Source: Candidatus Enterococcus testudinis (lineage in GTDB: Bacteria; Bacillota; Bacilli; Lactobacillales; Enterococcaceae). Taken from it: DNA of 64,000 bases. The translations under genes and the position numbers were made by a program. The stretch spans positions 365,525 to 429,524 of the forward strand of contig NZ_NGKU01000001.1 in the NCBI RefSeq assembly GCF_002140915.1, read 5' to 3'. Shown here piece by piece: positions 1 to 64,000 of the stretch. The notes beneath the pieces were generated by a model that worked only from the letters and a program-made list of their open reading frames with translations, searched no databases and had not been told where the DNA came from. How positions within the stretch are numbered: position 1 is the stretch's first letter; every line of letters begins with the position of its first letter.

Positions 1-443
1 CTATTATGTTGATTATACAATATTTTGGCCTTTATTTGTAATTAAATATAAAAAAATGTATTTTTTTTGATTTTTTTAATAGTTTTTATAGGTTGTCCAA
101 TCGAACTCTATTAAGCATAGGAATAGTTGGAATCCTATCGGTAACAAAGGTATCAATAATGATAAAAAGAAATTTTAAATTACAGGATATTTTGACAGCA
201 AGCTTGTTAAGTTGCTGTTTTATTTTTTCTTAGTGAAACGTTTCTTCTCGTTTCGATAATTCCATGTATCCAGTAAAACAGTGCTAAATAAAGTGTTCCG
301 AGATTTTTTACGAAAGAAGGAACAGGTAAAGATCGATAATTGCTGATATACCAGTCTTTAAATTGTGAAATTTATCACTTAACTAAAAAAAACACTTGAA
401 AAGTAATCAGCGGAAAAAGTAGAAAAAAGTTAATTGAAAAGGC
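1..443. other. AT-rich upstream region without a gene
   Basis: I see no credible coding frame here: open frames are short and lack ribosome sites. The stretch is very AT-rich and precedes the carbohydrate operon. The only structured element I can support is a perfect 10-bp palindrome, GAAACGTTTC, at 235-244, which is annotated separately. What lies upstream of base 1 cannot be seen. Confidence 0.6.
235..244. promoter_or_regulatory. Distal LacI-type operator
   Basis: This is the perfect palindrome GAAACGTTTC, identical to the promoter-proximal copy at 482-491 and centred 247 bp upstream of it. The CG-centred form is typical of LacI-family sites. It has 5 bp per arm, two bases shorter overall than a consensus cre box, so the LacI regulator at the end of the operon is a better candidate than CcpA. 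A looping role is inferred. Confidence 0.5.
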
Positions 444-472
444 TTGCATTTTCGTTCGCCACCACTTATACT
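444..472 (+). promoter_or_regulatory. Promoter of the glucan operon
   Basis: TTGCAT at 444-449 and TATACT at 467-472 are separated by exactly 17 bp, a near-consensus sigma-A promoter. Transcription would start near 479, just in front of the palindrome at 482-491. This layout suits steric repression by a LacI-family protein. Confidence 0.75.
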
Positions 473-481
473 CTGTTTGTA

Positions 482-491
482 GAAACGTTTC
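482..491. promoter_or_regulatory. Promoter-proximal LacI-type operator
   Basis: The perfect palindrome GAAACGTTTC starts about three bases after the predicted transcription start. A bound repressor would block initiation or escape. It is identical to the distal copy at 235-244. Confidence 0.65.
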
Positions 492-541
492 ACCAAACAT
501 AAAAAGTTTTTCTAAGGGCAAAAAAGGAAGGGATTACGGAT

Positions 542-1453
542 ATGAGTAAATTGCAAAAGATTTATAGCCAGCGGCAGCTGCACTGGATGGTCTTTCCAGG
601 TGTTGCCTTTATGATCGTGTTTAATTATATTCCAATTTATGGCATTATCATCGCGTTCAAAAATTATACAGTGATTGACACGATTTCATCAGCACCATGG
701 GTGGGTTTAGAAAATTTCCGCATTATCATGAGTGATAGTTTTTTCTGGGAAGCCGTGGGCAATACATTGGCAATCAGTATGTTGAAACTGGGATTGGGTT
801 TTGCGATTCCGATTATTTTGGCGATTATGATTTTTGAAATGCAGGATGGTCGCTTGAAGAAAATTATTCAAACGGTTTCATACATTCCCCATTTCTTTTC
901 TTGGATCGTTTTGGGGGGCATGATGATTTCTTGGTTATCAACAAACGGGTTTATCAATCAAGTATTGATGGCGGTTGGGTTGATGGACAAGGGTGTCAAT
1001 CATTTATTGGATCCTGATAAATATTGGTGGATCGCTGTGCTCTCTGATTTATGGAAAGAAGTGGGCTGGGGAACTATTCTCTACTTAGCGGGTATGTCGC
1101 GGATCGATCCTACATTCTATGAGGCGGCTAGAATCGATGGTGCCAGCAAGTTGCGTCAAATTCGTTCGATCACATTGCCGCTGTTAACACCGATCATCTC
1201 ATTGAATTTGATTTTGAATGTTAGTGGTATCTTGGGCTCGAATTTAGATCAGACATTGGTTTTGATGAATTCACAAAACCAAAACAAGTCAGAAGTCATC
1301 AACTCTTTCGTTTATAAAATGGGTCTGACCCAAGGTGATTTCTCTTATGCAACGGCAGTCGGATTAGGGGTAGCGATTATTTCAGTGATCCTTCTGGTAA
1401 TCACCGATCGGGTGACGCGGAAATTGAATAACGGCAACTCAGTGATCTTATAG
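542..1453 (+). CDS. Carbohydrate ABC transporter permease, LplB/YtcP-type
   Basis: This 303-residue inner-membrane permease of the binding-protein-dependent (MalF-like) family has about six hydrophobic segments. The cytoplasmic EAA loop reads EAARIDGASKLRQIRSITLP near residues 198-217 and would dock on the ATPase. An AAGGAAGGGA ribosome site precedes the ATG. It is the first gene of the operon, 11 bp before the second permease. No ATPase gene is present in this operon, so it probably shares an MsmX/MsmK-type ATPase encoded elsewhere. The permease pair with the 533-residue binding protein belongs to the oligosaccharide group with large lipoproteins. A beta-1,2-gluco-oligosaccharide substrate is inferred from the enzymes downstream. 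Confidence 0.9.
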   Translation: MSKLQKIYSQRQLHWMVFPGVAFMIVFNYIPIYGIIIAFKNYTVIDTISSAPWVGLENFRIIMSDSFFWEAVGNTLAISMLKLGLGFAIPIILAIMIFEMQDGRLKKIIQTVSYIPHFFSWIVLGGMMISWLSTNGFINQVLMAVGLMDKGVNHLLDPDKYWWIAVLSDLWKEVGWGTILYLAGMSRIDPTFYEAARIDGASKLRQIRSITLPLLTPIISLNLILNVSGILGSNLDQTLVLMNSQNQNKSEVINSFVYKMGLTQGDFSYATAVGLGVAIISVILLVITDRVTRKLNNGNSVIL

Positions 1454-1464
1454 GAGGAAAGCAC

Positions 1465-2346
1465 ATGATTAAACGAAAAAAAACAGAAAACAGCTGGTTC
1501 TATTTCTTCAATACAATGATTTTGATCATCTTTTCATTGCTGATCATCGTGCCAGTATGGAATATCTTGGTTTCGTCGGTTTCCTCTGGTTCAGGATTAG
1601 CAGGAAATGGCTTGGTTTTATGGCCCAAAGGCTTCACGTGGGAAAACTATCATAAAGTCTTGTCAGATGCGAGTATTCCGAGAGCTTTTTTGATCTCAGT
1701 TTTAAAAACTGTGATTGGCGCATCGACCCACACACTCTTTTGTGCGGTGGTGGCCTATGGCTTGAGTAAGTCTCGTTTGATTGGTCGAAATATTTATACC
1801 ACATTAGGCGTAATCACGATGTATTTCAGTGGCGGGATGATTCCCACCTACTTGCTGATTCGCTCATTGGGTTTATTGGATTCTTTCTGGGTCTACATCA
1901 TCCCAGCATTATTCAGTTATTATGACGTCGTGATTTTGATGAACTTTTTCCGAGAAATTCCGCCGTCACTAGAAGAGTCGGCTAAGATCGATGGTGCCAG
2001 TGAATTTCAAATTTTTTACAAAATCTTTTTGCCATTAACGAAACCGGCTTTGGCCACGATTATCTTGTTTAATGGTGTAGGGCAATGGAATGACTTCATG
2101 ACTACTAAGTTATATATCACCAAAGAATATCTCTATCCATTGCAGATGAAAATCTATGAAATCATCGTACGTTCGAATCTAAGTTCGATGACAGAAAGCG
2201 GCAGTACGGACTTTATCGTCCAAGCAACGACCCGTGGGGTGCAATTGGCAACGATCGTGATCACGACAGTGCCGATTTTAATTATTTATCCATTGCTTCA
2301 AAAACACTTTATCGGCGGAATGATGGCCGGTGCAGTAAAAGAATAG
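1465..2346 (+). CDS. Carbohydrate ABC transporter permease, LplC/YtcP-type
   Basis: This 293-residue second permease (MalG-like) has an N-terminal membrane segment followed by the transport domain. Its EAA-type loop reads EESAKIDGASEFQIFYKIFL near residues 171-190. It should pair with the product of 542-1453 to form the heterodimeric channel. The ATG follows an AGGAGG site, and the binding-protein gene begins 16 bp after the stop, so the three transporter genes are cotranscribed. The protein ends in a short GGMMAGAVKE-like tail typical of this subfamily. Confidence 0.9.
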   Translation: MIKRKKTENSWFYFFNTMILIIFSLLIIVPVWNILVSSVSSGSGLAGNGLVLWPKGFTWENYHKVLSDASIPRAFLISVLKTVIGASTHTLFCAVVAYGLSKSRLIGRNIYTTLGVITMYFSGGMIPTYLLIRSLGLLDSFWVYIIPALFSYYDVVILMNFFREIPPSLEESAKIDGASEFQIFYKIFLPLTKPALATIILFNGVGQWNDFMTTKLYITKEYLYPLQMKIYEIIVRSNLSSMTESGSTDFIVQATTRGVQLATIVITTVPILIIYPLLQKHFIGGMMAGAVKE

Positions 2347-2361
2347 AAAGAGGGATAGAAC

Positions 2362-3963
2362 ATGAAGAAAGTATTAGGCGGTTTATTGGCGACAACAGCA
2401 TTACTCAGCTTGGCAGCATGCGGCGGCAGCTCAGATGATGCAAGTGGCTCAGATTTCTCAATCAAAGATCGGTATGAGTTAGATGAAAGTACTCCTGCTT
2501 GGAAATTGGATACCAAAGAAGAAACCACCAAGATCACATGGTACATCAACTCAGATTGGACAGCCTTGCCTTTTGGTGAAGATGTCACGACGGCACAAAT
2601 CAAAGAAGATTTAAATATTGATATTGAATTTATTTCTGGGGATGATTCCAAACTGAACGCGCTGATCTCAAGTGGTGATATGCCAGACATCGTAACCTTG
2701 ATGGACAAAACCAGTCAAGCAGCAGTCAAAGCGGACAGCTGGGCCTATTCATTGAATGATTTAGCTGAACAATATGATCCTTATTTAATGGATGTTGTAA
2801 CAGAAGATACCTTTAATTGGTTCTCATTAGACAACGGCAAAACATATGGCTATCCGAACTATTCCAATACTGAAGCAGACTATGAAAGCGGCAATATTCC
2901 AGTCAATGATAACTTTGTGATCAGAGAAGATGTTTATGAAGCACTGGGTAAACCAGATGTCTCAACACCAGAAAACTTTGTCAAAGTGATGCAAGAGATT
3001 GCTGACAAATATCCTGATTTGACACCAATGGGCTTTACAACGATTGGCGAAACAGCAGGACCGTTCTCTGATAAACTACAAGACTTCTTAGGTGTTCCTT
3101 TGGAAGATGAAGATGGCAACTTCTATGACCGTAATTTAGATGATGAATATATCACTTGGTTAAAAGCTTTCAATGAAGTGTATCGTGATGGCAATATCAG
3201 TGACGATAGTTTCACAGACGATGGCCCAACCTATGACGAAAAAGTCAAAAAAGGCGACTACGCAACGATATTAGTCGCAGGTACAAGTGGCCAAGGCGGC
3301 AACTTCACTGAATTCATGAACAATTCGGATACACGCTATATCGCCATTGATGCGCCTGCCAGCACATCAGGCAAAGAAGCAACTTTGAACCAAACAGGGA
3401 TTTCAGGCTGGTTGATCAACTATATCACCAAAGATGCTGTCGATCCTGCAAAAGTGACACAACTATTTACCTATTTGATTGACGAACCAGGACAAATCTT
3501 GACCAAATTTGGTGTGGAAGATGTGACGTATGCCTACAATGACGAAGGCAAAATCGATTATTTGCCAGAAGTGAAAGAAATGGAACAAAGCGACAACGAA
3601 GCCTACAACAAAAAATATGGCATCAGTCGTTTCAACTACTTCAACAATGACCGTGCCAATGCATTGAAAGTCAAAACAGAAAATGCTTTGACACAAATGC
3701 AAGAATGGGGCGAAGGCAAATTGTATCCGCACTTTGTCATTGAAAATACAGATCCTGATGCTGGAACAGCGGAAGCGCGTTCAAATACCGCAATCAAGAC
3801 CAAAACCAACAGCACCATTATTTCATTGATTCGTTCAAAAGACGAAGCGGCCTTTGACACAACCTTGACTGATTTTGAAAGTTTCCTAGATAGCAACAAT
3901 TGGGATGCAATCAAAGAAATCAAAACTGAAAAAATGGCTGAGAACCGAGAAAAACTAGAATAA
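2362..3963 (+). CDS. Extracellular solute-binding lipoprotein for oligosaccharide
   Basis: This 533-residue lipoprotein has a lysine-containing signal peptide and a lipobox ending LAAC, with Cys20 as the lipidated residue. It is followed by a Gly/Ser/Asp linker and a large type-1 solute-binding domain rich in Asp and Tyr. The size and operon context resemble the Listeria innocua sophoro-oligosaccharide-binding protein, the founding member of a beta-1,2-glucan importer. That substrate is inferred from the GH3 and GH94-like enzymes downstream, not read from the binding site. A strong hairpin follows the stop, which may keep binding-protein mRNA in excess over the downstream genes. Confidence 0.85.
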   Translation: MKKVLGGLLATTALLSLAACGGSSDDASGSDFSIKDRYELDESTPAWKLDTKEETTKITWYINSDWTALPFGEDVTTAQIKEDLNIDIEFISGDDSKLNALISSGDMPDIVTLMDKTSQAAVKADSWAYSLNDLAEQYDPYLMDVVTEDTFNWFSLDNGKTYGYPNYSNTEADYESGNIPVNDNFVIREDVYEALGKPDVSTPENFVKVMQEIADKYPDLTPMGFTTIGETAGPFSDKLQDFLGVPLEDEDGNFYDRNLDDEYITWLKAFNEVYRDGNISDDSFTDDGPTYDEKVKKGDYATILVAGTSGQGGNFTEFMNNSDTRYIAIDAPASTSGKEATLNQTGISGWLINYITKDAVDPAKVTQLFTYLIDEPGQILTKFGVEDVTYAYNDEGKIDYLPEVKEMEQSDNEAYNKKYGISRFNYFNNDRANALKVKTENALTQMQEWGEGKLYPHFVIENTDPDAGTAEARSNTAIKTKTNSTIISLIRSKDEAAFDTTLTDFESFLDSNNWDAIKEIKTEKMAENREKLE

Positions 3964-3974
3964 AACGATAGAAA

Positions 3975-4023
3975 GGAAGAGGAAAGCGAAGCCAACAACC
4001 GACCTTTCCTCTTCCCGTTTTTT
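3975..4023 (+). terminator. Intra-operon terminator or mRNA-stabilising hairpin
   Basis: A perfect 12-bp stem (GGAAGAGGAAAG at 3975-3986 with CTTTCCTCTTCC at 4004-4015) is followed by a T-rich run. It lies between the binding protein and the yesL-like gene. The downstream genes have no clear promoter of their own, so it probably terminates only partly. Confidence 0.75.
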
Positions 4024-4064
4024 GTTGATACAACAGCAACGATCCTTACGATTGGAGGCACATC

Positions 4065-4676
4065 ATGAAACAACTATTTTCTTATGAAGGCTGGTACTAT
4101 CGCGTATTTGCTTTTCTGGCAGATATGATTATCCTGAGTTTTCTTTTTCTGCTTCCTGCGATGACAATCGTGTTTGCAGGTCCTGCATTGATCGCCCTCT
4201 ATCAAACGATCGGGCAGTTGATAGAAGAGAAAGATTTGCCGGTCTGGCGAAGATACCGACAAGCGTTTGTCAGCAATCTTAGACGCGGTTTTCAACTGAC
4301 AGGGATTGCGTTCGGTTATGTGCTCAGTGTCATGGCGATCATTTATAGTTTGATGATGATCACGCCTTACTTTGGTGTCTTATCAGTGATACTGGTCAGT
4401 TTGGCAGGCTTGTTTTTGATTGTATTTATCATCTTATATAGCTTGTTCAAGTATTCAGTGAAAGAAACGCTGAGAGAGACAGCCTATGCGGTCTTAAGTA
4501 GTACGGCCAATGCCATTATCTTATTGGTGATCCCGATCGCATTGTTTGTGTTGTGCAGCAAAATCAATCTATTTTTATTTATCTGTTTAGGTATTTCTGG
4601 ATCGGCATATGTGCAAATCATGTTTTTCAATAAAGTACTAGCAAAGGAGCCAAGCTATGACGAAGGCAACCGCTAA
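4065..4676 (+). CDS. DUF624 (YesL-like) membrane protein
   Basis: This 203-residue protein has about five hydrophobic segments and matches the DUF624/YesL family by its N-terminal pattern (F-x-Y-E-G-x-Y-Y-R and a V-F-A-G-P-A motif). Family members usually sit beside oligosaccharide ABC transporters of the YtcQ/LplA type, but no biochemical role is established. A GGAGG site precedes the ATG. The 3' end overlaps the esterase gene by 20 bp, which suggests translational coupling. Confidence 0.8.
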   Translation: MKQLFSYEGWYYRVFAFLADMIILSFLFLLPAMTIVFAGPALIALYQTIGQLIEEKDLPVWRRYRQAFVSNLRRGFQLTGIAFGYVLSVMAIIYSLMMITPYFGVLSVILVSLAGLFLIVFIILYSLFKYSVKETLRETAYAVLSSTANAIILLVIPIALFVLCSKINLFLFICLGISGSAYVQIMFFNKVLAKEPSYDEGNR

Positions 4677-5577
4677 AAGAACGCAATTTTGGCAACAAGT
4701 GCGTACCGAGAGTCAATCGATTCCGCTGCAATTGAAGAAAGAACGGCTGGTACCCTTGTTAAAGGATATTGATAGCTATCAGATCTCATTTCAAAGTTTG
4801 GGAAATGAAACAATCTATGGTTTCTTATTACTGCCTCAAGTGACGAACCCCTGTCCGTTGGTGATCGAATTTTTAGGATATATGAATCACTTGCAAGAAC
4901 CATTTCAGTTTGCCCATTGGCCATTGATTGGTTGCGGCTGTTTGGTGATTGACAATCGCGGTCAAGGCGGCAAGACACAAGATAATGTTCCTTACGAAAC
5001 AACGCAGCATGAGATGCCTTTTGGCAGAGGGATTTTGAAACAAGAAGATTTTTATATGAAGCGATTGATCGCAGATAGTTTACGAACGTTAGAAGTCGCG
5101 CAGGCATTATCCGAGATAGATCAAGACCGGATCATCTTGCGGGGAGGATCGCAAGGCGGAGGGGTCGCATTATGGGTCAATGCATTGGCCGCATGCCCGA
5201 TTTTTGCCACCTTTGCAGATGTACCTAGCCACTCCAATATTTTGCACCGTATGGCTCAGAAAACCGGCAGTTATGGTGTGATCCAAGATTATTGCATCCA
5301 GCATCCAGCATTGGCCCCGCAGATCCAAGAAGTGATGTCGTATTATGACTTGCAGTATGTGGCGCAGGACATCACTGGCCCCGTCTTCACATCGGTGGGC
5401 AGCAAAGACCCGGTTTGCCCGATGACGGACTTCTTCGTTTCCTATAAAAAAATTCTTTCGCCCAAGCAATTGACGATTTATTTGAACAAAGGCCATGGCG
5501 GCGGTGAAGCCAAACAGATCCGTCGAGAAATGCAGAAAATCACAAAATTATTGGCAAAAGATAAGCAAAAGGAATGA
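4657..5577 (+). CDS. CE7-like acetyl esterase (acetylxylan esterase/cephalosporin-C deacetylase family)
   Basis: This 306-residue alpha/beta hydrolase has no signal peptide, so it acts in the cytoplasm. The nucleophile elbow GGSQGGG places the catalytic serine at residue 165. The other triad members are likely Asp251 (GSKDPVCP) and His280 (NKGHGGG), and RGQGG before the elbow is typical of CE7 enzymes. CE7 enzymes remove acetyl groups from imported oligosaccharides. In this operon it may deacylate substituted gluco-oligosaccharides, which is inference. It overlaps the upstream gene by 20 bp and lies 7 bp before the phosphoesterase-fold gene. Confidence 0.85.
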   Translation: MTKATAKRTQFWQQVRTESQSIPLQLKKERLVPLLKDIDSYQISFQSLGNETIYGFLLLPQVTNPCPLVIEFLGYMNHLQEPFQFAHWPLIGCGCLVIDNRGQGGKTQDNVPYETTQHEMPFGRGILKQEDFYMKRLIADSLRTLEVAQALSEIDQDRIILRGGSQGGGVALWVNALAACPIFATFADVPSHSNILHRMAQKTGSYGVIQDYCIQHPALAPQIQEVMSYYDLQYVAQDITGPVFTSVGSKDPVCPMTDFFVSYKKILSPKQLTIYLNKGHGGGEAKQIRREMQKITKLLAKDKQKE

Positions 5578-5584
5578 ATGTGCA

Positions 5585-6358
5585 ATGAAAGTAGCTACGT
5601 ATAATCTCCGTGTCGATACAGACTACGACCAAGACTGGCAGTGGAGTTACCGAGCGGATAAAGTATTAGACTTGATCAATTATCACGACTGGTCGTTAAT
5701 GGCAGTCCAAGAAATCCGCCCCACACAAATCGAAGATCTAAAAAAGTTGACCCAATACCACAGCATCACAGCTGAGCGAGATGGCGATGGTCAAGGAGAG
5801 GGAATTGGCTTGTATTACAAACCCAGTGTCTATGCTTTGATTGATTCAGGTTCGTTTTGGTTGTCATTGACACCAGATCAGCCGAGTATTCATCCAGAGG
5901 CAGCCTATCGCAGACTTTGTGTTTGGGCCATCTTGCAGCCGAAGGAAGGCCCCGCCTTTCTGGTGATTTCGACACATTTGGACAATATTTCAGAAACCGC
6001 TCGTTTTGAGGGAATGAAAGTGATCGTGACCCAATTGGCAGAAAAAATCACCAGCTATCCCGTTTTGCTGATGGGAGATTTGAATGCCGAAAGAACAGAA
6101 GGCGTGCATGATTACTTGGCAACGATGTTCAGCAATGCCAAAGAAAATGGTCTGCAACCTCACTATGGACCAAAAGGATCTTATCAAAATTTTGCATACA
6201 ACATGCCTTGGTCAGCATTAGAAGAAATTGATTATATCTACACTAAGGGATTTACAGTCATAAAAACAGCATGTCTCACCGATGCCTGTGACCGGCGCTT
6301 TCCGTCGGATCACTTTCCGCTAGAAGCAGACATACGATTTGAAGAAAAGGGTGAATGA
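5585..6358 (+). CDS. Endonuclease/exonuclease/phosphatase-family hydrolase
   Basis: This 257-residue cytoplasmic protein has the EEP fold. The motifs in order are an N-terminal TYNLRVD, a metal-binding glutamate in AVQEIRP, STHLDN, the GDLNAE signature, and a C-terminal SDHFPLEA with the catalytic His. Family members are Mg-dependent phosphodiesterases or phosphomonoesterases that act on nucleic acids, phospholipids or small phosphodiesters. The ATG at 5585 follows an AAGGAATG ribosome site and is preferred to an upstream in-frame start at 5495, which lies inside the esterase. Its place in a glucan operon suggests removal of a phospho-substituent from imported sugar, which is inference. Confidence 0.8.
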   Translation: MKVATYNLRVDTDYDQDWQWSYRADKVLDLINYHDWSLMAVQEIRPTQIEDLKKLTQYHSITAERDGDGQGEGIGLYYKPSVYALIDSGSFWLSLTPDQPSIHPEAAYRRLCVWAILQPKEGPAFLVISTHLDNISETARFEGMKVIVTQLAEKITSYPVLLMGDLNAERTEGVHDYLATMFSNAKENGLQPHYGPKGSYQNFAYNMPWSALEEIDYIYTKGFTVIKTACLTDACDRRFPSDHFPLEADIRFEEKGE

Positions 6359-6363
6359 GAAAA

Positions 6364-8511
6364 ATGGAAAAACAACAACTAACCGCGTTATTATCAGAAA
6401 TGACCATCGAAGAAAAAATTGATCAGCTTTTACAATTGGCAGCTGCTTTTTATTCCGATAAAGCAGAAGAAAAAACTGGCCCAATGAGTGACTTAGGCTT
6501 GACCCAAGAAAATATCAACAATGCAGGGACTACTTTAGGGGTTTCTGGCGCCAAAGAAGCGATCCGGGTGCAAAAGGACTACATCAAAAACAATCGGTTG
6601 CAGATTCCAACGATTTTAATGGCAGATATCATCCACGGCTTTCGGACGATTTTCCCGATTCCTCTTGCCCTCGGCAGCTCATGGGATTTAAAAGCAGCGG
6701 AACAAATGGCCGAAGTTTCAGCCAAAGAAGCGGCAGTATCAGGATTGCATGTTACCTTTTCACCAATGGTCGATTTGGTGCGGGATCCGCGTTGGGGCCG
6801 TGTCATGGAATCAACCGGAGAAGATGCCTATTTGAATGGAAAATTTGCGGAAGCCTTCGTTAAAGGGTATCAGGGGGATGACTTGACCAATGATGTCAAC
6901 CGGGTCGCTGCTTGTGTCAAACACTTTGCTGCCTATGGCGCTGCCATCGGCGGTCGTGATTACAATACGGTCAATATGTCAGAACGTCAATTGCGGGAAA
7001 GTTATTTACCCGGTTATAAAGCAGCGTTGGATGCGGGTGCGAAATTGGTGATGACTTCCTTCAACACAGTGGACGGCATTCCAGCCACTGCCAATCGTTG
7101 GTTGTTTAGAGATGTGCTGCGCAAAGAATTTGGCTTTGAAGGCGTGGTGATCTCTGACTGGGGTGCAATTATCGAAATCATTGCCCACGGTGCAGCACAA
7201 GACGAAAAGCATGCTGCTGAATTGGCGATCAAAGCCGGCGTCGATATCGAAATGATGACCACTTGCTACACCGATCATCTACAAGAACTGATTGAAGAAG
7301 GCACTGTTGATGAAGCCTTGTTAGATGAAGCAGTTCTGCGTATTTTGAACTTGAAAAATGATCTAGGGCTCTTTGAGAATCCATACCGTGGTGCCGATGA
7401 AGCAGCTGAAGCAGCAGTCGTGCTTTCTGAGGATCACCGCATGATCGCAAAAGATATTGCCAAGAAATCAATGGTCCTCCTCAAGAATGAGGGCATTTTA
7501 CCATTCAAGAAACAAGAAACAGTCGCCATCGTCGGTCCTGGTGCGCAATCAAGAGATTTGCTGGGTGCTTGGTCATGGCAAGGCAAGCAAGAAGAAGTCA
7601 TCAATCTTGTGGAAGGGGCCAAAGGAATTGGTGCTGAAGTCATCTATGGCACTGAAGCATTTGATTATTTTGCGCCAAGTGAAGCTGCGATTGCAGAAGC
7701 AGTAGCGCTTGTTCAAAAAGCGGACAAAGTTGTCTTGGCCTTAGGAGAACAAGAATGGATGAGTGGAGAAGCGGCGAGTCGCAGTGATATTCGCCTCCCC
7801 GAAGCCCAACGGACGCTATTTGATACGTTGAAAGAGCACAATCCAAATATTGTCGTAACCTTGTTCAACGGACGACCATTGGACTTGCAAGCAGTCGATC
7901 AAGCCCAAGCAATCCTTGAAGCGTGGTTCCCTGGTACAGAAGGCGGCAGCGCATTGGCAGAGCTGTTGTGGGGAGAAGATAGCCCGAGCGGCCGTTTGAG
8001 CATGTCTTTCCCAGAAACAGTGGGACAAGTACCGATTTACTACAATGTTGACAATACGGGACGACCTTATGAAAAAGCGCCAGACGAAAAATATGTGTCG
8101 AAATATTTGGATGTATCTAATTATGCCAAATATCCTTTCGGGTTTGGTCTTAGTTATAGTCCCATCACTTACACGAACCTTACGATCGATACCACACAAA
8201 TCGATGCACAACAAACGGCGCACGTGTCAGTCACGATCCAAAATGACGGTCATCACTCAGTCACCGAAACTGTGCAACTATATGTACGGGATGTAGTAGG
8301 GGAAGTGGTTCGGCCAGTGAAAGAATTGAAGGACTTCCAGCAAGTAACAGTGGCTGCGGGTGAAACCAAAGAAGTGACCTTTGCCATCAATGAAAGCCAA
8401 TTGCGTTATGTCCACAGCAATCAACAGTTGGCGAGTGACACTGGACAATTCAAGATCATGGTTGGACCAAATAGTCGTGATCTGCAGGAGACAACACTGC
8501 AATTAGTTTAA
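6364..8511 (+). CDS. Glycoside hydrolase family 3 beta-glucosidase
   Basis: This protein of about 715 residues lacks a signal peptide and has the full GH3 layout: a TIM barrel, an alpha/beta sandwich and a C-terminal fibronectin-III-like domain from about residue 600. The nucleophile is the Asp of VVISDWGA, near residue 265. The general acid/base is probably the Glu of SGEAASR, near residue 469. KHFAAYG and the GRDY motif bind substrate. It would release glucose from short imported beta-glucans, as the Listeria innocua GH3 enzyme does with sophorose-type sugars. An in-frame ATG at 6355 exists, but 6364 is better spaced from AAGGGTG. Confidence 0.92.
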   Translation: MEKQQLTALLSEMTIEEKIDQLLQLAAAFYSDKAEEKTGPMSDLGLTQENINNAGTTLGVSGAKEAIRVQKDYIKNNRLQIPTILMADIIHGFRTIFPIPLALGSSWDLKAAEQMAEVSAKEAAVSGLHVTFSPMVDLVRDPRWGRVMESTGEDAYLNGKFAEAFVKGYQGDDLTNDVNRVAACVKHFAAYGAAIGGRDYNTVNMSERQLRESYLPGYKAALDAGAKLVMTSFNTVDGIPATANRWLFRDVLRKEFGFEGVVISDWGAIIEIIAHGAAQDEKHAAELAIKAGVDIEMMTTCYTDHLQELIEEGTVDEALLDEAVLRILNLKNDLGLFENPYRGADEAAEAAVVLSEDHRMIAKDIAKKSMVLLKNEGILPFKKQETVAIVGPGAQSRDLLGAWSWQGKQEEVINLVEGAKGIGAEVIYGTEAFDYFAPSEAAIAEAVALVQKADKVVLALGEQEWMSGEAASRSDIRLPEAQRTLFDTLKEHNPNIVVTLFNGRPLDLQAVDQAQAILEAWFPGTEGGSALAELLWGEDSPSGRLSMSFPETVGQVPIYYNVDNTGRPYEKAPDEKYVSKYLDVSNYAKYPFGFGLSYSPITYTNLTIDTTQIDAQQTAHVSVTIQNDGHHSVTETVQLYVRDVVGEVVRPVKELKDFQQVTVAAGETKEVTFAINESQLRYVHSNQQLASDTGQFKIMVGPNSRDLQETTLQLV

Positions 8512-8526
8512 GATAGGATGGTTTTT

Positions 8527-11500
8527 ATGACGAAAAAAATACAAGTGGCCAATGCCGATACGACAGCCGTCTTTTTACCGACGGGGGATTTATATGAGAT
8601 CCAAAACCATGATTTAATGATTAACCAACTTAATGGAAATCCATTAGACGGCAGCTTGAATCAGCTGTATCTGCGCATCGAAGAGGCGGGAGAAATATCG
8701 TTTACACCATTGATCGGTTCGAATGCCCGCAGTACCTTTGCGTATAATGAACATCAAGTACAATGGTCTGGACAGTATCGATCGGTGGCTTATCAAGTTG
8801 ATTTTCAACTGGCAGAAAATGTTTGGTTTTGGCGTGTCCAATTAAGCGGAAGTGGAAAAGCCGATGTTGTTTACGGACAAGATTTGGGCAATGCAGCTAA
8901 AGGTGCCGTTCAATCGAATGAAGCCTATGTCTCGCAATATATCGATCATCATGTAACGGAAAGTCAAGGGCGGATCACAGTTTCTTCCCGTCAAAACCAA
9001 CCACAAAATGGGCAATTCCCATTGGTGGAACAAGGCAGTTTCCAATCCCTAAAGGGCTATGCCACGGACGGCTATCAATTTTTTGGCCGAAGCTATAAAA
9101 CAAGCAACAGTCCCGAAGCATTGCAGCATGAGCGATTACCAAATGAAGTCTATCAATATGAGTGCGCGTATATTGCGCTGCAAAGCCAATGGCTAGAACT
9201 AAGCGATACACCAACGGACATCGTGTTTTATGCCGCAGTCAAAGAGAATCAAGCAGAAGCAGTCACTGGACCCCAATTTTCGGTGGCGGCATTACAGACA
9301 CAATATGATCAATTGGTGTTTGAAGACCTTGGCGGACAAAATATGCCAGCGAAAAAATTAGGACCTGTCGTTGTAGGAGAAACATGGACTGAAGCTGAGA
9401 TCGTAGCCCGTTTTCCTCAGCGACAAGCGATTGAAACTGTTGATGGGCAAACCTATTCTTTCTTTACTGATGCGTATCATCATGTGGTCCTCAAGGACAA
9501 AGAAGCCCATATGGAACGCAGTCACGGGCACATCCTTTTGAGTGGGCAGTCGCTGACAGTGGATCAGCCAATCATGAGTACGACGGTTTATATGAGCGGC
9601 ATCTTTAATTCTCAGATCGTACTAGGCAATACGTCTATGAACAAATTGTTGAGCAACAGCCGCAATGCCTTGAATCTGATCAAACAGTCAGGACAGCGGA
9701 TCTACTTGAAAGAAGCCGACCAATGGCGGCTCTTGACCATGCCTTCAGCATTTGAGATGGGCTTAAATTCAGCAACTTGGTATTATAAATTAGCCGATGA
9801 CGTGATCAAAGTCACCACCTATACGCAATTAGAAGGGCGTCAGATCACCACAACGATCCATAGCGAGCAGCAGCAATCGTATACTTGGGCGATCAGCAAT
9901 CAATTTGTGATGGGTGTCGATGATAGTGCGCCGACTGTCGCCCTTGAGGTTGCAGATCAATGCGTGACGATCAAAGGATCAGCAGCATCACCAATCCATG
10001 ACGCATACCCAGAGTTAACCTATTATCTAGCGGCTGAACAACCCTTTACTGTCGAAAATGAAACCTTATTCAATGTCACCCCCATCAGTGAGGAAGCTGC
10101 GCTGACCGTGTTGCGTTTTGATGATCAACAGGAAGTATCATTTGTTATTCAAGGCACATTAGACAACACGCCATATCACACGCAGGTAAGTGAGTATGCA
10201 GCCGAAGATCAAGCGTATACGGACTTTATCCATTCATTGCTGCACCAATTTGAGTTACACCATGACAGCGCCGATGTCGCATCATTCAATATATTGGCCC
10301 GGTGGTATACCCACAATATGCTGGTTCATTATTTATCGCCCCATGGATTGGAGCAATATGGCGGCGCTGCGTGGGGCACCCGCGATGTGTCACAGGGACC
10401 GACGGAATACTTCTTGGCTTTTAATCGTCCAGAAATGGTTGCATCGATCATTGAGCATCTATTTGAAAATCAATTTGAAGATGATGGCAACTGGCCGCAA
10501 TGGTTTATGTTTGACCGATATGAAAAGCAAAAAGCTGATGAGAGTCATGGCGATGTCATCGTTTGGCCAATGAAGGTCGTTAGTGACTATTTGGAAAAAA
10601 CCAAAGATTACACTATTTTGGAAAAACAAATTGCCTATACCGACCGAGACAGTTTTGAGAAAACAGCCTCCGCGCCTTTGTTCGATCATTTGAAAAAAGA
10701 AGTTGCTTATATTGAAGCCAACTTCTTACCGGGTACCTATTTGTCTTGTTATGGCGATGGGGATTGGGATGATACCTTGCAGCCGAACAACAGCAAGTTG
10801 AAAAAACACATGGCCAGCAGTTGGACCGTTGCGTTGACGTATGAAGTGTTGAAAAAATTAGGAAAGCAGTTGGCTGCTTATGATGCCGAATATGCCGCGC
10901 ATTTGACTACACTTGCAGCAGGTGTGCAAAAAGATTTTGAAACCTATATGTTGGCAGATGGGACATTGCCAGGGTTTGTCTATATGGAAGACGAAGACCA
11001 TGTCGAATTGATGGTTCATCCGACGGACAAAAAAACCGGCATCCAATACCGATTACTGCCCATGCAGCAAAGTATGATTGGGGAATTACTCTCACCAGAA
11101 GAAGCGGATCACCACTTGGCAATCATCAAAGAACATCTGCAGTTTCCAGATGGTGTCCGTCTGATGAATCGCCCAGCGCAATATCAAGGCGGTGTCAGCA
11201 CAAACTTCAAACGGGCAGAACAAGCCGCGAACTTTGGCCGTGAGATTGGCTTGCAATATGTACATGCCCACATCCGTTTTACGGAAGCGATGGCTAAACT
11301 AGGCAATAAACAAGAAACTTGGCATGCGTTGGGTGTCATTAATCCAATCCAAATCAAAGAACGGGTGCAAAATGCTGAGCTGCGTCAAGCCAATGCTTAC
11401 TTCAGCAGTTCTGACGGCGACTTCAAAACAAGGTACCAAGCACAAGAGAATTTTGGTAAACTGAAAGAAGGAACGGTTGGTGTCAAAGGCGGCTGGCGTA

Positions 11501-11820
11501 TTTACTCTAGCGGACCTGGTATCTATCTCAACCAATTGATCAGTCAAGTCTTGGGGATTCGTGTGTATGTCGATCATCTCGAGTTGGATCCAGTGCTACC
11601 GTCAGAACTTGACGGATTGTCATTGACCTATCAGATATATGATTACCCAGTTCATTTGATTTTTCATGAAGCCCCCGAGGCGAAAGTTGTCATCAACGGA
11701 CAAGCGCAGCCATTGGATTTTACGGACAATCGTTATCGGCAAGGAGCGATTTCTTTTGAAAAAGAGTCCTTCTGCCAATTATTGAATAACAGCGACAATA
11801 CAATCGATATTTATCGCTAG
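8527..11820 (+). CDS. GH94-like phosphorylase, probable 1,2-beta-oligoglucan phosphorylase
   Basis: This protein of about 1,097 residues lacks a signal peptide. It has an N-terminal beta-sandwich region and a C-terminal (alpha/alpha)6 barrel. GH94-type motifs are YGGAAWGTRDVSQGP, DESHGDVIVWP and GDGDWDDTLQP, with a likely general acid in the D-W-x-D cluster near residue 749. The length and the GH3 neighbour match the sophoro-oligosaccharide phosphorylase of Listeria innocua, which converts beta-1,2-glucan oligomers plus phosphate to glucose 1-phosphate. Ordinary cellobiose phosphorylases are about 800 residues. The start at 8527 is preferred to 8518 because AGGATGG sits 5-8 bases upstream of it. 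Substrate identity is inferred. Confidence 0.8.
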   Translation: MTKKIQVANADTTAVFLPTGDLYEIQNHDLMINQLNGNPLDGSLNQLYLRIEEAGEISFTPLIGSNARSTFAYNEHQVQWSGQYRSVAYQVDFQLAENVWFWRVQLSGSGKADVVYGQDLGNAAKGAVQSNEAYVSQYIDHHVTESQGRITVSSRQNQPQNGQFPLVEQGSFQSLKGYATDGYQFFGRSYKTSNSPEALQHERLPNEVYQYECAYIALQSQWLELSDTPTDIVFYAAVKENQAEAVTGPQFSVAALQTQYDQLVFEDLGGQNMPAKKLGPVVVGETWTEAEIVARFPQRQAIETVDGQTYSFFTDAYHHVVLKDKEAHMERSHGHILLSGQSLTVDQPIMSTTVYMSGIFNSQIVLGNTSMNKLLSNSRNALNLIKQSGQRIYLKEADQWRLLTMPSAFEMGLNSATWYYKLADDVIKVTTYTQLEGRQITTTIHSEQQQSYTWAISNQFVMGVDDSAPTVALEVADQCVTIKGSAASPIHDAYPELTYYLAAEQPFTVENETLFNVTPISEEAALTVLRFDDQQEVSFVIQGTLDNTPYHTQVSEYAAEDQAYTDFIHSLLHQFELHHDSADVASFNILARWYTHNMLVHYLSPHGLEQYGGAAWGTRDVSQGPTEYFLAFNRPEMVASIIEHLFENQFEDDGNWPQWFMFDRYEKQKADESHGDVIVWPMKVVSDYLEKTKDYTILEKQIAYTDRDSFEKTASAPLFDHLKKEVAYIEANFLPGTYLSCYGDGDWDDTLQPNNSKLKKHMASSWTVALTYEVLKKLGKQLAAYDAEYAAHLTTLAAGVQKDFETYMLADGTLPGFVYMEDEDHVELMVHPTDKKTGIQYRLLPMQQSMIGELLSPEEADHHLAIIKEHLQFPDGVRLMNRPAQYQGGVSTNFKRAEQAANFGREIGLQYVHAHIRFTEAMAKLGNKQETWHALGVINPIQIKERVQNAELRQANAYFSSSDGDFKTRYQAQENFGKLKEGTVGVKGGWRIYSSGPGIYLNQLISQVLGIRVYVDHLELDPVLPSELDGLSLTYQIYDYPVHLIFHEAPEAKVVINGQAQPLDFTDNRYRQGAISFEKESFCQLLNNSDNTIDIYR

Positions 11821-11832
11821 AAAGGAGAAGCC

Positions 11833-12792
11833 ATGGTAGGAATCAAAGATATTGCCCAGCAAGCGGGGGTTTCCATTTCCACTGTATCATATGCATTAAA
11901 TGGCAGCCCGAAAGTAACTGAGGAAACCCGTGCGCGTATCCAAGCGATTGCGAAGGAATTGAATTATGTTCCGAACATGGCGGCTCGCTCACTCAAACGC
12001 CGACAAACCAATATTATTGGGGTCTATTTGGCAGATTATGCCGGGAGTTTCTATGGCGAACTGCTAGATGGTATCAAGAAAGGCTTGGAACTGTTCGGCT
12101 ATGAAATGATTGTGTGCAGCGGCAAAAAATCACATTTGTTTATTCCAGAACGGATGATTGATGGCGCGATTATATTGGATTGGACTTTCCCAGAAGACGA
12201 AATTTTGCAATACGCACAGCGTGGCCATCAAATCGTTGTCTTGGACCGGGTCTTGTCTCATGAGAATATCTATCAAGTATTATTGGACAACAAAGGCGGT
12301 GCAGCATTGGCAATCGATCGATTGATTGCTGGACAAAGCGAAAAAGTTTATTTGCTGGCTGGTCCTGAAACAGGGTATGACAGTCATGAGCGTCTAGAAG
12401 CCAGCACCAAAGAACTGACGCGTTTCGGCGTCCCTTACGAAGTCATTCCGGGTGACTTTACGGAACCTTCAGGGTACCAAGCCGCCAAAGATTTATTGGC
12501 TCAGCCACAACAAGGGCCAATCGATATCTTTGCGTTTAATGATGAAATGGCGATCGGTGTGTACAAATATGTCCGAGAAACAGAGTATCAAATAGGCAAA
12601 GACATCCGAATCATTGGATTTGATAATACGGAACTGGGTGCCTTTGTGCAACCACGTTTGGCAACGATTGCTTACTCGAAACACCGTTGGGGCATGGTCG
12701 CTGCCGAGAAAATCATTCATGCCATCCAAGGTGATCCGGTGGAAGATGAACATATCTACACGACCTATGTTGACGGCGAATCATTTACCTGA
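11833..12792 (+). CDS. LacI-family transcriptional repressor of the glucan operon
   Basis: This 319-residue regulator has a DNA-binding headpiece (IKDIAQQAGVSISTVSYALN) followed by the hinge helix NMAARSLKRR and a periplasmic-binding-protein-like sugar domain with the usual FNDEMAIGVYK and GFDNTELG motifs. It is the last gene, 12 bp after the phosphorylase, with AGGAG upstream. It probably binds the two GAAACGTTTC palindromes at 235-244 and 482-491 and releases them on sensing an imported oligosaccharide or breakdown product. Autoregulation follows from its place in the same transcript. Confidence 0.88.
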   Translation: MVGIKDIAQQAGVSISTVSYALNGSPKVTEETRARIQAIAKELNYVPNMAARSLKRRQTNIIGVYLADYAGSFYGELLDGIKKGLELFGYEMIVCSGKKSHLFIPERMIDGAIILDWTFPEDEILQYAQRGHQIVVLDRVLSHENIYQVLLDNKGGAALAIDRLIAGQSEKVYLLAGPETGYDSHERLEASTKELTRFGVPYEVIPGDFTEPSGYQAAKDLLAQPQQGPIDIFAFNDEMAIGVYKYVRETEYQIGKDIRIIGFDNTELGAFVQPRLATIAYSKHRWGMVAAEKIIHAIQGDPVEDEHIYTTYVDGESFT

Positions 12793-12810
12793 TACGCAAA
12801 GGATAGACAA

Positions 12811-12836
12811 AAGGCAGACTTTCGGGTCTGTCTTTT
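12811..12836 (+). terminator. Terminator of the glucan operon
   Basis: The stem AAGGCAGAC with GTCTGTCTT around a TTTCGG-type loop ends in a T run. It lies directly after the LacI gene and closes the operon that starts at 542. Confidence 0.8.
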
Positions 12837-12886
12837 TGCATAGAAAGTAGTTATTTACTTCCATTCTATTTCTGGCTAGAATTTGG

Positions 12887-12892
12887 TATGAT
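12887..12892 (+). promoter_or_regulatory. -10 element of the tetR-ptp promoter
   Basis: TATGAT at 12887-12892 has a weak TTCTAT 17 bp upstream (12864-12869). An upstream in-frame ATG for the TetR gene at 12888 lies inside this -10 box, which supports the later start at 12927. Confidence 0.5.
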
Positions 12893-12926
12893 AGAAGAAA
12901 CAGTCAGACACAAGAAGAGGTGCACG

Positions 12927-13496
12927 ATGGGCGAAAGTAATCAAACCAAAGCCAGTATTGGCCAATCATTGGTGCAACTTTGCCAAACCAAAGAAATCAG
13001 CAAAATCAGCGTACAAGAAATTACGGCAGCTGCCACGATCAACCGGCAAACCTTTTATTACCATTTTCCAGATAAAAAATCGCTGATCCAGTGGATTTAT
13101 CATCATGATGCGTTGGTTTTTTTGACGGCAGAAGATATTTCTTTGGATAATTGGGAAGAAGCCGCATTACGGATGTTGAAGGCCATGAAAGATTCTGCTG
13201 ATTTTTATCGGAAGTCGGTGATCTATGATCGGGAAATCTTGATGAATAGTTTTTTTGCAATCACAGAACCGCTGTTTCAGCGTTTATTCCAAGGTGTAGA
13301 CATTGATCAACAGCTGACGACCAAAGACATTCAGTTTTACAGCCGGTTTTTTTCTTATGGCTGCGGTGGGATCTTAGAATCATGGCTGCGAAACGACTTT
13401 CCCGAGTCGCCGTTAGAAATCGCGACCCAATTGTTTCGTTTAGCCAAAGATGTTGAATTTTTTTCTTATCAAATTTATGAACAAGAGGAGCAGTGA
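12927..13496 (+). CDS. TetR-family regulator
   Basis: This 189-residue regulator has an N-terminal helix-turn-helix (KISVQEITAAATINRQTFYYHF) and a C-terminal all-helical ligand domain of the DhaS-like type. The chosen ATG at 12927 follows AGAAGAGG by six bases; the longer frame from 12888 would begin within the promoter. The tyrosine phosphatase gene starts 4 bp after its stop, so the two are cotranscribed. I see no clear operator or effector. It could control the phosphatase or an unlinked target. Confidence 0.82.
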   Translation: MGESNQTKASIGQSLVQLCQTKEISKISVQEITAAATINRQTFYYHFPDKKSLIQWIYHHDALVFLTAEDISLDNWEEAALRMLKAMKDSADFYRKSVIYDREILMNSFFAITEPLFQRLFQGVDIDQQLTTKDIQFYSRFFSYGCGGILESWLRNDFPESPLEIATQLFRLAKDVEFFSYQIYEQEEQ

Positions 13497-13499
13497 TAT

Positions 13500-13958
13500 A
13501 TGACCAAAATACTTTTCGTTTGTTTAGGGAATATTTGTCGTTCGCCGATGGCAGAAGCGCTATTTCGGGCGGAAATCAACGCGCGAGGTTTAGCATGGCA
13601 GGTGGACTCGGCGGCAACAAGCGGGTGGGAAGCTGGAAATCCAGCGCATGCCGGTACACGACAATTGCTGGCTCAAAAAGGTATCAGCAGCAAAGGGCTT
13701 ATCTCTCGGCAAGTGCAAACAAAAGACTTTGAGGATTTCGATTGGATCATTGGCATGGATGATCAGAATGTCGCCGATTTGCGAAAGCGGGCACCCAAGG
13801 ACCATCAAGACAAAATCCATACGTATCTAAGTGTTGTTCCTGACCAGGAAGATGCAGAGATTCCTGATCCCTATTATACGGGTGATTTTGAAGAAACGTA
13901 TCGGTTGCTCAAAACCGGTATGCCTTATTGGATCGCAGCAATCAAGGAAGACAAGTAA
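13500..13958 (+). CDS. Low-molecular-weight protein tyrosine phosphatase
   Basis: This 152-residue cytosolic phosphatase has the P-loop CLGNICRS at the N-terminus, with nucleophile Cys8 and Arg14. The general acid is Asp123 in IPDPYY. Length and motif order are those of complete family members. These enzymes remove phosphate from tyrosine residues, often on kinases of envelope polysaccharide synthesis or arginine kinases. No cognate kinase is in view. It follows the TetR gene by 4 bp with its own AGAGGAG site. Confidence 0.92.
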   Translation: MTKILFVCLGNICRSPMAEALFRAEINARGLAWQVDSAATSGWEAGNPAHAGTRQLLAQKGISSKGLISRQVQTKDFEDFDWIIGMDDQNVADLRKRAPKDHQDKIHTYLSVVPDQEDAEIPDPYYTGDFEETYRLLKTGMPYWIAAIKEDK

Positions 13959-14063
13959 CCAATGTTCACTCTTGTTTTTTTGCATAAATTTGGTAAAATA
14001 AAGATAGAAAATGCGAACGTATGTGTGGGTTTTGCCTCGGTATCGTGCAGAAAGGACAGTCCA

Positions 14064-14459
14064 ATGGAAAAGAAACCATCGCCTATCAGAAAATTAGGTA
14101 AACTCATTGTGATGACATCCACCACGTTACTGGATACGTTTTTCAGTGATGATGCAGATAAAAAGAATCAAACAGAGAAAATGCGAGAGGTACGGCGCTT
14201 GCTGCAAGAAGCTGCAACGGCCAAGTATCTGGTGGTGCTGCAAGTCAAGGCGGATAAATTAGGGGAATTTGAAACCGTTACCGGCTGGATCGTAGGCAAA
14301 ACGGTGGCGAAGGAACAAGTTGTGTTGAAATTACAAAACAATCGACAACAGCTGCGGATCATTCCATTAAGTCAGATTTTGAAAGTCAGTACATTGAACA
14401 CCAAACCTGCTGCCAAGAGAAGTATGCCACAACCCAAAGAAGAACCTGTCGATGAATGA
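14064..14459 (+). CDS. Hypothetical protein
   Basis: This 131-residue protein has no domain I recognise. It begins with a basic stretch (MEKKPSPIRKLGKLIV) and a helical region, and ends in a charged tail. The middle (residues 45-115) looks like a small beta-rich domain. The ATG at 14064 follows AAAGGA by seven bases. A promoter with TAAAAT at 13994-13999 supports a separate transcript, and a longer in-frame extension from 13962 would overlap that promoter. The final codons lie inside a 19-bp hairpin shared with the convergent gene. Confidence 0.65.
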   Translation: MEKKPSPIRKLGKLIVMTSTTLLDTFFSDDADKKNQTEKMREVRRLLQEAATAKYLVVLQVKADKLGEFETVTGWIVGKTVAKEQVVLKLQNNRQQLRIIPLSQILKVSTLNTKPAAKRSMPQPKEEPVDE

Positions 14460-14840
14460 CAGGTTCTTCTTTGGGTATATCTTCGCATGTTTAGAAAGAA
14501 TCTTGGATAGACGCCACGCCGTGATGTCTTGAATCAACTGATAAGGGATAGGCTGATCAAAGGGAAACTGGACCGCACCTTTGCTGGTTTTGTATCCTGC
14601 TAACTCTTTTGCAAAATGCTGAATGGCTTCAGGTGCTGGATAGAAACCCAAATGATGTTTGGCATAGGCAAAATGAACGATATTTTCATGGTAATGGTAT
14701 GTTGGCATTTGGTAGCTGATTTTTTCTGTGGCTTGGGGCAATGCGGTAAGAATCGTTTGTCGGACAGTCTTTAGGATCTCTTGTCGATCTGCGGGAGCGT
14801 TGTCGATGTACTGGTCAACGGTCAGGGATGATGTTGTCAT
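14367..14840 (-). CDS. DUF1801 (YdhG/iron-chaperone-like) protein
   Basis: This 157-residue protein carries the DUF1801 fold over residues 1-115, with the family pattern A-D-R-Q-E-I-L, E-K-I-S-Y-Q-M-P-T-Y and F-A-Y-A-K-H-H-L-G-F-Y-P. Family members include the frataxin-like YdhG, but function is poorly established. The last 40 residues run through the convergent hairpin and into the neighbouring gene, a 93-bp overlap, and look unlike the family. An ancestral stop may have been lost there. The promoter is CTGACA-16-TATACT at 14864-14891. Confidence 0.8.
   Translation of the reverse strand: MTTSSLTVDQYIDNAPADRQEILKTVRQTILTALPQATEKISYQMPTYHYHENIVHFAYAKHHLGFYPAPEAIQHFAKELAGYKTSKGAVQFPFDQPIPYQLIQDITAWRLSKILSKHAKIYPKKNLSFIDRFFFGLWHTSLGSRFGVQCTDFQNLT
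14432..14476. terminator. Shared 19-bp hairpin between convergent genes
   Basis: A perfect 19-bp inverted repeat occupies 14432-14450 and 14458-14476 with a 7-base loop. It spans the stop codon of the plus-strand gene and lies within the end of the minus-strand frame. There is no clean T run on either side, so it may act as a transcript-end stabiliser as well as a terminator. Confidence 0.55.
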
Positions 14841-14863
14841 GGAAATACCTCTTTTTTCTTTTA

Positions 14864-14891
14864 AGTATACGACAAAAAAGGAGCCTGTCAG
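14864..14891 (-). promoter_or_regulatory. Promoter of the DUF1801 gene inside an sRNA terminator
   Basis: On the minus strand CTGACA (14891-14886) and TATACT (14869-14864) are 16 bp apart. The -35 box falls in the right arm of the upstream sRNA terminator hairpin, so transcription of the sRNA and use of this promoter share the same DNA. Confidence 0.6.
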
Positions 14892-14952
14892 TGGGTGGCT
14901 GACAGGCTAGGAGTAAAAATGAAAAGTGTTAGTTAGGGTTGTTTGTTGGTAT
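14873..14952 (-). ncRNA. Small RNA copy A with anti-Shine-Dalgarno segment
   Basis: This predicted transcript of about 80 nt starts after a TATAGT -10 box (14964-14959). It has an unstructured 5' part containing CAUUUUUACUCCU, complementary to a ribosome site plus start codon, and ends in a GC-rich hairpin with loop CCACCCA and a T6 run. About 43 of its first bases match copy B at 15671-15750, while the hairpin stems differ by compensating changes around the same loop. The design recalls streptococcal csRNAs. I do not recognise it as a named family. The opposite reading, a tiny leader ORF on the plus strand, is less likely because the T run and -10 are on the minus strand. Confidence 0.7.
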
Positions 14953-14958
14953 GCATAT

Positions 14959-15015
14959 ACTATACCTAGAAAATGTGAATATTTTGTGGAGAAAAGATTG
15001 GGAAGTGTTTAAGAA
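14959..15015 (-). promoter_or_regulatory. Promoter and upstream box of sRNA A
   Basis: The -10 box is TATAGT (14964-14959). There is no good -35 hexamer; instead a conserved block (14971-14988) and a box TTCTTAAACACTTCC (15015-15001) are shared with sRNA B at identical spacing. A missing -35 with a fixed upstream box suggests activation by a regulator, probably a response regulator. Confidence 0.55.
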
Positions 15016-15023
15016 TATATTTT

Positions 15024-15554
15024 TTACGGCAATTCTTTGATCATTTGAATGCCAAAGCGTCCTTTCTTCGTAGTAGAGACATAAAAGTGCAGGTCATACG
15101 TCCGTTGGGCATCGGCAAGGGCCTGATATAGGGCATTGATCTCTTTTTCGGCAGCCGCTTTGGTGCGATAAAACGCCAAAGGGACTTGGTGATCTCCCCA
15201 GAAGCTATGGGCATCTATACCCATAAGCATAACAGCAGGTTCATCTGCTTTTGCGGAAAAAACTGGCGATAATATAAATTTATAGTAAGAAGAGAGTGAC
15301 CCCGTAATTTTACTGATCACAAAGATACGATGTAACGTCGTTTGATCAGGAGCAATGTCTTGCGCGGTTCCTAGCAACTCATCAACGGACACTTGGAAGT
15401 AGGTTGCTATACGTACCGCATTTTTTAAGTCAGGTTCGGCAGAGCCGTTTTCGTAGCGAGAGATGGCTTGTCTGGAAATCGACAGATAGTCAGCAAGTAC
15501 TGCTTGAGAAATCCCTTGCTTTTTACGTAATTCTTTCAAGCGGTCAGAAAACAT
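15024..15554 (-). CDS. XRE-family transcriptional regulator
   Basis: This 176-residue protein has an N-terminal helix-turn-helix of the Cro/CI type (LKELRKKQGISQAVLADYLS through RYENGSAEPDL, residues 5-45). Its C-terminal domain of about 110 residues is one I do not recognise. The start follows GGAGGTG by about six bases; an upstream frame to 15647 has no ribosome site and is not used. Two 10-bp direct repeats 21 bp apart lie in the upstream region and may be its operator. It sits between two paralogous sRNA genes in the same orientation, so it may be coregulated with them or may control them. Confidence 0.82.
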   Translation of the reverse strand: MFSDRLKELRKKQGISQAVLADYLSISRQAISRYENGSAEPDLKNAVRIATYFQVSVDELLGTAQDIAPDQTTLHRIFVISKITGSLSSYYKFILSPVFSAKADEPAVMLMGIDAHSFWGDHQVPLAFYRTKAAAEKEINALYQALADAQRTYDLHFYVSTTKKGRFGIQMIKELP

Positions 15555-15618
15555 GTTACACCTCCGTTGTTGTTTCTTAAATGGTAAAGGAAATCCTTGT
15601 TTCCTACAAGCACAGTTT

Positions 15619-15649
15619 TGTTGCAAAGTGGTGCATAGCTGTTGCAAAG
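15619..15649 (-). promoter_or_regulatory. 21-bp-spaced direct repeats upstream of the XRE gene
   Basis: TGTTGCAAAG occurs at 15619-15628 and again at 15640-15649, exactly two helical turns apart. They precede the XRE start by about 65 bp. A dimeric or tandem regulator binding one DNA face would fit; which regulator is unknown. Confidence 0.4.
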
Positions 15650-15670
15650 GCCGCTGATTCGCTATTAAGA

Positions 15671-15750
15671 CAAAAAAACACCCACCGGTGGGTGGCCGGT
15701 GGGAAGGAGTTAAAAATGAAAAAGTGTTAGTTAGGGTTGTTTGTTGGTAT
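15671..15750 (-). ncRNA. Small RNA copy B with anti-Shine-Dalgarno segment
   Basis: This paralogue of sRNA A starts after TATACT (15762-15757) and ends in the hairpin CCCACCGG/CCGGTGGG with the same seven-base loop and a T7 run. Its first part is nearly identical to copy A and includes CAUUUUUAACUCCU, which could pair with AGGAG plus a start codon. The stems of the two hairpins differ in sequence but keep pairing and loop, which is evidence for selection on structure. Confidence 0.7.
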
Positions 15751-15756
15751 ACATAG

Positions 15757-15813
15757 AGTATACGGCTTAAATATGAATATTTTGTGACAAAACCTTTCGG
15801 AAGTTCTTAAGAA
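15757..15813 (-). promoter_or_regulatory. Promoter and upstream box of sRNA B
   Basis: TATACT (15762-15757) is preceded by the conserved block at 15769-15786 and the box TTCTTAAGAACTTCC (15813-15799). The box starts 37 bp from the -10, the same as in copy A. The left half, TTCTTAAGAA, is a perfect palindrome here. Confidence 0.55.
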
Positions 15814-15828
15814 CCCGTGACGTTTTTG

Positions 15829-17334
15829 TTACAACGCCAGATTTTTCTCATCGAAGTGATTCTTCAATGAACGATACAAATCAATATATTGACGATCATC
15901 TGAAGCGTAATCCCACAAATAGCTTGCGGTATCAGGGTTCAGTTTTTTCAACAATTGACTTGAGCTGATCACGACATCATATTTGGCTTGTTGATTTTGG
16001 TCATAAGGTTCTGCGGCGACAAAGGTCAAGTCATGCAAGAATTGCGACAAGCCTTGTACCAGCAAAAAGTTATCTTCTAACGCCACCCCTACATGCAATC
16101 GATTGGCATAACGAATTTGATCATAAAATGGCAGCAAGGTATGAGTATACATGATGGCCATTTGTTCTTGATTCTCATCATTTAAGTAATCAACGGCAGC
16201 TTCCTCGCGATAACTTGTCAAAAAGCTGCTAATTTTTGTTTGCAGTTGGGCTTCAGCGGCACCACGATTGATGGTTGGGTTCAATAAACGATAGATATTT
16301 GGGAACGGTTGACGGAAGACATAGTTGGCAAACGTCACATTGATCAAATTACCAATGACCAATGGTTCATCCAAAAGACTTGGTTGTGAGGCAAAGACTG
16401 TTTCTTTCATCTCAGCTAATAAGTCTAGGACCAAAGGATAGATCGGGTTTTTCTTATCGGCAAAGAACTGCAGTGTTTGTTGCAAAGCGGGCTCGTCTGT
16501 CGATAAATAAAAAGGAAACATTTGCGCCATTAAATAAATAAAACCAGATTCACCTTTGAATTGTTTATCTGTCAACGCAAAGCGATCACCAATAAAGGTT
16601 TTCAAACGGTCAAAATCTAAATAGCGGTTATTTTTCATCAAGAAATTATAGCGTTTATCATATTTCGCATAATTTTCTTTTTTGATCCGTAATAAAACCA
16701 AGGCAGCAAAATATTTCAACTCTAAACGACCCATGTATGAATGGGTCATTGGGAAGTATTCACTAAATTCATCCACCAACGCTTCCGCTTCTTCTTCAGG
16801 CAATGCAAATGGCCATTCGATGCCTCTGACACCTAACCAAATGATATTGAACAAGGATAAACGTACCAAGCGTTCATCACCGACCAAGTTTGATTCGGTA
16901 TATGTAAAACGTAATTGGAATTGTTTTAAATGATTTTTTAGTTTTTCAAATTTTCGGGAAACAGTTGAACGGCTGACATCATATTTTTCGCAGAAATCAG
17001 TGATCGTAGGATCTTCTTCATTCAGCATATAAAGAACGTATAAGAACGGTACGCTTTGATTTAATAGATAAAAGCGATACTCGTCGATCGTTACCGCGAT
17101 ATTCTGGGGCTGCAGTTTGCCACCGCGGCCGAGTATCGACATGTGATCTGGAGTTAACTCGTTCAGATCTTGGTCGATCTCAGTCAACTCGATAAAAGCT
17201 TGTTGGTAGCTCAACTCCATTTCCTTCGCCAATTGCGCAATCGGGTGGCTAGGATTTTGTAAAGTCAGCATACGCCGGAATATTTTAAATTTGATTAATG
17301 TTTGCGGATCCATCATAAGTTCTTCGTAAAACAT
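15829..17334 (-). CDS. Mga-like helix-turn-helix regulator
   Basis: This 501-residue protein of the Mga/AtxA type has an N-terminal winged-helix pair and a long middle with the PRD-like helical domain. A C-terminal EIIB-like segment seems present near residues 420-490 (HVGVALEDNFLL). The HTH segment DFCEKYDVSRSTVSRKFEKL lies near residue 115. Enterococcal relatives act as broad regulators of metabolism and stress. The ATG at 17334 follows a GGAGG site, and a longer frame to 17397 has no such site. PRD and EIIB features suggest control by PTS phosphorylation, which is inference. Confidence 0.82.
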   Translation of the reverse strand: MFYEELMMDPQTLIKFKIFRRMLTLQNPSHPIAQLAKEMELSYQQAFIELTEIDQDLNELTPDHMSILGRGGKLQPQNIAVTIDEYRFYLLNQSVPFLYVLYMLNEEDPTITDFCEKYDVSRSTVSRKFEKLKNHLKQFQLRFTYTESNLVGDERLVRLSLFNIIWLGVRGIEWPFALPEEEAEALVDEFSEYFPMTHSYMGRLELKYFAALVLLRIKKENYAKYDKRYNFLMKNNRYLDFDRLKTFIGDRFALTDKQFKGESGFIYLMAQMFPFYLSTDEPALQQTLQFFADKKNPIYPLVLDLLAEMKETVFASQPSLLDEPLVIGNLINVTFANYVFRQPFPNIYRLLNPTINRGAAEAQLQTKISSFLTSYREEAAVDYLNDENQEQMAIMYTHTLLPFYDQIRYANRLHVGVALEDNFLLVQGLSQFLHDLTFVAAEPYDQNQQAKYDVVISSSQLLKKLNPDTASYLWDYASDDRQYIDLYRSLKNHFDEKNLAL

Positions 17335-17403
17335 AAGTATCCTCCTTTGTGGCTCTATTGTATCTTTTTTTTTATTGTCTGTCAGTCTTTTATGCAAAAA
17401 AGT

Positions 17404-17431
17404 ATCCTACCTTTTAAGAAAAAGTAGGATA
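17404..17431 (-). terminator. Terminator of brnQ
   Basis: ATCCTAC and GTAGGAT arms flank a 13-base loop, with T-rich tracts on both sides. On the minus strand it follows the brnQ stop by about 25 bp and separates brnQ from the Mga-type gene. Confidence 0.75.
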
Positions 17432-17455
17432 TTTTTGCATATTCCGGCTATTTTT

Positions 17456-18805
17456 TTACTTGACAGGGTCTTTTCTAAACCATGTCCACCCTAAACCGAG
17501 GATAAATCCGATGATCGCGGGTGTGACCCAACCCATACCAATTTGGAAAAAGGGCAAATAATTTGCTGCCCATTGCAAGATTGCTTGAACGAAAGTAGTG
17601 TCTTTAAGCATTGCCGGGCTGGCATTCAATCCATCGATGATGGCTGCGATCAATGTGAAATAGGTTGTCATGCGATACACGCTGGCACGATGACCAAATA
17701 AAGGGCTGATGATCGCCAAAAGAATCAGTGTGATCGCCAAAGGATAAATAAACATCAATACAGGTGTCGAGAATTCAATGATCTTGGTCAACCCGACATT
17801 GGCAAAAACGGCTGGCAAGATACTGGTCAATCCAATAAAGAACGCATAACTCATCTGTGGAAATAGACCGGCAAATGTTTCTGAGAAGGCGGTGATCAAA
17901 CCAATCGCTGTTTTTAAACAAGCCAAGATGACGATCAGTGCCAATAATAGGCTGCCGAAAGTACCAAGATAATGATTGGCTATTTGCGCCAATGCGACAC
18001 CGCCATTTTCACTGATGGGGAATTGTCCAACGCTCATGGCCCCCATATATGAAAGCAAGGTGTAGATGATACCCATTAAAACGATACTGATCGATCCGGA
18101 TAAAATCGTATCCTTTGCAACAGTCGTCGGCTTTTCGACCCCCATATTGCGAATCGTTGAGACGATAATGATACCAAAGGCCAATGAAGCGAGGGCATCA
18201 AGGGTGTTGTATCCATTGGTAAAACCAGTAAAGAAAGCATCGCTTTGATAATTTGCTTGGACTGCGATCTCAGCTGTTGCCCCCATAGGATTTAAGAAAG
18301 CAAAGAGCAGCAATACCCCTAGCAAGATCAAAAACAATGGATTCAAAAATTTCCCGACATAATCCAATATTTTGCTCGGTTTACGGGAAAACCACCATGC
18401 AGCACCAAAGAATAGGCAAGAAAACAAGGCCAGCAATAATGTATTGAGGCTAGTAGGCACATGGGGTGCCAAGCCAATTTCATAAGAGGTCGTTGCCAAG
18501 CGTGGCAATGCGAAAAATGGGCCGATCACTAAGTAAAGCAAAACAGTAAAAATCAGTGCATAGCGACGATTGATCCGTGAGGCCAATTCGAAGACACCGC
18601 TGCTTTGTGACAGACCAATGGCGATAACGCCTAAGAAGGGTAAACCGATCCCTGTAGCCAAAAAACCAAGATTGGCCAAGCCGACACTTGCGCCAGCTTC
18701 TTGCCCCATATGAACAGGGAATATCAGATTTCCGGCACCGAAAAACAGCCCAAATAACATTGAGCCAACATAAAGATAATCTTTAAAACGTAACTTCTTT
18801 TCCAT
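17456..18805 (-). CDS. brnQ: BrnQ branched-chain amino acid:cation symporter
   Basis: This 449-residue protein has 12 predicted membrane segments and belongs to the LIVCS family, with the N-terminal motif FGAGNLIFP and the repeated [15 protein letters not shown] helix. It imports leucine, isoleucine and valine with Na+ or H+. An AGGAG site lies about 10 bases before the ATG. It appears to be a single-gene unit, ended by the hairpin at 17404-17431 and isolated from the upstream ABC operon by another terminator. I looked for a CodY site and found none that is convincing. Confidence 0.92.
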
Positions 18806-18893
18806 AAATAAAAGACTCCTATACTTCCATAGTTTTAAAAAAAAGTAACAAACAATGTCGTAAAAAGCAATGCTTTTAGAAAATATTGCGAAT

Positions 18894-18960
18894 AAAAAAA
18901 CGCACCGACCGCTTGTTGCGCTTGTTCAATTGATTCACAAGTCACTTCAAGCGGTGTGCG
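18894..18960 (-). terminator. Terminator of the lysine-type ABC transporter operon
   Basis: Long arms at 18901-18915 and 18948-18960 with an internal branch are followed on the minus strand by a T7 run. It lies directly downstream of the ATPase gene stop. Confidence 0.8.
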
Positions 18961-18977
18961 TGTTGTAAGCAAAGCTC

Positions 18978-19712
18978 TTAATTGAGTACCCGTGACAGGA
19001 ACTCTTTGGTACGTTGTTCTTGTGGGTGAACGAAAATATCTTCAGGTGTACCTTGTTCTGCGATGACCCCTTTGTCCATGAAGATCACACGGTCAGATAC
19101 TTCTTTGGCAAAGCCCATTTCGTGGGTCACGATGACCATAGTCAAACCTGTATGCGCCAATGTATTCATGGTCTTTAAGACTTCGCCGACCATTTCCGGA
19201 TCGAGCGCCGACGTTGGTTCGTCAAATAACATGACGTCTGGATTCATTGATAATGCTCTGGCGATGGCTACCCGCTGTTTTTGTCCGCCAGACAATTGGG
19301 CAGGTTTGGCATTGCTGTATTGTGCCATACCCACTTTCTCCAAGTTTTCTTTGGCGATGGCTTCCGCTTCTTTGCGGTCACGTTTGAGCACAGTGATTTG
19401 ACCGGTGATGCAATTTTCCAGTACGTTCATGTTGTTGAATAGGTTGAAGGATTGGAAAACCATCCCCAAATGGGTGCGGTATTTTGGCAGGTTATAGCCT
19501 TTTTCTAAGACATTTTCTCCAAGATAAACGATTTCTCCACTGGTTGGTTTTTCTAATAGATTGATACAGCGAAGCAACGTTGATTTTCCGGAACCGGAGG
19601 AACCAATGATCGTCACGACTTCACCTTTATTGACAGACAAACTAATATCTTTTAGGACTTCGTTGTCGCCAAAACTTTTTTTCAAACGGTTGATTTCAAT
19701 GATTGCTGACAT
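18978..19712 (-). CDS. Amino acid ABC transporter ATPase
   Basis: This 244-residue ATPase of the polar-amino-acid (GlnQ) group has Walker [10 protein letters not shown], signature [15 protein letters not shown], Walker [16 protein letters not shown] and the His switch VTHEM. It powers the fused binding-protein/permease encoded upstream, with a gap of 11 bp between the genes. The whole operon is under a lysine riboswitch, so lysine or a related basic amino acid is the probable cargo. That substrate is inferred from the riboswitch. Confidence 0.9.
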
Positions 19713-19723
19713 GTTCTTCCTCC

Positions 19724-21313
19724 TTATTCATTTGGGTTGATATCTTCCAGTTTCACATAAGCGCTTGGGCCATCCATTTTACGTTCTACAAAGCGCAAGA
19801 TCTGGGTAGCAGTGACTGTTAAGACGAGATAGATGACACCGATGATCGCAAATGTTTGGAAGTATTGGAAATTGGTTCCTGCAGCGGATGTTCCTTGGAA
19901 GAACAAATCAGCCACGCTAATGACGCTCAAGACGGCTGTATCTTTGATATTGATAATGATCTCATTGCCGGTCGCTGGTAAGATATTGCGCATCACTTGC
20001 GGTAAGACCACTTTGATCATTGTTTGCCAATGGGTCATCCCAATGGCCTGTGCTGCTTCAAATTGGCCATCATCAACAGCGAAGATCCCGCCACGTACGA
20101 TTTCAGACATATAGGCACCGGTATTGATCGATACGATCAGCAAGGCTGCCAACGTACGATTCATGGACACCCCGAACGCCAAAGCTGTTCCATAGAAGAT
20201 AACCATCGCTTGGACCATCATCGGTGTGCCGCGGAAAACTTCGATATAAATCGTCAATAGTCCATTGACGATACGCTGCAAGAAGCGGCTGATCGGATTT
20301 TCTGATAATGGCAACGTCCGGAAAACACCGACCAATAAACCAATCATCAACCCGATTACTGTGGAGACGATCGCAATGAATAGGGTCAAACCAGCACCAC
20401 GCAAGAATAACAGGCCATAGTCATCAATGATTTTTTTGAAATCGGCGATCAATCCTTGTTCGGCAGTTTCACCACTGGCATCAGCGGGTTGTTGAACAAT
20501 GGCTTGATCCATTAAATCAGTGCGTTCTTCTTGAGAAATACCTGCCAAAATTTGATTGATTGCAGCGACATCACTGTCACCTTTGCGCATCCCAACTGCC
20601 ACTTGGACGTCTTCTGGGTTGGTTTCGAAACCTTCACCCTCTGCAAATTCAATCATCGTTAGATCTGGATTGGTCCCGACTGCAGTGACACCTTCAGGTC
20701 GTTCGCTGACATAGCCGTCGATGATACCAGAGGCCAGTGCCACCCGCATCGAAGAAAAATCGCGCATGGCTTGTTCTTTGTTCACGTCAGGAATCTGATC
20801 GATCACAGTGTAGTGGAAGGTATTCAATTGGGCTGTGATTTTGGCACCAGATAAGTCAGCCAAACGTTTGGCACTTGCATAGTCACCATCTTTACGGACC
20901 ACGACCACTAAGTCTGATTCGTAGTAAGGATCGGTAAAATCGATTTGTTCCCGTCGTTCTGCGGTAGGGGACATCCCAGCAATCACGGCATCGATCGTGC
21001 CTGATTGTAAGGCTGGGGCCAATCCATCCCATTGGGTTTTTACGATTACCAATTCTTTGCCAAGACCTTCAGCGATTTTCTTGGCGATTTGTACGTCATA
21101 ACCACCAGCGAAGGCTGAGCCTTCTTCTCCAGAAATCGGTACGGCACCGTTGGCATCTGTTGTTTGCGTCCAGTTGAAAGGCGCATAGCCAGCTTCCATC
21201 CCAACCCGAAATTGGTCAGGAGGCGTTTGTTCATCTGCTGCAACAGGCGCGACCCATTGACCAAATGACAAGCAGAGGGCAAATAATGCCCAAATCCAAT
21301 ATTGTTTTTTCAT
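19724..21313 (-). CDS. Fused amino acid-binding protein/permease of a lysine-type ABC transporter
   Basis: This 529-residue protein combines a signal sequence (residues 1-26), a type-3 solute-binding domain (about 35-275) and a permease domain with a conserved EAA-type loop ([17 protein letters not shown]). The binding domain is tethered to the membrane beside its own channel, as in lactococcal GlnP. The ATG at 21313 follows GGAAAG; the longer frame to 21430 lies in the leader terminator. The lysine riboswitch in front of it points to basic amino acid uptake when internal lysine is low. Confidence 0.88.
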
Positions 21314-21361
21314 TTTTCTCTTTCCTTTCACGAGCAAAACAGGCAGGCACGGGTGAAAAAG

Positions 21362-21605
21362 CACAAAAAACAGCCGTACTCCATGATTGGAAAACGGCTG
21401 TGGACAGGTCTTTGTCGACAAACCTTTCACAAAACATAGCGCAACTTAGCGAAGCTAAGACAGTCCGCAAATTGTTCATTTGCGGCCCAACAGAGTGATT
21501 CAAGCAAAATCTACTTTGTTTCGGCGATGTTCCCTAGCTCTGCTGTTACCGTGTTGCTTCACTCAGCAGGATTAATGAACCTCGCGACCTCTACCTAAAT
21601 GTTAA
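21362..21605 (-). ncRNA. Lysine riboswitch (L-box) with terminator
   Basis: On the minus strand the leader shows L-box elements in order: AGGTAGAGGTCGCGA near 21595, a CATCGCCGAA motif, then TTGGGCCGC and GCGGACTGTC in the last helices (to about 21450). A terminator (ACAGCCGT with ACGGCTGT and T6) follows at 21362-21402. Lysine binding should favour the terminator and switch off the transporter. The leader ends about 50 bp before the coding start. Confidence 0.85.
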
Positions 21606-21637
21606 AGGATACTCGTATTTAATTTGATTCTTATCAG

Positions 21638-21666
21638 AGTTTAGAAGAAATTCATAGGAATGTCAA
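21638..21666 (-). promoter_or_regulatory. Promoter of the lysine riboswitch operon
   Basis: TTGACA (21666-21661) and TAAACT (21643-21638) are 17 bp apart on the minus strand. The predicted start near 21631 lies just ahead of the L-box. Confidence 0.75.
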
Positions 21667-21683
21667 TTCTTTTTAGCAAAAAA

Positions 21684-21728
21684 ACGACCATTATCTTTCT
21701 GAAAAGCGAAAGGCAAGGTCGTCTTTTT
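21684..21728. terminator. Terminator of the small membrane protein gene
   Basis: ACGACC and GGTCGT arms enclose a paired CTTTC/GAAAG inner stem, with A/T tracts on both flanks. It closes the minus-strand gene at 21745 and lies next to the promoter of the lysine operon. Confidence 0.7.
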
Positions 21729-21744
21729 CTAACAAAATCGTGTC

Positions 21745-22047
21745 TTATGCGACTTTGGCTTTTGGTTCGCGGCCTAAAACAGCTTGGATGACAGTGAGTC
21801 CCAACAATAAACCAAGTGCTAAGTAAATCAAACTTGAGTATTGTGTGACGCCCCAATCTTGGCCCCATGTACGATAGACCACAAGGACGATGGCTTGAAT
21901 AATAGCTGTAATGACATTTAATAAACCAAAGGCCCATAAGTTTCCATTTTCTTTGCGTGCCAAATAGAAAATAGAGAAGTATAAGCTGACTGCTAACCAA
22001 CCAAAACTAATGATGATCATTGCCCAATAAATAAGAAATGCTACCAA
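21745..22047 (-). CDS. Small integral membrane protein, unknown function
   Basis: This 100-residue protein has three predicted membrane helices (about 5-28, 40-60 and 70-92) and a short basic tail. Patterns such as WAFGLLNVITAIIQA are weakly reminiscent of AmiS/UreI-type channels, but the match is not enough to name it. Its start at 22047 follows a plausible AGGTGA ribosome site and the gene ends at a clear terminator. It is probably monocistronic. Confidence 0.65.
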   Translation of the reverse strand: MVAFLIYWAMIIISFGWLAVSLYFSIFYLARKENGNLWAFGLLNVITAIIQAIVLVVYRTWGQDWGVTQYSSLIYLALGLLLGLTVIQAVLGREPKAKVA

Positions 22048-22291
22048 TGTATTTCACCTCACTTTAATTCGTGAATAGTTTACCATGTTTTGCCTAAAAA
22101 GTCATGAAAGTTTCCGCTTGCATCGCAATTCACATAAGGATTCGTCAAAAAGAAAAAGGGAGCACTCCTAGATGGACGCCCCAATCGACAAAAATAAAAT
22201 TTTTGAAAAATAAAATGCAAAATAATCGTCTTTTATGGTAATATAATTTAAGTAAAATGAATAAAAATAGGTTATTTTATAGGAGGCGCAA

Positions 22292-22954
22292 GTGGAAACA
22301 AAAGTACGATGGACAGGATATGTAGCACTTATTTTTGTATTTCTTTTCTTTTCAGGCATTTTCACATCAAGTGAAGGGCCGCTGCAAGCATTGGATTTTA
22401 ACAACATTGTCGGTGAATTTGGTGTGCTGGGAGATCTTGGCGAGGGCGAAGGGACACTGGCAAGTTCATTCAGAGGAATCAATGGGACGGGTGCGAGAGA
22501 TGGCTTTCTCTTTGCATTGACTTTAGTTCCGGCAGTCATGTTCTCGCTGGAAATCATCAAAATCGTTGAGTATTTTGATGGGTTGAATGCGGCAGAACAC
22601 TTATTGAGTCCCCTCTTACGTCCTTTGCTGGGCATTCCGGGTTCTTCGGGTATCACATTGGTGGCGAGTTTGCAATCTGCCGATGCGGGCGCATCGATGA
22701 TGAAACAAATGGCCGATGCGGATCGGCTGAATGAGCAAGAAAAGGTCATCTTTTGTGCGTTTCAATTTTCAGCAGGGGCAGCATTGACCAATTTTCTAGG
22801 AAGCGGCGCTGCATTGTTTCCATATTTAGGCGGTGTGCCGATCTTGGTGCCATTATTGGTGATTTTCTTCTATAAATTTGTCGGCGCCAACTTGATGCGC
22901 CTTTACTTAAGAAAGTTTCCAATCAGCAAAACACCAGCAGAAGGAGAGGTTTGA
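22292..22954 (+). CDS. yjiH: YjiH-like nucleoside-recognition (Gate) membrane protein
   Basis: This 220-residue protein has four to five membrane segments and the Gate domain pattern seen in YjiH and spore-maturation proteins (SSGITLVASLQSADAGASMM). It starts at a GTG placed five bases after AGGAGG. YjiG follows with a 4-bp overlap, so the pair probably forms one membrane complex. In E. coli yjiH-yjiG lie beside isoaspartyl dipeptidase; here they precede an M20 peptidase. The transported molecule, perhaps a peptide product, is unknown. Confidence 0.8.
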   Translation: METKVRWTGYVALIFVFLFFSGIFTSSEGPLQALDFNNIVGEFGVLGDLGEGEGTLASSFRGINGTGARDGFLFALTLVPAVMFSLEIIKIVEYFDGLNAAEHLLSPLLRPLLGIPGSSGITLVASLQSADAGASMMKQMADADRLNEQEKVIFCAFQFSAGAALTNFLGSGAALFPYLGGVPILVPLLVIFFYKFVGANLMRLYLRKFPISKTPAEGEV

Positions 22955-22956
22955 CC

Positions 22957-23409
22957 GTGAAAAAAGGTTCAGTTGTTGATGCATTTGTAGAAGGGGCGCG
23001 TAATGGCTATCAAATCGCTGTTCATTCGACGATCCCCAATATTATTTTTGCTTTCGCGTTGATTCAAGTGTTGGAGTTGACAGGGGCATTGGTCTTGATT
23101 GGTAATCTTTTCCGTCCGGTGATGGTTATATTCGGGTTGCCTGGCGTGGCGGCGACTGTTTTGATGGGGGCTTGGCTCTCAATGGGGGGCGGTGTTGGCA
23201 TTGCGGCCGGATTAATTGCCGCCGGAGAACTGACCGGTATCCATGCAACGATTTTGCTGCCGGCGATATATTTGATTGGTTCCCAAGTCCAATATCTAGG
23301 CCGCATCTTAGGGACTGCGGATATACCGACAAAGTACAATCTCCACATGTTTTTGATTTCATTGATCAATGCAGCGTTGGCGATGTTGACCATGCGCTTA
23401 TTTGTTTGA
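22957..23409 (+). CDS. yjiG: YjiG-like membrane protein
   Basis: This 150-residue partner of YjiH has four membrane helices and the second Gate half (GAWLSMGGGVGIAAGLIAAGE). A GTG at 22957 sits seven bases after GGAGAGG; an upstream TTG at 22951 is only one base from it and is rejected. It is coupled to yjiH and lies 33 bp before the peptidase gene. Function is unproven. Confidence 0.8.
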   Translation: MKKGSVVDAFVEGARNGYQIAVHSTIPNIIFAFALIQVLELTGALVLIGNLFRPVMVIFGLPGVAATVLMGAWLSMGGGVGIAAGLIAAGELTGIHATILLPAIYLIGSQVQYLGRILGTADIPTKYNLHMFLISLINAALAMLTMRLFV

Positions 23410-23442
23410 ATAATGACAGACTACACCAAGGGAGGAACTGAT

Positions 23443-24564
23443 ATGGATCAAGAAAGATTGCTCACGACATTTTGCACGCTGGTACAAATCGATTCGGAAT
23501 CAGGACAAGAAAGAAAGGTTGCTGATTATCTGTTAGACACATTGAAAGAAATGAACATTGATGTGTTTGAAGATGACAGCCAATCCATCACAGGATTAGG
23601 TTCAGGTAATTTGATTGCCTTTGTGTCAGGGAGCATTCCAGACGCCGAACCTTTGCTGCTGAATGCGCATATCGATACGGTGCGGCCAGGAACAAATATT
23701 CAGCCGCAATGTATCGACGGTGTGATTTCTTCCAAAGGAGAAACTATTTTAGGGGCAGATGACAAAGCCGGGGTTGCTGCGATTCTTGAAATGCTGCGGA
23801 TCATCAAAGAACAAGGGATGCCTCATGGCGATGTGCAGATCATCTTTACAGTAGGAGAAGAAATCGGTTTGCTGGGTGCTAAAGCCATTGATCCGGCTCA
23901 TCTCAAAGCACAAGTCGGTTATGCACTGGATACGGGTGGTGCTGTCGGCGGAATGAAGACTGCTGCACCAGGTGCGGCCGAAATCAAAGCAACAGTCAAC
24001 GGCATCACTGCCCACGCGGGTGTCGCACCAGAGAAAGGTGTATCTGCAATCGAGATTGCCGCTAAAGCAGTAGCGCAAATGGAATTGGGGCGGATCGATT
24101 TTGAGACCACAGCCAATATCGGGACTTTCAGTGCTGTCGGTCCGACAAATGTCGTAGCAGACCGTGTAGAAATCATCGGTGAAGTCCGTTCTTTCAATCA
24201 AGAAAAACTGGCGCAGCAAGTCGATAGGATGTTGACGATTCTGGAAGAAACTGCATCAAGTATGGGTGGAAAGGTGCAAGCTGAAGCGAAGGTGAACTTT
24301 TCGAGTATTCAACTTTCTGATGATAGCAAGGTCGTTCGTATGGCCGCATCGGCTGCAGCCAAAATCGGCCGCACCTATCAATCATTTGCAGCTGGCGGCG
24401 GCAGCGATGCCAATATCTTCAACGGTTTAGGCGTTGAGATGGGGGTGCTTGCCTGCGGCTATGAGGATATTCATACAACAAAAGAAAAAATGCCTATAGG
24501 CGAATTGCAAAAATTAGTGGCACTGACAGTTGCCCTCGTGGAAGAAGCTGCGAAGGGTCGGTAG
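23443..24564 (+). CDS. M20-family peptidase, PepT/YqjE-like
   Basis: This 373-residue cytoplasmic metallopeptidase has the M20 metal and catalytic motifs: NAHIDTVRPG (His and Asp), LGADDKAG (bridging Asp), GEEIGLLGA (catalytic Glu with metal Glu), and a C-terminal HTTKE with a metal His. It is close in layout to B. subtilis YqjE and related aminotripeptidases. The ATG at 23443 follows GGGAGGA. Together with YjiH/YjiG it may process and handle small peptides, which is inference. A 15-bp terminator follows. Confidence 0.88.
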   Translation: MDQERLLTTFCTLVQIDSESGQERKVADYLLDTLKEMNIDVFEDDSQSITGLGSGNLIAFVSGSIPDAEPLLLNAHIDTVRPGTNIQPQCIDGVISSKGETILGADDKAGVAAILEMLRIIKEQGMPHGDVQIIFTVGEEIGLLGAKAIDPAHLKAQVGYALDTGGAVGGMKTAAPGAAEIKATVNGITAHAGVAPEKGVSAIEIAAKAVAQMELGRIDFETTANIGTFSAVGPTNVVADRVEIIGEVRSFNQEKLAQQVDRMLTILEETASSMGGKVQAEAKVNFSSIQLSDDSKVVRMAASAAAKIGRTYQSFAAGGGSDANIFNGLGVEMGVLACGYEDIHTTKEKMPIGELQKLVALTVALVEEAAKGR

Positions 24565-24605
24565 ATACAGTCTGATCGTTGTTAAAAATTTATGCGCTTC
24601 ATTTG

Positions 24606-24649
24606 CGCTTCAATAGTGGTGATCCATACCACTGTTGAAGTGTTTTTTT
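24606..24649 (+). terminator. Terminator of the yjiHG-peptidase operon
   Basis: A 15-bp stem (24606-24620 with 24628-24642, two wobble pairs) is followed by T7. Confidence 0.85.
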
Positions 24650-24782
24650 GCATTGTATCGTCGACAATCATCTGCTTATGATCTGCAGATAATTGGAGAA
24701 AGCTAGTGATTATACGATGCAAAATGGTATACTAGGACACAGATAGAACCAATTTCAACGACTAGGAGAAAGAAGGGAACCC

Positions 24783-25469
24783 ATGGATAATCACACTGCG
24801 GCTAAACGAATTCGTGAAGCAAAGAGTTGTACGTTTTTGACTGGTGCAGGGGTGTCAACACCTTCAGGCATCCCTGATTATCGCTCACTACAAGGGGTCT
24901 ACCAAGGAATTCAACAACCAGAATACCTATTGAGCCATACATGTATGGTCGATGAGCCAGAAACATTTTATCGCTTTGTTCAACACTTATACCATCCGGA
25001 TGCCCAGCCTAATGTGATTCATCAAAAGATTGCAGCGCTGGAAGAAACACGGCCGGTCTGGACGGTTTCGCAAAATATTGATGGCCTTCACAAAAAAGCA
25101 GGCAGTCAGCATTGTATTGATTTTCATGGCAGCTTGTACCGCTGTTACTGCCGAAAATGCGGAGAAAATATCCCTTGGGAAACTTATTTGACCGATTGGC
25201 TTCATGCAGGCTGTGGCGGACAGATTCGTCCAGATATCGTACTTTATGAAGAAGGGTTTGCCGATGCCCAGATCGAAGCGGCTATTGCTGCTGTGGCTCA
25301 GGCAGAATTATTGGTAGTCGTGGGAACTTCATTGCAAGTCTATCCATTTGCCGGGCTGATCCAATACCAGCAGACACCATCTGTGCTGGTGATCAATCAA
25401 ACCCCGATCGCTGGCATCGCAACTGATCAGGTATTGGCACGAGGAGAAGACGTATTTGCCCTTATTTAA
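24783..25469 (+). CDS. Sir2-family NAD-dependent protein deacylase
   Basis: This 228-residue sirtuin has GAGVSTPSGIPDYR (NAD loop, residues 21-34), QNIDGLH (97-103), catalytic His115 in DFHGS, and GTSLQVYP near residue 186. It removes acyl groups from lysine using NAD and releases nicotinamide. The zinc ribbon is odd: Cys123 and Cys126 are present, but only Cys144 is seen in the second half. Cys121 or His141 may supply the fourth ligand. The next genes include NiaR and a nicotinamidase-like hydrolase, so the neighbourhood concerns NAD. Confidence 0.9.
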   Translation: MDNHTAAKRIREAKSCTFLTGAGVSTPSGIPDYRSLQGVYQGIQQPEYLLSHTCMVDEPETFYRFVQHLYHPDAQPNVIHQKIAALEETRPVWTVSQNIDGLHKKAGSQHCIDFHGSLYRCYCRKCGENIPWETYLTDWLHAGCGGQIRPDIVLYEEGFADAQIEAAIAAVAQAELLVVVGTSLQVYPFAGLIQYQQTPSVLVINQTPIAGIATDQVLARGEDVFALI

Positions 25470-25527
25470 CAAAAAAAATCAGCCGTAGACAAACCGAAAC
25501 AAGCGGCATACACCGGAGGAAAATTCA

Positions 25528-26373
25528 ATGACAGAACGGACTGAAAAAGAAAAAATGATTGCGGGTGACTTGTATTTCGCACCAGATCCAGAATTAACTG
25601 CAGACCGCAAATACGCCCGTGAACAAATGCGTTTGATCAACCAAGAAACCGACGAAACCATCAAAGAGCAGCTGTTGAAAGAAACATTTGGTTCAGTCAG
25701 CGGTCGTGTTCATATTGAACCAAATGTGCGCTTTGACTATGGCTATAATATTTCTGTGGGAAAAAATTTTTATGCCAATTATGATTGTATCTTGTTAGAT
25801 GTTTGTCCAATCACCATCGGCGACAATTGTATGTTTGCACCGAATGTTCGATTGTTTACCGCCACCCACCCACTGCATCCCGTCAAACGCAATAGCGGAT
25901 TAGAGTTGGGTGCACCTATCGTAATCGGCGACAATGTCTGGATTGGCGGGGCAGCAACGATCGTCCCAGGTGTCCGTTTGGGCAACAATGTCGTTGTTGG
26001 TGCTGGCAGCGTTGTGACCAAGTCATTTCCGGATAATGTCGTGATCGCCGGAAACCCCGCTCGCGTCATTAAGACCATCGATTTGAATGAATCAGAAGCA
26101 GCGGATCCGTTGCAAAGCTTACGGGATGAAATCGATCAAATCGATTGGCAAATCACTCATTTATTAGAAAAACGTATGACGACGGTCAATGAGATCGCAC
26201 AAGTCAAAAAAACGACTAAGTCACCAGTCTTAGATGAAGACCGTGAAGCCAAAGTAGTCGAAAATATTCGTCAAGCAGTATCCAATAAAGCTTTTGAAGA
26301 GACCATTGTCGCTTCGTTTCAGTCGATCATGGACCATTCAAAAACGTATCAAAACCAACGACTGGAGGAATGA
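25528..26373 (+). CDS. Sugar O-acetyltransferase fused to chorismate mutase
   Basis: This 281-residue protein has two domains. Residues 1-185 are a maltose/galactoside O-acetyltransferase of the left-handed beta-helix type, with the HPLHPVKRN catalytic-His loop and hexapeptide repeats. Residues 195-275 look like an AroQ-class chorismate mutase (LRDEIDQIDWQITHLLEKRM, then K and a DREAKVVENI helix), a helical dimer that converts chorismate to prephenate. The two activities belong to unrelated pathways. It starts 58 bp after the sirtuin gene behind GGAGG and lies 3 bp from niaR. Confidence 0.82.
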   Translation: MTERTEKEKMIAGDLYFAPDPELTADRKYAREQMRLINQETDETIKEQLLKETFGSVSGRVHIEPNVRFDYGYNISVGKNFYANYDCILLDVCPITIGDNCMFAPNVRLFTATHPLHPVKRNSGLELGAPIVIGDNVWIGGAATIVPGVRLGNNVVVGAGSVVTKSFPDNVVIAGNPARVIKTIDLNESEAADPLQSLRDEIDQIDWQITHLLEKRMTTVNEIAQVKKTTKSPVLDEDREAKVVENIRQAVSNKAFEETIVASFQSIMDHSKTYQNQRLEE

Positions 26374-26376
26374 TCA

Positions 26377-26895
26377 ATGGATGGTACGACTAGACGCACC
26401 CAAATTTTGGCTGCCTTGCAGGCGGCAGACAAAGCAATCAGTGCCAGTAAATTGGCGAAAGAACTAGGTGTCAGTCGACAAATCATTGTCGGTGATATTG
26501 CGTTGATGCGGGCAGCCGGAGAAGAGATCGTTGCAACTGCAAGAGGCTATCGTTTGCAAGCATTGATGGAAGCAGAAGGCAACGTCACCAAAATTGCCGT
26601 TCAGCATACACCTGAACAAACAGAAGCAGAGCTAAACATTTTTGTTGCCTGTCATTTAGAAGTCTTGGATGTAATCGTGGCACACGATATATATGGAGAA
26701 TTGACGGGCAGTTTGCGGATTCAAACGGCGCAAGATGTGGCTGATTTTATGGCGAGGAGCCAGCATGCAGAGGCGCGCTTGTTGTCAGATTTGACCAATG
26801 GGATCCATCTGCATACCTTGCGTTACCAAGATCCGGCTGATTTGACCAAAGCCAAAGCATTATTGGCAGAACAAGGCATGCTTTATCAAAATTAG
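26377..26895 (+). CDS. niaR: NiaR-type niacin-responsive repressor
   Basis: This 172-residue regulator has an N-terminal HTH_11 winged helix (SASKLAKELGVSRQIIVGDI) and a C-terminal 3H domain with metal-binding histidines (QHTPEQTEAEL, VAHDIYGELTGSL and GIHLHTL). NiaR represses niacin uptake or salvage genes when niacin is present. It is placed between the acetyltransferase-mutase fusion and a cysteine hydrolase, consistent with local niacin control. Its own operator is not evident. Confidence 0.88.
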   Translation: MDGTTRRTQILAALQAADKAISASKLAKELGVSRQIIVGDIALMRAAGEEIVATARGYRLQALMEAEGNVTKIAVQHTPEQTEAELNIFVACHLEVLDVIVAHDIYGELTGSLRIQTAQDVADFMARSQHAEARLLSDLTNGIHLHTLRYQDPADLTKAKALLAEQGMLYQN

Positions 26896-26909
26896 GGGTG
26901 AGACTATAA

Positions 26910-27416
26910 ATGGAAGACGTCTTCGTAGTGATTGATCTGCAAAATGGTGTCTGCAATGAAAATGGAACAACCATTGATCATTTAGATAGATTACTGGACT
27001 TTGTCAATCAAAGGATCGACCGTTATCGTGCAGCTGCGCGACCAATTATTTTTGTGCAACATGAAGATGAAGAGCTTGTTTACGGCACCACGGCATGGCA
27101 ACTGCATCCTCAGCTGCACCATGAACCAACGGATATCTATACACGTAAGACTCATGCCAATAGTTTTTTTCAGACTGATTTCGCAGAGATATTGCATGAT
27201 CTAGGGGTCAAACGCATAGAGTTTGCTGGTGCACAAACGGAATATTGTATGGACGGTACCATCAAGTTTGCCCATGGATTGGGCTTTGAAAATACAGTCT
27301 ACACACAAGCCACCAGCACGTATCCTAGCAACGGGTTAACGGCTTCGGCAATCATTGAGTGGTATGAAGGCATCTGGCAAAATCGATATGCTCGGGTGTT
27401 ATCTCAAACAAAATAA
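26910..27416 (+). CDS. Isochorismatase-family cysteine hydrolase, nicotinamidase-like
   Basis: This 168-residue hydrolase has the triad expected of the family: Asp9 (VVIDLQNG), Lys in TRKTHANSF near residue 76, and the nucleophile Cys in GAQTEYCMDGT near residue 115. It is shorter than typical PncA and lacks the clear metal site, so the substrate is uncertain. A role in converting nicotinamide, the sirtuin by-product, to niacin is inferred from NiaR and the sirtuin next door. The start lies 14 bp after niaR behind AGGGGTGA. Confidence 0.78.
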   Translation: MEDVFVVIDLQNGVCNENGTTIDHLDRLLDFVNQRIDRYRAAARPIIFVQHEDEELVYGTTAWQLHPQLHHEPTDIYTRKTHANSFFQTDFAEILHDLGVKRIEFAGAQTEYCMDGTIKFAHGLGFENTVYTQATSTYPSNGLTASAIIEWYEGIWQNRYARVLSQTK

Positions 27417-27429
27417 ATGATTTTTGTTG

Positions 27430-27458
27430 TTGACAAGTGATGATTTTTCCAGTAAAGT
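27430..27458 (+). promoter_or_regulatory. Promoter of the met operon leader
   Basis: TTGACA at 27430-27435 and TAAAGT at 27453-27458 are 17 bp apart. The start near 27465 lies just upstream of the first T-box. Confidence 0.8.
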
Positions 27459-27464
27459 ACATGA

Positions 27465-27743
27465 CAACAAGAATAAACAGATCCGTTGATAAGGAAAGTA
27501 ACCGTGGATACTTCAAAGAGAGACTCTGATTGGTGGAAAGAGTTAAGTCAGAAGCGTTGAACAATGGCCTTGGAGGATTGATTGTCGATAAGTAGGCAAT
27601 CACGGACAGCTCGACCGATAGCGTGAGCGCCAATCTCTGTAAATACAGATGTTGGGTCAAGGGAAAGGCAACTTTCCAAACAAAAGGTGGTACCGCGAAT
27701 CTTCGTCCTTTTATTAGCTTCGGCTAGTAAAAGGACTTTTTTT
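27465..27743 (+). ncRNA. T-box leader 1, methionine specifier
   Basis: The leader shows stem I motifs (AGAGAG at about 27518 and GGTGGAAAG), a predicted specifier codon ATG at 27564-27566 in GAACAATGGCC, the T-box core AGGTGGTACCGCG at 27685-27697, and a terminator (27705-27743, 12-bp arms and T7). The TGGT of the core would pair with an ACCA end, as in elongator tRNA-Met. Uncharged tRNA-Met should favour the antiterminator and permit transcription of the met genes. Confidence 0.85.
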
Positions 27744-27784
27744 GTACAAAAAAGTATCAGTAAATCAATAACAAAAAGCACAGT

Positions 27785-28050
27785 GAATTGGTAAGTATAT
27801 GCGTCAGTTTTTTTTGACAGAGAGCTTCGGCAGCTGAAAAGAAGCAAAAAAACACGGATAGAAAATGGCCAAGGAGTGATTCGTCCCGAGCAGATACCTG
27901 CAAGGCGGCGACGGCAGCGACCGTTACCTCGCTAGAGTATGAATGTACTTGAAGAGGAATCTTGCGTGAGCAAGGTTTGAACAGAGGTGGTAACACGCAA
28001 AAAGCGTCCTCAAGCAAATCAATCAATGGTTTGCTTGAGGATGCTTTTTG
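27785..28050 (+). ncRNA. T-box leader 2, methionine specifier
   Basis: A second full T-box has AGAGAG near 27821, specifier ATG at 27865-27867 in GAAAATGGCC, the core AGGTGGTAACACG at 27985-27997 and a terminator at 28004-28049 (15-bp arms). The specifier context resembles that of leader 1, so both sense methionine tRNA. Series placement would sharpen the response. Confidence 0.85.
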
Positions 28051-28080
28051 CATAACCGGGAAAATAGAAGGAGGAAACAG

Positions 28081-29157
28081 ATGATTACGTTAAAGGATAT
28101 ATCAGTCACATTCAATCAAGCCAAAAAACCTGCGATCCAAGCAGTCAAAGACGTGTCGCTAGAAGTAGATAAAGGAGATGTCTATGGCATCGTCGGTTAT
28201 TCAGGGGCTGGGAAAAGTACATTGGTTCGCGTGATCAACCTCTTACAACGGCCGACGCAAGGACAGGTGATTGTCGACGGTACAGACCTGACGACATTGT
28301 CAGCCAAAGCTTTACGTGAAAAAAGGAAAACGATCGGGATGATCTTTCAGCACTTCAACTTGATGGACAGTCGCAATGTGTTTGACAACGTGGATTTCTC
28401 GCTGAAATATGCAGGTAGATCCAAACAGGAACGTCGTCAAAAAGTGACTGAGTTATTGGCACTTGTTGGATTGGAAGAAAAAGCCCAAGCGTTTCCCAGT
28501 CAATTGTCTGGGGGGCAAAAACAGCGGGTCGCCATTGCGAGAGCCTTAGCCAACGATCCGCAAATTCTGCTCTGTGATGAAGCCACCAGTGCATTAGATC
28601 CAAAAACTACATTGCAGATTTTGGCCTTACTCAAAAAACTAAATCGTCAACTAGGCCTGACGATCGTGATCATTACCCACGAAATGCAAGTGGTCAAAGA
28701 AATCTGCAACAAAGTGGCAGTCATGGAAGATGGTGAAGTGATCGAGCAAGGATCGAGTGTACAGATTTTCAGTAAACCAGAAAAACCATTGACCAAAGAT
28801 TTCATTCGGACGGCGACCCATATTGATCAAGCATTGGAAACCATCTTAGGCAGTACCAAATTCTCTGCATTGGCACCGAATGAATGGCTCGTGGAACTTT
28901 CCTATGTGGGGGATCAAACCAACGAACCAATCATTGCTCAGTTATACAGCCGTTATAAAGTCACCACCAATATTTTGTATGGCAATGTTGAGATTTTGCA
29001 AGAAGTGCCCATCGGCAGTTTGATCGTTAGTTTGTCTGGCGAGTACCAGCAGCGAAAACGGGCCCTTGCCTATTTGAAAGAACAAGGCGTCTACACAAAC
29101 ATTATCAAAGAAAATCATGCAGAGCCATTGAACAATGTGATTGAAGGAGGGTTTTAA
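28081..29157 (+). CDS. metN: MetN methionine ABC transporter ATPase
   Basis: This 358-residue ATPase has Walker A GYSGAGKST, signature [15 protein letters not shown], Walker B ILLCDEATSALDP and the His switch ITHEM. Its C-terminal NIL domain (about 260-345) is the methionine-sensing part that allows feedback inhibition by internal methionine. The ATG at 28081 lies behind GGAGGA; the longer frame from 28048 overlaps the T-box terminator. It leads the metN-metI-metQ operon under two methionine T-boxes. Confidence 0.93.
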   Translation: MITLKDISVTFNQAKKPAIQAVKDVSLEVDKGDVYGIVGYSGAGKSTLVRVINLLQRPTQGQVIVDGTDLTTLSAKALREKRKTIGMIFQHFNLMDSRNVFDNVDFSLKYAGRSKQERRQKVTELLALVGLEEKAQAFPSQLSGGQKQRVAIARALANDPQILLCDEATSALDPKTTLQILALLKKLNRQLGLTIVIITHEMQVVKEICNKVAVMEDGEVIEQGSSVQIFSKPEKPLTKDFIRTATHIDQALETILGSTKFSALAPNEWLVELSYVGDQTNEPIIAQLYSRYKVTTNILYGNVEILQEVPIGSLIVSLSGEYQQRKRALAYLKEQGVYTNIIKENHAEPLNNVIEGGF

Positions 29158-29838
29158 ATGGGGGCATTATTTGAACGTTATTTTCCTAACGTTGTTGCGA
29201 TATCAGATGAATTTGTCACAGCGACGATCCAAACGTTGTACATGACCTTTTGGACGGCACTGATAGCTGGTATTTTAGGAATTTTATTAGGTATCGTCTT
29301 AGTGGTCACCAGACCAGGGGGGATCTTGGAGAGCCGGGGTTTGTTCGAACTGTTGGATAAGGTCATCAATATTGTTCGTTCTATCCCTTTTATCATTTTG
29401 CTTGCTTTGTTAGGGACATTCACTCGGCTGATCGTCGGTACCACGATTGGGGAGACAGCCGCGTTGGTTCCATTGATAGCCGGAATCATCCCTTTCTTTG
29501 CACGACAAATCGAGATTGCTTTATTAGAAGTAGATCCAGGTGTTGTTGAAGCTGCTGAAGCGATGGGAACAAGCCCGGTCGGCATTATTTTCAGGGTCTA
29601 CTTGCCGGAGGGATTGGCGGGGATCATCCGCGTTTCTGCATTAACGATCATCAATGTCATCGGTTTGACTGCAATGGCTGGCGCTGTCGGTGCCGGCGGT
29701 CTAGGGAATCTAGCCATCACCCGTGGCTACAATCGATTCCAAAGTGATGTCACGATTATGGCGACATTGATCATTTTGGTCCTGGTTTTTGTCAGTCAAT
29801 TTATCAGCAACATACTTGTTAAACGCGTTTCACACTAA
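29158..29838 (+). CDS. metI: MetI methionine ABC transporter permease
   Basis: This 226-residue permease has five to six membrane segments and the EAA loop EAAEAMGTSPVGIIFRVYLP, in the MetI/DL-methionine family. It begins directly after the metN stop. It forms the channel with MetN and MetQ for methionine uptake. Confidence 0.93.
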   Translation: MGALFERYFPNVVAISDEFVTATIQTLYMTFWTALIAGILGILLGIVLVVTRPGGILESRGLFELLDKVINIVRSIPFIILLALLGTFTRLIVGTTIGETAALVPLIAGIIPFFARQIEIALLEVDPGVVEAAEAMGTSPVGIIFRVYLPEGLAGIIRVSALTIINVIGLTAMAGAVGAGGLGNLAITRGYNRFQSDVTIMATLIILVLVFVSQFISNILVKRVSH

Positions 29839-29869
29839 AAAAACAAATGGAACAATGGAGGAAGAAAAA

Positions 29870-30712
29870 ATGAAAAAATTGATTCAATCAGTGGTATTAG
29901 GGGCAGCATTATTATTATTCAGCGGGTGTGGCAACAGCAGCAGCGCGTCAACAGATAGTTCACAAGAAGAAGTTACCGTGAAATTAGGCTTGATTGGTGC
30001 CGATACCGATGTCTGGGATAGCGTCAAAGAGCGCTTAAAAGAGGAAGGCATCAATCTAGAATACGTTCAGTTTTCAGATTACAATCAACCGAACCAAGCG
30101 TTAGCGGATGGGTCGATCGACATCAACGCATTCCAACATCAATTTTTCTTAGACAACTACAATGAAGAATTTGGGACTGATTTGGTGTCGATCGGAAATA
30201 CCGTCAATGCACCGTTAGGGATCTATTCCGATACAATCACCGATGTGAAAGATTTGGCTGAAGGGGCAAAAGTAGCGATTCCGAATGATGTCACAAATGG
30301 CGGCCGTGCGTTATTGCTGCTGCAAACTGCTGGTTTGATCAAAGTGGACGAAGCAGCTGGCCAAACACCGACCGTCGCAGATATTACTGAAAACAGCTTG
30401 AATCTAGATATTTCTGAATTAGATGCAGCACAAACCGCCCGGGCATTATCAGATGTCGATATTTCTGTCATCAATAGCGGCATGGCTGTTGATGCAGGTT
30501 TTGTCCCAACAGAAGATGCAATTTTCTTAGAACCTGTGGATGAAACTGCCCGTCCTTATGTAAACATCATTGCAGCCCGTAAAGAAGATGAAGACAATGA
30601 AGTTTACCAAAAAGTCGTTGCAGCTTATCAAACAGATGAAACCAAAAAAGTGATCGAAGAAACATCGAAAGGCTCAAGTGTTCCAGCTTGGGAAACCTTT
30701 GGTGCAAAATAA
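29870..30712 (+). CDS. metQ: MetQ methionine-binding lipoprotein
   Basis: This 280-residue NlpA/MetQ-family lipoprotein has a signal peptide ending in FSGC, with Cys20 as the lipidated residue, then a binding domain with the family pattern INAFQHQ near residue 86. The ATG at 29870 is behind GGAGGAAG; an upstream frame from 29789 lies in metI. It captures methionine outside the membrane and delivers it to MetI. Confidence 0.93.
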   Translation: MKKLIQSVVLGAALLLFSGCGNSSSASTDSSQEEVTVKLGLIGADTDVWDSVKERLKEEGINLEYVQFSDYNQPNQALADGSIDINAFQHQFFLDNYNEEFGTDLVSIGNTVNAPLGIYSDTITDVKDLAEGAKVAIPNDVTNGGRALLLLQTAGLIKVDEAAGQTPTVADITENSLNLDISELDAAQTARALSDVDISVINSGMAVDAGFVPTEDAIFLEPVDETARPYVNIIAARKEDEDNEVYQKVVAAYQTDETKKVIEETSKGSSVPAWETFGAK

Positions 30713-30771
30713 AACCAATGACGTTAAGATGATAGATAAGGAAGACGAACATATAAAGGAGAGATTTGATT

Positions 30772-31983
30772 ATGACAGTTGCTACAACCACCAAACAATC
30801 AACCATTAAAGGATTTATCCAAGAACGATTGCCAGAATATCAAGCCTTGGCATTGGATATCCATGCGCATCCAGAAGTCAGCAATTATGAGTTTTATTCA
30901 TCTAATGTGTTGATTGGACAATTAGAAAAAGAAGGCTTTACCGTCAAAAAAGATGTTGCAGGACATCGTACTGGTTTTGATGCCCGTTATCAAAGCGGCA
31001 AACCTGGTCCTGTCATTGCCTTTTTAGCAGAGTTTGATGCCTTGCCTGGCATTGGCCATGCCTGTGGACATAACTTGTTTGGCACCTATTCGGTACTGGC
31101 GGCTAGTGCGTTACAGACCTTTGTCGATGAGATTGGCGGCGAGATTCGTGTCTATGGTACGCCAGGCGAAGAAGGTGGGGAGAATGGATCTGCGAAAGGC
31201 AGCTTCGTGAGAGAAGGTTTCTTTGAAGATGTCGATGCAGCCCTCTGTGTGCATCCGGCTCACCGCTACGGCAAAACAACGGCTTCATTGGCCAATGATC
31301 CTGTCGATATCAAATTTTACGGGAAGGCTTCCCATGCTGCCGCTGCACCAGAAAAAGGCATCAATGCATTAGAGGCACTGATCCAAGTCTTTAATGGTAT
31401 CAACGGCTTGCGTCTGCACCTGCCCAAAGATGTCAATATCCATGGTGTGATCACTGATGGCGGTGTGGCAGCTAATGTAGTGCCTGAATATGCAGCAGGT
31501 CGCTTTTACTTGCGGGCTAGCAACCGTGCCACGTTAAATGAAGTCTACGAAAAAGTGGAAAACATTGTCAAAGGTGCGGCGTTAGCAACAGGTACAACCT
31601 ATGATTTTGGTTTGTTCCAAAATTCGGTTGATGATGTGATCGTGACACCAAGCTTCGATGAAATTTTCTTTGCCCATGCAGCAGAAGCAGGGGTGCCAGA
31701 AGCTGAAATCGACACGGAAGCCAAAACCAGTTTAGGTTCCTCGGATGTAGGAAATGTCAGCCAAGTCATCCCGACCATTCAACCGACAGTATCTATTTCA
31801 GATGACTATATCGCCGGCCATTCTGAAGAATTCAAAGCAGCAGCCAAAAGTGACAAAGGCTTGCAATCAATTGCCATTGCTGCCGAATTGTTGGCATTGA
31901 CTGCGTTGGATTTGTTCCAACAGCCAGAATTGTTAGCCAAAATCAAAGCGGACCATCAAGAAAGTTTGGCAAAAGGGAATTAA
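30772..31983 (+). CDS. M20-family amidohydrolase in the methionine operon
   Basis: This 403-residue cytoplasmic metallohydrolase of the M20D/AbgB-AmhX group has GIGHACGHN (metal Cys/His cluster), GTPGEEGGENG and HPAHRYGKT, with a dimerisation insert typical of the family. These enzymes remove acyl or amino-acyl groups from N-acyl amino acids. In pneumococcus an M20 gene is likewise linked to metQ-metN-metI, so it may free methionine from acylated or peptide forms, which is inference. The ATG at 30772 is eight bases after AAAGGAGAG; an earlier TTG at 30766 is too close. Confidence 0.85.
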   Translation: MTVATTTKQSTIKGFIQERLPEYQALALDIHAHPEVSNYEFYSSNVLIGQLEKEGFTVKKDVAGHRTGFDARYQSGKPGPVIAFLAEFDALPGIGHACGHNLFGTYSVLAASALQTFVDEIGGEIRVYGTPGEEGGENGSAKGSFVREGFFEDVDAALCVHPAHRYGKTTASLANDPVDIKFYGKASHAAAAPEKGINALEALIQVFNGINGLRLHLPKDVNIHGVITDGGVAANVVPEYAAGRFYLRASNRATLNEVYEKVENIVKGAALATGTTYDFGLFQNSVDDVIVTPSFDEIFFAHAAEAGVPEAEIDTEAKTSLGSSDVGNVSQVIPTIQPTVSISDDYIAGHSEEFKAAAKSDKGLQSIAIAAELLALTALDLFQQPELLAKIKADHQESLAKGN

Positions 31984-31990
31984 CGAAAAA

Positions 31991-32037
31991 ACTTCTCGAT
32001 AGATCAACGATATCGTTGATTATCGAGAAGTTTTTTT
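31991..32037. terminator. Bidirectional terminator between met operon and permease gene
   Basis: ACTTCTCGATA and TATCGAGAAGT arms enclose an inner ATCAACGATATCGTTGAT palindrome, with T7 on the plus strand and A-rich sequence on the other side. It serves both the M20 gene and the convergent permease gene. Confidence 0.85.
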
Positions 32038-33526
32038 AAATGGATTGTTTACGTTCAAAGCGTTGATAGACAAACTTTGCGAAGAGCCCAAACAAAATAG
32101 GTCCGAGAACGAGGGTCAACGTATTGAGATAGTTGCCTAATTTGAATGGTTCATAAATTTGGAAACCAATCGCGATGAAAATCGATAGACAAACACTAAA
32201 AGCCAGTAGGCGGTTTACATGATTATTTCGCAGAAATAGATCTTCTTTGGCAACGATTTGTTTCTGTAAGAAAAACGGGAAACTTATCGCCACGATAAAA
32301 TAGGGAATCGCTCTTGATACGTTGGTCATATAAGTCAATTGGTTGAAAAGATCACCGACAAAAGGTGTATTGAAACTAAGAAATAAAATACAACACATGA
32401 TTGCAGTAGATTGTAGCCAGATGGCGAAGACTGGCATGTGATGCTTATTCAACTGGAGGATTTTAGTCGACCATAATCCTTGCGGTGTCCCTTTGATTAA
32501 ACTTTTTAGCGGACCGTAGGTAATACTTGAGAGTAGACCTATATAGGCAGTTAACAAGGTAAACGCAGTGTAGCGTAAGAATATCTGCACCAATAGTTCC
32601 TGATAGGCAGGGGATAGGTCAAATGCGGTACCGAGTTGCTGCGCCAATGCACCCATCAATCCATACATCAAATTACCCAAATGCATTTGGTCTGTGGTTC
32701 GCAAGAATTGCAAATCGTTGGCGCCACTCCATAGCACGATTCCAAGAAAGTAAAGTCCGACAATCAATCCACCACTGAGTAAAATCCCTTTGGGGAATTG
32801 TTTGCGGCTGTTTTTGGTGCGATCCACCAAACTAGCTACTGTATCTAACCCGCCAAATGCGGTGATTGAAAAGATAAAAAAGGGCAGTTGGGTCCAAAAT
32901 TGATCGGTCGTACCTTCAAAAAAACTTGGTGCTCCTGCACTTTGGCGTAAATGAAATAAAAAAAGAGCAGGCTGTTTCAAAATCAATAATACATTGCCAC
33001 AAATTGATAAGATGATTAAACCAATCATAGTGACACTGCTGATTTTCAAAAAGGAGAGAATCGTTTGGAATCCACTGGTAATGATCCAAGTCAGCAAAAG
33101 AACACCTATAATGGAGAAAATGGCTAACCAAAACCCTTCTGATAAACCAAACCAAGTGATTGAGGCAGTCAAATCTTGGCCAAATAACAGAATCGATAAA
33201 GGAATCAATAATTTCATGAACAAACTAACCATCCAAGTAAAATAGCTGCAATACCAAAGGAACGCTGTAATGAAAGCAGCTCTAGGACTCAAAGAATCCT
33301 TCAACCAATCGTAGATCGTGCCGGACTGATTGGCATATTTCTTAGAATATTGCGCGACGATCAATGCATAGGGAATGAAATAGAAAAGTGCACTAATCAA
33401 AAACCAAGGCAATGATTTGGTGCCCATCATAAAAAAGGCAGTCAACATACTTGAAAATGAATAAATCGTTGTCGTGATGATCAGGACCAACATAGGTAGA
33501 GATAAAGTTTTTTTGATAGATGTCAT
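32036..33526 (-). CDS. APC-superfamily amino acid permease
   Basis: This 496-residue transporter has 12 predicted membrane helices and belongs to the amino acid/polyamine/organocation superfamily, with a layout like YjeM or GadC-type antiporters. The substrate cannot be told from sequence. The ATG at 33526 follows an AGGAGG site about nine bases away. It is convergent with the methionine operon and divergent from nreA. Confidence 0.82.
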   Translation of the reverse strand: MTSIKKTLSLPMLVLIITTTIYSFSSMLTAFFMMGTKSLPWFLISALFYFIPYALIVAQYSKKYANQSGTIYDWLKDSLSPRAAFITAFLWYCSYFTWMVSLFMKLLIPLSILLFGQDLTASITWFGLSEGFWLAIFSIIGVLLLTWIITSGFQTILSFLKISSVTMIGLIILSICGNVLLILKQPALFLFHLRQSAGAPSFFEGTTDQFWTQLPFFIFSITAFGGLDTVASLVDRTKNSRKQFPKGILLSGGLIVGLYFLGIVLWSGANDLQFLRTTDQMHLGNLMYGLMGALAQQLGTAFDLSPAYQELLVQIFLRYTAFTLLTAYIGLLSSITYGPLKSLIKGTPQGLWSTKILQLNKHHMPVFAIWLQSTAIMCCILFLSFNTPFVGDLFNQLTYMTNVSRAIPYFIVAISFPFFLQKQIVAKEDLFLRNNHVNRLLAFSVCLSIFIAIGFQIYEPFKLGNYLNTLTLVLGPILFGLFAKFVYQRFERKQSI

Positions 33527-33626
33527 CGTTAGGGTAGACCTCCTTTGATCTTCTGGTATTATATTAGTGAGATTATGAACAAATTACAAGACAAAGAATG
33601 AAAATTAGGGAATTGGAGTAGTCGAG

Positions 33627-34052
33627 ATGAATGAGATACAAGGATGGATCGAAGAAAAGCAACAAGGATGGCCCTATGATTTCTTAGGCATTGCGTTGAA
33701 CACCTCTGCCGCTTACGATGCAAAAGAAATACGCTGGCTCTATGTAGCTGGTAACAAAAGTGATGCCTACCGAAAAATCCGGTTACACGTGGGACATGGC
33801 ATTGCTGGTCTGGTGTGGAAAACGGCGAGAATGCAAGAAGCGAAAGCAATTTTGGAACACCCGCAGATATTCGCTGACTATCCGATTGCCCGTTTAGAAA
33901 GACTAACGACTGTTTTGGCTGTGCCTGTCCTCCAAGAGCATGAAGTGATCGCCGTGCTTGCTTGCGGGTATCGAGATGATTCAGTTTTTGCTTTTGACGA
34001 TCGCACCCGCCTGACACAAGCCGCCATTGATTTGAGCAAATTGCTAGAATAG
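33627..34052 (+). CDS. nreA: NreA-like GAF-domain nitrate/nitrite sensor
   Basis: This 141-residue single GAF domain runs almost the full length (GIALNTSAAYDAKEIRWLY and HVGHGIAGLVWKT). In staphylococci NreA binds nitrate and inhibits the kinase NreB. It is followed after 8 bp by the NreB-like kinase and then NreC, which defines the function by context. The ligand here may be nitrite as well as nitrate, since the controlled genes reduce nitrite. A GGAG site precedes the ATG. Confidence 0.82.
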   Translation: MNEIQGWIEEKQQGWPYDFLGIALNTSAAYDAKEIRWLYVAGNKSDAYRKIRLHVGHGIAGLVWKTARMQEAKAILEHPQIFADYPIARLERLTTVLAVPVLQEHEVIAVLACGYRDDSVFAFDDRTRLTQAAIDLSKLLE

Positions 34053-34060
34053 GAGATGCC

Positions 34061-35044
34061 ATGAAAAATGTAACCGCCACCTGCGGAGAAAGTGGACAAC
34101 ACATCTGGATTATTGATCAGCAACAGCGGGTTGTTTTTGAAACAACATCCGCTAAAATCTTTCAGCGAAGGTACCAATTGTCTTTGTCAAAACTTTTGGC
34201 GATTGCTTTAGGTGATGGATGCATCTTGCATGCTACCAAGTCCGCATGCTGCAACTGTCCTGTTGAAGAATGTGTTGATCCTAATGGGTTTCCTTTTATT
34301 CTTTTGACTGAAGATGGTAAGGAGAAAGAATTTTGGGGACAAGTCCATCTCGAACAGCAACACTATATGATCCAAGTGCACACAAAAGACCATAAGCCAA
34401 AAAACAGCCATAGTATGCTGGATTATTTAACGAATGCCAGAGAGAATGAACGTAAAAAAATTGCCCAAGAACTCCATGACGGCATTGCCCAAAGTGTCTA
34501 TAGTTTGATGTTAGAAGCACGCATGATCAAGTGGCTGCCCAAAGATGAAGTGCCGTTGCGTTTGGCGGCGATCGATGGTCATTTTGCAGAAGTCCTGCAA
34601 GAAATCAAAACCTTAGCAAGTGATATGCGGCCGCCTGCACTGGATCAATTTGGTATCGTCTCAGCTGTAAAACAGCTCAGCACCCGCATGCAGGAAATGA
34701 CTGGATTTGATGTCCATCTCCAAGTGATCGGCAAAGAAGGGGTGCTGCCAGAAACGATTCGCATCGGTCTTTTTCGGATCATTCAAGAAGGTATCAACAA
34801 TGCAATGAAATATTCAGGAGAAAATGAAGTGACCATCCAACTCGACTTCAGTCCAGCGTATATTCAATGCTTGATCATGGATCGTGGTGTTGGTTTCTTA
34901 ACCGATCAAGAAAAAGATGGTTTCGGCTTGCTGCATATGAAAGAACGTGTATTAGGGTTTTCTGGGACCTTGACGATTCGCAGTCAGCCAAACAAAGGGA
35001 CTCAAATCCGTATTGTTATTCCTTGCAAGGAGGCGTCAAGGTGA
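34061..35044 (+). CDS. nreB: NreB-like oxygen-sensing histidine kinase
   Basis: This 327-residue cytoplasmic kinase has an N-terminal cysteine-rich region (Cys8, Cys54, Cys63, Cys64, Cys66, Cys71) able to hold an iron-sulfur cluster. A HisKA_3 segment follows, with phospho-acceptor His139 (IAQELHDGIAQS), then an ATPase domain with the INNAMKYSG, DRGVGF and GFGLLHMKER boxes. In NreB the [4Fe-4S] cluster senses oxygen. The cysteine spacing is not identical to the staphylococcal form. Its stop overlaps the NreC start (GTGA). Confidence 0.87.
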   Translation: MKNVTATCGESGQHIWIIDQQQRVVFETTSAKIFQRRYQLSLSKLLAIALGDGCILHATKSACCNCPVEECVDPNGFPFILLTEDGKEKEFWGQVHLEQQHYMIQVHTKDHKPKNSHSMLDYLTNARENERKKIAQELHDGIAQSVYSLMLEARMIKWLPKDEVPLRLAAIDGHFAEVLQEIKTLASDMRPPALDQFGIVSAVKQLSTRMQEMTGFDVHLQVIGKEGVLPETIRIGLFRIIQEGINNAMKYSGENEVTIQLDFSPAYIQCLIMDRGVGFLTDQEKDGFGLLHMKERVLGFSGTLTIRSQPNKGTQIRIVIPCKEASR

Positions 35045-35673
35045 ATATTTTGATTGCAGATGATCATGTTTTGATCCGCAATGCATTGGCTTTCTTTATC
35101 AATACACAAGAAGATATGCAAGTCATCGGTGATGCGGCTGATGGACATGAAGTGTATATGGCAGTAGAAAGATGTCCGGTAGATGTGGTTTTGATGGATG
35201 TCAGTATGCCTCCAGGAGAAAATGGGTTTTTGACCACGAAACGTATCAAAGAAGCGTATCCCCATGTGAAAGTTATCATCTTGACGATGCATGATGGAGA
35301 ATCCTTTGTTCGTGAAGCGTTGATTGCCAAAGCAGATGGTTTTTTGTTAAAGAGTGCCCATGAAGAGATTTTGCTGCATGCGATCCATCACGTGTATCAA
35401 GGCCAGCGCTACTTTTATGGATATACGGAAACAGACTTAGCACAGATCACGCTGTCGAAAGAAGATACATTGTATGAAACCCTCTCAAAACGGGAAAAGG
35501 AAATCCTACCGCTGATCGCGTTAGGGTATAACAACAAAGAAATCGCGGAACGCTTGTTTATTTCTGTAAAGACAGTGGAAGTGCATAAAGCCAATATTCG
35601 TAAAAAGCTTCAATTAGAAAGCTATGCAGGTTTGCTGCGCTACGCATTAAAGCATCATTTGATCGATTTTTGA
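35041..35673 (+). CDS. nreC: NreC-like response regulator
   Basis: This 210-residue NarL/FixJ-type regulator has a receiver domain with phospho-acceptor Asp53 (VLMDVSMP) and a LuxR-type helix-turn-helix (LSKREKEILPLIALGYNNKE and ISVKTVEVHKANIRKKL). The GTG at 35041 lies seven bases after AAGGAGG and overlaps the kinase stop. It probably binds the TAGGG-N4-CCCTA site at 36603-36616 before nirB. Confidence 0.9.
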   Translation: MNILIADDHVLIRNALAFFINTQEDMQVIGDAADGHEVYMAVERCPVDVVLMDVSMPPGENGFLTTKRIKEAYPHVKVIILTMHDGESFVREALIAKADGFLLKSAHEEILLHAIHHVYQGQRYFYGYTETDLAQITLSKEDTLYETLSKREKEILPLIALGYNNKEIAERLFISVKTVEVHKANIRKKLQLESYAGLLRYALKHHLIDF

Positions 35674-35706
35674 TTGCAATTAAAACGAAAGAATGGAGGA
35701 ATGATA

Positions 35707-36414
35707 ATGGAAAAAGGAGTTATTTTTGTTTTACATGGGCGAAAGACCCATTTTTCAACGCGCAATATTTCTTTGATCAATGAGATCCAACATGAGTTAC
35801 GGCAACCTTCCGCCATCGGCATGCTTGAAGGAGAAATAGAGACCGTCGAAGAGGCCATGACAACACTCTATCAAAAAGGCATGCGGAGGTTGCTTTTTGT
35901 ACCTGTCTTACTGTTTCCAGCCATGCACTTTAGGGAAGATTTGCCAAATAGAATCCAAGAGTGGCAAAAAGAATTGGCGGATCCCGATGCTGTCACCGTT
36001 GAAGTAGCGGAAACACTAGGTACCACCCCAGCAGTAGTTGCTTTTTTGACCGATGCAATCCGCCAAGAAAAGCAGGACAAGCGCTCGATGTTGATTGTTG
36101 TACACGGTACGACCCGTTATCCGGAACCCGCTGAACAAATGGAGGCGATGGTTCGCGAGCTGCAGCAACACACGGGAGCCAATGTAGCGTGGGGCGCTTT
36201 GCACGGCGAACCAAATTATATATCGGCGATGGCAACAATCGCTGGACCAGTGACGATCCAACCATTGTTTCTTTCCGATGGGTTTTTGGTGAATAAAATC
36301 AAAGAGACGTTGTTGCCAGATCATCCAGAGCTGCACTTTTTACCTACGCTAGAAAATTCTGCTGCCTTGAAAGCAGCTATCGTCGCTCGGTTGATGGAAT
36401 ATCATGTATGCTAG
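35707..36414 (+). CDS. sirB: SirB/CbiX-type sirohydrochlorin ferrochelatase
   Basis: This 235-residue two-domain chelatase has repeated halves with metal-binding His in FVLHGRKTHF and in VVHGTTRYPEPAE. It would insert Fe2+ into sirohydrochlorin to make siroheme. The ATG at 35707 lies seven bases after GGAGG; the longer frame from 35674 includes that site. It sits between nreC and nirB, so siroheme for NirB is its evident purpose. Confidence 0.85.
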   Translation: MEKGVIFVLHGRKTHFSTRNISLINEIQHELRQPSAIGMLEGEIETVEEAMTTLYQKGMRRLLFVPVLLFPAMHFREDLPNRIQEWQKELADPDAVTVEVAETLGTTPAVVAFLTDAIRQEKQDKRSMLIVVHGTTRYPEPAEQMEAMVRELQQHTGANVAWGALHGEPNYISAMATIAGPVTIQPLFLSDGFLVNKIKETLLPDHPELHFLPTLENSAALKAAIVARLMEYHVC

Positions 36415-36508
36415 ATTGAGTCAGTCGTGACTGGTTTTCTCAATAAATAGACGAAAAAAGACAGCAGTCAAATAATGTTTGCTCATACAAATCGATAGCG
36501 CCACTGAA

Positions 36509-36543
36509 AAGTCCGAACGATTTCCAATAGGTTGGGCTTTTTT
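36509..36543 (+). terminator. Terminator after sirB
   Basis: AGTCCGAAC and GGTTGGGCT arms with wobble pairs and one mismatch are followed by T6. The gap 36415-36678 otherwise holds the nirB promoter region. Confidence 0.6.
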
Positions 36544-36602
36544 GGTGCCGCAAATTTTTGCGCAGCATAGTTTGTCCTTTTTTATCCCCTTTATTGTTAA
36601 AG

Positions 36603-36616
36603 TAGGGAATCCCCTA
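36603..36616. promoter_or_regulatory. NreC-type box upstream of nirB
   Basis: The palindrome TAGGG-AATC-CCCTA matches the staphylococcal NreC site pattern of GC-rich arms separated by four bases. It lies about 63 bp before the nirB ATG. Only this gap in the island carries such a site, so it likely controls the whole nirB-hemD unit. Confidence 0.65.
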
Positions 36617-36678
36617 ATAGTAGAAAGAAAGCAAAAGGGATATTGTGAAATGTATAACAAACGAAAAGAGGCGTCAAT

Positions 36679-39111
36679 ATGAAAGAACGTTTAGTCGTTA
36701 TCGGCAATGGTATGGCTGGGATTCGTACGGTGGAAGAAATCATCGCCAGAGATTCAGAACGCTATTCGATCACAGTGATCGGCAAAGAAAATTATCCAAA
36801 TTACAATCGCATTATGCTATCAAATGTCCTGCAAAATAAAATGACAGTTGATGAAATGGTCACGAACCCATACGAGTGGTATCAAGAACAGAAGATTGAC
36901 TTGATCAATCATGATCCAGCGGTGGGTATTGATCCCCAACAGAAACGAGTAACGACAGAACATGGGCGGCAGATCGACTATGATCGATTGATTTTGGCGA
37001 CGGGATCGCATCCATTTATTTTACCAATTCCTGGTGCAGATAAAGCAGGTGTCGTGGCGTTTCGTACGATTGATGATACAGCAGCGATGATGGCAGCGGC
37101 TGCGAAATATCGCCGCGCAGTGGTCATCGGCGGAGGCTTATTAGGATTAGAAGCAGCGAAAGGGCTGCAAGAACAAGGCATGGAAGTGACTGTGGTCCAT
37201 TTGGCGAAATGGCTGATGGAAACGCAACTGGATGAGAAAGCGGGCAAACTTTTACAGGCAGAACTAGAAGAACAAGGCCTGCGATTCTTGATGGAACATA
37301 GTACATCAGAAGTCATCGGTGACACACGTGTTGAAGGGCTTCGCTTTGCCGATGGCACCGAAATTGCCACCGATTTGGTGGTGATGTCCATCGGTATTCG
37401 ACCAGCTGTCGAATTGGCAAGAGAAATCGGCTTGACAGTTGCCCGCGGTATTGTTGTGGACGATTTCATGCATACGTCCTTACCTGATATCTATGCGGTA
37501 GGGGAATGTGTGGAGCACAATGGCACTTGTTATGGATTAGTGGCACCGCTTTTTGAGCAAGGGAAAGTGTTGGCAAATGTATTGACAGAACAAGCAGACA
37601 TCAAGCCATATACGGGTTCGAGTACCTTTACATCCCTGAAAGTCTCAGGTGCCGATCTCTATTCAGCTGGAGATGTTTTGCATACAGAAGGACTTGAAAG
37701 TATCGAAGCCTATGATAGTGCAGCCAAGAAGTACAAGAAGATTTTCTTGAAGGAAGGGAAAATCACCGGTATCGTACTCTATGGCGATACGGAAGATGGC
37801 AGTCGCTATTATAATATGATGAAAAAAGGACAGCCGATCACCGATCTGCAATCAATTGCTGTCTTGCAAGCCATAGGTGAACAAGCTGGAATGGGTGACG
37901 ATGTCCTATCATGGGATGATGAAGAAACGGTTTGCGGTTGTAATGGTGTTGCGAAAGGTGATGTATTAAGAGCCATTAGAGAGCAAGGCTTGACGAGTGT
38001 TGCCGAAGTCGGCAAAGTCACCAAAGCGGGGACTTCTTGCGGGAAATGCAAGCCGCAAGTCCAGACACTCTTGACTGCAGAGTTAGGAGAAGGTGTAACC
38101 ACCGCTTCAGGCATTTGTGGTTGTACAGAACTGTCCCGCGATCAGATTATGACCCAAATATATGCCAAAAAATTACTCTCGACCAAAGAAGTATTCCAAA
38201 CATTAGGTTGGCAAAACAGTGAAGGCTGCGGCAAGTGTCGTCCAGCAGTCAATTTTTACTTGAACGTTGCTTGGCCAGCAGAGCATGCGGATGAAAAAGC
38301 TTCCCGAGTCGTCAATGAACGGATGCATGCCAATATTCAAAAAGATGGCACTTTTTCAGTCATACCACGGATGCGCGGGGGACAGACAACGCCTCAACAA
38401 TTAATCAAACTTGCCCAAGTGGCTGAGAAATATCAAGTACCCCTCGTTAAGGTCACAGGCTCACAGCGTATCGGTCTATATGGCGTGAAAAAACAAGACC
38501 TGCCGCTGATTTGGGAAGAGCTGGATATGGAAGCGGCCCAGGCCTATGCCAAAGCCTTTCGATCAGTTAAAACTTGTGTAGGCAAGCGTTTTTGCCGCTT
38601 TGGTACACAAGATACGATGGCCTTGGGCGTGAAATTAGAAGAAACCTTTGAGTACATCGATACGCCGCATAAATTTAAAGTCGGTGTATCTGGCTGTCCC
38701 CGCAGTTGTGTGGAATCAGCGGTGAAAGATTTCGGGATCATTGGTGTAGAAAATGGCTTTCAAGTGTTGATTGGTGGCAACGGAGGGACAGAACTAGTCG
38801 CTGCCCAACTTTTGACAACGGTACAGACGGAAGCAGAAGTCATCGATATTTGTGGTGCTCTGCTCCAATATTATCGCGAAACTGGGATTTATGGAGAACG
38901 TACCGCACCATGGGTGGAACGTTTGGGATTTGAACATGTCAAAAAAGTGCTGCTTGATCCTGAAAAGAGACAGGCATTGAATGAGGCATTACGTGCAGCG
39001 GCTGCTGCAAAAGGGCGACAAGATACGTGGCGCAAGACGACAGAAAATGTAGATCTGCGAGAAAAAATGTATACGATCGATCGTCCAGAATTTGTAAAGG
39101 CAGGTGTCTAA
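36679..39111 (+). CDS. nirB: NADH-dependent nitrite reductase large subunit
   Basis: This 810-residue enzyme has an N-terminal FAD/NADH pyridine-nucleotide oxidoreductase domain (to about 400), two BFD-like [2Fe-2S] regions (CGCNGVAKGD with CGKCKPQ; CGCTELSRD with CGKCRPA), then a ferredoxin-like half and a siroheme/4Fe-4S domain. The cluster ligands are Cys633, Cys639, Cys673 and Cys677 (CVGKRFC and CPRSC). It reduces nitrite to ammonia in the cytoplasm with NirD. The ATG follows AGAGGCG. Length is normal. Confidence 0.93.
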   Translation: MKERLVVIGNGMAGIRTVEEIIARDSERYSITVIGKENYPNYNRIMLSNVLQNKMTVDEMVTNPYEWYQEQKIDLINHDPAVGIDPQQKRVTTEHGRQIDYDRLILATGSHPFILPIPGADKAGVVAFRTIDDTAAMMAAAAKYRRAVVIGGGLLGLEAAKGLQEQGMEVTVVHLAKWLMETQLDEKAGKLLQAELEEQGLRFLMEHSTSEVIGDTRVEGLRFADGTEIATDLVVMSIGIRPAVELAREIGLTVARGIVVDDFMHTSLPDIYAVGECVEHNGTCYGLVAPLFEQGKVLANVLTEQADIKPYTGSSTFTSLKVSGADLYSAGDVLHTEGLESIEAYDSAAKKYKKIFLKEGKITGIVLYGDTEDGSRYYNMMKKGQPITDLQSIAVLQAIGEQAGMGDDVLSWDDEETVCGCNGVAKGDVLRAIREQGLTSVAEVGKVTKAGTSCGKCKPQVQTLLTAELGEGVTTASGICGCTELSRDQIMTQIYAKKLLSTKEVFQTLGWQNSEGCGKCRPAVNFYLNVAWPAEHADEKASRVVNERMHANIQKDGTFSVIPRMRGGQTTPQQLIKLAQVAEKYQVPLVKVTGSQRIGLYGVKKQDLPLIWEELDMEAAQAYAKAFRSVKTCVGKRFCRFGTQDTMALGVKLEETFEYIDTPHKFKVGVSGCPRSCVESAVKDFGIIGVENGFQVLIGGNGGTELVAAQLLTTVQTEAEVIDICGALLQYYRETGIYGERTAPWVERLGFEHVKKVLLDPEKRQALNEALRAAAAAKGRQDTWRKTTENVDLREKMYTIDRPEFVKAGV

Positions 39112-39113
39112 AG

Positions 39114-39422
39114 ATGCAGATTAAAGCATCGCAAAAGAGCAAGTTGTTGCCTCAGGTGGGACGTTCTATCATCCTAGGGGAGGACAAAATCGCTTTATTT
39201 CTATTGAGTGATGGCAGTATTGCAGCCATCGAAGATCATTGTCCATTGACTGGCGGACCTGTTTTGGAAGGAATCGTTTCTGATCATTTTCTGTATGAGC
39301 CCATGCGAGAGTACAAAATTTCATTACTGACAGGGGATATTCAACCGCCTGATGAAGGTCATATGCGGATATATCCTGTGACCATTATTGATGATGATGT
39401 CTATATTGAGGTCGAAGGATGA
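39114..39422 (+). CDS. nirD: Nitrite reductase small subunit NirD
   Basis: This 102-residue Rieske-fold protein of the NirD family begins 2 bp after nirB at an ATG in a coupled position. The usual Rieske ligands are not intact: the first region reads DHCPLTGG and the second YEPMREYK, lacking the C-x-x-H. Many NirD proteins do not bind a cluster, so it may be a structural subunit. Its stop overlaps the cobA start (ATGA). Confidence 0.85.
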   Translation: MQIKASQKSKLLPQVGRSIILGEDKIALFLLSDGSIAAIEDHCPLTGGPVLEGIVSDHFLYEPMREYKISLLTGDIQPPDEGHMRIYPVTIIDDDVYIEVEG

Positions 39423-40390
39423 TTTCTTTTGTCGGAGCAGGTCCTGGGGATCCAGGTCTATTGACCATGAAAGCCTATCAGAGGCTAATACAGGCAGATG
39501 TCGTTATTTATGATCGGTTGGTCCAGCCGTTATTGCTGTTCCATTGTTCACCAACATGTCAACTGATCTATGTAGGCAAAACACCGTATCAGAAAACAAT
39601 CTCGCAAACGAAAATCAACCAGTGTATTGTGGCATCTGGGCAATCCCACAAAAAAGTCGTTCGACTAAAGGGTGGTGATCCGCTGATTTTTGGTCGTCTG
39701 ACGGAGGAACTGGCTGCCGTGAAGGAACATGGCTTTGCTTATGAAATCATTCCTGGCATCACCTCTGCCAGCGGTGCTGCAGCGTATAGTGATTTTAGTT
39801 TGACGGAACGGGGCGTCGCTAGAAGTGTAACTTTCCTCTCTGGTCAAACAAATGAAGGGACGATCCTGCCGTTTCAGGTCAAGGCACAACAACAAACGCT
39901 CTGCTTATACATGGGCATGGAACAAATCAGCCGACTCAGTCATAAGTTGCTGGCACAAGGGCTCGCGCAAGAAACGCCTGTGGCGGTAATTGAGTGGGGG
40001 ACATGGGGCAAACAGCGAAGGTGTACGACCACGCTGCAAGCACTGCCTAAAGCAATCACTGATGAACAACTGGCAAACCCGGCTTTAGTTATCGTAGGGG
40101 CGGCAGCAAAAGACAGCGAAGACAGCTGGTTTGATCAGCTGCCCAATCGTGGGTGCAAAATCGTCTTGGTTTCTACGCAGCAAGCAGACACGTCGATTAT
40201 CACGAAGTGGATCGATACAGGTGCCGACGTGTGGTGGTTGCAGCTAGGACCTGAGAAAGATCTGCGATTTGCAGCAATCGATCAACGGGTGTTATCAGAT
40301 ATTGACGCGTGGCAAGCTGTTTATCTAGAAGAAGACACAAAAAAATTATATGAGGAGTTTAAACAATGTCATTATCCCCAAAAGAGTTAG
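39419..40390 (+). CDS. cobA: Uroporphyrinogen-III C-methyltransferase with C-terminal extension
   Basis: This 323-residue protein has a SUMT domain in residues 1-240 with VGAGPGDPGLLT, the VVIYDRLV loop, VRLKGGDPLIFGR and the GITSA motif. It methylates uroporphyrinogen III twice using SAM to give precorrin-2. The last 75 residues (KIVLVSTQQADT onward) look like the beginning of a HemD domain, so it may be a degraded CobA-HemD fusion; a complete hemD lies downstream. It overlaps nirD by 4 bp and nirC by 25 bp. Confidence 0.85.
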   Translation: MISFVGAGPGDPGLLTMKAYQRLIQADVVIYDRLVQPLLLFHCSPTCQLIYVGKTPYQKTISQTKINQCIVASGQSHKKVVRLKGGDPLIFGRLTEELAAVKEHGFAYEIIPGITSASGAAAYSDFSLTERGVARSVTFLSGQTNEGTILPFQVKAQQQTLCLYMGMEQISRLSHKLLAQGLAQETPVAVIEWGTWGKQRRCTTTLQALPKAITDEQLANPALVIVGAAAKDSEDSWFDQLPNRGCKIVLVSTQQADTSIITKWIDTGADVWWLQLGPEKDLRFAAIDQRVLSDIDAWQAVYLEEDTKKLYEEFKQCHYPQKS

Positions 40391-41205
40391 TTGATGAAGC
40401 CATTAACCGAGGCAAAGTCAAAGCTGGATACAGCTTGCTGACGATGTCGGTATTAGGTAATATGGCCGGTATATTTATTGGATTAGCTGGCGTAGCGATG
40501 ATTCGAACGATGGGTACGATGCCTAAAGAATGGGGGACCTTTGTCAACTTTATCGGTGCCCTGGTTTTCCCAATTGGGTTGATTTGTTTGTTGCTGGTTG
40601 GAGGAGAACTCGTTACAGGCAATATGCTGTCTGTCACCATGGCTTTATATGCCAAAGAAATCAGCAAACTGCAGTGGTGTCGAAATATGCTTGTCGTTAC
40701 GATCGCCAATTTTGTCGGTGCTGTCGGTGTTGCTGTCTTTTTTGGATACTTTTCACATGCCTTGCAAGGGGATTTTGCTGCGAGAACGATTGCGGTGGCA
40801 CAAGGGAGAGTCATTGATACCCCTATGGAAGCTTTCTTATCGGGAATCGCCTGCAATGTCTTGGTTTGCACCGGTGTGTATATGAATATGGCTGCGAAAG
40901 ATTTCATCGGAAAAATCGTTGGCACCTTGCTGCCGGTCGCGGCGTTTGTGATCGCAGGCTATCAACACGTGGTGGCGAATATGTTTCTGGTGATGGCGGG
41001 TATCTTAGCCGGCGGGGTCACATGGACCCAATATCTTGAAAATTTGTTTTTTGTTTGGATCGGCAACTTTGTCGGCGGGGGGTTGCTATTGGCAGGCATG
41101 TATTATTTGGCATTCAAAGTAGGCATGAAAGAAACAGCGCCCACAGTAGAAAAGTTGGAGAAAGCTGATCCATCCTCTATAATAGTAGAAAAAAAGCTGT
41201 ATTGA
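40366..41205 (+). CDS. nirC: Formate/nitrite transporter NirC-like
   Basis: This 279-residue FNT-family channel has six predicted helices. Family loops are recognisable (LVGGELVTGNML and the second-half GYQHVVANMFLV). It would import nitrite, or export it during nitrate respiration. Its position between nirB-nirD and hemC indicates nitrite. It starts within the end of cobA behind GAGGAG. Confidence 0.88.
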   Translation: MSLSPKELVDEAINRGKVKAGYSLLTMSVLGNMAGIFIGLAGVAMIRTMGTMPKEWGTFVNFIGALVFPIGLICLLLVGGELVTGNMLSVTMALYAKEISKLQWCRNMLVVTIANFVGAVGVAVFFGYFSHALQGDFAARTIAVAQGRVIDTPMEAFLSGIACNVLVCTGVYMNMAAKDFIGKIVGTLLPVAAFVIAGYQHVVANMFLVMAGILAGGVTWTQYLENLFFVWIGNFVGGGLLLAGMYYLAFKVGMKETAPTVEKLEKADPSSIIVEKKLY

Positions 41206-41214
41206 GGGATAGTC

Positions 41215-42090
41215 ATGAAAACATTTAGAGTTGGGACTCGGACAAGTCCATTGGCAATGAAACAAACACAGATCGTGATTGATGCGTTAACGCAGCAGGA
41301 TCCTGACATCACGATAGAAATCGTAGGTATATCGACCAAAGGTGATCGCATGCAAAATGCCTCGTTGGCTGCCATTGGCGGAAAAGGCGTCTTTGTCAAA
41401 GAAGTGGAGAATCAATTGCTGCAAGGAATGATCGATTTTGCTGTCCATAGTTTAAAAGATATGCCGGCCAATTTGCCGGAAGGACTGATATTGGCTGCCA
41501 CACCACCTAGAGCCAATCCTTATGATTGTGTTATCTTCCAAGAAGCCAATGGCACGTTGGCAACCAGCCAAGTGATCGGTACAAGCAGTGTCCGCAGAGA
41601 AAAACAATTAGCGGAAGCATACCCGCATCTAAACTTTGTACCGATACGAGGAAAGATTGAGACGCGGATCCAAAAAATGCATGACCAGCAAATGAGTGGC
41701 ACTGTTTTGGCCTGTGCCGGCCTTGAAAGAATGGCTTATTTTGATCAATTGCCAGCCTACAAGATATTACAACCCGCAGAGTGCGTACCAGCTGTTGGAC
41801 AAGGCATATTGGCTGTTGAATGTCGTCAAGCTGATACTGAACTGATCCAACGATTGGCACGGATTACTGATCCTACAACGGCACAGGCAGCTGAAGCAGA
41901 ACGCAGGTTTTTACGCCAATTAAATGGCAACTGCGATATTCCTTTGGGGGCATTTGCGCAACCAAGAAAGGAAGGGTGGGCTTTTTTTGCTTATCTTGCT
42001 GCGGACCGTACTAGTAAAGGGGAAAGTGTCTGCTTGATAGGCAAAGACCCGCAAGCATTAGCAGACCAAGCGTATCACATATTATGTTAA
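41215..42090 (+). CDS. hemC: Hydroxymethylbilane synthase
   Basis: This 291-residue porphobilinogen deaminase has VGTRTSPLAMKQTQ, HSLKDMPANLP and the cofactor-attachment Cys in LNGNCDIPLGAF near residue 241. It joins four porphobilinogens into a linear tetrapyrrole for siroheme. The start is nine bases after nirC's stop behind GAGGG. Upstream enzymes (HemA, HemL, HemB) are not in this window. Confidence 0.93.
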   Translation: MKTFRVGTRTSPLAMKQTQIVIDALTQQDPDITIEIVGISTKGDRMQNASLAAIGGKGVFVKEVENQLLQGMIDFAVHSLKDMPANLPEGLILAATPPRANPYDCVIFQEANGTLATSQVIGTSSVRREKQLAEAYPHLNFVPIRGKIETRIQKMHDQQMSGTVLACAGLERMAYFDQLPAYKILQPAECVPAVGQGILAVECRQADTELIQRLARITDPTTAQAAEAERRFLRQLNGNCDIPLGAFAQPRKEGWAFFAYLAADRTSKGESVCLIGKDPQALADQAYHILC

Positions 42091-42758
42091 AGAAAATCAT
42101 TTTATCGACTCGCCCAATGGCATATAAAGAGGAACAAGTATTGTTCTCGACAGTGGATTTGGAAACATGGCACTTGCCGTTAGCTGAGATTGTACGTTTG
42201 CCTTTGACTCAGCAAGCACAAACAGCCATTCGATCAGCGGACTGGCTGTTCTTTACCAGTCAAATTCCGGTCAGCCAGATTCTGCCCTATAGTCCTCCGA
42301 AAGCCAAAATAGCTGTAATCGGCGCCAAGACAGCTGCAGAGGTCGCTGCATGGGGGAAGTCGGTCTCCTTTGTCAGTCAAGCGCCCACAAAAGCAGCAAT
42401 GATTGAGGAATGGCACAAACTTCAGCGGCGTCCTCAGCGGATTTTTTATGCAAAAAGCCAGCTAGCGGATGATCTACTAGAAAAGCAGCTGACCACGCAT
42501 CACGTCATCAGCTGCGTCACATATCACAATCAGCCAAATGAAGCCAATGCAAAGGAATTACGAAAGTTGTTACAGTTGAATGCCCTGCATGGCGTGTATT
42601 TAACCAGTCCTTCAATCGTGGATCGGTTTTATGCGGTCTATAAAGATTTTCTGGATGTTTCCCTCGAGTTGATTGCTTTAGGAGAAACAACAAAACAACA
42701 AATTGAAAGCTATGGACTGACAGCCACCTTACTGAGTGTATACATGAATCAATGCTAA
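42084..42758 (+). CDS. hemD: Uroporphyrinogen-III synthase
   Basis: This 224-residue HemD has the low-similarity two-lobe fold; recognisable parts are ILSTRPMAYKEE at the start, FFTSQIPV, GAKTAAEV and YLTSPSIVDRF. It cyclises and inverts hydroxymethylbilane to uroporphyrinogen III. It overlaps hemC by 7 bp and is followed by a strong terminator, which ends the island. Confidence 0.85.
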   Translation: MLKKIILSTRPMAYKEEQVLFSTVDLETWHLPLAEIVRLPLTQQAQTAIRSADWLFFTSQIPVSQILPYSPPKAKIAVIGAKTAAEVAAWGKSVSFVSQAPTKAAMIEEWHKLQRRPQRIFYAKSQLADDLLEKQLTTHHVISCVTYHNQPNEANAKELRKLLQLNALHGVYLTSPSIVDRFYAVYKDFLDVSLELIALGETTKQQIESYGLTATLLSVYMNQC

Positions 42759-42780
42759 TGGATCTGGAATGACTGCATAC

Positions 42781-42819
42781 ACAAAAAAGCCGCCACCATT
42801 CAGGGTGCGGCTTTTTTGT
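42781..42819. terminator. Bidirectional terminator between hemD and def
   Basis: 13-bp arms (42781-42793 and 42807-42819) contain T-rich ends for both directions. Confidence 0.9.
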
Positions 42820-42828
42820 GTGCGAAAA

Positions 42829-43392
42829 TCAATCGATGACTAAGATACCTTCTTTTAATGAGAAAGGATTTTTTTCATTGATATGGTCGTAGAACATCAC
42901 GCCATTTAAGTGATCGATTTCGTGCTGGATAACGATCGCTGGATAATTCTTCAAACGGACTTTTTGTTTCTTGCCGTTGATATCATAGTAGCTGATCGTG
43001 ATTCGCGCATGGCGAACGACATAACCAGGTACTTCTCGGTCAACGGATAAACAGCCTTCCCCTTCGCCTAAACAAGCTTCTTGGACGGAATGACTCAAGA
43101 TCTTGGGGTTGTACAGCACATCTTTGAACTCCGGTTCAGGGTTCTCAGGATCACTGCTAGGGACCAAAACGGCTGTGATACGTTTTGAAATATCTAATTG
43201 CGGGGCAGCCAATCCAACGCCACCGCGTAGTTCAAGCTCTTCTGCTTTGATGGGATCTTGGCTGTTTTCTAAAAATGTCATCATGTCTTTTCCTAATGCG
43301 ATATCTTCGTCACTTAATGGAAAAGGTACTTCTTTGGCTACTTCGCGTAAAGTTGGATTGCCTTCGCGAATAATATCATCCATTGTAATCAT
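42829..43392 (-). CDS. def: Peptide deformylase
   Basis: This 187-residue Fe/Zn metallopeptidase has [13 protein letters not shown] (metal Cys) and QHEIDHL (metal His residues and catalytic Glu) in order, in a type-II (Gram-positive) form with insertions. It removes formyl from nascent proteins. The ATG at 43392 follows AGGAGG. It is monocistronic and convergent with hemD. Confidence 0.95.
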
Positions 43393-43561
43393 TGATGATG
43401 TGACTCCTCCTACTATGTAAAAAATTCGAATATCAACTATTCATTCCTTATAAAGTGTACCACATCTGTTAAACTATCGGCATAAGAATGTTTCGTTGTG
43501 TAAAGATTTCTTATTATATGAAATGATATTTCTTTGCTTAAAATTAAATTATGAAATATAG

Positions 43562-43612
43562 TTGCATTAGAAAGCGCAGTCAGTTATAATGCATTTGTAG
43601 AAAACGGTATCA
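43562..43612 (+). promoter_or_regulatory. Promoter and cre box of the MurNAc operon
   Basis: TTGCAT (43562-43567) and TATAAT (43585-43590) are 17 bp apart. The sequence at 43599-43612 matches the cre consensus TGWAANCGNTNWCA in 13 of 14 positions, overlapping the likely start site. CcpA repression by glucose is expected. Confidence 0.8.
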
Positions 43613-43642
43613 CTTGCGGGTGTTGGTCAAGGAGGAGAAGAG

Positions 43643-44707
43643 ATGTTTGGCTTTTCGGTATTTATGAATCAAGACGTAACACCATCTGATTTAGCACAGA
43701 TGGAAGAATTGGCTGTTTCATTCGACGGCATGTTTACCTCAATGCATATTCCTGAGGATGACAGTACACGTTATCGGGAGCGTTTAGGGGTGATTGGTGC
43801 GTTTGCCAAAAGACATCAACTGTCTTTAATGGTTGATATTTCTGGCAATGCGTTGACAGAAGCAGGGTTTTCAATCGACCGATTGGAGGAATTGATCGAT
43901 CTTGGGGTCACAGGTTTACGGATGGATTACGCCATCGACAATCAACAGATCGCCCAGTTTTCCAAACAAATGCGTATTGCATTGAACGCTAGCACATTGA
44001 CAGAAAAAGATGTCCAAGAACTTCAGACATATGGTGCTGACTTTACGCAATTAGAGGCGTGGCACAATTATTATCCCCGTCCAGAGACGGGATTGGCGGA
44101 GGAATGGCTCCAAGCCAAAAATCGTTGGTTGAAAGAGCAAGGCTTCTACGTTCAAGCCTTTGTGCCAGGAGATGATCGCCTGCGTGGCCCAATGTATGCG
44201 GGATTGCCCACATTAGAGGATCATCGTGGCATGACACCCTTTGCTGCGGCATTGGCCTTGCAAGAAACTGGCACAGTGGATGCCATTTATATAGGCGATG
44301 GCGGATTGACCCGTCAAAGTATCCAGCAGTTCAATGATTATATGCAACAAAACCTCATCACGTTGCGAGTCAAAGCTGTCGGTTCCGCCTATTTAGATAC
44401 AGTGATTGGCCTTCATCAAAATCGACAAGATGAAGCCAGAGATGTCTTGCGCAGTGCAGATGCCCGATTTGGCGATGTTTCTTTTGTGAAACCAGAAGCA
44501 CGTATGCCACGACCGATTGGAGCGGTGACCATCGACAATCAAGCCTATGAACGGTATATGGGGGAAATTCAAGTCTGCAAAAACGCTCTGCCAGCCGATC
44601 CCCGCGTCAATGTAGCAGCACAAGTGATTGCGGCAGATTTGCCCTTGATTCAACACATACACGCAGGAATGCGATTCAAAATAGAAAGAGATGATTCCAA
44701 TGAGTAA
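43643..44707 (+). CDS. mupG: MupG 6-phospho-N-acetylmuramidase (DUF871)
   Basis: This 354-residue protein belongs to the DUF871/MupG family ([11 protein letters not shown] start, TSMHIPEDD and a TIM-barrel pattern), which hydrolyses MurNAc-6-phosphate-GlcNAc taken up by the PTS. It leads the mupG-murQ-murP operon; murQ begins within its last codons. No signal peptide is present, as expected for an enzyme of phosphorylated cytoplasmic disaccharides. Confidence 0.88.
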
Positions 44708-45608
44708 AATCAATTTAGATAACTTGACCACAGAAAGAAGAAACACAGAAACCACCAATTTAGATGAGATGACGATCGCAGAAGCTTGTCAAAAGATGAA
44801 CCGTGAAGATCAAAAAGTTGCTGAAGCGGTGGAACAAGAATTGCCAAGTATCGAGAAAGTCATTGAAGCGACGATTGCTTCATTAAAGAAAGGCGGCCGT
44901 TTGATTTATTTGGGCGCAGGTACCAGCGGGCGCTTGGGTGTTTTAGATGCGGCAGAATGTGTGCCGACCTTTGGTGTAGCACCTGAACTAGTGGTCGGCT
45001 TGATTGCAGGGGGCGAAAAAGCCATGACCGTTGCAGTAGAAGGTGCCGAAGATTCAATGACCCTCGGCAAACAAGATTTGGTCGATTTAGCTTTATCAGA
45101 TAAAGATATGGTGGTTGGTATCGCCGCCAGCGGACGGACACCTTATGTGATTGGGGCATTAGATTATGCCAATCAAGTAGGGGCGACCACAGCCACGATT
45201 GCTTGCAATAAACAGGCAGAAATTTCGGATCATGCCAGTCTGCCAATCGAAGTCGATTGCGGACCGGAATTTCTGACAGGCTCGACTCGATTGAAGTCAG
45301 GGACAGCGCAAAAGTTGATTTTGAATATGATCTCAACAATCTCAATGGTTGGCATTGGCAAGGTGTATAATAACTTAATGGTCGATGTCAAAGCCACCAA
45401 TGATAAATTGGTTGAACGTGCCAAACGTATCATTATGCAAGCCACGGAAGCGGACTATGACACAGCGGCTGCTTATTTTGACGCTGCGGAGCAAAACGTC
45501 AAACTAGCGATTGTTATGTTGTTGACCAATAGCAGCAAGGAAGACGCCCAAACCAAATTGACAGTGGGCAATGATTTTGTGAAAACAGCGATTGGAGGAG
45601 AAGGGTAA
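44700..45608 (+). CDS. murQ: N-acetylmuramic acid 6-phosphate etherase
   Basis: This 302-residue SIS-domain lyase contains [26 protein letters not shown] and [12 protein letters not shown]. It cleaves the lactyl ether of MurNAc-6-phosphate to give GlcNAc-6-phosphate and lactate. The ATG at 44700 is spaced properly from AAAGAG and overlaps the mupG end. Its stop touches the murP start. Confidence 0.95.
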
Positions 45609-47575
45609 TGGCAAAAGATACAGTAACAGTGGAGGAACTGGCAGCGAAGATTTTTGCAGCCTCTGGTGGAATGGAGAACGTGGAAACGGTCAATCATTGT
45701 ATGACCCGCGTCCGCATGACGGTCCGTGATCACGACCAAGTGGACCAACAAGGACTGAAAGACATTCCAGGTGTCATGGGTGTCGTCAATGACGAACAGC
45801 TGCAAGTCATCATTGGACCAGGGAAAGTAAACAAAGTCGCCAATGCCATGGTGGCACAAGCAGGCGTCGACTTAGGACAAGAGATTCCACAAACAAATCA
45901 ATCTGGCAAAGATGCCCTCAGTGCAAAAACAGCCGAAATGAAAGCTGCTCAAAAAGCAAAGCAAAAGCAATCACCAATCAAATCTTTGTTGAAAGATATT
46001 TCTAATATTTTTGTACCGATGATTCCAGCTTTTGTCGGTGCGGGATTGGTAGCGGGCATCGCTTCTGTGATGACCAACATGATCACTGCCGGCAGATTAG
46101 ACGGTGATACGTGGAATTATTATGTCATGATCCTCAATGTTTTGAAGAATGGAATGTTTACATACCTTGCGATTTTTACAGGGGTCAATGCGGCACAAGT
46201 CTTCAAAGCCAATCCAACATTGGGTGGGGTGATCGGTTCTGTCATCTTACTCTCTGGTATGAATCCAGAGGCACCGATCCAAAACTTGTTCACAGGTGAA
46301 GCACTCCTCGTCAACCAAGGTGGTATCTTAGGCGTGATTTTCGCCGTATGGTTATTGGCAAAATTAGAGGCTGTATTGCACAAAGTGATTCCAGAAGCAA
46401 TCGATATTATTGTGACCCCAACGTTGTGTTTGTTGATTATCGGTTTAGCAGAGATATTCTTGATTATGCCATTGGCCGGTGTCATTTCTGATAGTTTGGT
46501 AGGATCAATCAATTGGGTCCTAAATGTAGGCGGTGCCTTTTCAGGTTTTGTACTAGGGGCAGCCTTCTTACCAATGGTGATGTTTGGTCTGCATCAAATC
46601 TTAACGCCCATCCATATTCAAATGATTGAAGCAACTGGCAGCACCCAATTATTGCCGATCCTTGCAATGGCGGGTGCAGGTCAAGTCGGTGCGGCATTGG
46701 CTTTGTGGGTGCGTCTACGCAAAGACAAAGAATTAACGGAAATGATCAAAGGTGCTTTGCCAGTCGGTATCTTAGGGATCGGCGAGCCGTTGATCTATGG
46801 TGTGACGTTACCGCTGGGCCGCCCCTTTATCACAGCTTGTATTGGCGGCGGGATTGGTGGTGCCGTGATTGGTGCACTATCGACGATTGGTGCGACAGCG
46901 ATCGGTCCTTCAGGGATGGCATTGATTCCATTGATTGCCAACGGTCGTTGGTTAGGCTACATCTTTGGCTTGCTGGCAGGTTATGCAGGCGGCTTTGTCG
47001 CTACGTATTTCTTTGGTATTCCTAAAGACCGCTTAGCGGCTGTACAAAGTTTGGATACAACGTCTACAACAACAGCACCGCAAGCAACTCCAGAAAAAAC
47101 AACAGCTACACCTGCGCAAGCGACAACAACGACTTTTTATGCTGTTGCCAAGGGTGAAACCAAAGCACTGACGGAATCAAGCGATCCAGTCTTCCGTCAA
47201 AAAATGATGGGTGACGGCTACTTTGTTTTGCCAGAAGATGGTGCTATCTATGCACCGGTATCCGGAACAGTTACCACGGTCTTTCCGACGAAACATGCAA
47301 TCGGATTCCAGACAGCTGCTGGATTAGATGTCTTGTTGCACATGGGTGTCGATACAGTCGAATTGAAAGGGGCACCTTTCGAGATCTTGGTGGAAGCAGG
47401 CCAAGAAGTGACGGCAGCAACACAAGTCGCACAAGTTGATCTTGCACAGCTGGTCCAACAACAAAAAGCAACTGAAATGTTGGTGATGATCACCAATATG
47501 GATGCAGTATCAACTGTAGAAGTAGTGAAAATTGGTGAAACATCAGCTGGTGAAGCCGTTCTTCATGCAAAATAA
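45608..47575 (+). CDS. murP: MurNAc-type PTS EIIBCA
   Basis: This 655-residue transporter has an EIIB domain with phospho-Cys31 (NHCMTRVRM), an EIIC membrane domain from about residue 120 to 475, a Thr/Ala/Gln-rich linker, and an EIIA-Glc domain with phospho-His578 (LLHMGVDTVEL). It takes up and phosphorylates MurNAc or MurNAc-GlcNAc. E. coli MurP lacks the EIIA part, so this form is self-sufficient. It is coupled to murQ. Confidence 0.9.
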   Translation: MAKDTVTVEELAAKIFAASGGMENVETVNHCMTRVRMTVRDHDQVDQQGLKDIPGVMGVVNDEQLQVIIGPGKVNKVANAMVAQAGVDLGQEIPQTNQSGKDALSAKTAEMKAAQKAKQKQSPIKSLLKDISNIFVPMIPAFVGAGLVAGIASVMTNMITAGRLDGDTWNYYVMILNVLKNGMFTYLAIFTGVNAAQVFKANPTLGGVIGSVILLSGMNPEAPIQNLFTGEALLVNQGGILGVIFAVWLLAKLEAVLHKVIPEAIDIIVTPTLCLLIIGLAEIFLIMPLAGVISDSLVGSINWVLNVGGAFSGFVLGAAFLPMVMFGLHQILTPIHIQMIEATGSTQLLPILAMAGAGQVGAALALWVRLRKDKELTEMIKGALPVGILGIGEPLIYGVTLPLGRPFITACIGGGIGGAVIGALSTIGATAIGPSGMALIPLIANGRWLGYIFGLLAGYAGGFVATYFFGIPKDRLAAVQSLDTTSTTTAPQATPEKTTATPAQATTTTFYAVAKGETKALTESSDPVFRQKMMGDGYFVLPEDGAIYAPVSGTVTTVFPTKHAIGFQTAAGLDVLLHMGVDTVELKGAPFEILVEAGQEVTAATQVAQVDLAQLVQQQKATEMLVMITNMDAVSTVEVVKIGETSAGEAVLHAK

Positions 47576-47580
47576 GCAAT

Positions 47581-47612
47581 CCCCGTCTTTTAAAAAAGGC
47601 GGGGTATTTTTT
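47581..47612 (+). terminator. Terminator of the MurNAc operon
   Basis: CCCCGTCTTTT and AAAGGCGGGG arms are followed by T6. Confidence 0.85.
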
Positions 47613-47650
47613 AAGTTTTAAGTAAATCGATTGCTGAATATTTTGAGTTA

Positions 47651-47667
47651 TGTTACAGTTTTGTTAC
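47651..47667 (+). promoter_or_regulatory. WalR-type box upstream of the LPXTG gene
   Basis: TGTTAC-AGTTT-TGTTAC is an exact fit to the WalR/VicR direct-repeat consensus TGTHAH-N5-TGTHAH. It lies about 32 bp before the ATG and should place this wall protein under the essential cell-wall two-component system. Confidence 0.65.
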
Positions 47668-47698
47668 AAATATGGGATCTTGTTGGAGGAGAAGAAGA

Positions 47699-48712
47699 AT
47701 GAAAAAAGTATTTTGGCTGAGTTGCTGTATCCTTTTCTTATCACCGTTGACGACTTTGGCAGAAGAGTCTACTAGTGCCGCTATAGCACAGAGTAGTGAT
47801 TCAAGTGTACAAATGACCAGTGAATCCGTTTCAGAACCAACGAATCAAACCAATACATCCAGTGACGAGGCAACAACTAACAGCACAGGGGAAACGACAG
47901 AAGCGACAGAAGCGACAGAAACGATTGATGCCGCTGCAGTGATTGCAACGATTCAATCAGATACAGGTGAGGAAACCAATAGCCAAACATTTTCTACACA
48001 AGAACAACCAAGCGACATGCGCCAATCGCTGCAGACGGGGATTGCCGATGGTCGTATCACCGCATTGACACAAGCCGAGTTGGATCAGTTATCAGATGAG
48101 CAGTTGGCACAAGCCAATCAGCTTGCATTGCGCTATTCAAGTGATGCGATGGGCTTCGATTTAGGTTTTTTTGGGAAAATCGTGCGGGCGTTGTGGATTG
48201 ACCAAACACTGTCATGGTCAGCGATCGAAGCGCAACTGGCCTTTGATCCTAGCAGTTATGCCACCTTTTCTGCGATGATCCCAGACATGGATCAATTACA
48301 AGATTATTTGAATACCTTGTACCCAGCTACCGGTATTTTTCTGACAGTCAATCAAACCGTTTCTGAGGAATGGCTGACATCGATTTTGACAAACTTGGAT
48401 GCAGTTGAAGCGCAATCAAGTGATGAGACGTTGTTCCCGGGCAGAATCGCTTGGATCATCCATGCGATCAACGAATCGTTGTACTTGCCAACAGTGGCGA
48501 CAGAAACGACGAGTGACAGCCAACAAGCCGCTGAAACAGCGGAAACCGTTGTAAGCAGCGAGGGAACGACTGCATCAACTGCTGAAGCAACAGCACAAGA
48601 TAACAGCAGTCTGCCAAAAACCAACGAAACCAAAAGCCCACTATTACTAATTGCTGGTGTGGTTTTGATTCTCTTGGTTCTCCTTATTTTTTGGCGAAGA
48701 AAAAAGAAATAA
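47699..48712 (+). CDS. LPXTG-anchored surface protein
   Basis: This 337-residue protein has a signal peptide (about 1-25), a Ser/Thr/Glu-rich low-complexity region (about 26-105), a compact helical domain (about 110-265) of no family I recognise, another Thr/Ala-rich linker, and the sorting motif LPKTN (starting at residue 305) with a hydrophobic helix and RRKKK tail. Sortase would fix it to peptidoglycan. The ATG at 47699 follows GGAGGAG. It stands alone behind a WalR-type box next to the MurNAc operon, suggesting a cell-wall function. Confidence 0.82.
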   Translation: MKKVFWLSCCILFLSPLTTLAEESTSAAIAQSSDSSVQMTSESVSEPTNQTNTSSDEATTNSTGETTEATEATETIDAAAVIATIQSDTGEETNSQTFSTQEQPSDMRQSLQTGIADGRITALTQAELDQLSDEQLAQANQLALRYSSDAMGFDLGFFGKIVRALWIDQTLSWSAIEAQLAFDPSSYATFSAMIPDMDQLQDYLNTLYPATGIFLTVNQTVSEEWLTSILTNLDAVEAQSSDETLFPGRIAWIIHAINESLYLPTVATETTSDSQQAAETAETVVSSEGTTASTAEATAQDNSSLPKTNETKSPLLLIAGVVLILLVLLIFWRRKKK

Positions 48713-48879
48713 TTGTTATTTATTAATAGAATAAATCTACATTTTTTGGCTGCCAAAGTAGGGATACTTGGGCAGTCTTTTTTGGTTGTTTGAAAATAAA
48801 CCGCTTTTTCATTTCAATTATCCCACGTTAATAAAGAATCTATCTAAATGAACTTCATAAAAAATTCAAATTTAAATAC

Positions 48880-48936
48880 TTGCATTCTTAATCAGAGGGT
48901 GTATAATGACACAGTGTCATATGACGATGTGTCATA
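48880..48936 (+). promoter_or_regulatory. Promoter and double TetR operator of tetR-efrAB
   Basis: TTGCAT (48880-48885), 16 bp, TATAAT (48902-48907) is followed by two adjacent palindromes: TGACACAGTGTCA (48907-48919) and a similar one at 48920-48936 (TATGAC...GTGTCATA). They overlap the start site and are the probable operator of the TetR protein encoded directly downstream. Confidence 0.75.
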
Positions 48937-48983
48937 TTTGAACGATGTGATTTATTCAACTAAATTGAAAGGAGATCATTTGA

Positions 48984-49664
48984 TTGCCAACAGAAACATT
49001 TTTTCATTTACCAGCTGAAAAGCAAAAACGTATTATGAACGCAGCCAAGAAAGAATTTTCTCGTTTGCCACTTAAGGATGCGTCGATTGCAACGATCATC
49101 AAGGATGCAGAAATCCCTCGAGGCAGTTTTTACCAGTATTTCGAAAATAAAGAAGACTTGTACTATTATTACTTTCACACGTTGAAAAGTGATAGTCAAA
49201 GAGATCTGATTCGATCGATCCAGCATGAAAATGGTGATTTGTTTGCGGGGTTTGAATGGTATTTTTCTCGGATGATCGAGGAAGTATTAAAAGGCAAAAA
49301 TGCCAATTTTTATCGCAACTTGTTTTTGAGCATGGATTATCGGTCCTTCCATAAAGTTATGCCGGAAATACATAAAAAAATGCACCAAGCGCATCATGAA
49401 GAACGAAAAGCGACCCGGGAAAAAGAGGAAGCAGAATTTTTCGCGGAGATCGACAAAGATTTGTTGAAGGTCGCTGATGATCATGAATTGAAACTGCTGA
49501 TCCAATTATTGATGCATACGGTATTTTCGACGATTACCGAAGCATATCGGCAGGTGCAAGCTGATCCTAGCTATGACCCATCATTGGCGATGTCAGATTT
49601 CAATAGCAAAATTCGCTGGTTACGAGAAGGCGCAAGGAAAGAAAGAGGGGAAACACATGACTAA
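48984..49664 (+). CDS. TetR-family regulator of the EfrAB exporter
   Basis: This 226-residue regulator has an N-terminal helix-turn-helix (ASIATIIKDAEIPRGSFYQYF) and a C-terminal helical domain of TetR type. The start is a TTG eight bases after GGAGA. It overlaps efrA by 8 bp and lies behind the double palindrome at 48907-48936. It should repress its own operon until a substrate of the exporter binds. Confidence 0.87.
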   Translation: MPTETFFHLPAEKQKRIMNAAKKEFSRLPLKDASIATIIKDAEIPRGSFYQYFENKEDLYYYYFHTLKSDSQRDLIRSIQHENGDLFAGFEWYFSRMIEEVLKGKNANFYRNLFLSMDYRSFHKVMPEIHKKMHQAHHEERKATREKEEAEFFAEIDKDLLKVADDHELKLLIQLLMHTVFSTITEAYRQVQADPSYDPSLAMSDFNSKIRWLREGARKERGETHD

Positions 49665-51384
49665 ATTGATCAAACGCGTATCAACCATATCTATCGTGAT
49701 GGCTGTCGTGTTTATGGTGATCCAGGTAGTGGCAGATCTGTATTTGCCAACACTGACATCAAACATTATCAACAATGGGGTCGCAACCGGTGATATTGAT
49801 TATATATGGAAAACGGGATTTTATATGATTGGTTTTTCAATGATCAGTATCTTGGCAGCATTAGCAAATACCTATTTTGCTACCCGCGAGTCTCAAAAAT
49901 TAGGACAAAAATTACGTTCTGATATTTACCAAAAAGTAGAAAATTTCTCAGCTCGTGCATTTGATAAATTCGGTACCGCATCTTTGATCACGCGGACCAC
50001 CAATGACGTGAACCAAATTCAAATGGTGACACAAATGTTCTTGCGGATGATGATCAATGCGCCTATCACATTGATCGGTGCCAGCTTCTTGGCGTATCAA
50101 AAAGATGCACAACTGACACGGATCTTCTTAGTCGTTATTCCGATCATGCTGGTTCTTGTCGGCGGCATTATGTATTTTGCCGTACCGCTATTCAAAAGCA
50201 TGCAAAAGAAAACCGACCGTTTGAACTTGGTTTTCCGTGAAGGATTAACCGGTGTACGTGTCATCCGGGCTTTTGACAAAACGAAATATGAAGCCAAGCG
50301 CTTTGACGATGCCAACAAAGACTACACCCAAACAGCGATCAAAGTGAATACGATCGTGGCACTGATGATGCCATTGATGACATTGATCATGAGTGGAACC
50401 AATATTGCCATTACATGGTTTGGCGGTCACTATATCGCTGAAATGACCTTAGAAGTAGGGAATTTGATTGCCTTCATGACGTATGCAGCCCAAATTCTGA
50501 TCAGTTTCATGATGTTATCCATGATTTTTGTTATGGTACCAAGAGCACAAGCTTCTGCTGATCGGATCAATGAAGTATTAAATGAAGAAGATGAAGTCTT
50601 GGATCCTCAATCACCAGAAAGATTGACATTGAAAGGCAACCAAGCAACTTTGCGCTTTGATCAAGTCAGCTACCGCTATCCAGGTGCCGAAAAGTCAGCC
50701 CTTGAAGCAATTGATTTTGAGGCGGAATCTGGAGACTTCGTCGCAATCATCGGTGGGACAGGCTCTGGGAAAACCACATTGGTCAATCTATTGCCGCGAT
50801 TGTTTGATGTCGAAACCGGATCAATCCGTATCAATGACACAAATATTGCTGCGGTGACCCAACACAATTTAAGAGAAGTCGTAGGCTTCGTGCCGCAAAA
50901 AGCAGTACTTTTCTCTGGTACGATTCGGGAAAACATGTTGTACGGAAAGCCCGATGCAACAGAGGAAGATATTTGGAAAGCTTTGGAAATCGCGCAAGCC
51001 AAAGACTTTGTATCAGAACTTGAAGACGGGCTTGAAAGCCGTGTGGAACAAGGCGGGGGCAATTTCTCCGGTGGTCAACGCCAACGGTTAGCCATCGCAC
51101 GTGCATTGGTCAAACAAGCCGATGTTTATGTCTTTGATGATTCTTTCTCAGCGCTAGACTTCAAAACCGATGCCAATCTGCGGGCCGCTTTAAAACGGGA
51201 CATGCAAGATAGTATCATGGTCGTTGTCGCACAACGCGTCAGCACAGTAATGGATGCCGATACGATCCTTGTTCTTGATGAAGGACAATTGGTGGGTAAA
51301 GGCAACCACGACACATTATTAGCAGAAAACGAAACCTACCAAGAAATCGTTTCTTCACAATTGAGAGAGGAGGATCTTGCATGA
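49657..51384 (+). CDS. efrA: Multidrug ABC exporter subunit EfrA
   Basis: This 575-residue half-transporter has six membrane helices (about 1-320) then an ATPase domain: Walker A GGTGSGKTT, signature SGGQRQRLAIAR and Walker B VFDDSFSALD. The residue after the Walker B aspartate is Asp rather than Glu, as in the degenerate site of heterodimeric exporters. The ATG at 49657 overlaps tetR; a longer frame from 49573 lies inside it. EfrB starts in an ATGA overlap. EfrAB pumps drugs and dyes in E. faecalis. Confidence 0.9.
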   Translation: MTKLIKRVSTISIVMAVVFMVIQVVADLYLPTLTSNIINNGVATGDIDYIWKTGFYMIGFSMISILAALANTYFATRESQKLGQKLRSDIYQKVENFSARAFDKFGTASLITRTTNDVNQIQMVTQMFLRMMINAPITLIGASFLAYQKDAQLTRIFLVVIPIMLVLVGGIMYFAVPLFKSMQKKTDRLNLVFREGLTGVRVIRAFDKTKYEAKRFDDANKDYTQTAIKVNTIVALMMPLMTLIMSGTNIAITWFGGHYIAEMTLEVGNLIAFMTYAAQILISFMMLSMIFVMVPRAQASADRINEVLNEEDEVLDPQSPERLTLKGNQATLRFDQVSYRYPGAEKSALEAIDFEAESGDFVAIIGGTGSGKTTLVNLLPRLFDVETGSIRINDTNIAAVTQHNLREVVGFVPQKAVLFSGTIRENMLYGKPDATEEDIWKALEIAQAKDFVSELEDGLESRVEQGGGNFSGGQRQRLAIARALVKQADVYVFDDSFSALDFKTDANLRAALKRDMQDSIMVVVAQRVSTVMDADTILVLDEGQLVGKGNHDTLLAENETYQEIVSSQLREEDLA

Positions 51385-53267
51385 GTGAAAAGAAAACCAA
51401 CACAAACCAAAGCCATCGTGGTGGACCAATGGGTGGCGGACCTGGCCGAAATATAGGCGCCAAAGGACCAAAAGCCAAAAACTTTTGGGGCACAGTCAAA
51501 CGGCTCTTTGGCTACATGTCGAAACGGTCGATGGCCATCATCGCTGTCTTTGTCTTAGCCATCGCAGCAGTCATTTTCCAAATCCAAACGCCAAAAATCT
51601 TAGGGGAAGCCACTACTGAGATCTTTAAAGGCGTGACGATCGGTGCGCAACAAATGCAAGCCGGTCAAACAGTCACTGAATTTCCAATCGATTTTGACAA
51701 AGTCGGGCAAATCATTTTGATTGCTATCGGTATGTACGTGATCTCCGCAGTCTTCAACTTTATGCAACAGTTCATTATGACCCGCGTTTCCCAACGCACC
51801 GTCTATGAATTGCGCCGTGATTTAGATGAAAAGATGAATCGGTTGCCAATCTCTTATTACGATACCCATTCCAATGGGGATATCATGTCTCGGGCAATCA
51901 ACGATATGGATAACATTGCCAGCACATTGCAACAAAATCTGACTCAATTTATTACAAGTGTCGTCACCTTCATTGGTGTCTTGTGGATGATGTTAACGAT
52001 CAGTTGGCAATTGACTTTGGTGGCACTAGCAACGGTCCCATTAAGCTTAGTGGTCGTGATGATCGTGGCACCAAAATCACAAAAATTCTTTGCTGCCCAA
52101 CAAAAGAGCTTGGGTTTACTGAATGACCAAGTAGAAGAAACGTATGGTGGTCATACAGTAGTCAAAACCTTCAATCATGAAGCCGCTGACCAAGTCGTCT
52201 TTGAAGAAGAAAACGATCGTTTGTATACTGCAGGTTGGAAAGCCCAATTTATCTCAGCGATCATTATGCCATTGATGAACTTTATCAAAAACTTAGGCTA
52301 TGTTTTTGTCGCAGTCTTAGGTGGGATCAAGGTCGCCAACGGGAACATGACTTTAGGTGATGTGCAAGCATTCTTGCAATATACCAATCAATTCTCGCAA
52401 CCAATCACGCAAATTGCCAGTTTGTTGAATACGATCCAATCAACAGTTGCCTCAGCAGAACGGGTTTTTGAAGTGTTAGATGAAGAAGAAATGACTGATG
52501 AAGCTTCTGGATTGCCTGTCGAAGATACGGAATATAAAGTCCGTTTCGATCACGTACAATTCGGTTACAGCCCAGACAAATTGTTGATGACTGACTTTAA
52601 TTTAGATGTCAAAGCAGGAGAAATGGTCGCCATCGTTGGCCCAACTGGTGCGGGTAAAACCACACTGATCAATTTGCTAGAACGGTTCTATGATGTCAGT
52701 GGCGGGAGCATTCGCTATGACGGCAAAGATACCCGCGATTTGACACGGGATGAATTGCGCAGCAATATCTCGATGGTCTTGCAAGATACCTGGTTATTTA
52801 CAGGATCGATCTATGACAATATTCATTATGGCAATGAACAAGCAACCAAAGAACAAGTGATTGCTGCTGCGAAAGCGGCCCACGTCGATGATTTTGTTCG
52901 TAAATTACCTGAAGGCTATGATACAGTCTTGAATGAAGAAGCCAGCAATATTTCTCAAGGACAACGTCAATTGATCACCATCGCACGGGCGTTCTTGGCC
53001 GATCCAGATGTCTTGATCTTAGATGAAGCAACATCAAGTGTGGATACCCGGACAGAAATTTTGATCCAAAAAGCAATGGGTCGCTTATTAGAAAACCGGA
53101 CCAGCTTTGTAGTAGCACACCGTCTGTCAACGATTCGCGATGCCGACAATATCATCGTGATGAACCACGGATCAATCGTCGAAACAGGGAACCACGAATC
53201 ATTGATGGCGCAAAACGGATTCTATGCCGACTTGTACAATAGTCAGTTTTCAGAAGATGCTGCATAA
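51381..53267 (+). CDS. efrB: Multidrug ABC exporter subunit EfrB
   Basis: This 628-residue half-transporter has a Gly/Lys-rich N-terminal tail, six helices and an ATPase domain with Walker A GPTGAGKTT, Walker B LILDEATSSVD and a catalytic Glu. Its signature is SQGQRQLITIAR instead of SGGQ. This non-canonical signature would face the degenerate site of EfrA, which fits an asymmetric heterodimer. The operon ends in a strong terminator. Confidence 0.92.
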   Translation: MSEKKTNTNQSHRGGPMGGGPGRNIGAKGPKAKNFWGTVKRLFGYMSKRSMAIIAVFVLAIAAVIFQIQTPKILGEATTEIFKGVTIGAQQMQAGQTVTEFPIDFDKVGQIILIAIGMYVISAVFNFMQQFIMTRVSQRTVYELRRDLDEKMNRLPISYYDTHSNGDIMSRAINDMDNIASTLQQNLTQFITSVVTFIGVLWMMLTISWQLTLVALATVPLSLVVVMIVAPKSQKFFAAQQKSLGLLNDQVEETYGGHTVVKTFNHEAADQVVFEEENDRLYTAGWKAQFISAIIMPLMNFIKNLGYVFVAVLGGIKVANGNMTLGDVQAFLQYTNQFSQPITQIASLLNTIQSTVASAERVFEVLDEEEMTDEASGLPVEDTEYKVRFDHVQFGYSPDKLLMTDFNLDVKAGEMVAIVGPTGAGKTTLINLLERFYDVSGGSIRYDGKDTRDLTRDELRSNISMVLQDTWLFTGSIYDNIHYGNEQATKEQVIAAAKAAHVDDFVRKLPEGYDTVLNEEASNISQGQRQLITIARAFLADPDVLILDEATSSVDTRTEILIQKAMGRLLENRTSFVVAHRLSTIRDADNIIVMNHGSIVETGNHESLMAQNGFYADLYNSQFSEDAA

Positions 53268-53303
53268 GCGTCTATAGAAACAATAAAATAAAGCATTCGT
53301 GCA

Positions 53304-53338
53304 AAAACCAGTTAGATTTTCGTCTAACTGGTTTTTTG
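53304..53338 (+). terminator. Terminator of tetR-efrAB
   Basis: AACCAGTTAGA and TCTAACTGGTT arms around a TTTTCG loop are followed by T6. Confidence 0.9.
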
Positions 53339-53403
53339 TTGAGAAGAACAGGTGAAGGATTCAAATGAGAGGTACCTTTGTATGAGGGAACACAAATATC
53401 TAT

Positions 53404-53429
53404 GAACACTTTTGTGTTCGTGGTATAAT
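53404..53429 (+). promoter_or_regulatory. Operator and -10 of the toxin-antitoxin promoter
   Basis: The palindrome GAACACTTTTGTGTTC (53404-53419) lies between the likely -35 region and TATAAT (53424-53429). Another GAACAC half-site is at 53388-53393. It is the expected autoregulatory site for the antitoxin or its complex. Confidence 0.7.
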
Positions 53430-53459
53430 GTATATAAGTATCGGAGGGAGTGGATAAAG

Positions 53460-53687
53460 ATGGCGACAATTACAGTGCGTGTTACAGAGGACGAAAAAAA
53501 ATTTCTAGACCAGATGGCAACTTTCGAAGGCAAAAGCTTGTCCGATTTATTGAAATCAAAGACGTTAGAATCTTTAGAAGATGCCTATGATGCATCAGTT
53601 GGCGATATTGCCTATGAATCCTATTTAAAGGATAAGAAATCTACGCCACTTTCTGCGTTATTAAATGAATATGGACTATCTGATTAA
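53460..53687 (+). CDS. Ribbon-helix-helix antitoxin, RelB/DUF6290-like
   Basis: This 75-residue protein has an N-terminal ribbon-helix-helix (ITVRVTEDEKKFLDQMA) for DNA binding and an acidic, flexible C-terminus to wrap the toxin. The ATG follows GGAGGG; a longer frame from 53412 crosses the promoter. Its stop overlaps the toxin ATG by one base. It should neutralise the toxin and repress the pair with the palindrome upstream. Confidence 0.85.
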   Translation: MATITVRVTEDEKKFLDQMATFEGKSLSDLLKSKTLESLEDAYDASVGDIAYESYLKDKKSTPLSALLNEYGLSD

Positions 53688-53959
53688 TGGTTAGATATGC
53701 GATAGAAACAACTGCAAGATTTGATAAACAGCTAAAAAAGTTGGATCGGTTTGAAGCAGTGATGATTCTAAAGTGGCTGGCAAAGAATGTTGAAGGTATG
53801 AATGATCCCAGACAAATAGGCAAAGCACTTGTCGGCAATTATGCTGGGAAATGGCGTTATCGAATCGGTCATTATCGAGTGATCGTTATGATAGATGATC
53901 ATGCGCTAATTGTTTTAGCGATGGAAGTAGGGCATCGACGCAGTATATATATGAAATAA
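53687..53959 (+). CDS. RelE/ParE-superfamily toxin
   Basis: This 90-residue basic protein has the RelE fold pattern: a basic helix, the GNYAGKWRYRIGHYRVIV strand and a C-terminal GHRRSIY. Such RNases cut mRNA on the ribosome. The C-terminal His/Arg/Tyr cluster is consistent with an active RelE-type enzyme. It is cotranscribed with the antitoxin and followed by two terminators. Confidence 0.87.
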   Translation: MVRYAIETTARFDKQLKKLDRFEAVMILKWLAKNVEGMNDPRQIGKALVGNYAGKWRYRIGHYRVIVMIDDHALIVLAMEVGHRRSIYMK

Positions 53960-53962
53960 ACA

Positions 53963-54013
53963 GATTGTGCCAATTATGGGAAAGATTTATGTTTGGTGGG
54001 CACAATCTTTTTT
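53963..54013 (+). terminator. First terminator after the toxin gene
   Basis: GATTGTGCC and GGCACAATC arms are separated by a 27-base loop and followed by T6. Confidence 0.75.
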
Positions 54014-54026
54014 GAAAAACATAGGA

Positions 54027-54058
54027 GAGAGACAGTTTCGACTGTCTGTCTTTTTTTT
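54027..54058 (+). terminator. Second terminator after the toxin gene
   Basis: GAGAGACAG and CTGTCTGTC arms, with one mismatch, are followed by T8. It follows the first terminator within 15 bp and insulates the argD promoter. Confidence 0.7.
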
Positions 54059-54088
54059 GAATAAAAATGACAATAATTTAAATAAATA

Positions 54089-54126
54089 TTGCTAATTAGG
54101 GTGTTTTTATGTATATTAATACATAA
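54089..54126 (+). promoter_or_regulatory. argD promoter with ARG-box-like palindrome
   Basis: TTGCTA (54089-54094) and TATATT (54112-54117) are 17 bp apart. The -10 lies inside the palindrome TTATGTAT-ATTA-ATACATAA (54107-54126), which resembles ArgR sites. Arginine-bound ArgR would block initiation. Confidence 0.6.
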
Positions 54127-54144
54127 AATATGAAAGAGCGTGAT

Positions 54145-55290
54145 ATGATGAGTCATTTATTTCCTAATTATAATAAACTGCCCTTTGAGATTGTTGAAGG
54201 ACAAGGGAGTTACGTGAAAGATGAACATGGACAGCAATATCTCGACTTTACAAGTGGGATTGGTGTAGTCAACCTTGGGTATGGGCATCCAGTTGTCCAA
54301 GAGGCTTTGCTGAAACAAGCAGAGACCCTGTGGCATATGCCCAATCTATACAACAGTCAATTGCAAGAAACCGTGGCGACCCAATTGGTGCAGCAGATCC
54401 CTGCATCAGAAGAGTACGCGGTTTATTTTTGCAATAGTGGCGCAGAAGCAAATGAAGCGGCGTTGAAATTGGCCCGTAAAGCGACGGGACGGACACAAAT
54501 CATCAGTTTCCAGCAATCTTTCCACGGGCGGACATTTGGTGCGATGTCCGCGACAGGACAAGAATCGATCCATGCTGGGTTTGGTCCACTGGTCCCTGGA
54601 TTCACTTATCTGCCATTCAATGATGCAGCAGCATTGGCTGCCATTACAGCAGATACGGCTGCTGTCATATTGGAGTTGGTCCAAGGGGAAGGCGGCGTGA
54701 TTCCAGCTGAGAAGGGATGGGTCCAAGCCGTAGCTGCCCATTGCAAAGACACTGGCACCTTACTGATCATCGATGAGATTCAAACTGGGATGGGCCGCAC
54801 CGGTACCTTTTATGCTTTTGCGCACTATGGGATCGAGCCGGATATTTTCACCCTGGCCAAAGGATTAGGCAATGGCATCCCTGTAGGTGCGATGATAGGG
54901 AAAGCTGCTTTGCAAACAGCATTTGGTGCTGGAAGTCATGGTTCGACATTTGGGGGCAATAAACTGGCGATGGCAGCTGCCGCCGCAGTTTGTCAGCAAA
55001 TCTCCGAGGCTCCTTTGCAACACAACGTCCAAGCACGCAGTGCGCAACTGATGGACGGACTAAAAGATTTGCCAGCTGTAGAAACGCTTCGCGGAAGAGG
55101 CCTAATGATCGGGATCGTTTTAGCGGATGCTGACACCTTACAACAAGTGATGAGTCACCTAAGAGAGGAACAGTTATTGGCATTGAAAGCGGGCAGTCGT
55201 GTGTTACGACTACTCCCTCCTTTGACCATCACAGAAGAAGAGACCGCAGCTGGTATCGCCATCTTGAGACGCGTTTTGGCGCAGTGCTGA
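54145..55290 (+). CDS. argD: Acetylornithine aminotransferase
   Basis: This 381-residue class-III PLP aminotransferase has FTSGIGVVNLGYGHP, FFCNSGAEANE-type (YFCNSGAEANEAALK), EIQTGMGRTG, and the PLP lysine in TLAKGLGNGIPVGA near residue 237. It converts N-acetylglutamate semialdehyde to acetylornithine. The ATG at 54145 is seven bases after AAAGAG; an in-frame ATG at 54130 is nearly at the predicted transcription start. argC begins 150 bp downstream with its own promoter. Confidence 0.92.
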   Translation: MMSHLFPNYNKLPFEIVEGQGSYVKDEHGQQYLDFTSGIGVVNLGYGHPVVQEALLKQAETLWHMPNLYNSQLQETVATQLVQQIPASEEYAVYFCNSGAEANEAALKLARKATGRTQIISFQQSFHGRTFGAMSATGQESIHAGFGPLVPGFTYLPFNDAAALAAITADTAAVILELVQGEGGVIPAEKGWVQAVAAHCKDTGTLLIIDEIQTGMGRTGTFYAFAHYGIEPDIFTLAKGLGNGIPVGAMIGKAALQTAFGAGSHGSTFGGNKLAMAAAAAVCQQISEAPLQHNVQARSAQLMDGLKDLPAVETLRGRGLMIGIVLADADTLQQVMSHLREEQLLALKAGSRVLRLLPPLTITEEETAAGIAILRRVLAQC

Positions 55291-55378
55291 TCCGTGTCTG
55301 TAAATGTATAAAAAAACAAAAATCGAAGATAAAAACGAATATTCGTTTGAATTTTATGAATATTTTTATAAATAATCG

Positions 55379-55407
55379 TTGACATCTCTTTGGACGTTGC
55401 CTATAAT
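55379..55407 (+). promoter_or_regulatory. argCJB promoter
   Basis: TTGACA (55379-55384) and TATAAT (55402-55407) are a consensus pair with 17-bp spacing. AT-rich palindromic sequence before it (CGAATATTCG at 55337-55346 and ATGAATATTTTTATAA) may include ArgR sites. Confidence 0.85.
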
Positions 55408-55440
55408 CATAAGTAATTTATTACAAGGAGGCAGAAAGGT

Positions 55441-56463
55441 TTGAAGGCAGCAATCGTTGGTGTAACTGGATATACAGGGGTTGAATTGATTCGTTTGATC
55501 CAACAGCATCCTAAGTTGACAATTGGTACGATCCATAGTCATACAATGCATGAACATGCAGAAAAAGTGTATCCTCATTTAAATGGCTTTCTGGATCAAG
55601 AGATTTTGCCGTATGATCCGCAATTGATTCAACAAGAAAATGACTTGGTCTTCTTTGCGACACCTGCTGGCATTAGTAAAACGCTGGCCGCAGACTTTGT
55701 TGAAAAGAAGTTTCCTATCATCGATTTATCTGGCGATCTGCGTTTGAAAAAGCCTTCAGATTATCAGAGATATTATCAAAAAGAACCAGCTGAAGCAGCG
55801 TTGTTGGCCCAAGCTGAATACGTGGTGCCAGAATTCAATACTGCCCAAGGGAATTTGATCGCCAATCCTGGCTGTTATGCAACGGCAGCTATTTTGGCAT
55901 CAGCACCGATTGTCCAACAAGGTTGGTTAGCTGGTACGATGATTTTTGATGGCAAATCTGGACTTTCCGGTGCAGGGAAGTCTTTGACGGACAGCAGCCA
56001 TTATGTGAGTGCATCAGAAAATATGACGATGTACAAAGTGAATCAGCATCAGCATATCCCAGAGATCCTGCAACAATTGCAGCAATGGGATCCTGACCTG
56101 CAGCATATTCACTTCTCGACCAGTTTGATTCCGGTGAAGCGAGGGATTTTCATGACCTTATATGCACCGATCAAAGAAACCGTTACGGAAGCCATGTTGT
56201 ATCAGCAATTTTTGGAGACTTATGAAAAAGCCGCATTTGTGCGCGTGCAGCCGCTGGGGAAGATGCCAGCATTGCGGCAAGTCACTACAACCAATTTTTG
56301 TGACATTGGGTTATCCATGAATCAAGAAACACAGATTTTGACAGTTGCAGCAGTCATCGACAATTTGGGCAAAGGGGCTGCAGGACAAGCCATTCAAAAT
56401 TTTAATGTATGGGCTGGTCTGCCAGAAACAGCGGGGTTGCTGCAAGTACCGATCTACCCGTAA
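55441..56463 (+). CDS. argC: N-acetyl-gamma-glutamyl-phosphate reductase
   Basis: This 340-residue dehydrogenase has an N-terminal NADP-binding motif (VGVTGYTGVEL) and the catalytic Cys in ANPGCYATAA near residue 144. It reduces acetylglutamyl phosphate to the semialdehyde. It uses a TTG start nine bases after AAGGAGG. argJ follows after 54 bp. Confidence 0.92.
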   Translation: MKAAIVGVTGYTGVELIRLIQQHPKLTIGTIHSHTMHEHAEKVYPHLNGFLDQEILPYDPQLIQQENDLVFFATPAGISKTLAADFVEKKFPIIDLSGDLRLKKPSDYQRYYQKEPAEAALLAQAEYVVPEFNTAQGNLIANPGCYATAAILASAPIVQQGWLAGTMIFDGKSGLSGAGKSLTDSSHYVSASENMTMYKVNQHQHIPEILQQLQQWDPDLQHIHFSTSLIPVKRGIFMTLYAPIKETVTEAMLYQQFLETYEKAAFVRVQPLGKMPALRQVTTTNFCDIGLSMNQETQILTVAAVIDNLGKGAAGQAIQNFNVWAGLPETAGLLQVPIYP

Positions 56464-56517
56464 ACAAAACAAATGCAAAACAAAGAATCATCGTTGGATA
56501 AGCAGGAGGAAAAGAGT

Positions 56518-57708
56518 ATGGAAGTCATAGCCGGAACTATTGCGTCGCCAAAAGGATTTTATGCAGACGGGATCCATTGCGGATTGAAGAAAACGAAAGT
56601 TGATTTGGGGTGGATCGTCTCTGAAGTGCCTGCCAATGCGGCGGCTGTATTTACCACGAACCAAGTACAAGCAGCACCCATCCAAGTCACCAAAGAAAAA
56701 ATGGCCTCAGGGCAACTACAAGGAGTCATCGTCAATGCCGGCAACGCCAATGCCTGTACGGGTGCGCAAGGGTACACAGACGCGCAGCAGATGGCGATTG
56801 CCGCAGCAGATCATCTTGGCGTGGCCGCTGACCAAATGGCTGTTGCCTCTACGGGAATCATTGGTCGACCATTGCCGATGGAGAAAGTGACGGCTGGGAT
56901 TGCACAGCTGCAAAAAACAGGTGACCCTCAAGCGTTCCAAAAAGCGATCCTGACGACAGATCTAACTGAAAAACAAATCGTCATCCAAACGCAAATAGGC
57001 GGTAAAACGGTGACGATGGCTGGTTGTGCCAAAGGTTCAGGGATGATTCATCCGAATATGGCGACGATGTTGGCATTTGTCACCACCGATGCGGCAATCG
57101 CAACAGACCTGCTGCAACAGCTTTTGCGGGAACTGACAGAGGTCACCTTCAATCAAATCACTGTTGACGGCGACACATCCACCAATGACATGGTCCTGGT
57201 TTTGGCCAATGGCTTAGCTGGACAGCCAGAAATCCAAAAAGATACCGCTGACTATCACGCTTTCAAAGAAATGTTCCAAGCCGTGTTGACAGCATTAGCC
57301 AAAGAAATCGCCCAAGATGGCGAAGGGGCCACCAAATTGATTGAAGCCAAAACCACTGGTGCTGTATCTGATGAAGCGGCACGTATGATCAGCAAAACCA
57401 TCGTTGGCTCACCTTTGGTCAAAACTGCTTTGTTTGGCAAAGACCCTAACTGGGGACGAATATTGTGTGCGGTAGGCTATAGCGGACAACCTATCGATCC
57501 AAATGCGCTATCGATCTCATTGGCCGGGATCCTTGTTTTTGAAGCAGGAAAGCCCGTCTTCTTTGACGAAGAATGTATGCAAGAGAAGTTGGAAGGATCA
57601 GCAATCGAGATTCTAGTTGCGATGGCACAAGGAACAGGGCAAGGCATGGCTTGGGGCTGTGATTTGACCTATGATTATGTCAAAATCAACGCCCTCTACC
57701 ATACTTGA
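56518..57708 (+). CDS. argJ: Bifunctional ornithine acetyltransferase/N-acetylglutamate synthase
   Basis: This 396-residue protein is made as a precursor that cuts itself before Thr in [15 protein letters not shown] near residue 183 to give alpha and beta chains. GNANACTG and [10 protein letters not shown] are also conserved. It recycles the acetyl group from acetylornithine to glutamate. The start at 56518 is behind GGAGGA. The order argC-argJ-argB is typical of Firmicutes. Confidence 0.93.
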
Positions 57709-57735
57709 CTTGAAGATTGAAAAGGAGGATCGTCT

Positions 57736-58494
57736 ATGGAAACGATCGTAATCAAAATTGGCGGCGTGGCTTCAGATAACTTAACACCAGAATTTTTTCA
57801 AGTTGTTCATGAATGGCAAGCGGCTGGCAAGAAAGTTGTGATCGTCCATGGCGGTGGTCACTATATTTCAGAAATGATGGAGAAAATGGCGTTGCCAGTT
57901 ACCATCAAAGACGGATTACGGGTCACTGATCCGCAAACGCTGGAGGTGACCCGTATGGTTCTTTTGGGTCAAGTTCAACCAATGATCACCACGCGCTTTC
58001 AAAAAGCTGGTTTGCAGGCAGTCGGCTTAAATGCCGGGTGTGATCAATTGATTACAGGTGCGGTCATCGACGAAGACCAGTTGGGCTTTGTCGGCCAAGT
58101 CGCGCATATCAATACCGTATTCTTACAACTACTGACACAAAAACAGCATATTCCAATCATTGCGCCGTTAGGTATCACAGAAGCTGGTCAGTGGTTGAAT
58201 ATCAACGCAGATGAAGTTGCGTGTCAAGTCGCGGCCAGTTTACAAGCGGAGAAGTTATTTCTTTTAACAGATGTGCCGGGAATCAAGAAGGACAACGAAT
58301 GGTTAGGAAAAGTCGCGTTTTCTGAAATGGCTGCATTGATTGAAGATCGGGTGGTGACCGGCGGGATGCTACCAAAGGTGCTAAGTGCCCAAAAAGCTTT
58401 ATTGGCAGGGGTTTCTACAGTCTGCATCACCGACCAGATCAGCCATGACGGTACAGAGATCTTCGGTGTTGACCAATTGGCTGTCATGGCTTGA
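57736..58494 (+). CDS. argB: Acetylglutamate kinase
   Basis: This 252-residue amino-acid kinase has IKIGGVASD, VHGGGHYISEMM and FLLTDVPGI. It phosphorylates N-acetylglutamate. It is the last gene of the unit, after argJ by 27 bp behind AAGGAGG. argF, argG and argH are not in view, so the local set stops at ornithine. Confidence 0.93.
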   Translation: METIVIKIGGVASDNLTPEFFQVVHEWQAAGKKVVIVHGGGHYISEMMEKMALPVTIKDGLRVTDPQTLEVTRMVLLGQVQPMITTRFQKAGLQAVGLNAGCDQLITGAVIDEDQLGFVGQVAHINTVFLQLLTQKQHIPIIAPLGITEAGQWLNINADEVACQVAASLQAEKLFLLTDVPGIKKDNEWLGKVAFSEMAALIEDRVVTGGMLPKVLSAQKALLAGVSTVCITDQISHDGTEIFGVDQLAVMA

Positions 58495-58683
58495 AAATGA
58501 ATAAATCATGTTATATAAAGCGTGATATTTCTGTCAAATTATGGGTATTCGCTTTTCTGTTTGTTATTTATGGAGTTTTCTTTCTTTTCATGCAAAAAGA
58601 AATGTATTTTTGACATGGATTTCATTTGCTAGAATGGATTTTTATCAGTACAATGAGAACAAATGCAAGTAGGGGGAGAAACA

Positions 58684-59529
58684 ATGACAGATTTCTTATT
58701 GGGGAGCAGTACCAGGCTATTGACAGTGGCGATACGTGTCAAAGATCGCGACCAAGCAATCGTGTTTTATCGAGATGTATTAGGGTTTGAATTAAAAAGA
58801 GAAGAAAATGAGTTGGCAATCTTTGGATACAAAGGTGATGCCAAGGAGATCTTGTGGTTAGAAGAGAGTCCAAGAGCAACTGACCATACCGGTGAAATCA
58901 AGAAAATGCAACGTATTGTTTTGGAAGTAGCGACGTTAGCAGAAGCTGCGACAATTGCCGAAAATGTCCAACAACGGGCACTGAAATTTGAAGATATGCG
59001 CTTCGAAGACAATCAATTAGGCTTCACATTGGCTGATCCAGAAGGCAATCTGATCGAAGTGCGTTATACCGCACAAGACAGCGAAACGATTCCAAGCAAT
59101 GAAGCGGATCTGATCAATGCAGCGCCCAAAAAGCCAGCAGCGCTTTCAGCAGCAGTACGTTTTGGCAAATTGTATTTGCACGTCAGTGATTTGGCTAAAG
59201 CACAAGCATTCTTAGAAAATGTGTTAGGATTGAAAACACAAGAAGCTGAAAAACAAGCTTTTCTTTTGAATGATGGCGATTTTCAAGTTGGATTGACGCA
59301 AGCCGAGGGCGGTACGATCGATTTACCGACCCACGAGGTATTAGGCCTTGACTTCCTGAAAATCTCGATCAGTCAAGATGATCTTGATACATTAGAAACA
59401 CATTTAACAGCCGAAAACCAAGAATTCTTTATTGATAAGAAACGCAAATTGTTGACGACCTACGATACCATTGGGATTGAATGGTGGTTTATTGTGCAAA
59501 AGGAAGTTGTTGCATGTAATAGCAAATAA
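58684..59529 (+). CDS. Two-domain glyoxalase/VOC-fold protein
   Basis: This 281-residue protein has two VOC domains: about 10-125 (VAIRVKDRDQAIVFYRDVLG) and 150-270 (LYLHVSDLAKAQAFLENVLG). The layout is that of CatE-like ring-cleaving dioxygenases, although metal ligands in the second half are not clear, so activity is unassigned. The start follows GGGGGAG. It is monocistronic and ended by the hairpin at 59540-59572. Confidence 0.78.
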   Translation: MTDFLLGSSTRLLTVAIRVKDRDQAIVFYRDVLGFELKREENELAIFGYKGDAKEILWLEESPRATDHTGEIKKMQRIVLEVATLAEAATIAENVQQRALKFEDMRFEDNQLGFTLADPEGNLIEVRYTAQDSETIPSNEADLINAAPKKPAALSAAVRFGKLYLHVSDLAKAQAFLENVLGLKTQEAEKQAFLLNDGDFQVGLTQAEGGTIDLPTHEVLGLDFLKISISQDDLDTLETHLTAENQEFFIDKKRKLLTTYDTIGIEWWFIVQKEVVACNSK

Positions 59530-59539
59530 TTATTCGAAA

Positions 59540-59572
59540 GATACTCTCCAACACGGGCAGTATCTTTTTTTT
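59540..59572 (+). terminator. Terminator of the VOC gene
   Basis: GATACT and AGTATC arms are followed by T8. Confidence 0.8.
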
Positions 59573-59645
59573 CGTCTAGTTGTGGCATAGAAAAAAGCCG
59601 GTTAGAATGAGAGAAGGAAAATTTAGAGGAAAGCAAGGAATAGGT

Positions 59646-60647
59646 ATGTATGCAAAAACATTGGCACGAATAGAAGAAAAGATGCCCCACGTTTATCCCG
59701 GGGCGGTGGTTCGTTTTATAAAAAAGGCGTCTCAAGAGACCTACGCCCTTGGTCATGCGTCTATTTATCCAACAAAAGAAACTATGACCGCAGCACATGT
59801 ATTTGATATAGCATCATTAACGAAAGTTATTTGTACAACCACTGTTATCTTGAAGTGTTGGGACCAAGGAGACATCGATTTGGAGGATCCATTGCAGAAG
59901 TGGCTGCCAGCTTTCAAGGATCCTCGCGTAAAAATCAAGCATCTATTGACCCATACGGCCGCTATCGATACGTGGATTCCTCAACGGGATCAATTGTCTG
60001 CGGAGGAATTGACAGCTGCTTATCTGGCACTTGTCAGTGATGGGTCCGCTGGTCGGCGGGTTCAATATACGGATACAGGCTTTATCCTATTAGGCTTTCT
60101 CTTAGAAGAACGCTACCAAAAACCATTGACCGAGATTTTTTGCGAACAAGTGCTAGATCCGTTGGGCATGTCCCACAGCGGCTTTCCGCCGTTTTCGCAA
60201 GCTGCTATGCATAAAATCGTTCCAACGGAAAAACAAGCAGATGGCCAGATACTCAGGGGTGTCACCCACGATCCCAAGGCGCGGATCTTGGGTCCTCATG
60301 CAGGCAATGCAGGATTGTTCTCGACGGTTGATGACTTGACGATTTTTGTGCAGGCATTATTTGCAAGTGAACAGCAACAATCTTTTTTATCAACGCGTGT
60401 CATGGATGCGTTGAAACAGCCGCAAACAAAAGGTGAGCGGTTGCGCACATACGGATGGGATCTGAAGGGGCCAACTCAGCAACTATTTCATACAGGTTAC
60501 ACGGGTACATTTCTGTTGGTTGACCTTAAAAAGCAGCAAGCCTTCATCTTTTTGTCCAATCGCGTGCATCCAGCGGATTATCGAGAAGTGTATATCAAAC
60601 ACCGCGATGAAATTGTCACAACTTATCTAAAAGAATCTCAAACGTAA
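59646..60647 (+). CDS. Beta-lactamase-fold serine hydrolase
   Basis: This 333-residue class-C/PBP4-like hydrolase has SxxK as SLTK (near residue 59), a Y-x-N-like YTDTG and the HTGYTG box. No signal peptide is clear, so an internal esterase or peptidase role is more likely than beta-lactam resistance. The ATG at 59646 follows AAGGA; a longer frame from 59580 has no ribosome site. TTGTGG-17-TAGAAT upstream is a plausible promoter. Confidence 0.82.
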   Translation: MYAKTLARIEEKMPHVYPGAVVRFIKKASQETYALGHASIYPTKETMTAAHVFDIASLTKVICTTTVILKCWDQGDIDLEDPLQKWLPAFKDPRVKIKHLLTHTAAIDTWIPQRDQLSAEELTAAYLALVSDGSAGRRVQYTDTGFILLGFLLEERYQKPLTEIFCEQVLDPLGMSHSGFPPFSQAAMHKIVPTEKQADGQILRGVTHDPKARILGPHAGNAGLFSTVDDLTIFVQALFASEQQQSFLSTRVMDALKQPQTKGERLRTYGWDLKGPTQQLFHTGYTGTFLLVDLKKQQAFIFLSNRVHPADYREVYIKHRDEIVTTYLKESQT

Positions 60648-60695
60648 CCCGTTTCATGTTATAATATCCACGAACAATTAGAGAGGGGATCAATT

Positions 60696-61646
60696 ATGGA
60701 ACCATTATTTATGAAACCTGTTTTTCAAGAAAAAATTTGGGGCGGCAGCCGTCTGCATTCAGTTTTCGGATTTGATTTGCCAAATGACAAAATCGGCGAA
60801 GATTGGGCAATCAGTGCGCATCCCCACGGTGTCAGTGTCATTGAAAACGGACCGTTCAAAGGGAAAACACTGGTGGATTTATGGCGTGACCATCAAGAAT
60901 TGTTTGGCCACTCAGATGAAGCCGTGTTTCCATTATTAATCAAAATATTGGATGCAGAGGATGATTTGTCCGTTCAAGTGCATCCGGATGATACTTACGG
61001 ATTAGCCCACGAGGGTGAATTAGGAAAAACGGAATGCTGGTATATTATCGATGCCGAACCCGGTGCCGAGATCATTTATGGCCACCATGCCAAAAACAAA
61101 GAAGAATTAGCTGAAATGATCAAGGATGGTCGTTGGGATGACCTCTTAACCAAAGTGCCTGTCAAAAAAGGCGATTTCTTCTATGTACCAAGTGGTACGA
61201 TCCATGCGATCGGCAAAGGAATCATGATTCTTGAGACCCAACAAAGTTCCGATACGACTTATCGTGTTTATGATTATGATCGGACAGATGCACAAGGACA
61301 GACCCGTGAGCTGCACATCCAACAATCTATTGACGTAACAACAGTTCCAGCGCGAACGCCTGAACTATCCATCAAGGAAGTCAAACAAGGCAATTCGGCT
61401 GTTGTAACGTATCTGGAAACACCATTTTTTAATGTCTATGAATGGGAAGTGCGTGGCAAGTTAAGTTTGCAGCAACAATCTGATTACACATTGATGACCG
61501 TGATTCAGGGATATGGTCATTTGGTGATCGATGGCCATTCCTATGAGCTGAAAATGGGCACCAGCTGTATTTTGCCAAACCCAATCAAGAAATGGGAACT
61601 GGTAGGAGAGCTCACAGTGATTGCTTCTGAACCGGGCAAAGAGTAG
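60696..61646 (+). CDS. manA: Mannose-6-phosphate isomerase, class I
   Basis: This 316-residue cupin isomerase has SVQVHPDD (metal His), KTECWY (metal Glu) and GTIHAIG (metal His). It interconverts mannose 6-phosphate and fructose 6-phosphate. The ATG follows AGAGGGG; TATAAT at 60660-60665 lies about 30 bp upstream. It is ended by a strong terminator. Confidence 0.93.
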   Translation: MEPLFMKPVFQEKIWGGSRLHSVFGFDLPNDKIGEDWAISAHPHGVSVIENGPFKGKTLVDLWRDHQELFGHSDEAVFPLLIKILDAEDDLSVQVHPDDTYGLAHEGELGKTECWYIIDAEPGAEIIYGHHAKNKEELAEMIKDGRWDDLLTKVPVKKGDFFYVPSGTIHAIGKGIMILETQQSSDTTYRVYDYDRTDAQGQTRELHIQQSIDVTTVPARTPELSIKEVKQGNSAVVTYLETPFFNVYEWEVRGKLSLQQQSDYTLMTVIQGYGHLVIDGHSYELKMGTSCILPNPIKKWELVGELTVIASEPGKE

Positions 61647-61664
61647 CCCAACATAGTATATCGG

Positions 61665-61705
61665 ATAGCTGCCCTGACTGTGTGCGCAAAGGGCAGCTAT
61701 TTTTT
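61665..61705 (+). terminator. Terminator of manA
   Basis: ATAGCTGCCCT and AGGGCAGCTAT arms are followed by T6. Confidence 0.9.
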
Positions 61706-61743
61706 GCGCAGTGGTTTCCAATAGACGCAAGCGTCAGTTCTGT

Positions 61744-61749
61744 TATAAT
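61744..61749 (+). promoter_or_regulatory. -10 element of the cysteine desulfurase gene
   Basis: TATAAT lies 28 bp before the start codon, with a moderate TAGACG 16 bp upstream at 61722-61727. Confidence 0.6.
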
Positions 61750-61776
61750 GGCACATATGAAGGAAAGGTGAATAAA

Positions 61777-62916
61777 ATGGTGTATTTAGACCACGCGGCA
61801 ACAACGCCAATCCATCCTGAAGTAATCCAAGTGATGAGTGAAACGATGGCAACGATTTTTGGTAATCCATCCAGTATCCATCATTACGGTCGGGATGCCC
61901 ACACAAAATTAGAAACTGCCCGACAAATCATCGCAGAGCAGTTAGGTGTCAAAGAACATGAGATTATTTTTAATAGTGGCGGAACAGAAAGCGACAATAC
62001 AGCAATCATTGGAACGGCGCTCAGCAAGCAAGACCAAGGCAAACATATCATCACAACACAGATCGAACACCCGGCTGTTATCCAAAGCATGCAGTATTTG
62101 GAAACGTTGGGCTTTGAAGTGACCTATTTGCCCGTCGACCAGAAAGGGCAATTGGCAGTGTCAGATCTAGAAGCAGCCCTTTGCCCTGATACGATCCTCG
62201 TTTCGATCATGACCGCGAACAATGAGACCGGCAATATCTTGCCAATCGCAGCTATAGGAGAAGCCTTACGTGCACATCCAGCTGTATTTCATACAGATGC
62301 GGTACAAGCGTATGGGAAAATCCCCTTAAATATTGTTGAAAACGGCATTGATTTGTTGAGTATTTCTGCCCACAAAATCAATGGACCTAAAGGTGTGGGA
62401 TTCCTTTACAAGCGTGACGGCATTTCATTGCCATCGTATATGCATGGTGGTGAACAAGAAGAAAAACGCCGTGCTGGCACAGAAAATCTGGTAGGAATCA
62501 TGGGGATGGCCAAAGCCGCTTCTTTGTTGACAGATCAGGTACAACAAGAAAATACTGCCCACTATCAACATTTTGCCATTGCATTGCTCGACACGCTGCA
62601 AGCAAATGGCGTGACATATCAATTAAATGGCGATCCTGATAGTAAGCTGCCTCATATTCTCAATTTACGCTTTCCTGGGGTCAGCAGCGACCTGCTTTTG
62701 ATGAAGCTAGACCTAAAAGGTGTCGCGATTTCAACGGGGAGTGCCTGTACGGCAGGCAATGTTGAACCTTCTCATGTATTGGAAGCCATGCTTGGCAAAG
62801 CGCATCCGGCTATTCGGGAGTCTGTTCGGATTAGTTTTGGGTTAGGCAACACAATGGTAGAAGTCCGACAATTTGCCGATCTATTGGCAAAAACAGTATT
62901 GGCCTCGAAAAAGTAA
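61777..62916 (+). CDS. Cysteine desulfurase (NifS/IscS type)
   Basis: This 379-residue PLP enzyme has the cofactor Lys in SISAHKINGPKG near residue 202 and the catalytic Cys in STGSACTAGN near residue 325. It supplies sulfur for tRNA thiolation or iron-sulfur clusters. The start at 61777 follows AAGGAAAGG. The following DUF1831 gene in lactic-acid bacteria usually accompanies the tRNA 2-thiouridine branch, which suggests that role. Confidence 0.9.
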   Translation: MVYLDHAATTPIHPEVIQVMSETMATIFGNPSSIHHYGRDAHTKLETARQIIAEQLGVKEHEIIFNSGGTESDNTAIIGTALSKQDQGKHIITTQIEHPAVIQSMQYLETLGFEVTYLPVDQKGQLAVSDLEAALCPDTILVSIMTANNETGNILPIAAIGEALRAHPAVFHTDAVQAYGKIPLNIVENGIDLLSISAHKINGPKGVGFLYKRDGISLPSYMHGGEQEEKRRAGTENLVGIMGMAKAASLLTDQVQQENTAHYQHFAIALLDTLQANGVTYQLNGDPDSKLPHILNLRFPGVSSDLLLMKLDLKGVAISTGSACTAGNVEPSHVLEAMLGKAHPAIRESVRISFGLGNTMVEVRQFADLLAKTVLASKK

Positions 62917-62983
62917 GAGTTCGACTGGCTTTCTTTTTGAAAACTATTTATAATAAAAGAAATGAGTTAAATGAGGTGGAAAA

Positions 62984-63325
62984 ATGGCATTTGAAACAAC
63001 GGGAACCGTCTTAGGTGCTGAAACGGTTTATCGATTAGCACCCGAAGCAAAACGCTATACGTTACGAGATAATGGCTTCACTGAAACAAACGGTGGAAAT
63101 TTCCAATTGATCCGCGGATTAGAAGCAACACCCCAAAGCAAAGAAGGTTTTAAACTGAAAATCACGGTAGCCAAAGACATTCAAACATTCAAAATGTCAA
63201 TCACCACAGCCAATGGCTTGAAAGCTGTCAATATTTTTAAAGATCCAAAACAAAAAATGCTGCAAGATAAATTTTACTTTTTGATGGACGGTTTTATTAG
63301 CCGTGGGTTATTTGAAAAAGTGTAA
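62984..63325 (+). CDS. DUF1831 protein, cysteine-desulfurase associated
   Basis: This 113-residue soluble protein matches DUF1831 by its full length (GTVLGAETVYRLAPEAKRYT start). The family is confined mainly to Lactobacillales, next to cysteine desulfurase genes. Function is unknown; a sulfur-relay or tRNA-thiolation partner is likely. It begins 67 bp after the desulfurase behind GAGGTGG, with a possible TATAAT at 62949-62954. Confidence 0.85.
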   Translation: MAFETTGTVLGAETVYRLAPEAKRYTLRDNGFTETNGGNFQLIRGLEATPQSKEGFKLKITVAKDIQTFKMSITTANGLKAVNIFKDPKQKMLQDKFYFLMDGFISRGLFEKV

Positions 63326-63338
63326 AACATACAGCGAA

Positions 63339-63388
63339 AGTGCATCGTTCTCTTCATTCTGCGGAATGGGCGCGATGCGCTTTTTTTG
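63339..63388 (+). terminator. Terminator after the DUF1831 gene
   Basis: Outer GCATCG/CGATGC and inner CATTC/GAATG stems are followed by T7. Confidence 0.8.
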
Positions 63389-63489
63389 TATTTTTTGACT
63401 TTTCTTTTTATACTAGCCCTACCAAATAAGGTGCAATGGACTTTCAGCATCTTTTTCATCAAGAATTGATCAGAAAGAGGGATGACGTC

Positions 63490-64000
63490 ATGAACAACGG
63501 TAGAATAAGCATCACACAAGAAACGATCGGCATGGGCACATGGCATATGGGAGATGAAGCCGTCAAGGAGCAAGCAGAGATTGAAGCGTTGCGAGCGGGA
63601 ATCGACGGCGGGTTAGTTGTCATAGACACTGCAGAAATGTACGGTGAAGGCGCATCTGAGACATTAGTCGGCAAAGCCATTGCAGGTTATGACCGTAAAA
63701 ATTTGTACTTAATTTCAAAAGTCTATCCATGGCATGCATCAAAAACGGCGCTGCCGCAAGCCTTGGATCGTACATTGGCACGATTAGGGACCGATTATGT
63801 GGATCTGTACTTGTTGCATTGGCCGGGAGATGTTCCTTTGGCAGAAACTGTTGCAGCAATGGAGACAGCCAAATCTACTGGGAAAATCCGCAATTGGGGC
63901 GTGTCAAATTTTGATGTGGCCGATATGCAAGCGTTGATGGAAGTACCAAATGGCGAACAGTGCGCCGCCAATCAAGTGTTATATAATCTAGGTGCTCGCG
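63490..64000 (+). CDS. Aldo/keto reductase, cut by the window end
   Basis: The first 170 residues of an NADPH-dependent aldo/keto reductase are present, with TIGMGTWHMG, catalytic Asp and Tyr in IDTAEMYGEG, Lys in LISKVYP, and His in YLLHWPG, then GVSNFDV. The frame stays open to the last base, so the C-terminus lies beyond the window. The ATG at 63490 is nine bases after GAGGG; an ATG at 63482 stops after three codons. Likely substrates are small aldehydes or ketones. Confidence 0.88.
   Translation, partial: MNNGRISITQETIGMGTWHMGDEAVKEQAEIEALRAGIDGGLVVIDTAEMYGEGASETLVGKAIAGYDRKNLYLISKVYPWHASKTALPQALDRTLARLGTDYVDLYLLHWPGDVPLAETVAAMETAKSTGKIRNWGVSNFDVADMQALMEVPNGEQCAANQVLYNLGAR

Follow-up and report, generated by a model that had tools for sequence, protein, structure and literature searches.

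What are the two short units that lie on the minus strand of this stretch of Candidatus Enterococcus testudinis DNA (64,000 nucleotides, hereafter the window), what could switch them on and what would they act upon? The original prediction took them for two paralogous small RNAs (sRNAs) of about 80 nt, each with a segment able to cover a Shine-Dalgarno sequence (SD) and a start codon, on either side of an XRE regulator gene. Both units are found where they had been placed, from 15750 to 15671 (copy a) and from 14952 to 14874 (copy b).

Architecture of the two units

The predicted features of the locus are as follows; the start of copy a was deduced from two cues, its distance to the -10 element and the 5′ end of the Ref84 model discussed below, and its end from the T-run.

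15671..15750, minus strand: sRNA copy a, about 80 nt, from ATACCAAC... to the terminator T-run; covariance model score 99.7 bits
15704..15727, minus strand: anti-SD, anti-AUG and anti-codon segment of copy a, ACACUUUUUCAUUUUUAACUCCUU, near-invariant in 45 sequences
15681..15703, minus strand: intrinsic terminator stem-loop of copy a, loop CCACCCA
15757..15762, minus strand: -10 element of copy a, TATACT, from its sequence and from position frequencies in 211 copies
15769..15788, minus strand: response-regulator-type box of copy a, GTCACAAAATATTCATATTT, an 11-bp direct repeat
14874..14952, minus strand: sRNA copy b, about 79 nt; covariance model score 95.0 bits
14909..14929, minus strand: anti-SD and anti-AUG segment of copy b, ACACUUUUCAUUUUUACUCCU, from its sequence, near-invariant across the family alignment
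14882..14908, minus strand: intrinsic terminator stem-loop of copy b, loop CCACCCA
14959..14964, minus strand: -10 element of copy b, TATAGT, from its sequence and from position frequencies
14971..14990, minus strand: box of copy b, TCCACAAAATATTCACATTT
15024..15554, minus strand: XRE-type HTH regulator gene between copies a and b, incidental

The likeness of the two copies cannot be due to chance, since they share 78% identity over 145 nt (E 4.8e-23), and the common DNA extends about 60 bp upstream, into the conserved promoter. As had been proposed, their common 5′ part is unstructured: in the predicted folds of the two units, the terminator alone is paired and the 5′ 44-47 nt stay open, and the 5′ part is likewise open in all five strong copies of the genome. 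The two terminators do carry the same loop on different stems. The open part of copy a, AUACCAACAAACAACCCUAACUAACACUUUUUCAUUUUUAACUCCUU, holds the exact complement of AAGGAGUUAAAAAUGAAAAAGUGUU, which corresponds to an SD followed by AUG and two Lys codons. The motif CAUUUUU(A)ACUCCU, thought to pair with AGGAGU plus an AUG, is present in the units, and its reverse complement is exactly AGGAGU(U)AAAAAUG. The layout on which trans-acting anti-SD repressor sRNAs rely, a conserved unpaired segment with complementarity to the SD and to AUG, is found here.

The XRE gene is real and does separate the copies, but it is not a conserved partner. Among 11 loci compared (L007-L017), it is matched solely in L007, from the relative G003; in four other relatives (G001, G002, G004 and G005) two copies lie about 160 bp apart without any XRE match. 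We have rejected the gene as a functional partner and consider its presence incidental.

A multicopy family of the Enterococcaceae

The window units are best read as members of an old multicopy sRNA family shared by Enterococcaceae and a sister family. That the two copies are paralogues stands, but they are part of a wider set. The source genome contains five strong copies: two in the window and three together at C1:799609-800161. A covariance model built from 45 copies matches 103 of 105 Enterococcaceae genomes in 17 of 17 genera, with 1-17 hits each; these counts include weaker hits, the source genome having six hits of which five are strong. The two genomes without a model hit are G035 (76% complete) and G066 (complete). 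In an order-wide sample of 295 genomes, 77 have hits, of which 45 belong to this family, 29 to the sister family f8, one to family f5 and two, both marginal, to family f7. In the named scan, the matches listed (80 loci) come from Enterococcus, Tetragenococcus or a Lactobacillales MAG.

The alignment comprises 45 of 50 distinct copies, five divergent ones being excluded (two from L032, one from L034 and two from L033). Mean pairwise identity is 0.944 in the first 18 columns and 0.951 in the anti-start segment, 0.655 and 0.642 in the two arms of the terminator stem, and drops to 0.32 just beyond the T-run. The unpaired segment is thus conserved in relatives at 95% mean identity, and the compensating stems proposed from the two copies extend to the 45 sequences: double changes occur in nine of nine terminator pairs (84 cells versus 23.6 in shuffles) and 97.5% of terminator cells are paired, versus 80.4% in shuffles. 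One of five covariation measures, the number of further pair types, is not above shuffles (269 of 500 as high). In the open part, selection preserves the letters; in the terminator, it preserves chiefly the shape. Conservation of the 5′ CCAACAAACAACCC is as strong as that of the anti-start segment, and this part may serve in 5′-end protection, in protein binding or as a second pairing site. As a separate observation, the sRNA variants at L336:552- and L337:681- have CAACC and AACCCUAACAC separated by an additional small insert that resembles a hairpin.

Could the conserved element be something other than an RNA gene of the minus strand? Its plus strand reads, by construction, SD-ATG-AAA, and the copies are dispersed as well as in tandem, as expected for a mini-ORF (AGGAG...ATG AAA AGT GTT AGT TAG) or a mobile repeat. 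Yet copy a would read ATG AAA AAG TGT TAG and copy b ATG AAA AGT GTT AGT TAG, with differing frame and length, and the plus-strand mini-ORF was rejected on this ground. The T-runs, the -10 and the box are all oriented to the minus strand, and both the terminator covariation and the loss of identity just past the T-run argue the same way, so that a mini-ORF or repeat is very improbable.

The original prediction could not name a family for the units. At gathering threshold, an Rfam cmscan of the window returns only two T-boxes and a lysine riboswitch, and no family for the sRNA units, but a known sister exists. This is Ref84, Enterococcus sRNA 84 (RF02846), reported as E. faecalis sRNA_109 and E. 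faecium sRNA_093 and, in the part of the source consulted, without a function (PMC7724050). Three sub-threshold Rfam matches fall in the sRNA region. Copy a aligns with model positions 1-87 of Ref84 and shares with it a 5′ UACCAACA-ACAACC, the CAUUUU...ACUCCUU segment and the terminator; at 24.5 bits it does not reach the gathering score of 52. Copy b has no Ref84 match at E up to 10, an overlap with RsaOG alone being reported (24.2 bits, E 0.29, cut-off 50). The source genome also has a Ref84-like copy near threshold at C1:2817523-2817600 (51.4 bits, L084). This copy has TATAAT as its -10 and lacks, at the sRNA spacing, the box of two half-sites, and the Rfam model has an extra internal hairpin; both features set Ref84 apart from the window family.

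Of the six f8 genomes fetched, three (G042, G049 and G055; L504-L510) have multiple copies that carry an inner hairpin with the 7-nt loop CCUCCAA, followed by a second ACUCCU, the folding having been done for three copies. One of these loci, L504, scores 49.4 bits against Ref84; with L084 it is the best-scoring of the related forms, and both stay below the gathering score. The copies of the three others (G228, G283 and G292) resemble the window form. The f8 hairpin form bridges the window form and the hairpin of the Ref84 model. By these comparisons, the window family appears related to Ref84 but distinct from it, Ref84 being its sister. In the portions of the sRNA literature available to us, including PMC7724050, PMC10117718, PMC5593968 and PMC3166299, no description of the family as a group was found; single members may figure under numbers in published sRNA tables. 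To judge from the sequences, the new points would be the family-wide spread, a box common to htrA and the bsrRS locus, and a complementarity reaching the first codons.

Two observations concern other RNA elements of the window. The T-box leaders form a tandem pair (27477-28014) just upstream of an ABC-transporter ATPase ORF at 28081, and the lysine riboswitch (21429-21601, minus strand) lies upstream of an apparent amino-acid ABC transporter ORF.

A shared promoter box and its candidate regulator

To describe the promoter, 347 profile hits were reduced to 211 distinct copies in which the start could be recognised and 100 nt of upstream sequence was present. Their strongest signals are TCACA (-37 to -33), TTCACA (-27 to -22) and TATTAT (-12 to -7), and their position frequencies contain no sigma70-like -35. 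The sRNA promoter box is thus an 11-bp direct repeat, TTCACA-N5-TTCACA, 9 bp upstream of the -10. Such a repeat at such a distance is the layout of promoters activated by OmpR/PhoB-type regulators.

The pattern TTCAYA-N5-TTCAHA-N9-TANNNT has 111 matches in 39 genomes, versus 7 for the reversed control; the window copies themselves fall one base short of it, at the distal half-site. By coordinates, 22 matches are sRNA copies and 30 precede htrA, one per genome in 30 of the 39 genomes. A further 32 were fetched with their surroundings: 31 of these stretches also contain bsrS, encoded on the strand opposite the box and facing it, with bsrR behind bsrS wherever the stretch extends that far. The remaining matches are two of response regulator type, four of polA type (the one in G012 assigned by string likeness only) and 21 unclassified. 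Besides htrA and the sRNAs, the position beside bsrRS is the sole location recovered in many genomes. In a matrix scan of leaders, 21 of 29 htrA leaders score at least 8 (one of the 30 loci having no usable start), versus 16 of 1103 background genes, a count that includes copy a's own promoter; for genes of lytic polysaccharide monooxygenase (LPMO) type the count is 1 of 30. The shared box is a concrete candidate site for the induction of enterococcal htrA.

In the source genome, the box beside bsrRS precedes an operon for two proteins, a membrane protein of 248 aa and an ABC-ATPase-like protein of 172 aa (L319:853-2051), neither of which has a Pfam match at E 0.01. These proteins evolve fast in relatives, one or both being recognisable in 23 of 32 loci and neither in nine. 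The operon comes after an ORF that looks, by eye, like ltaS, which fits the reported linkage of bsrRS with ltaS1 (PMC13123819). A plain search for TTCACA-N5-TTCACA in the source genome was mostly uninformative (13 matches versus 22 for the reversed control). The two matches inspected at that stage (L037 and L044) lie within coding sequence, and a third, at 2370213-2370229, is an inverted box upstream of bsrXRS that is only loosely alike in the relatives inspected.

The most likely regulator appears to be BsrR (YclR, PieR-like), of the OmpR family. It is the leading candidate by its position beside the box and by homology. The best match of BsrR and BsrS is the Listeria pair PieR and PieS (321/450 and 450/850 bits), below the NCBI cut-offs. 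The motif of B. subtilis YclJ is TTCATANTTTNTTCATA. PieRS is reported to control, among others, prsA1, prsA2 and the ABC pair lmo1505-1506 (PMC12234432), and a review states that evidence suggests htrA as well (PMC12826053). Enterococcal prsA mostly has no box, with 3 of 29 leaders scoring at least 8 (L502, one of the 30 loci, being excluded). This counts against the BsrR reading, prsA being a PieRS target in Listeria, and prsA is unsupported as a shared target of the box. In E. faecium, EMSA indicated binding of BsrR upstream of bsrX and lplA, and the motif proposed there by Zhou et al. in 2019, TMGAGTATAMTA, differs from the sRNA box and overlaps the -10 (PMC6522849). In the source genome, an inverted TTCACA-type repeat lies 30-41 nt upstream of the GAGTATA motif. 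BsrRS itself has been linked to bile survival (PMC6522849), to the daptomycin response (PMC13123819) and to fitness in mucus (PMC13098192).

The same translational repressors might instead obey another OmpR-family regulator, such as the g10-type response regulator, CroR or a PhoP-like one, with a trigger other than BsrRS stress. Direct-repeat boxes of this layout are general to the regulator family, and the half-sites resemble PHO and HssR boxes. Moreover, in genus g10 an unrelated OmpR-family response regulator gene has the box directly upstream (G014 and G066; L330:1033-1707 and L331) and is apparently autoregulated, as judged from this arrangement. Against such control, the box adjoins bsrRS in 31 of the 32 fetched loci, and only 2 of 30 pstS leaders score at least 8, which disfavours PhoP and its PHO box. 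TTTACA-N5-TTTACA-type repeats, whose third base is not that of the sRNA box, do occur in 22 of 30 loci (L209-L238), where they lie no more than 200 nt beyond the stop codon of pstS; no such repeat was seen across the 500 nt that precede the pstS domain match in the 30 loci. They may be an enterococcal PHO box of the next gene. We regard a regulator other than BsrR as unlikely.

Predicted targets and mode of action

Start regions were taken from 429, 337 and 347 genes in sampled stretches of the source genome G000 (464 kb), G110 (400 kb) and G032 (400 kb), the genes being identified with a simple rule that combines ORF and SD. Copy a was the sole query in the three-genome pairing and in the pairing with htrA, pstS and LPMO leaders. 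Respectively 29, 41 and 34 start regions pair with it below -12 kcal/mol, versus at most 21 for any of 18 shuffled controls per genome. The search for targets among start regions, suggested together with the original prediction, thus places copy a above 18 of 18 shuffles in each of the three genomes.

Starts of secreted proteins and lipoproteins, a class assigned by hydropathy, pair better than cytosolic ones, with AUC of 0.66, 0.65 and 0.64 (p = 1.0e-3, 2.7e-4 and 1.9e-3) in G000, G110 and G032. The bias is modest and in part a matter of composition: shuffles equal these AUC values in 1, 0 and 1 of 18 cases, and p < 0.05 is also reached by 11, 2 and 10 of 18. Taking copies a and b and a third form together, secreted versus cytosolic starts give p 7.7e-5. 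Among the top secreted candidates, named by looking at their sequences apart from the LPMO type (PF03067 search), are a MucBP-like surface protein, several lipoproteins (solute- and peptide-binding ones and one like AdcA) and chitin-binding proteins of LPMO type.

Our preferred reading, which we hold to be probable, is that BsrR controls these sRNAs and that, when the membrane or secretion is under stress, they repress the initiation of translation, chiefly for envelope and secreted proteins. Envelope or secretion stress would act through BsrS on BsrR, which would bind TTCACA-N5-TTCACA in lieu of a -35, each copy being read from its own activator-dependent promoter. The resulting 80-nt RNA would act in trans, its open-part ACACUUUUUCAUUUUUAACUCCUU pairing with the SD, the AUG and the first Lys codons of AAGGAG-n-AUGAAAAA starts and blocking 30S loading there. 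Proteins with a signal peptide typically have starts of this kind, so on balance fewer surface and secreted proteins would be made while HtrA is produced from the same box. With members in nearly all sampled Enterococcaceae, the family could provide a general sRNA regulon and make the function of BsrRS directly testable.

A more far-reaching version would have the RNA read signal-peptide genes as a class, through a single segment that matches SD, AUG and the opening Lys codons of secreted proteins, BsrR making HtrA and, via many copies, shutting off new secretory clients. If true, Enterococcaceae as a whole would share a Gram-positive response to secretion stress that includes a general RNA arm; we judge it rather improbable, and slightly more so in view of the many shuffled controls that also show some secreted-protein bias.

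Conversely, the sRNAs might target only a handful of particular mRNAs, and their broad match to start regions would be a by-product of carrying an anti-SD sequence. This would accord with a secreted bias that is modest and partly reproduced by shuffles, and with a few standout duplexes, predicted for the MucBP-like surface protein of G000 (-22.3) and for LPMO-type proteins in G110 and G032. LPMO leaders, chosen for testing after the target list was seen, pair with a median of -11.1 (n=30), better than secreted proteins, which pstS leaders resemble (-8.4, n=30); htrA leaders (-6.3, n=29) are close to the background of -5.5. Against few targets, AGGAGTTAAAAATGAAAAAGTGTT with up to three mismatches matches only copy a's own locus in the whole source genome, a result that also weighs against the main reading. 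LPMO genes were found in 15 of 58 family genomes and not in the source genome, so that they do not explain the family-wide conservation. Action on a few mRNAs is a possibility that we consider doubtful, and we retain broad repression of envelope and secreted proteins as the working model.

How does this design compare with known repressors? Streptococcal csRNAs follow the same anti-SD/AUG logic and are also multicopy, short and terminator-ended; the CiaR box is a TTTAAG-N5-TTTAAG repeat. The csRNA-style logic suggested for the window units fits their layout, but not a descent from csRNAs, with no Rfam match at threshold and another box, TTCACA-N5-TTCACA in the 211 copies. Family hits in the order-wide sample are moreover confined to this family, f8, f5 and f7. 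As far as tested, the window family does not appear to be csRNA by descent. In E. coli, envelope stress acting through sigmaE and Cpx induces sRNAs that cut envelope-protein synthesis by repressing OMPs, a design alike with unrelated sequence and regulator. CiaRH is reported to drive both htrA and the csRNAs (PMC12826053), and here htrA has the same box and spacing as the sRNAs in 30 of 39 genomes. Listeria LhrC1-5, multicopy sRNAs induced by envelope stress through the two-component system LisRK, are reported to repress the cell-wall protein gene lapB, and their LisR-responsive element lies upstream of -53 (PMC4132741), whereas the window-family box is at -38 to -19. LhrC is found neither among the Rfam hits of the window at threshold nor among the three sub-threshold ones. 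As far as tested, the window family would work like csRNAs and LhrC and be a member of neither.

A comparable layout was seen once more, upstream of a polA-like ORF in genus g8 (L334:731-900 and L335). There, a box-driven unit with UUUCAUUUGUGUGAACUCCUAA and a terminator-like hairpin has the same anti-start layout, though its sequence shows no obvious relation to the window family. Just upstream of this polA-type unit, G025 has another one that lacks ACUCCU. On the class-wide reading, the g8 unit, with its UUUCAUUUGUGUGAACUCCU, would mean that the same design arose a second time independently.
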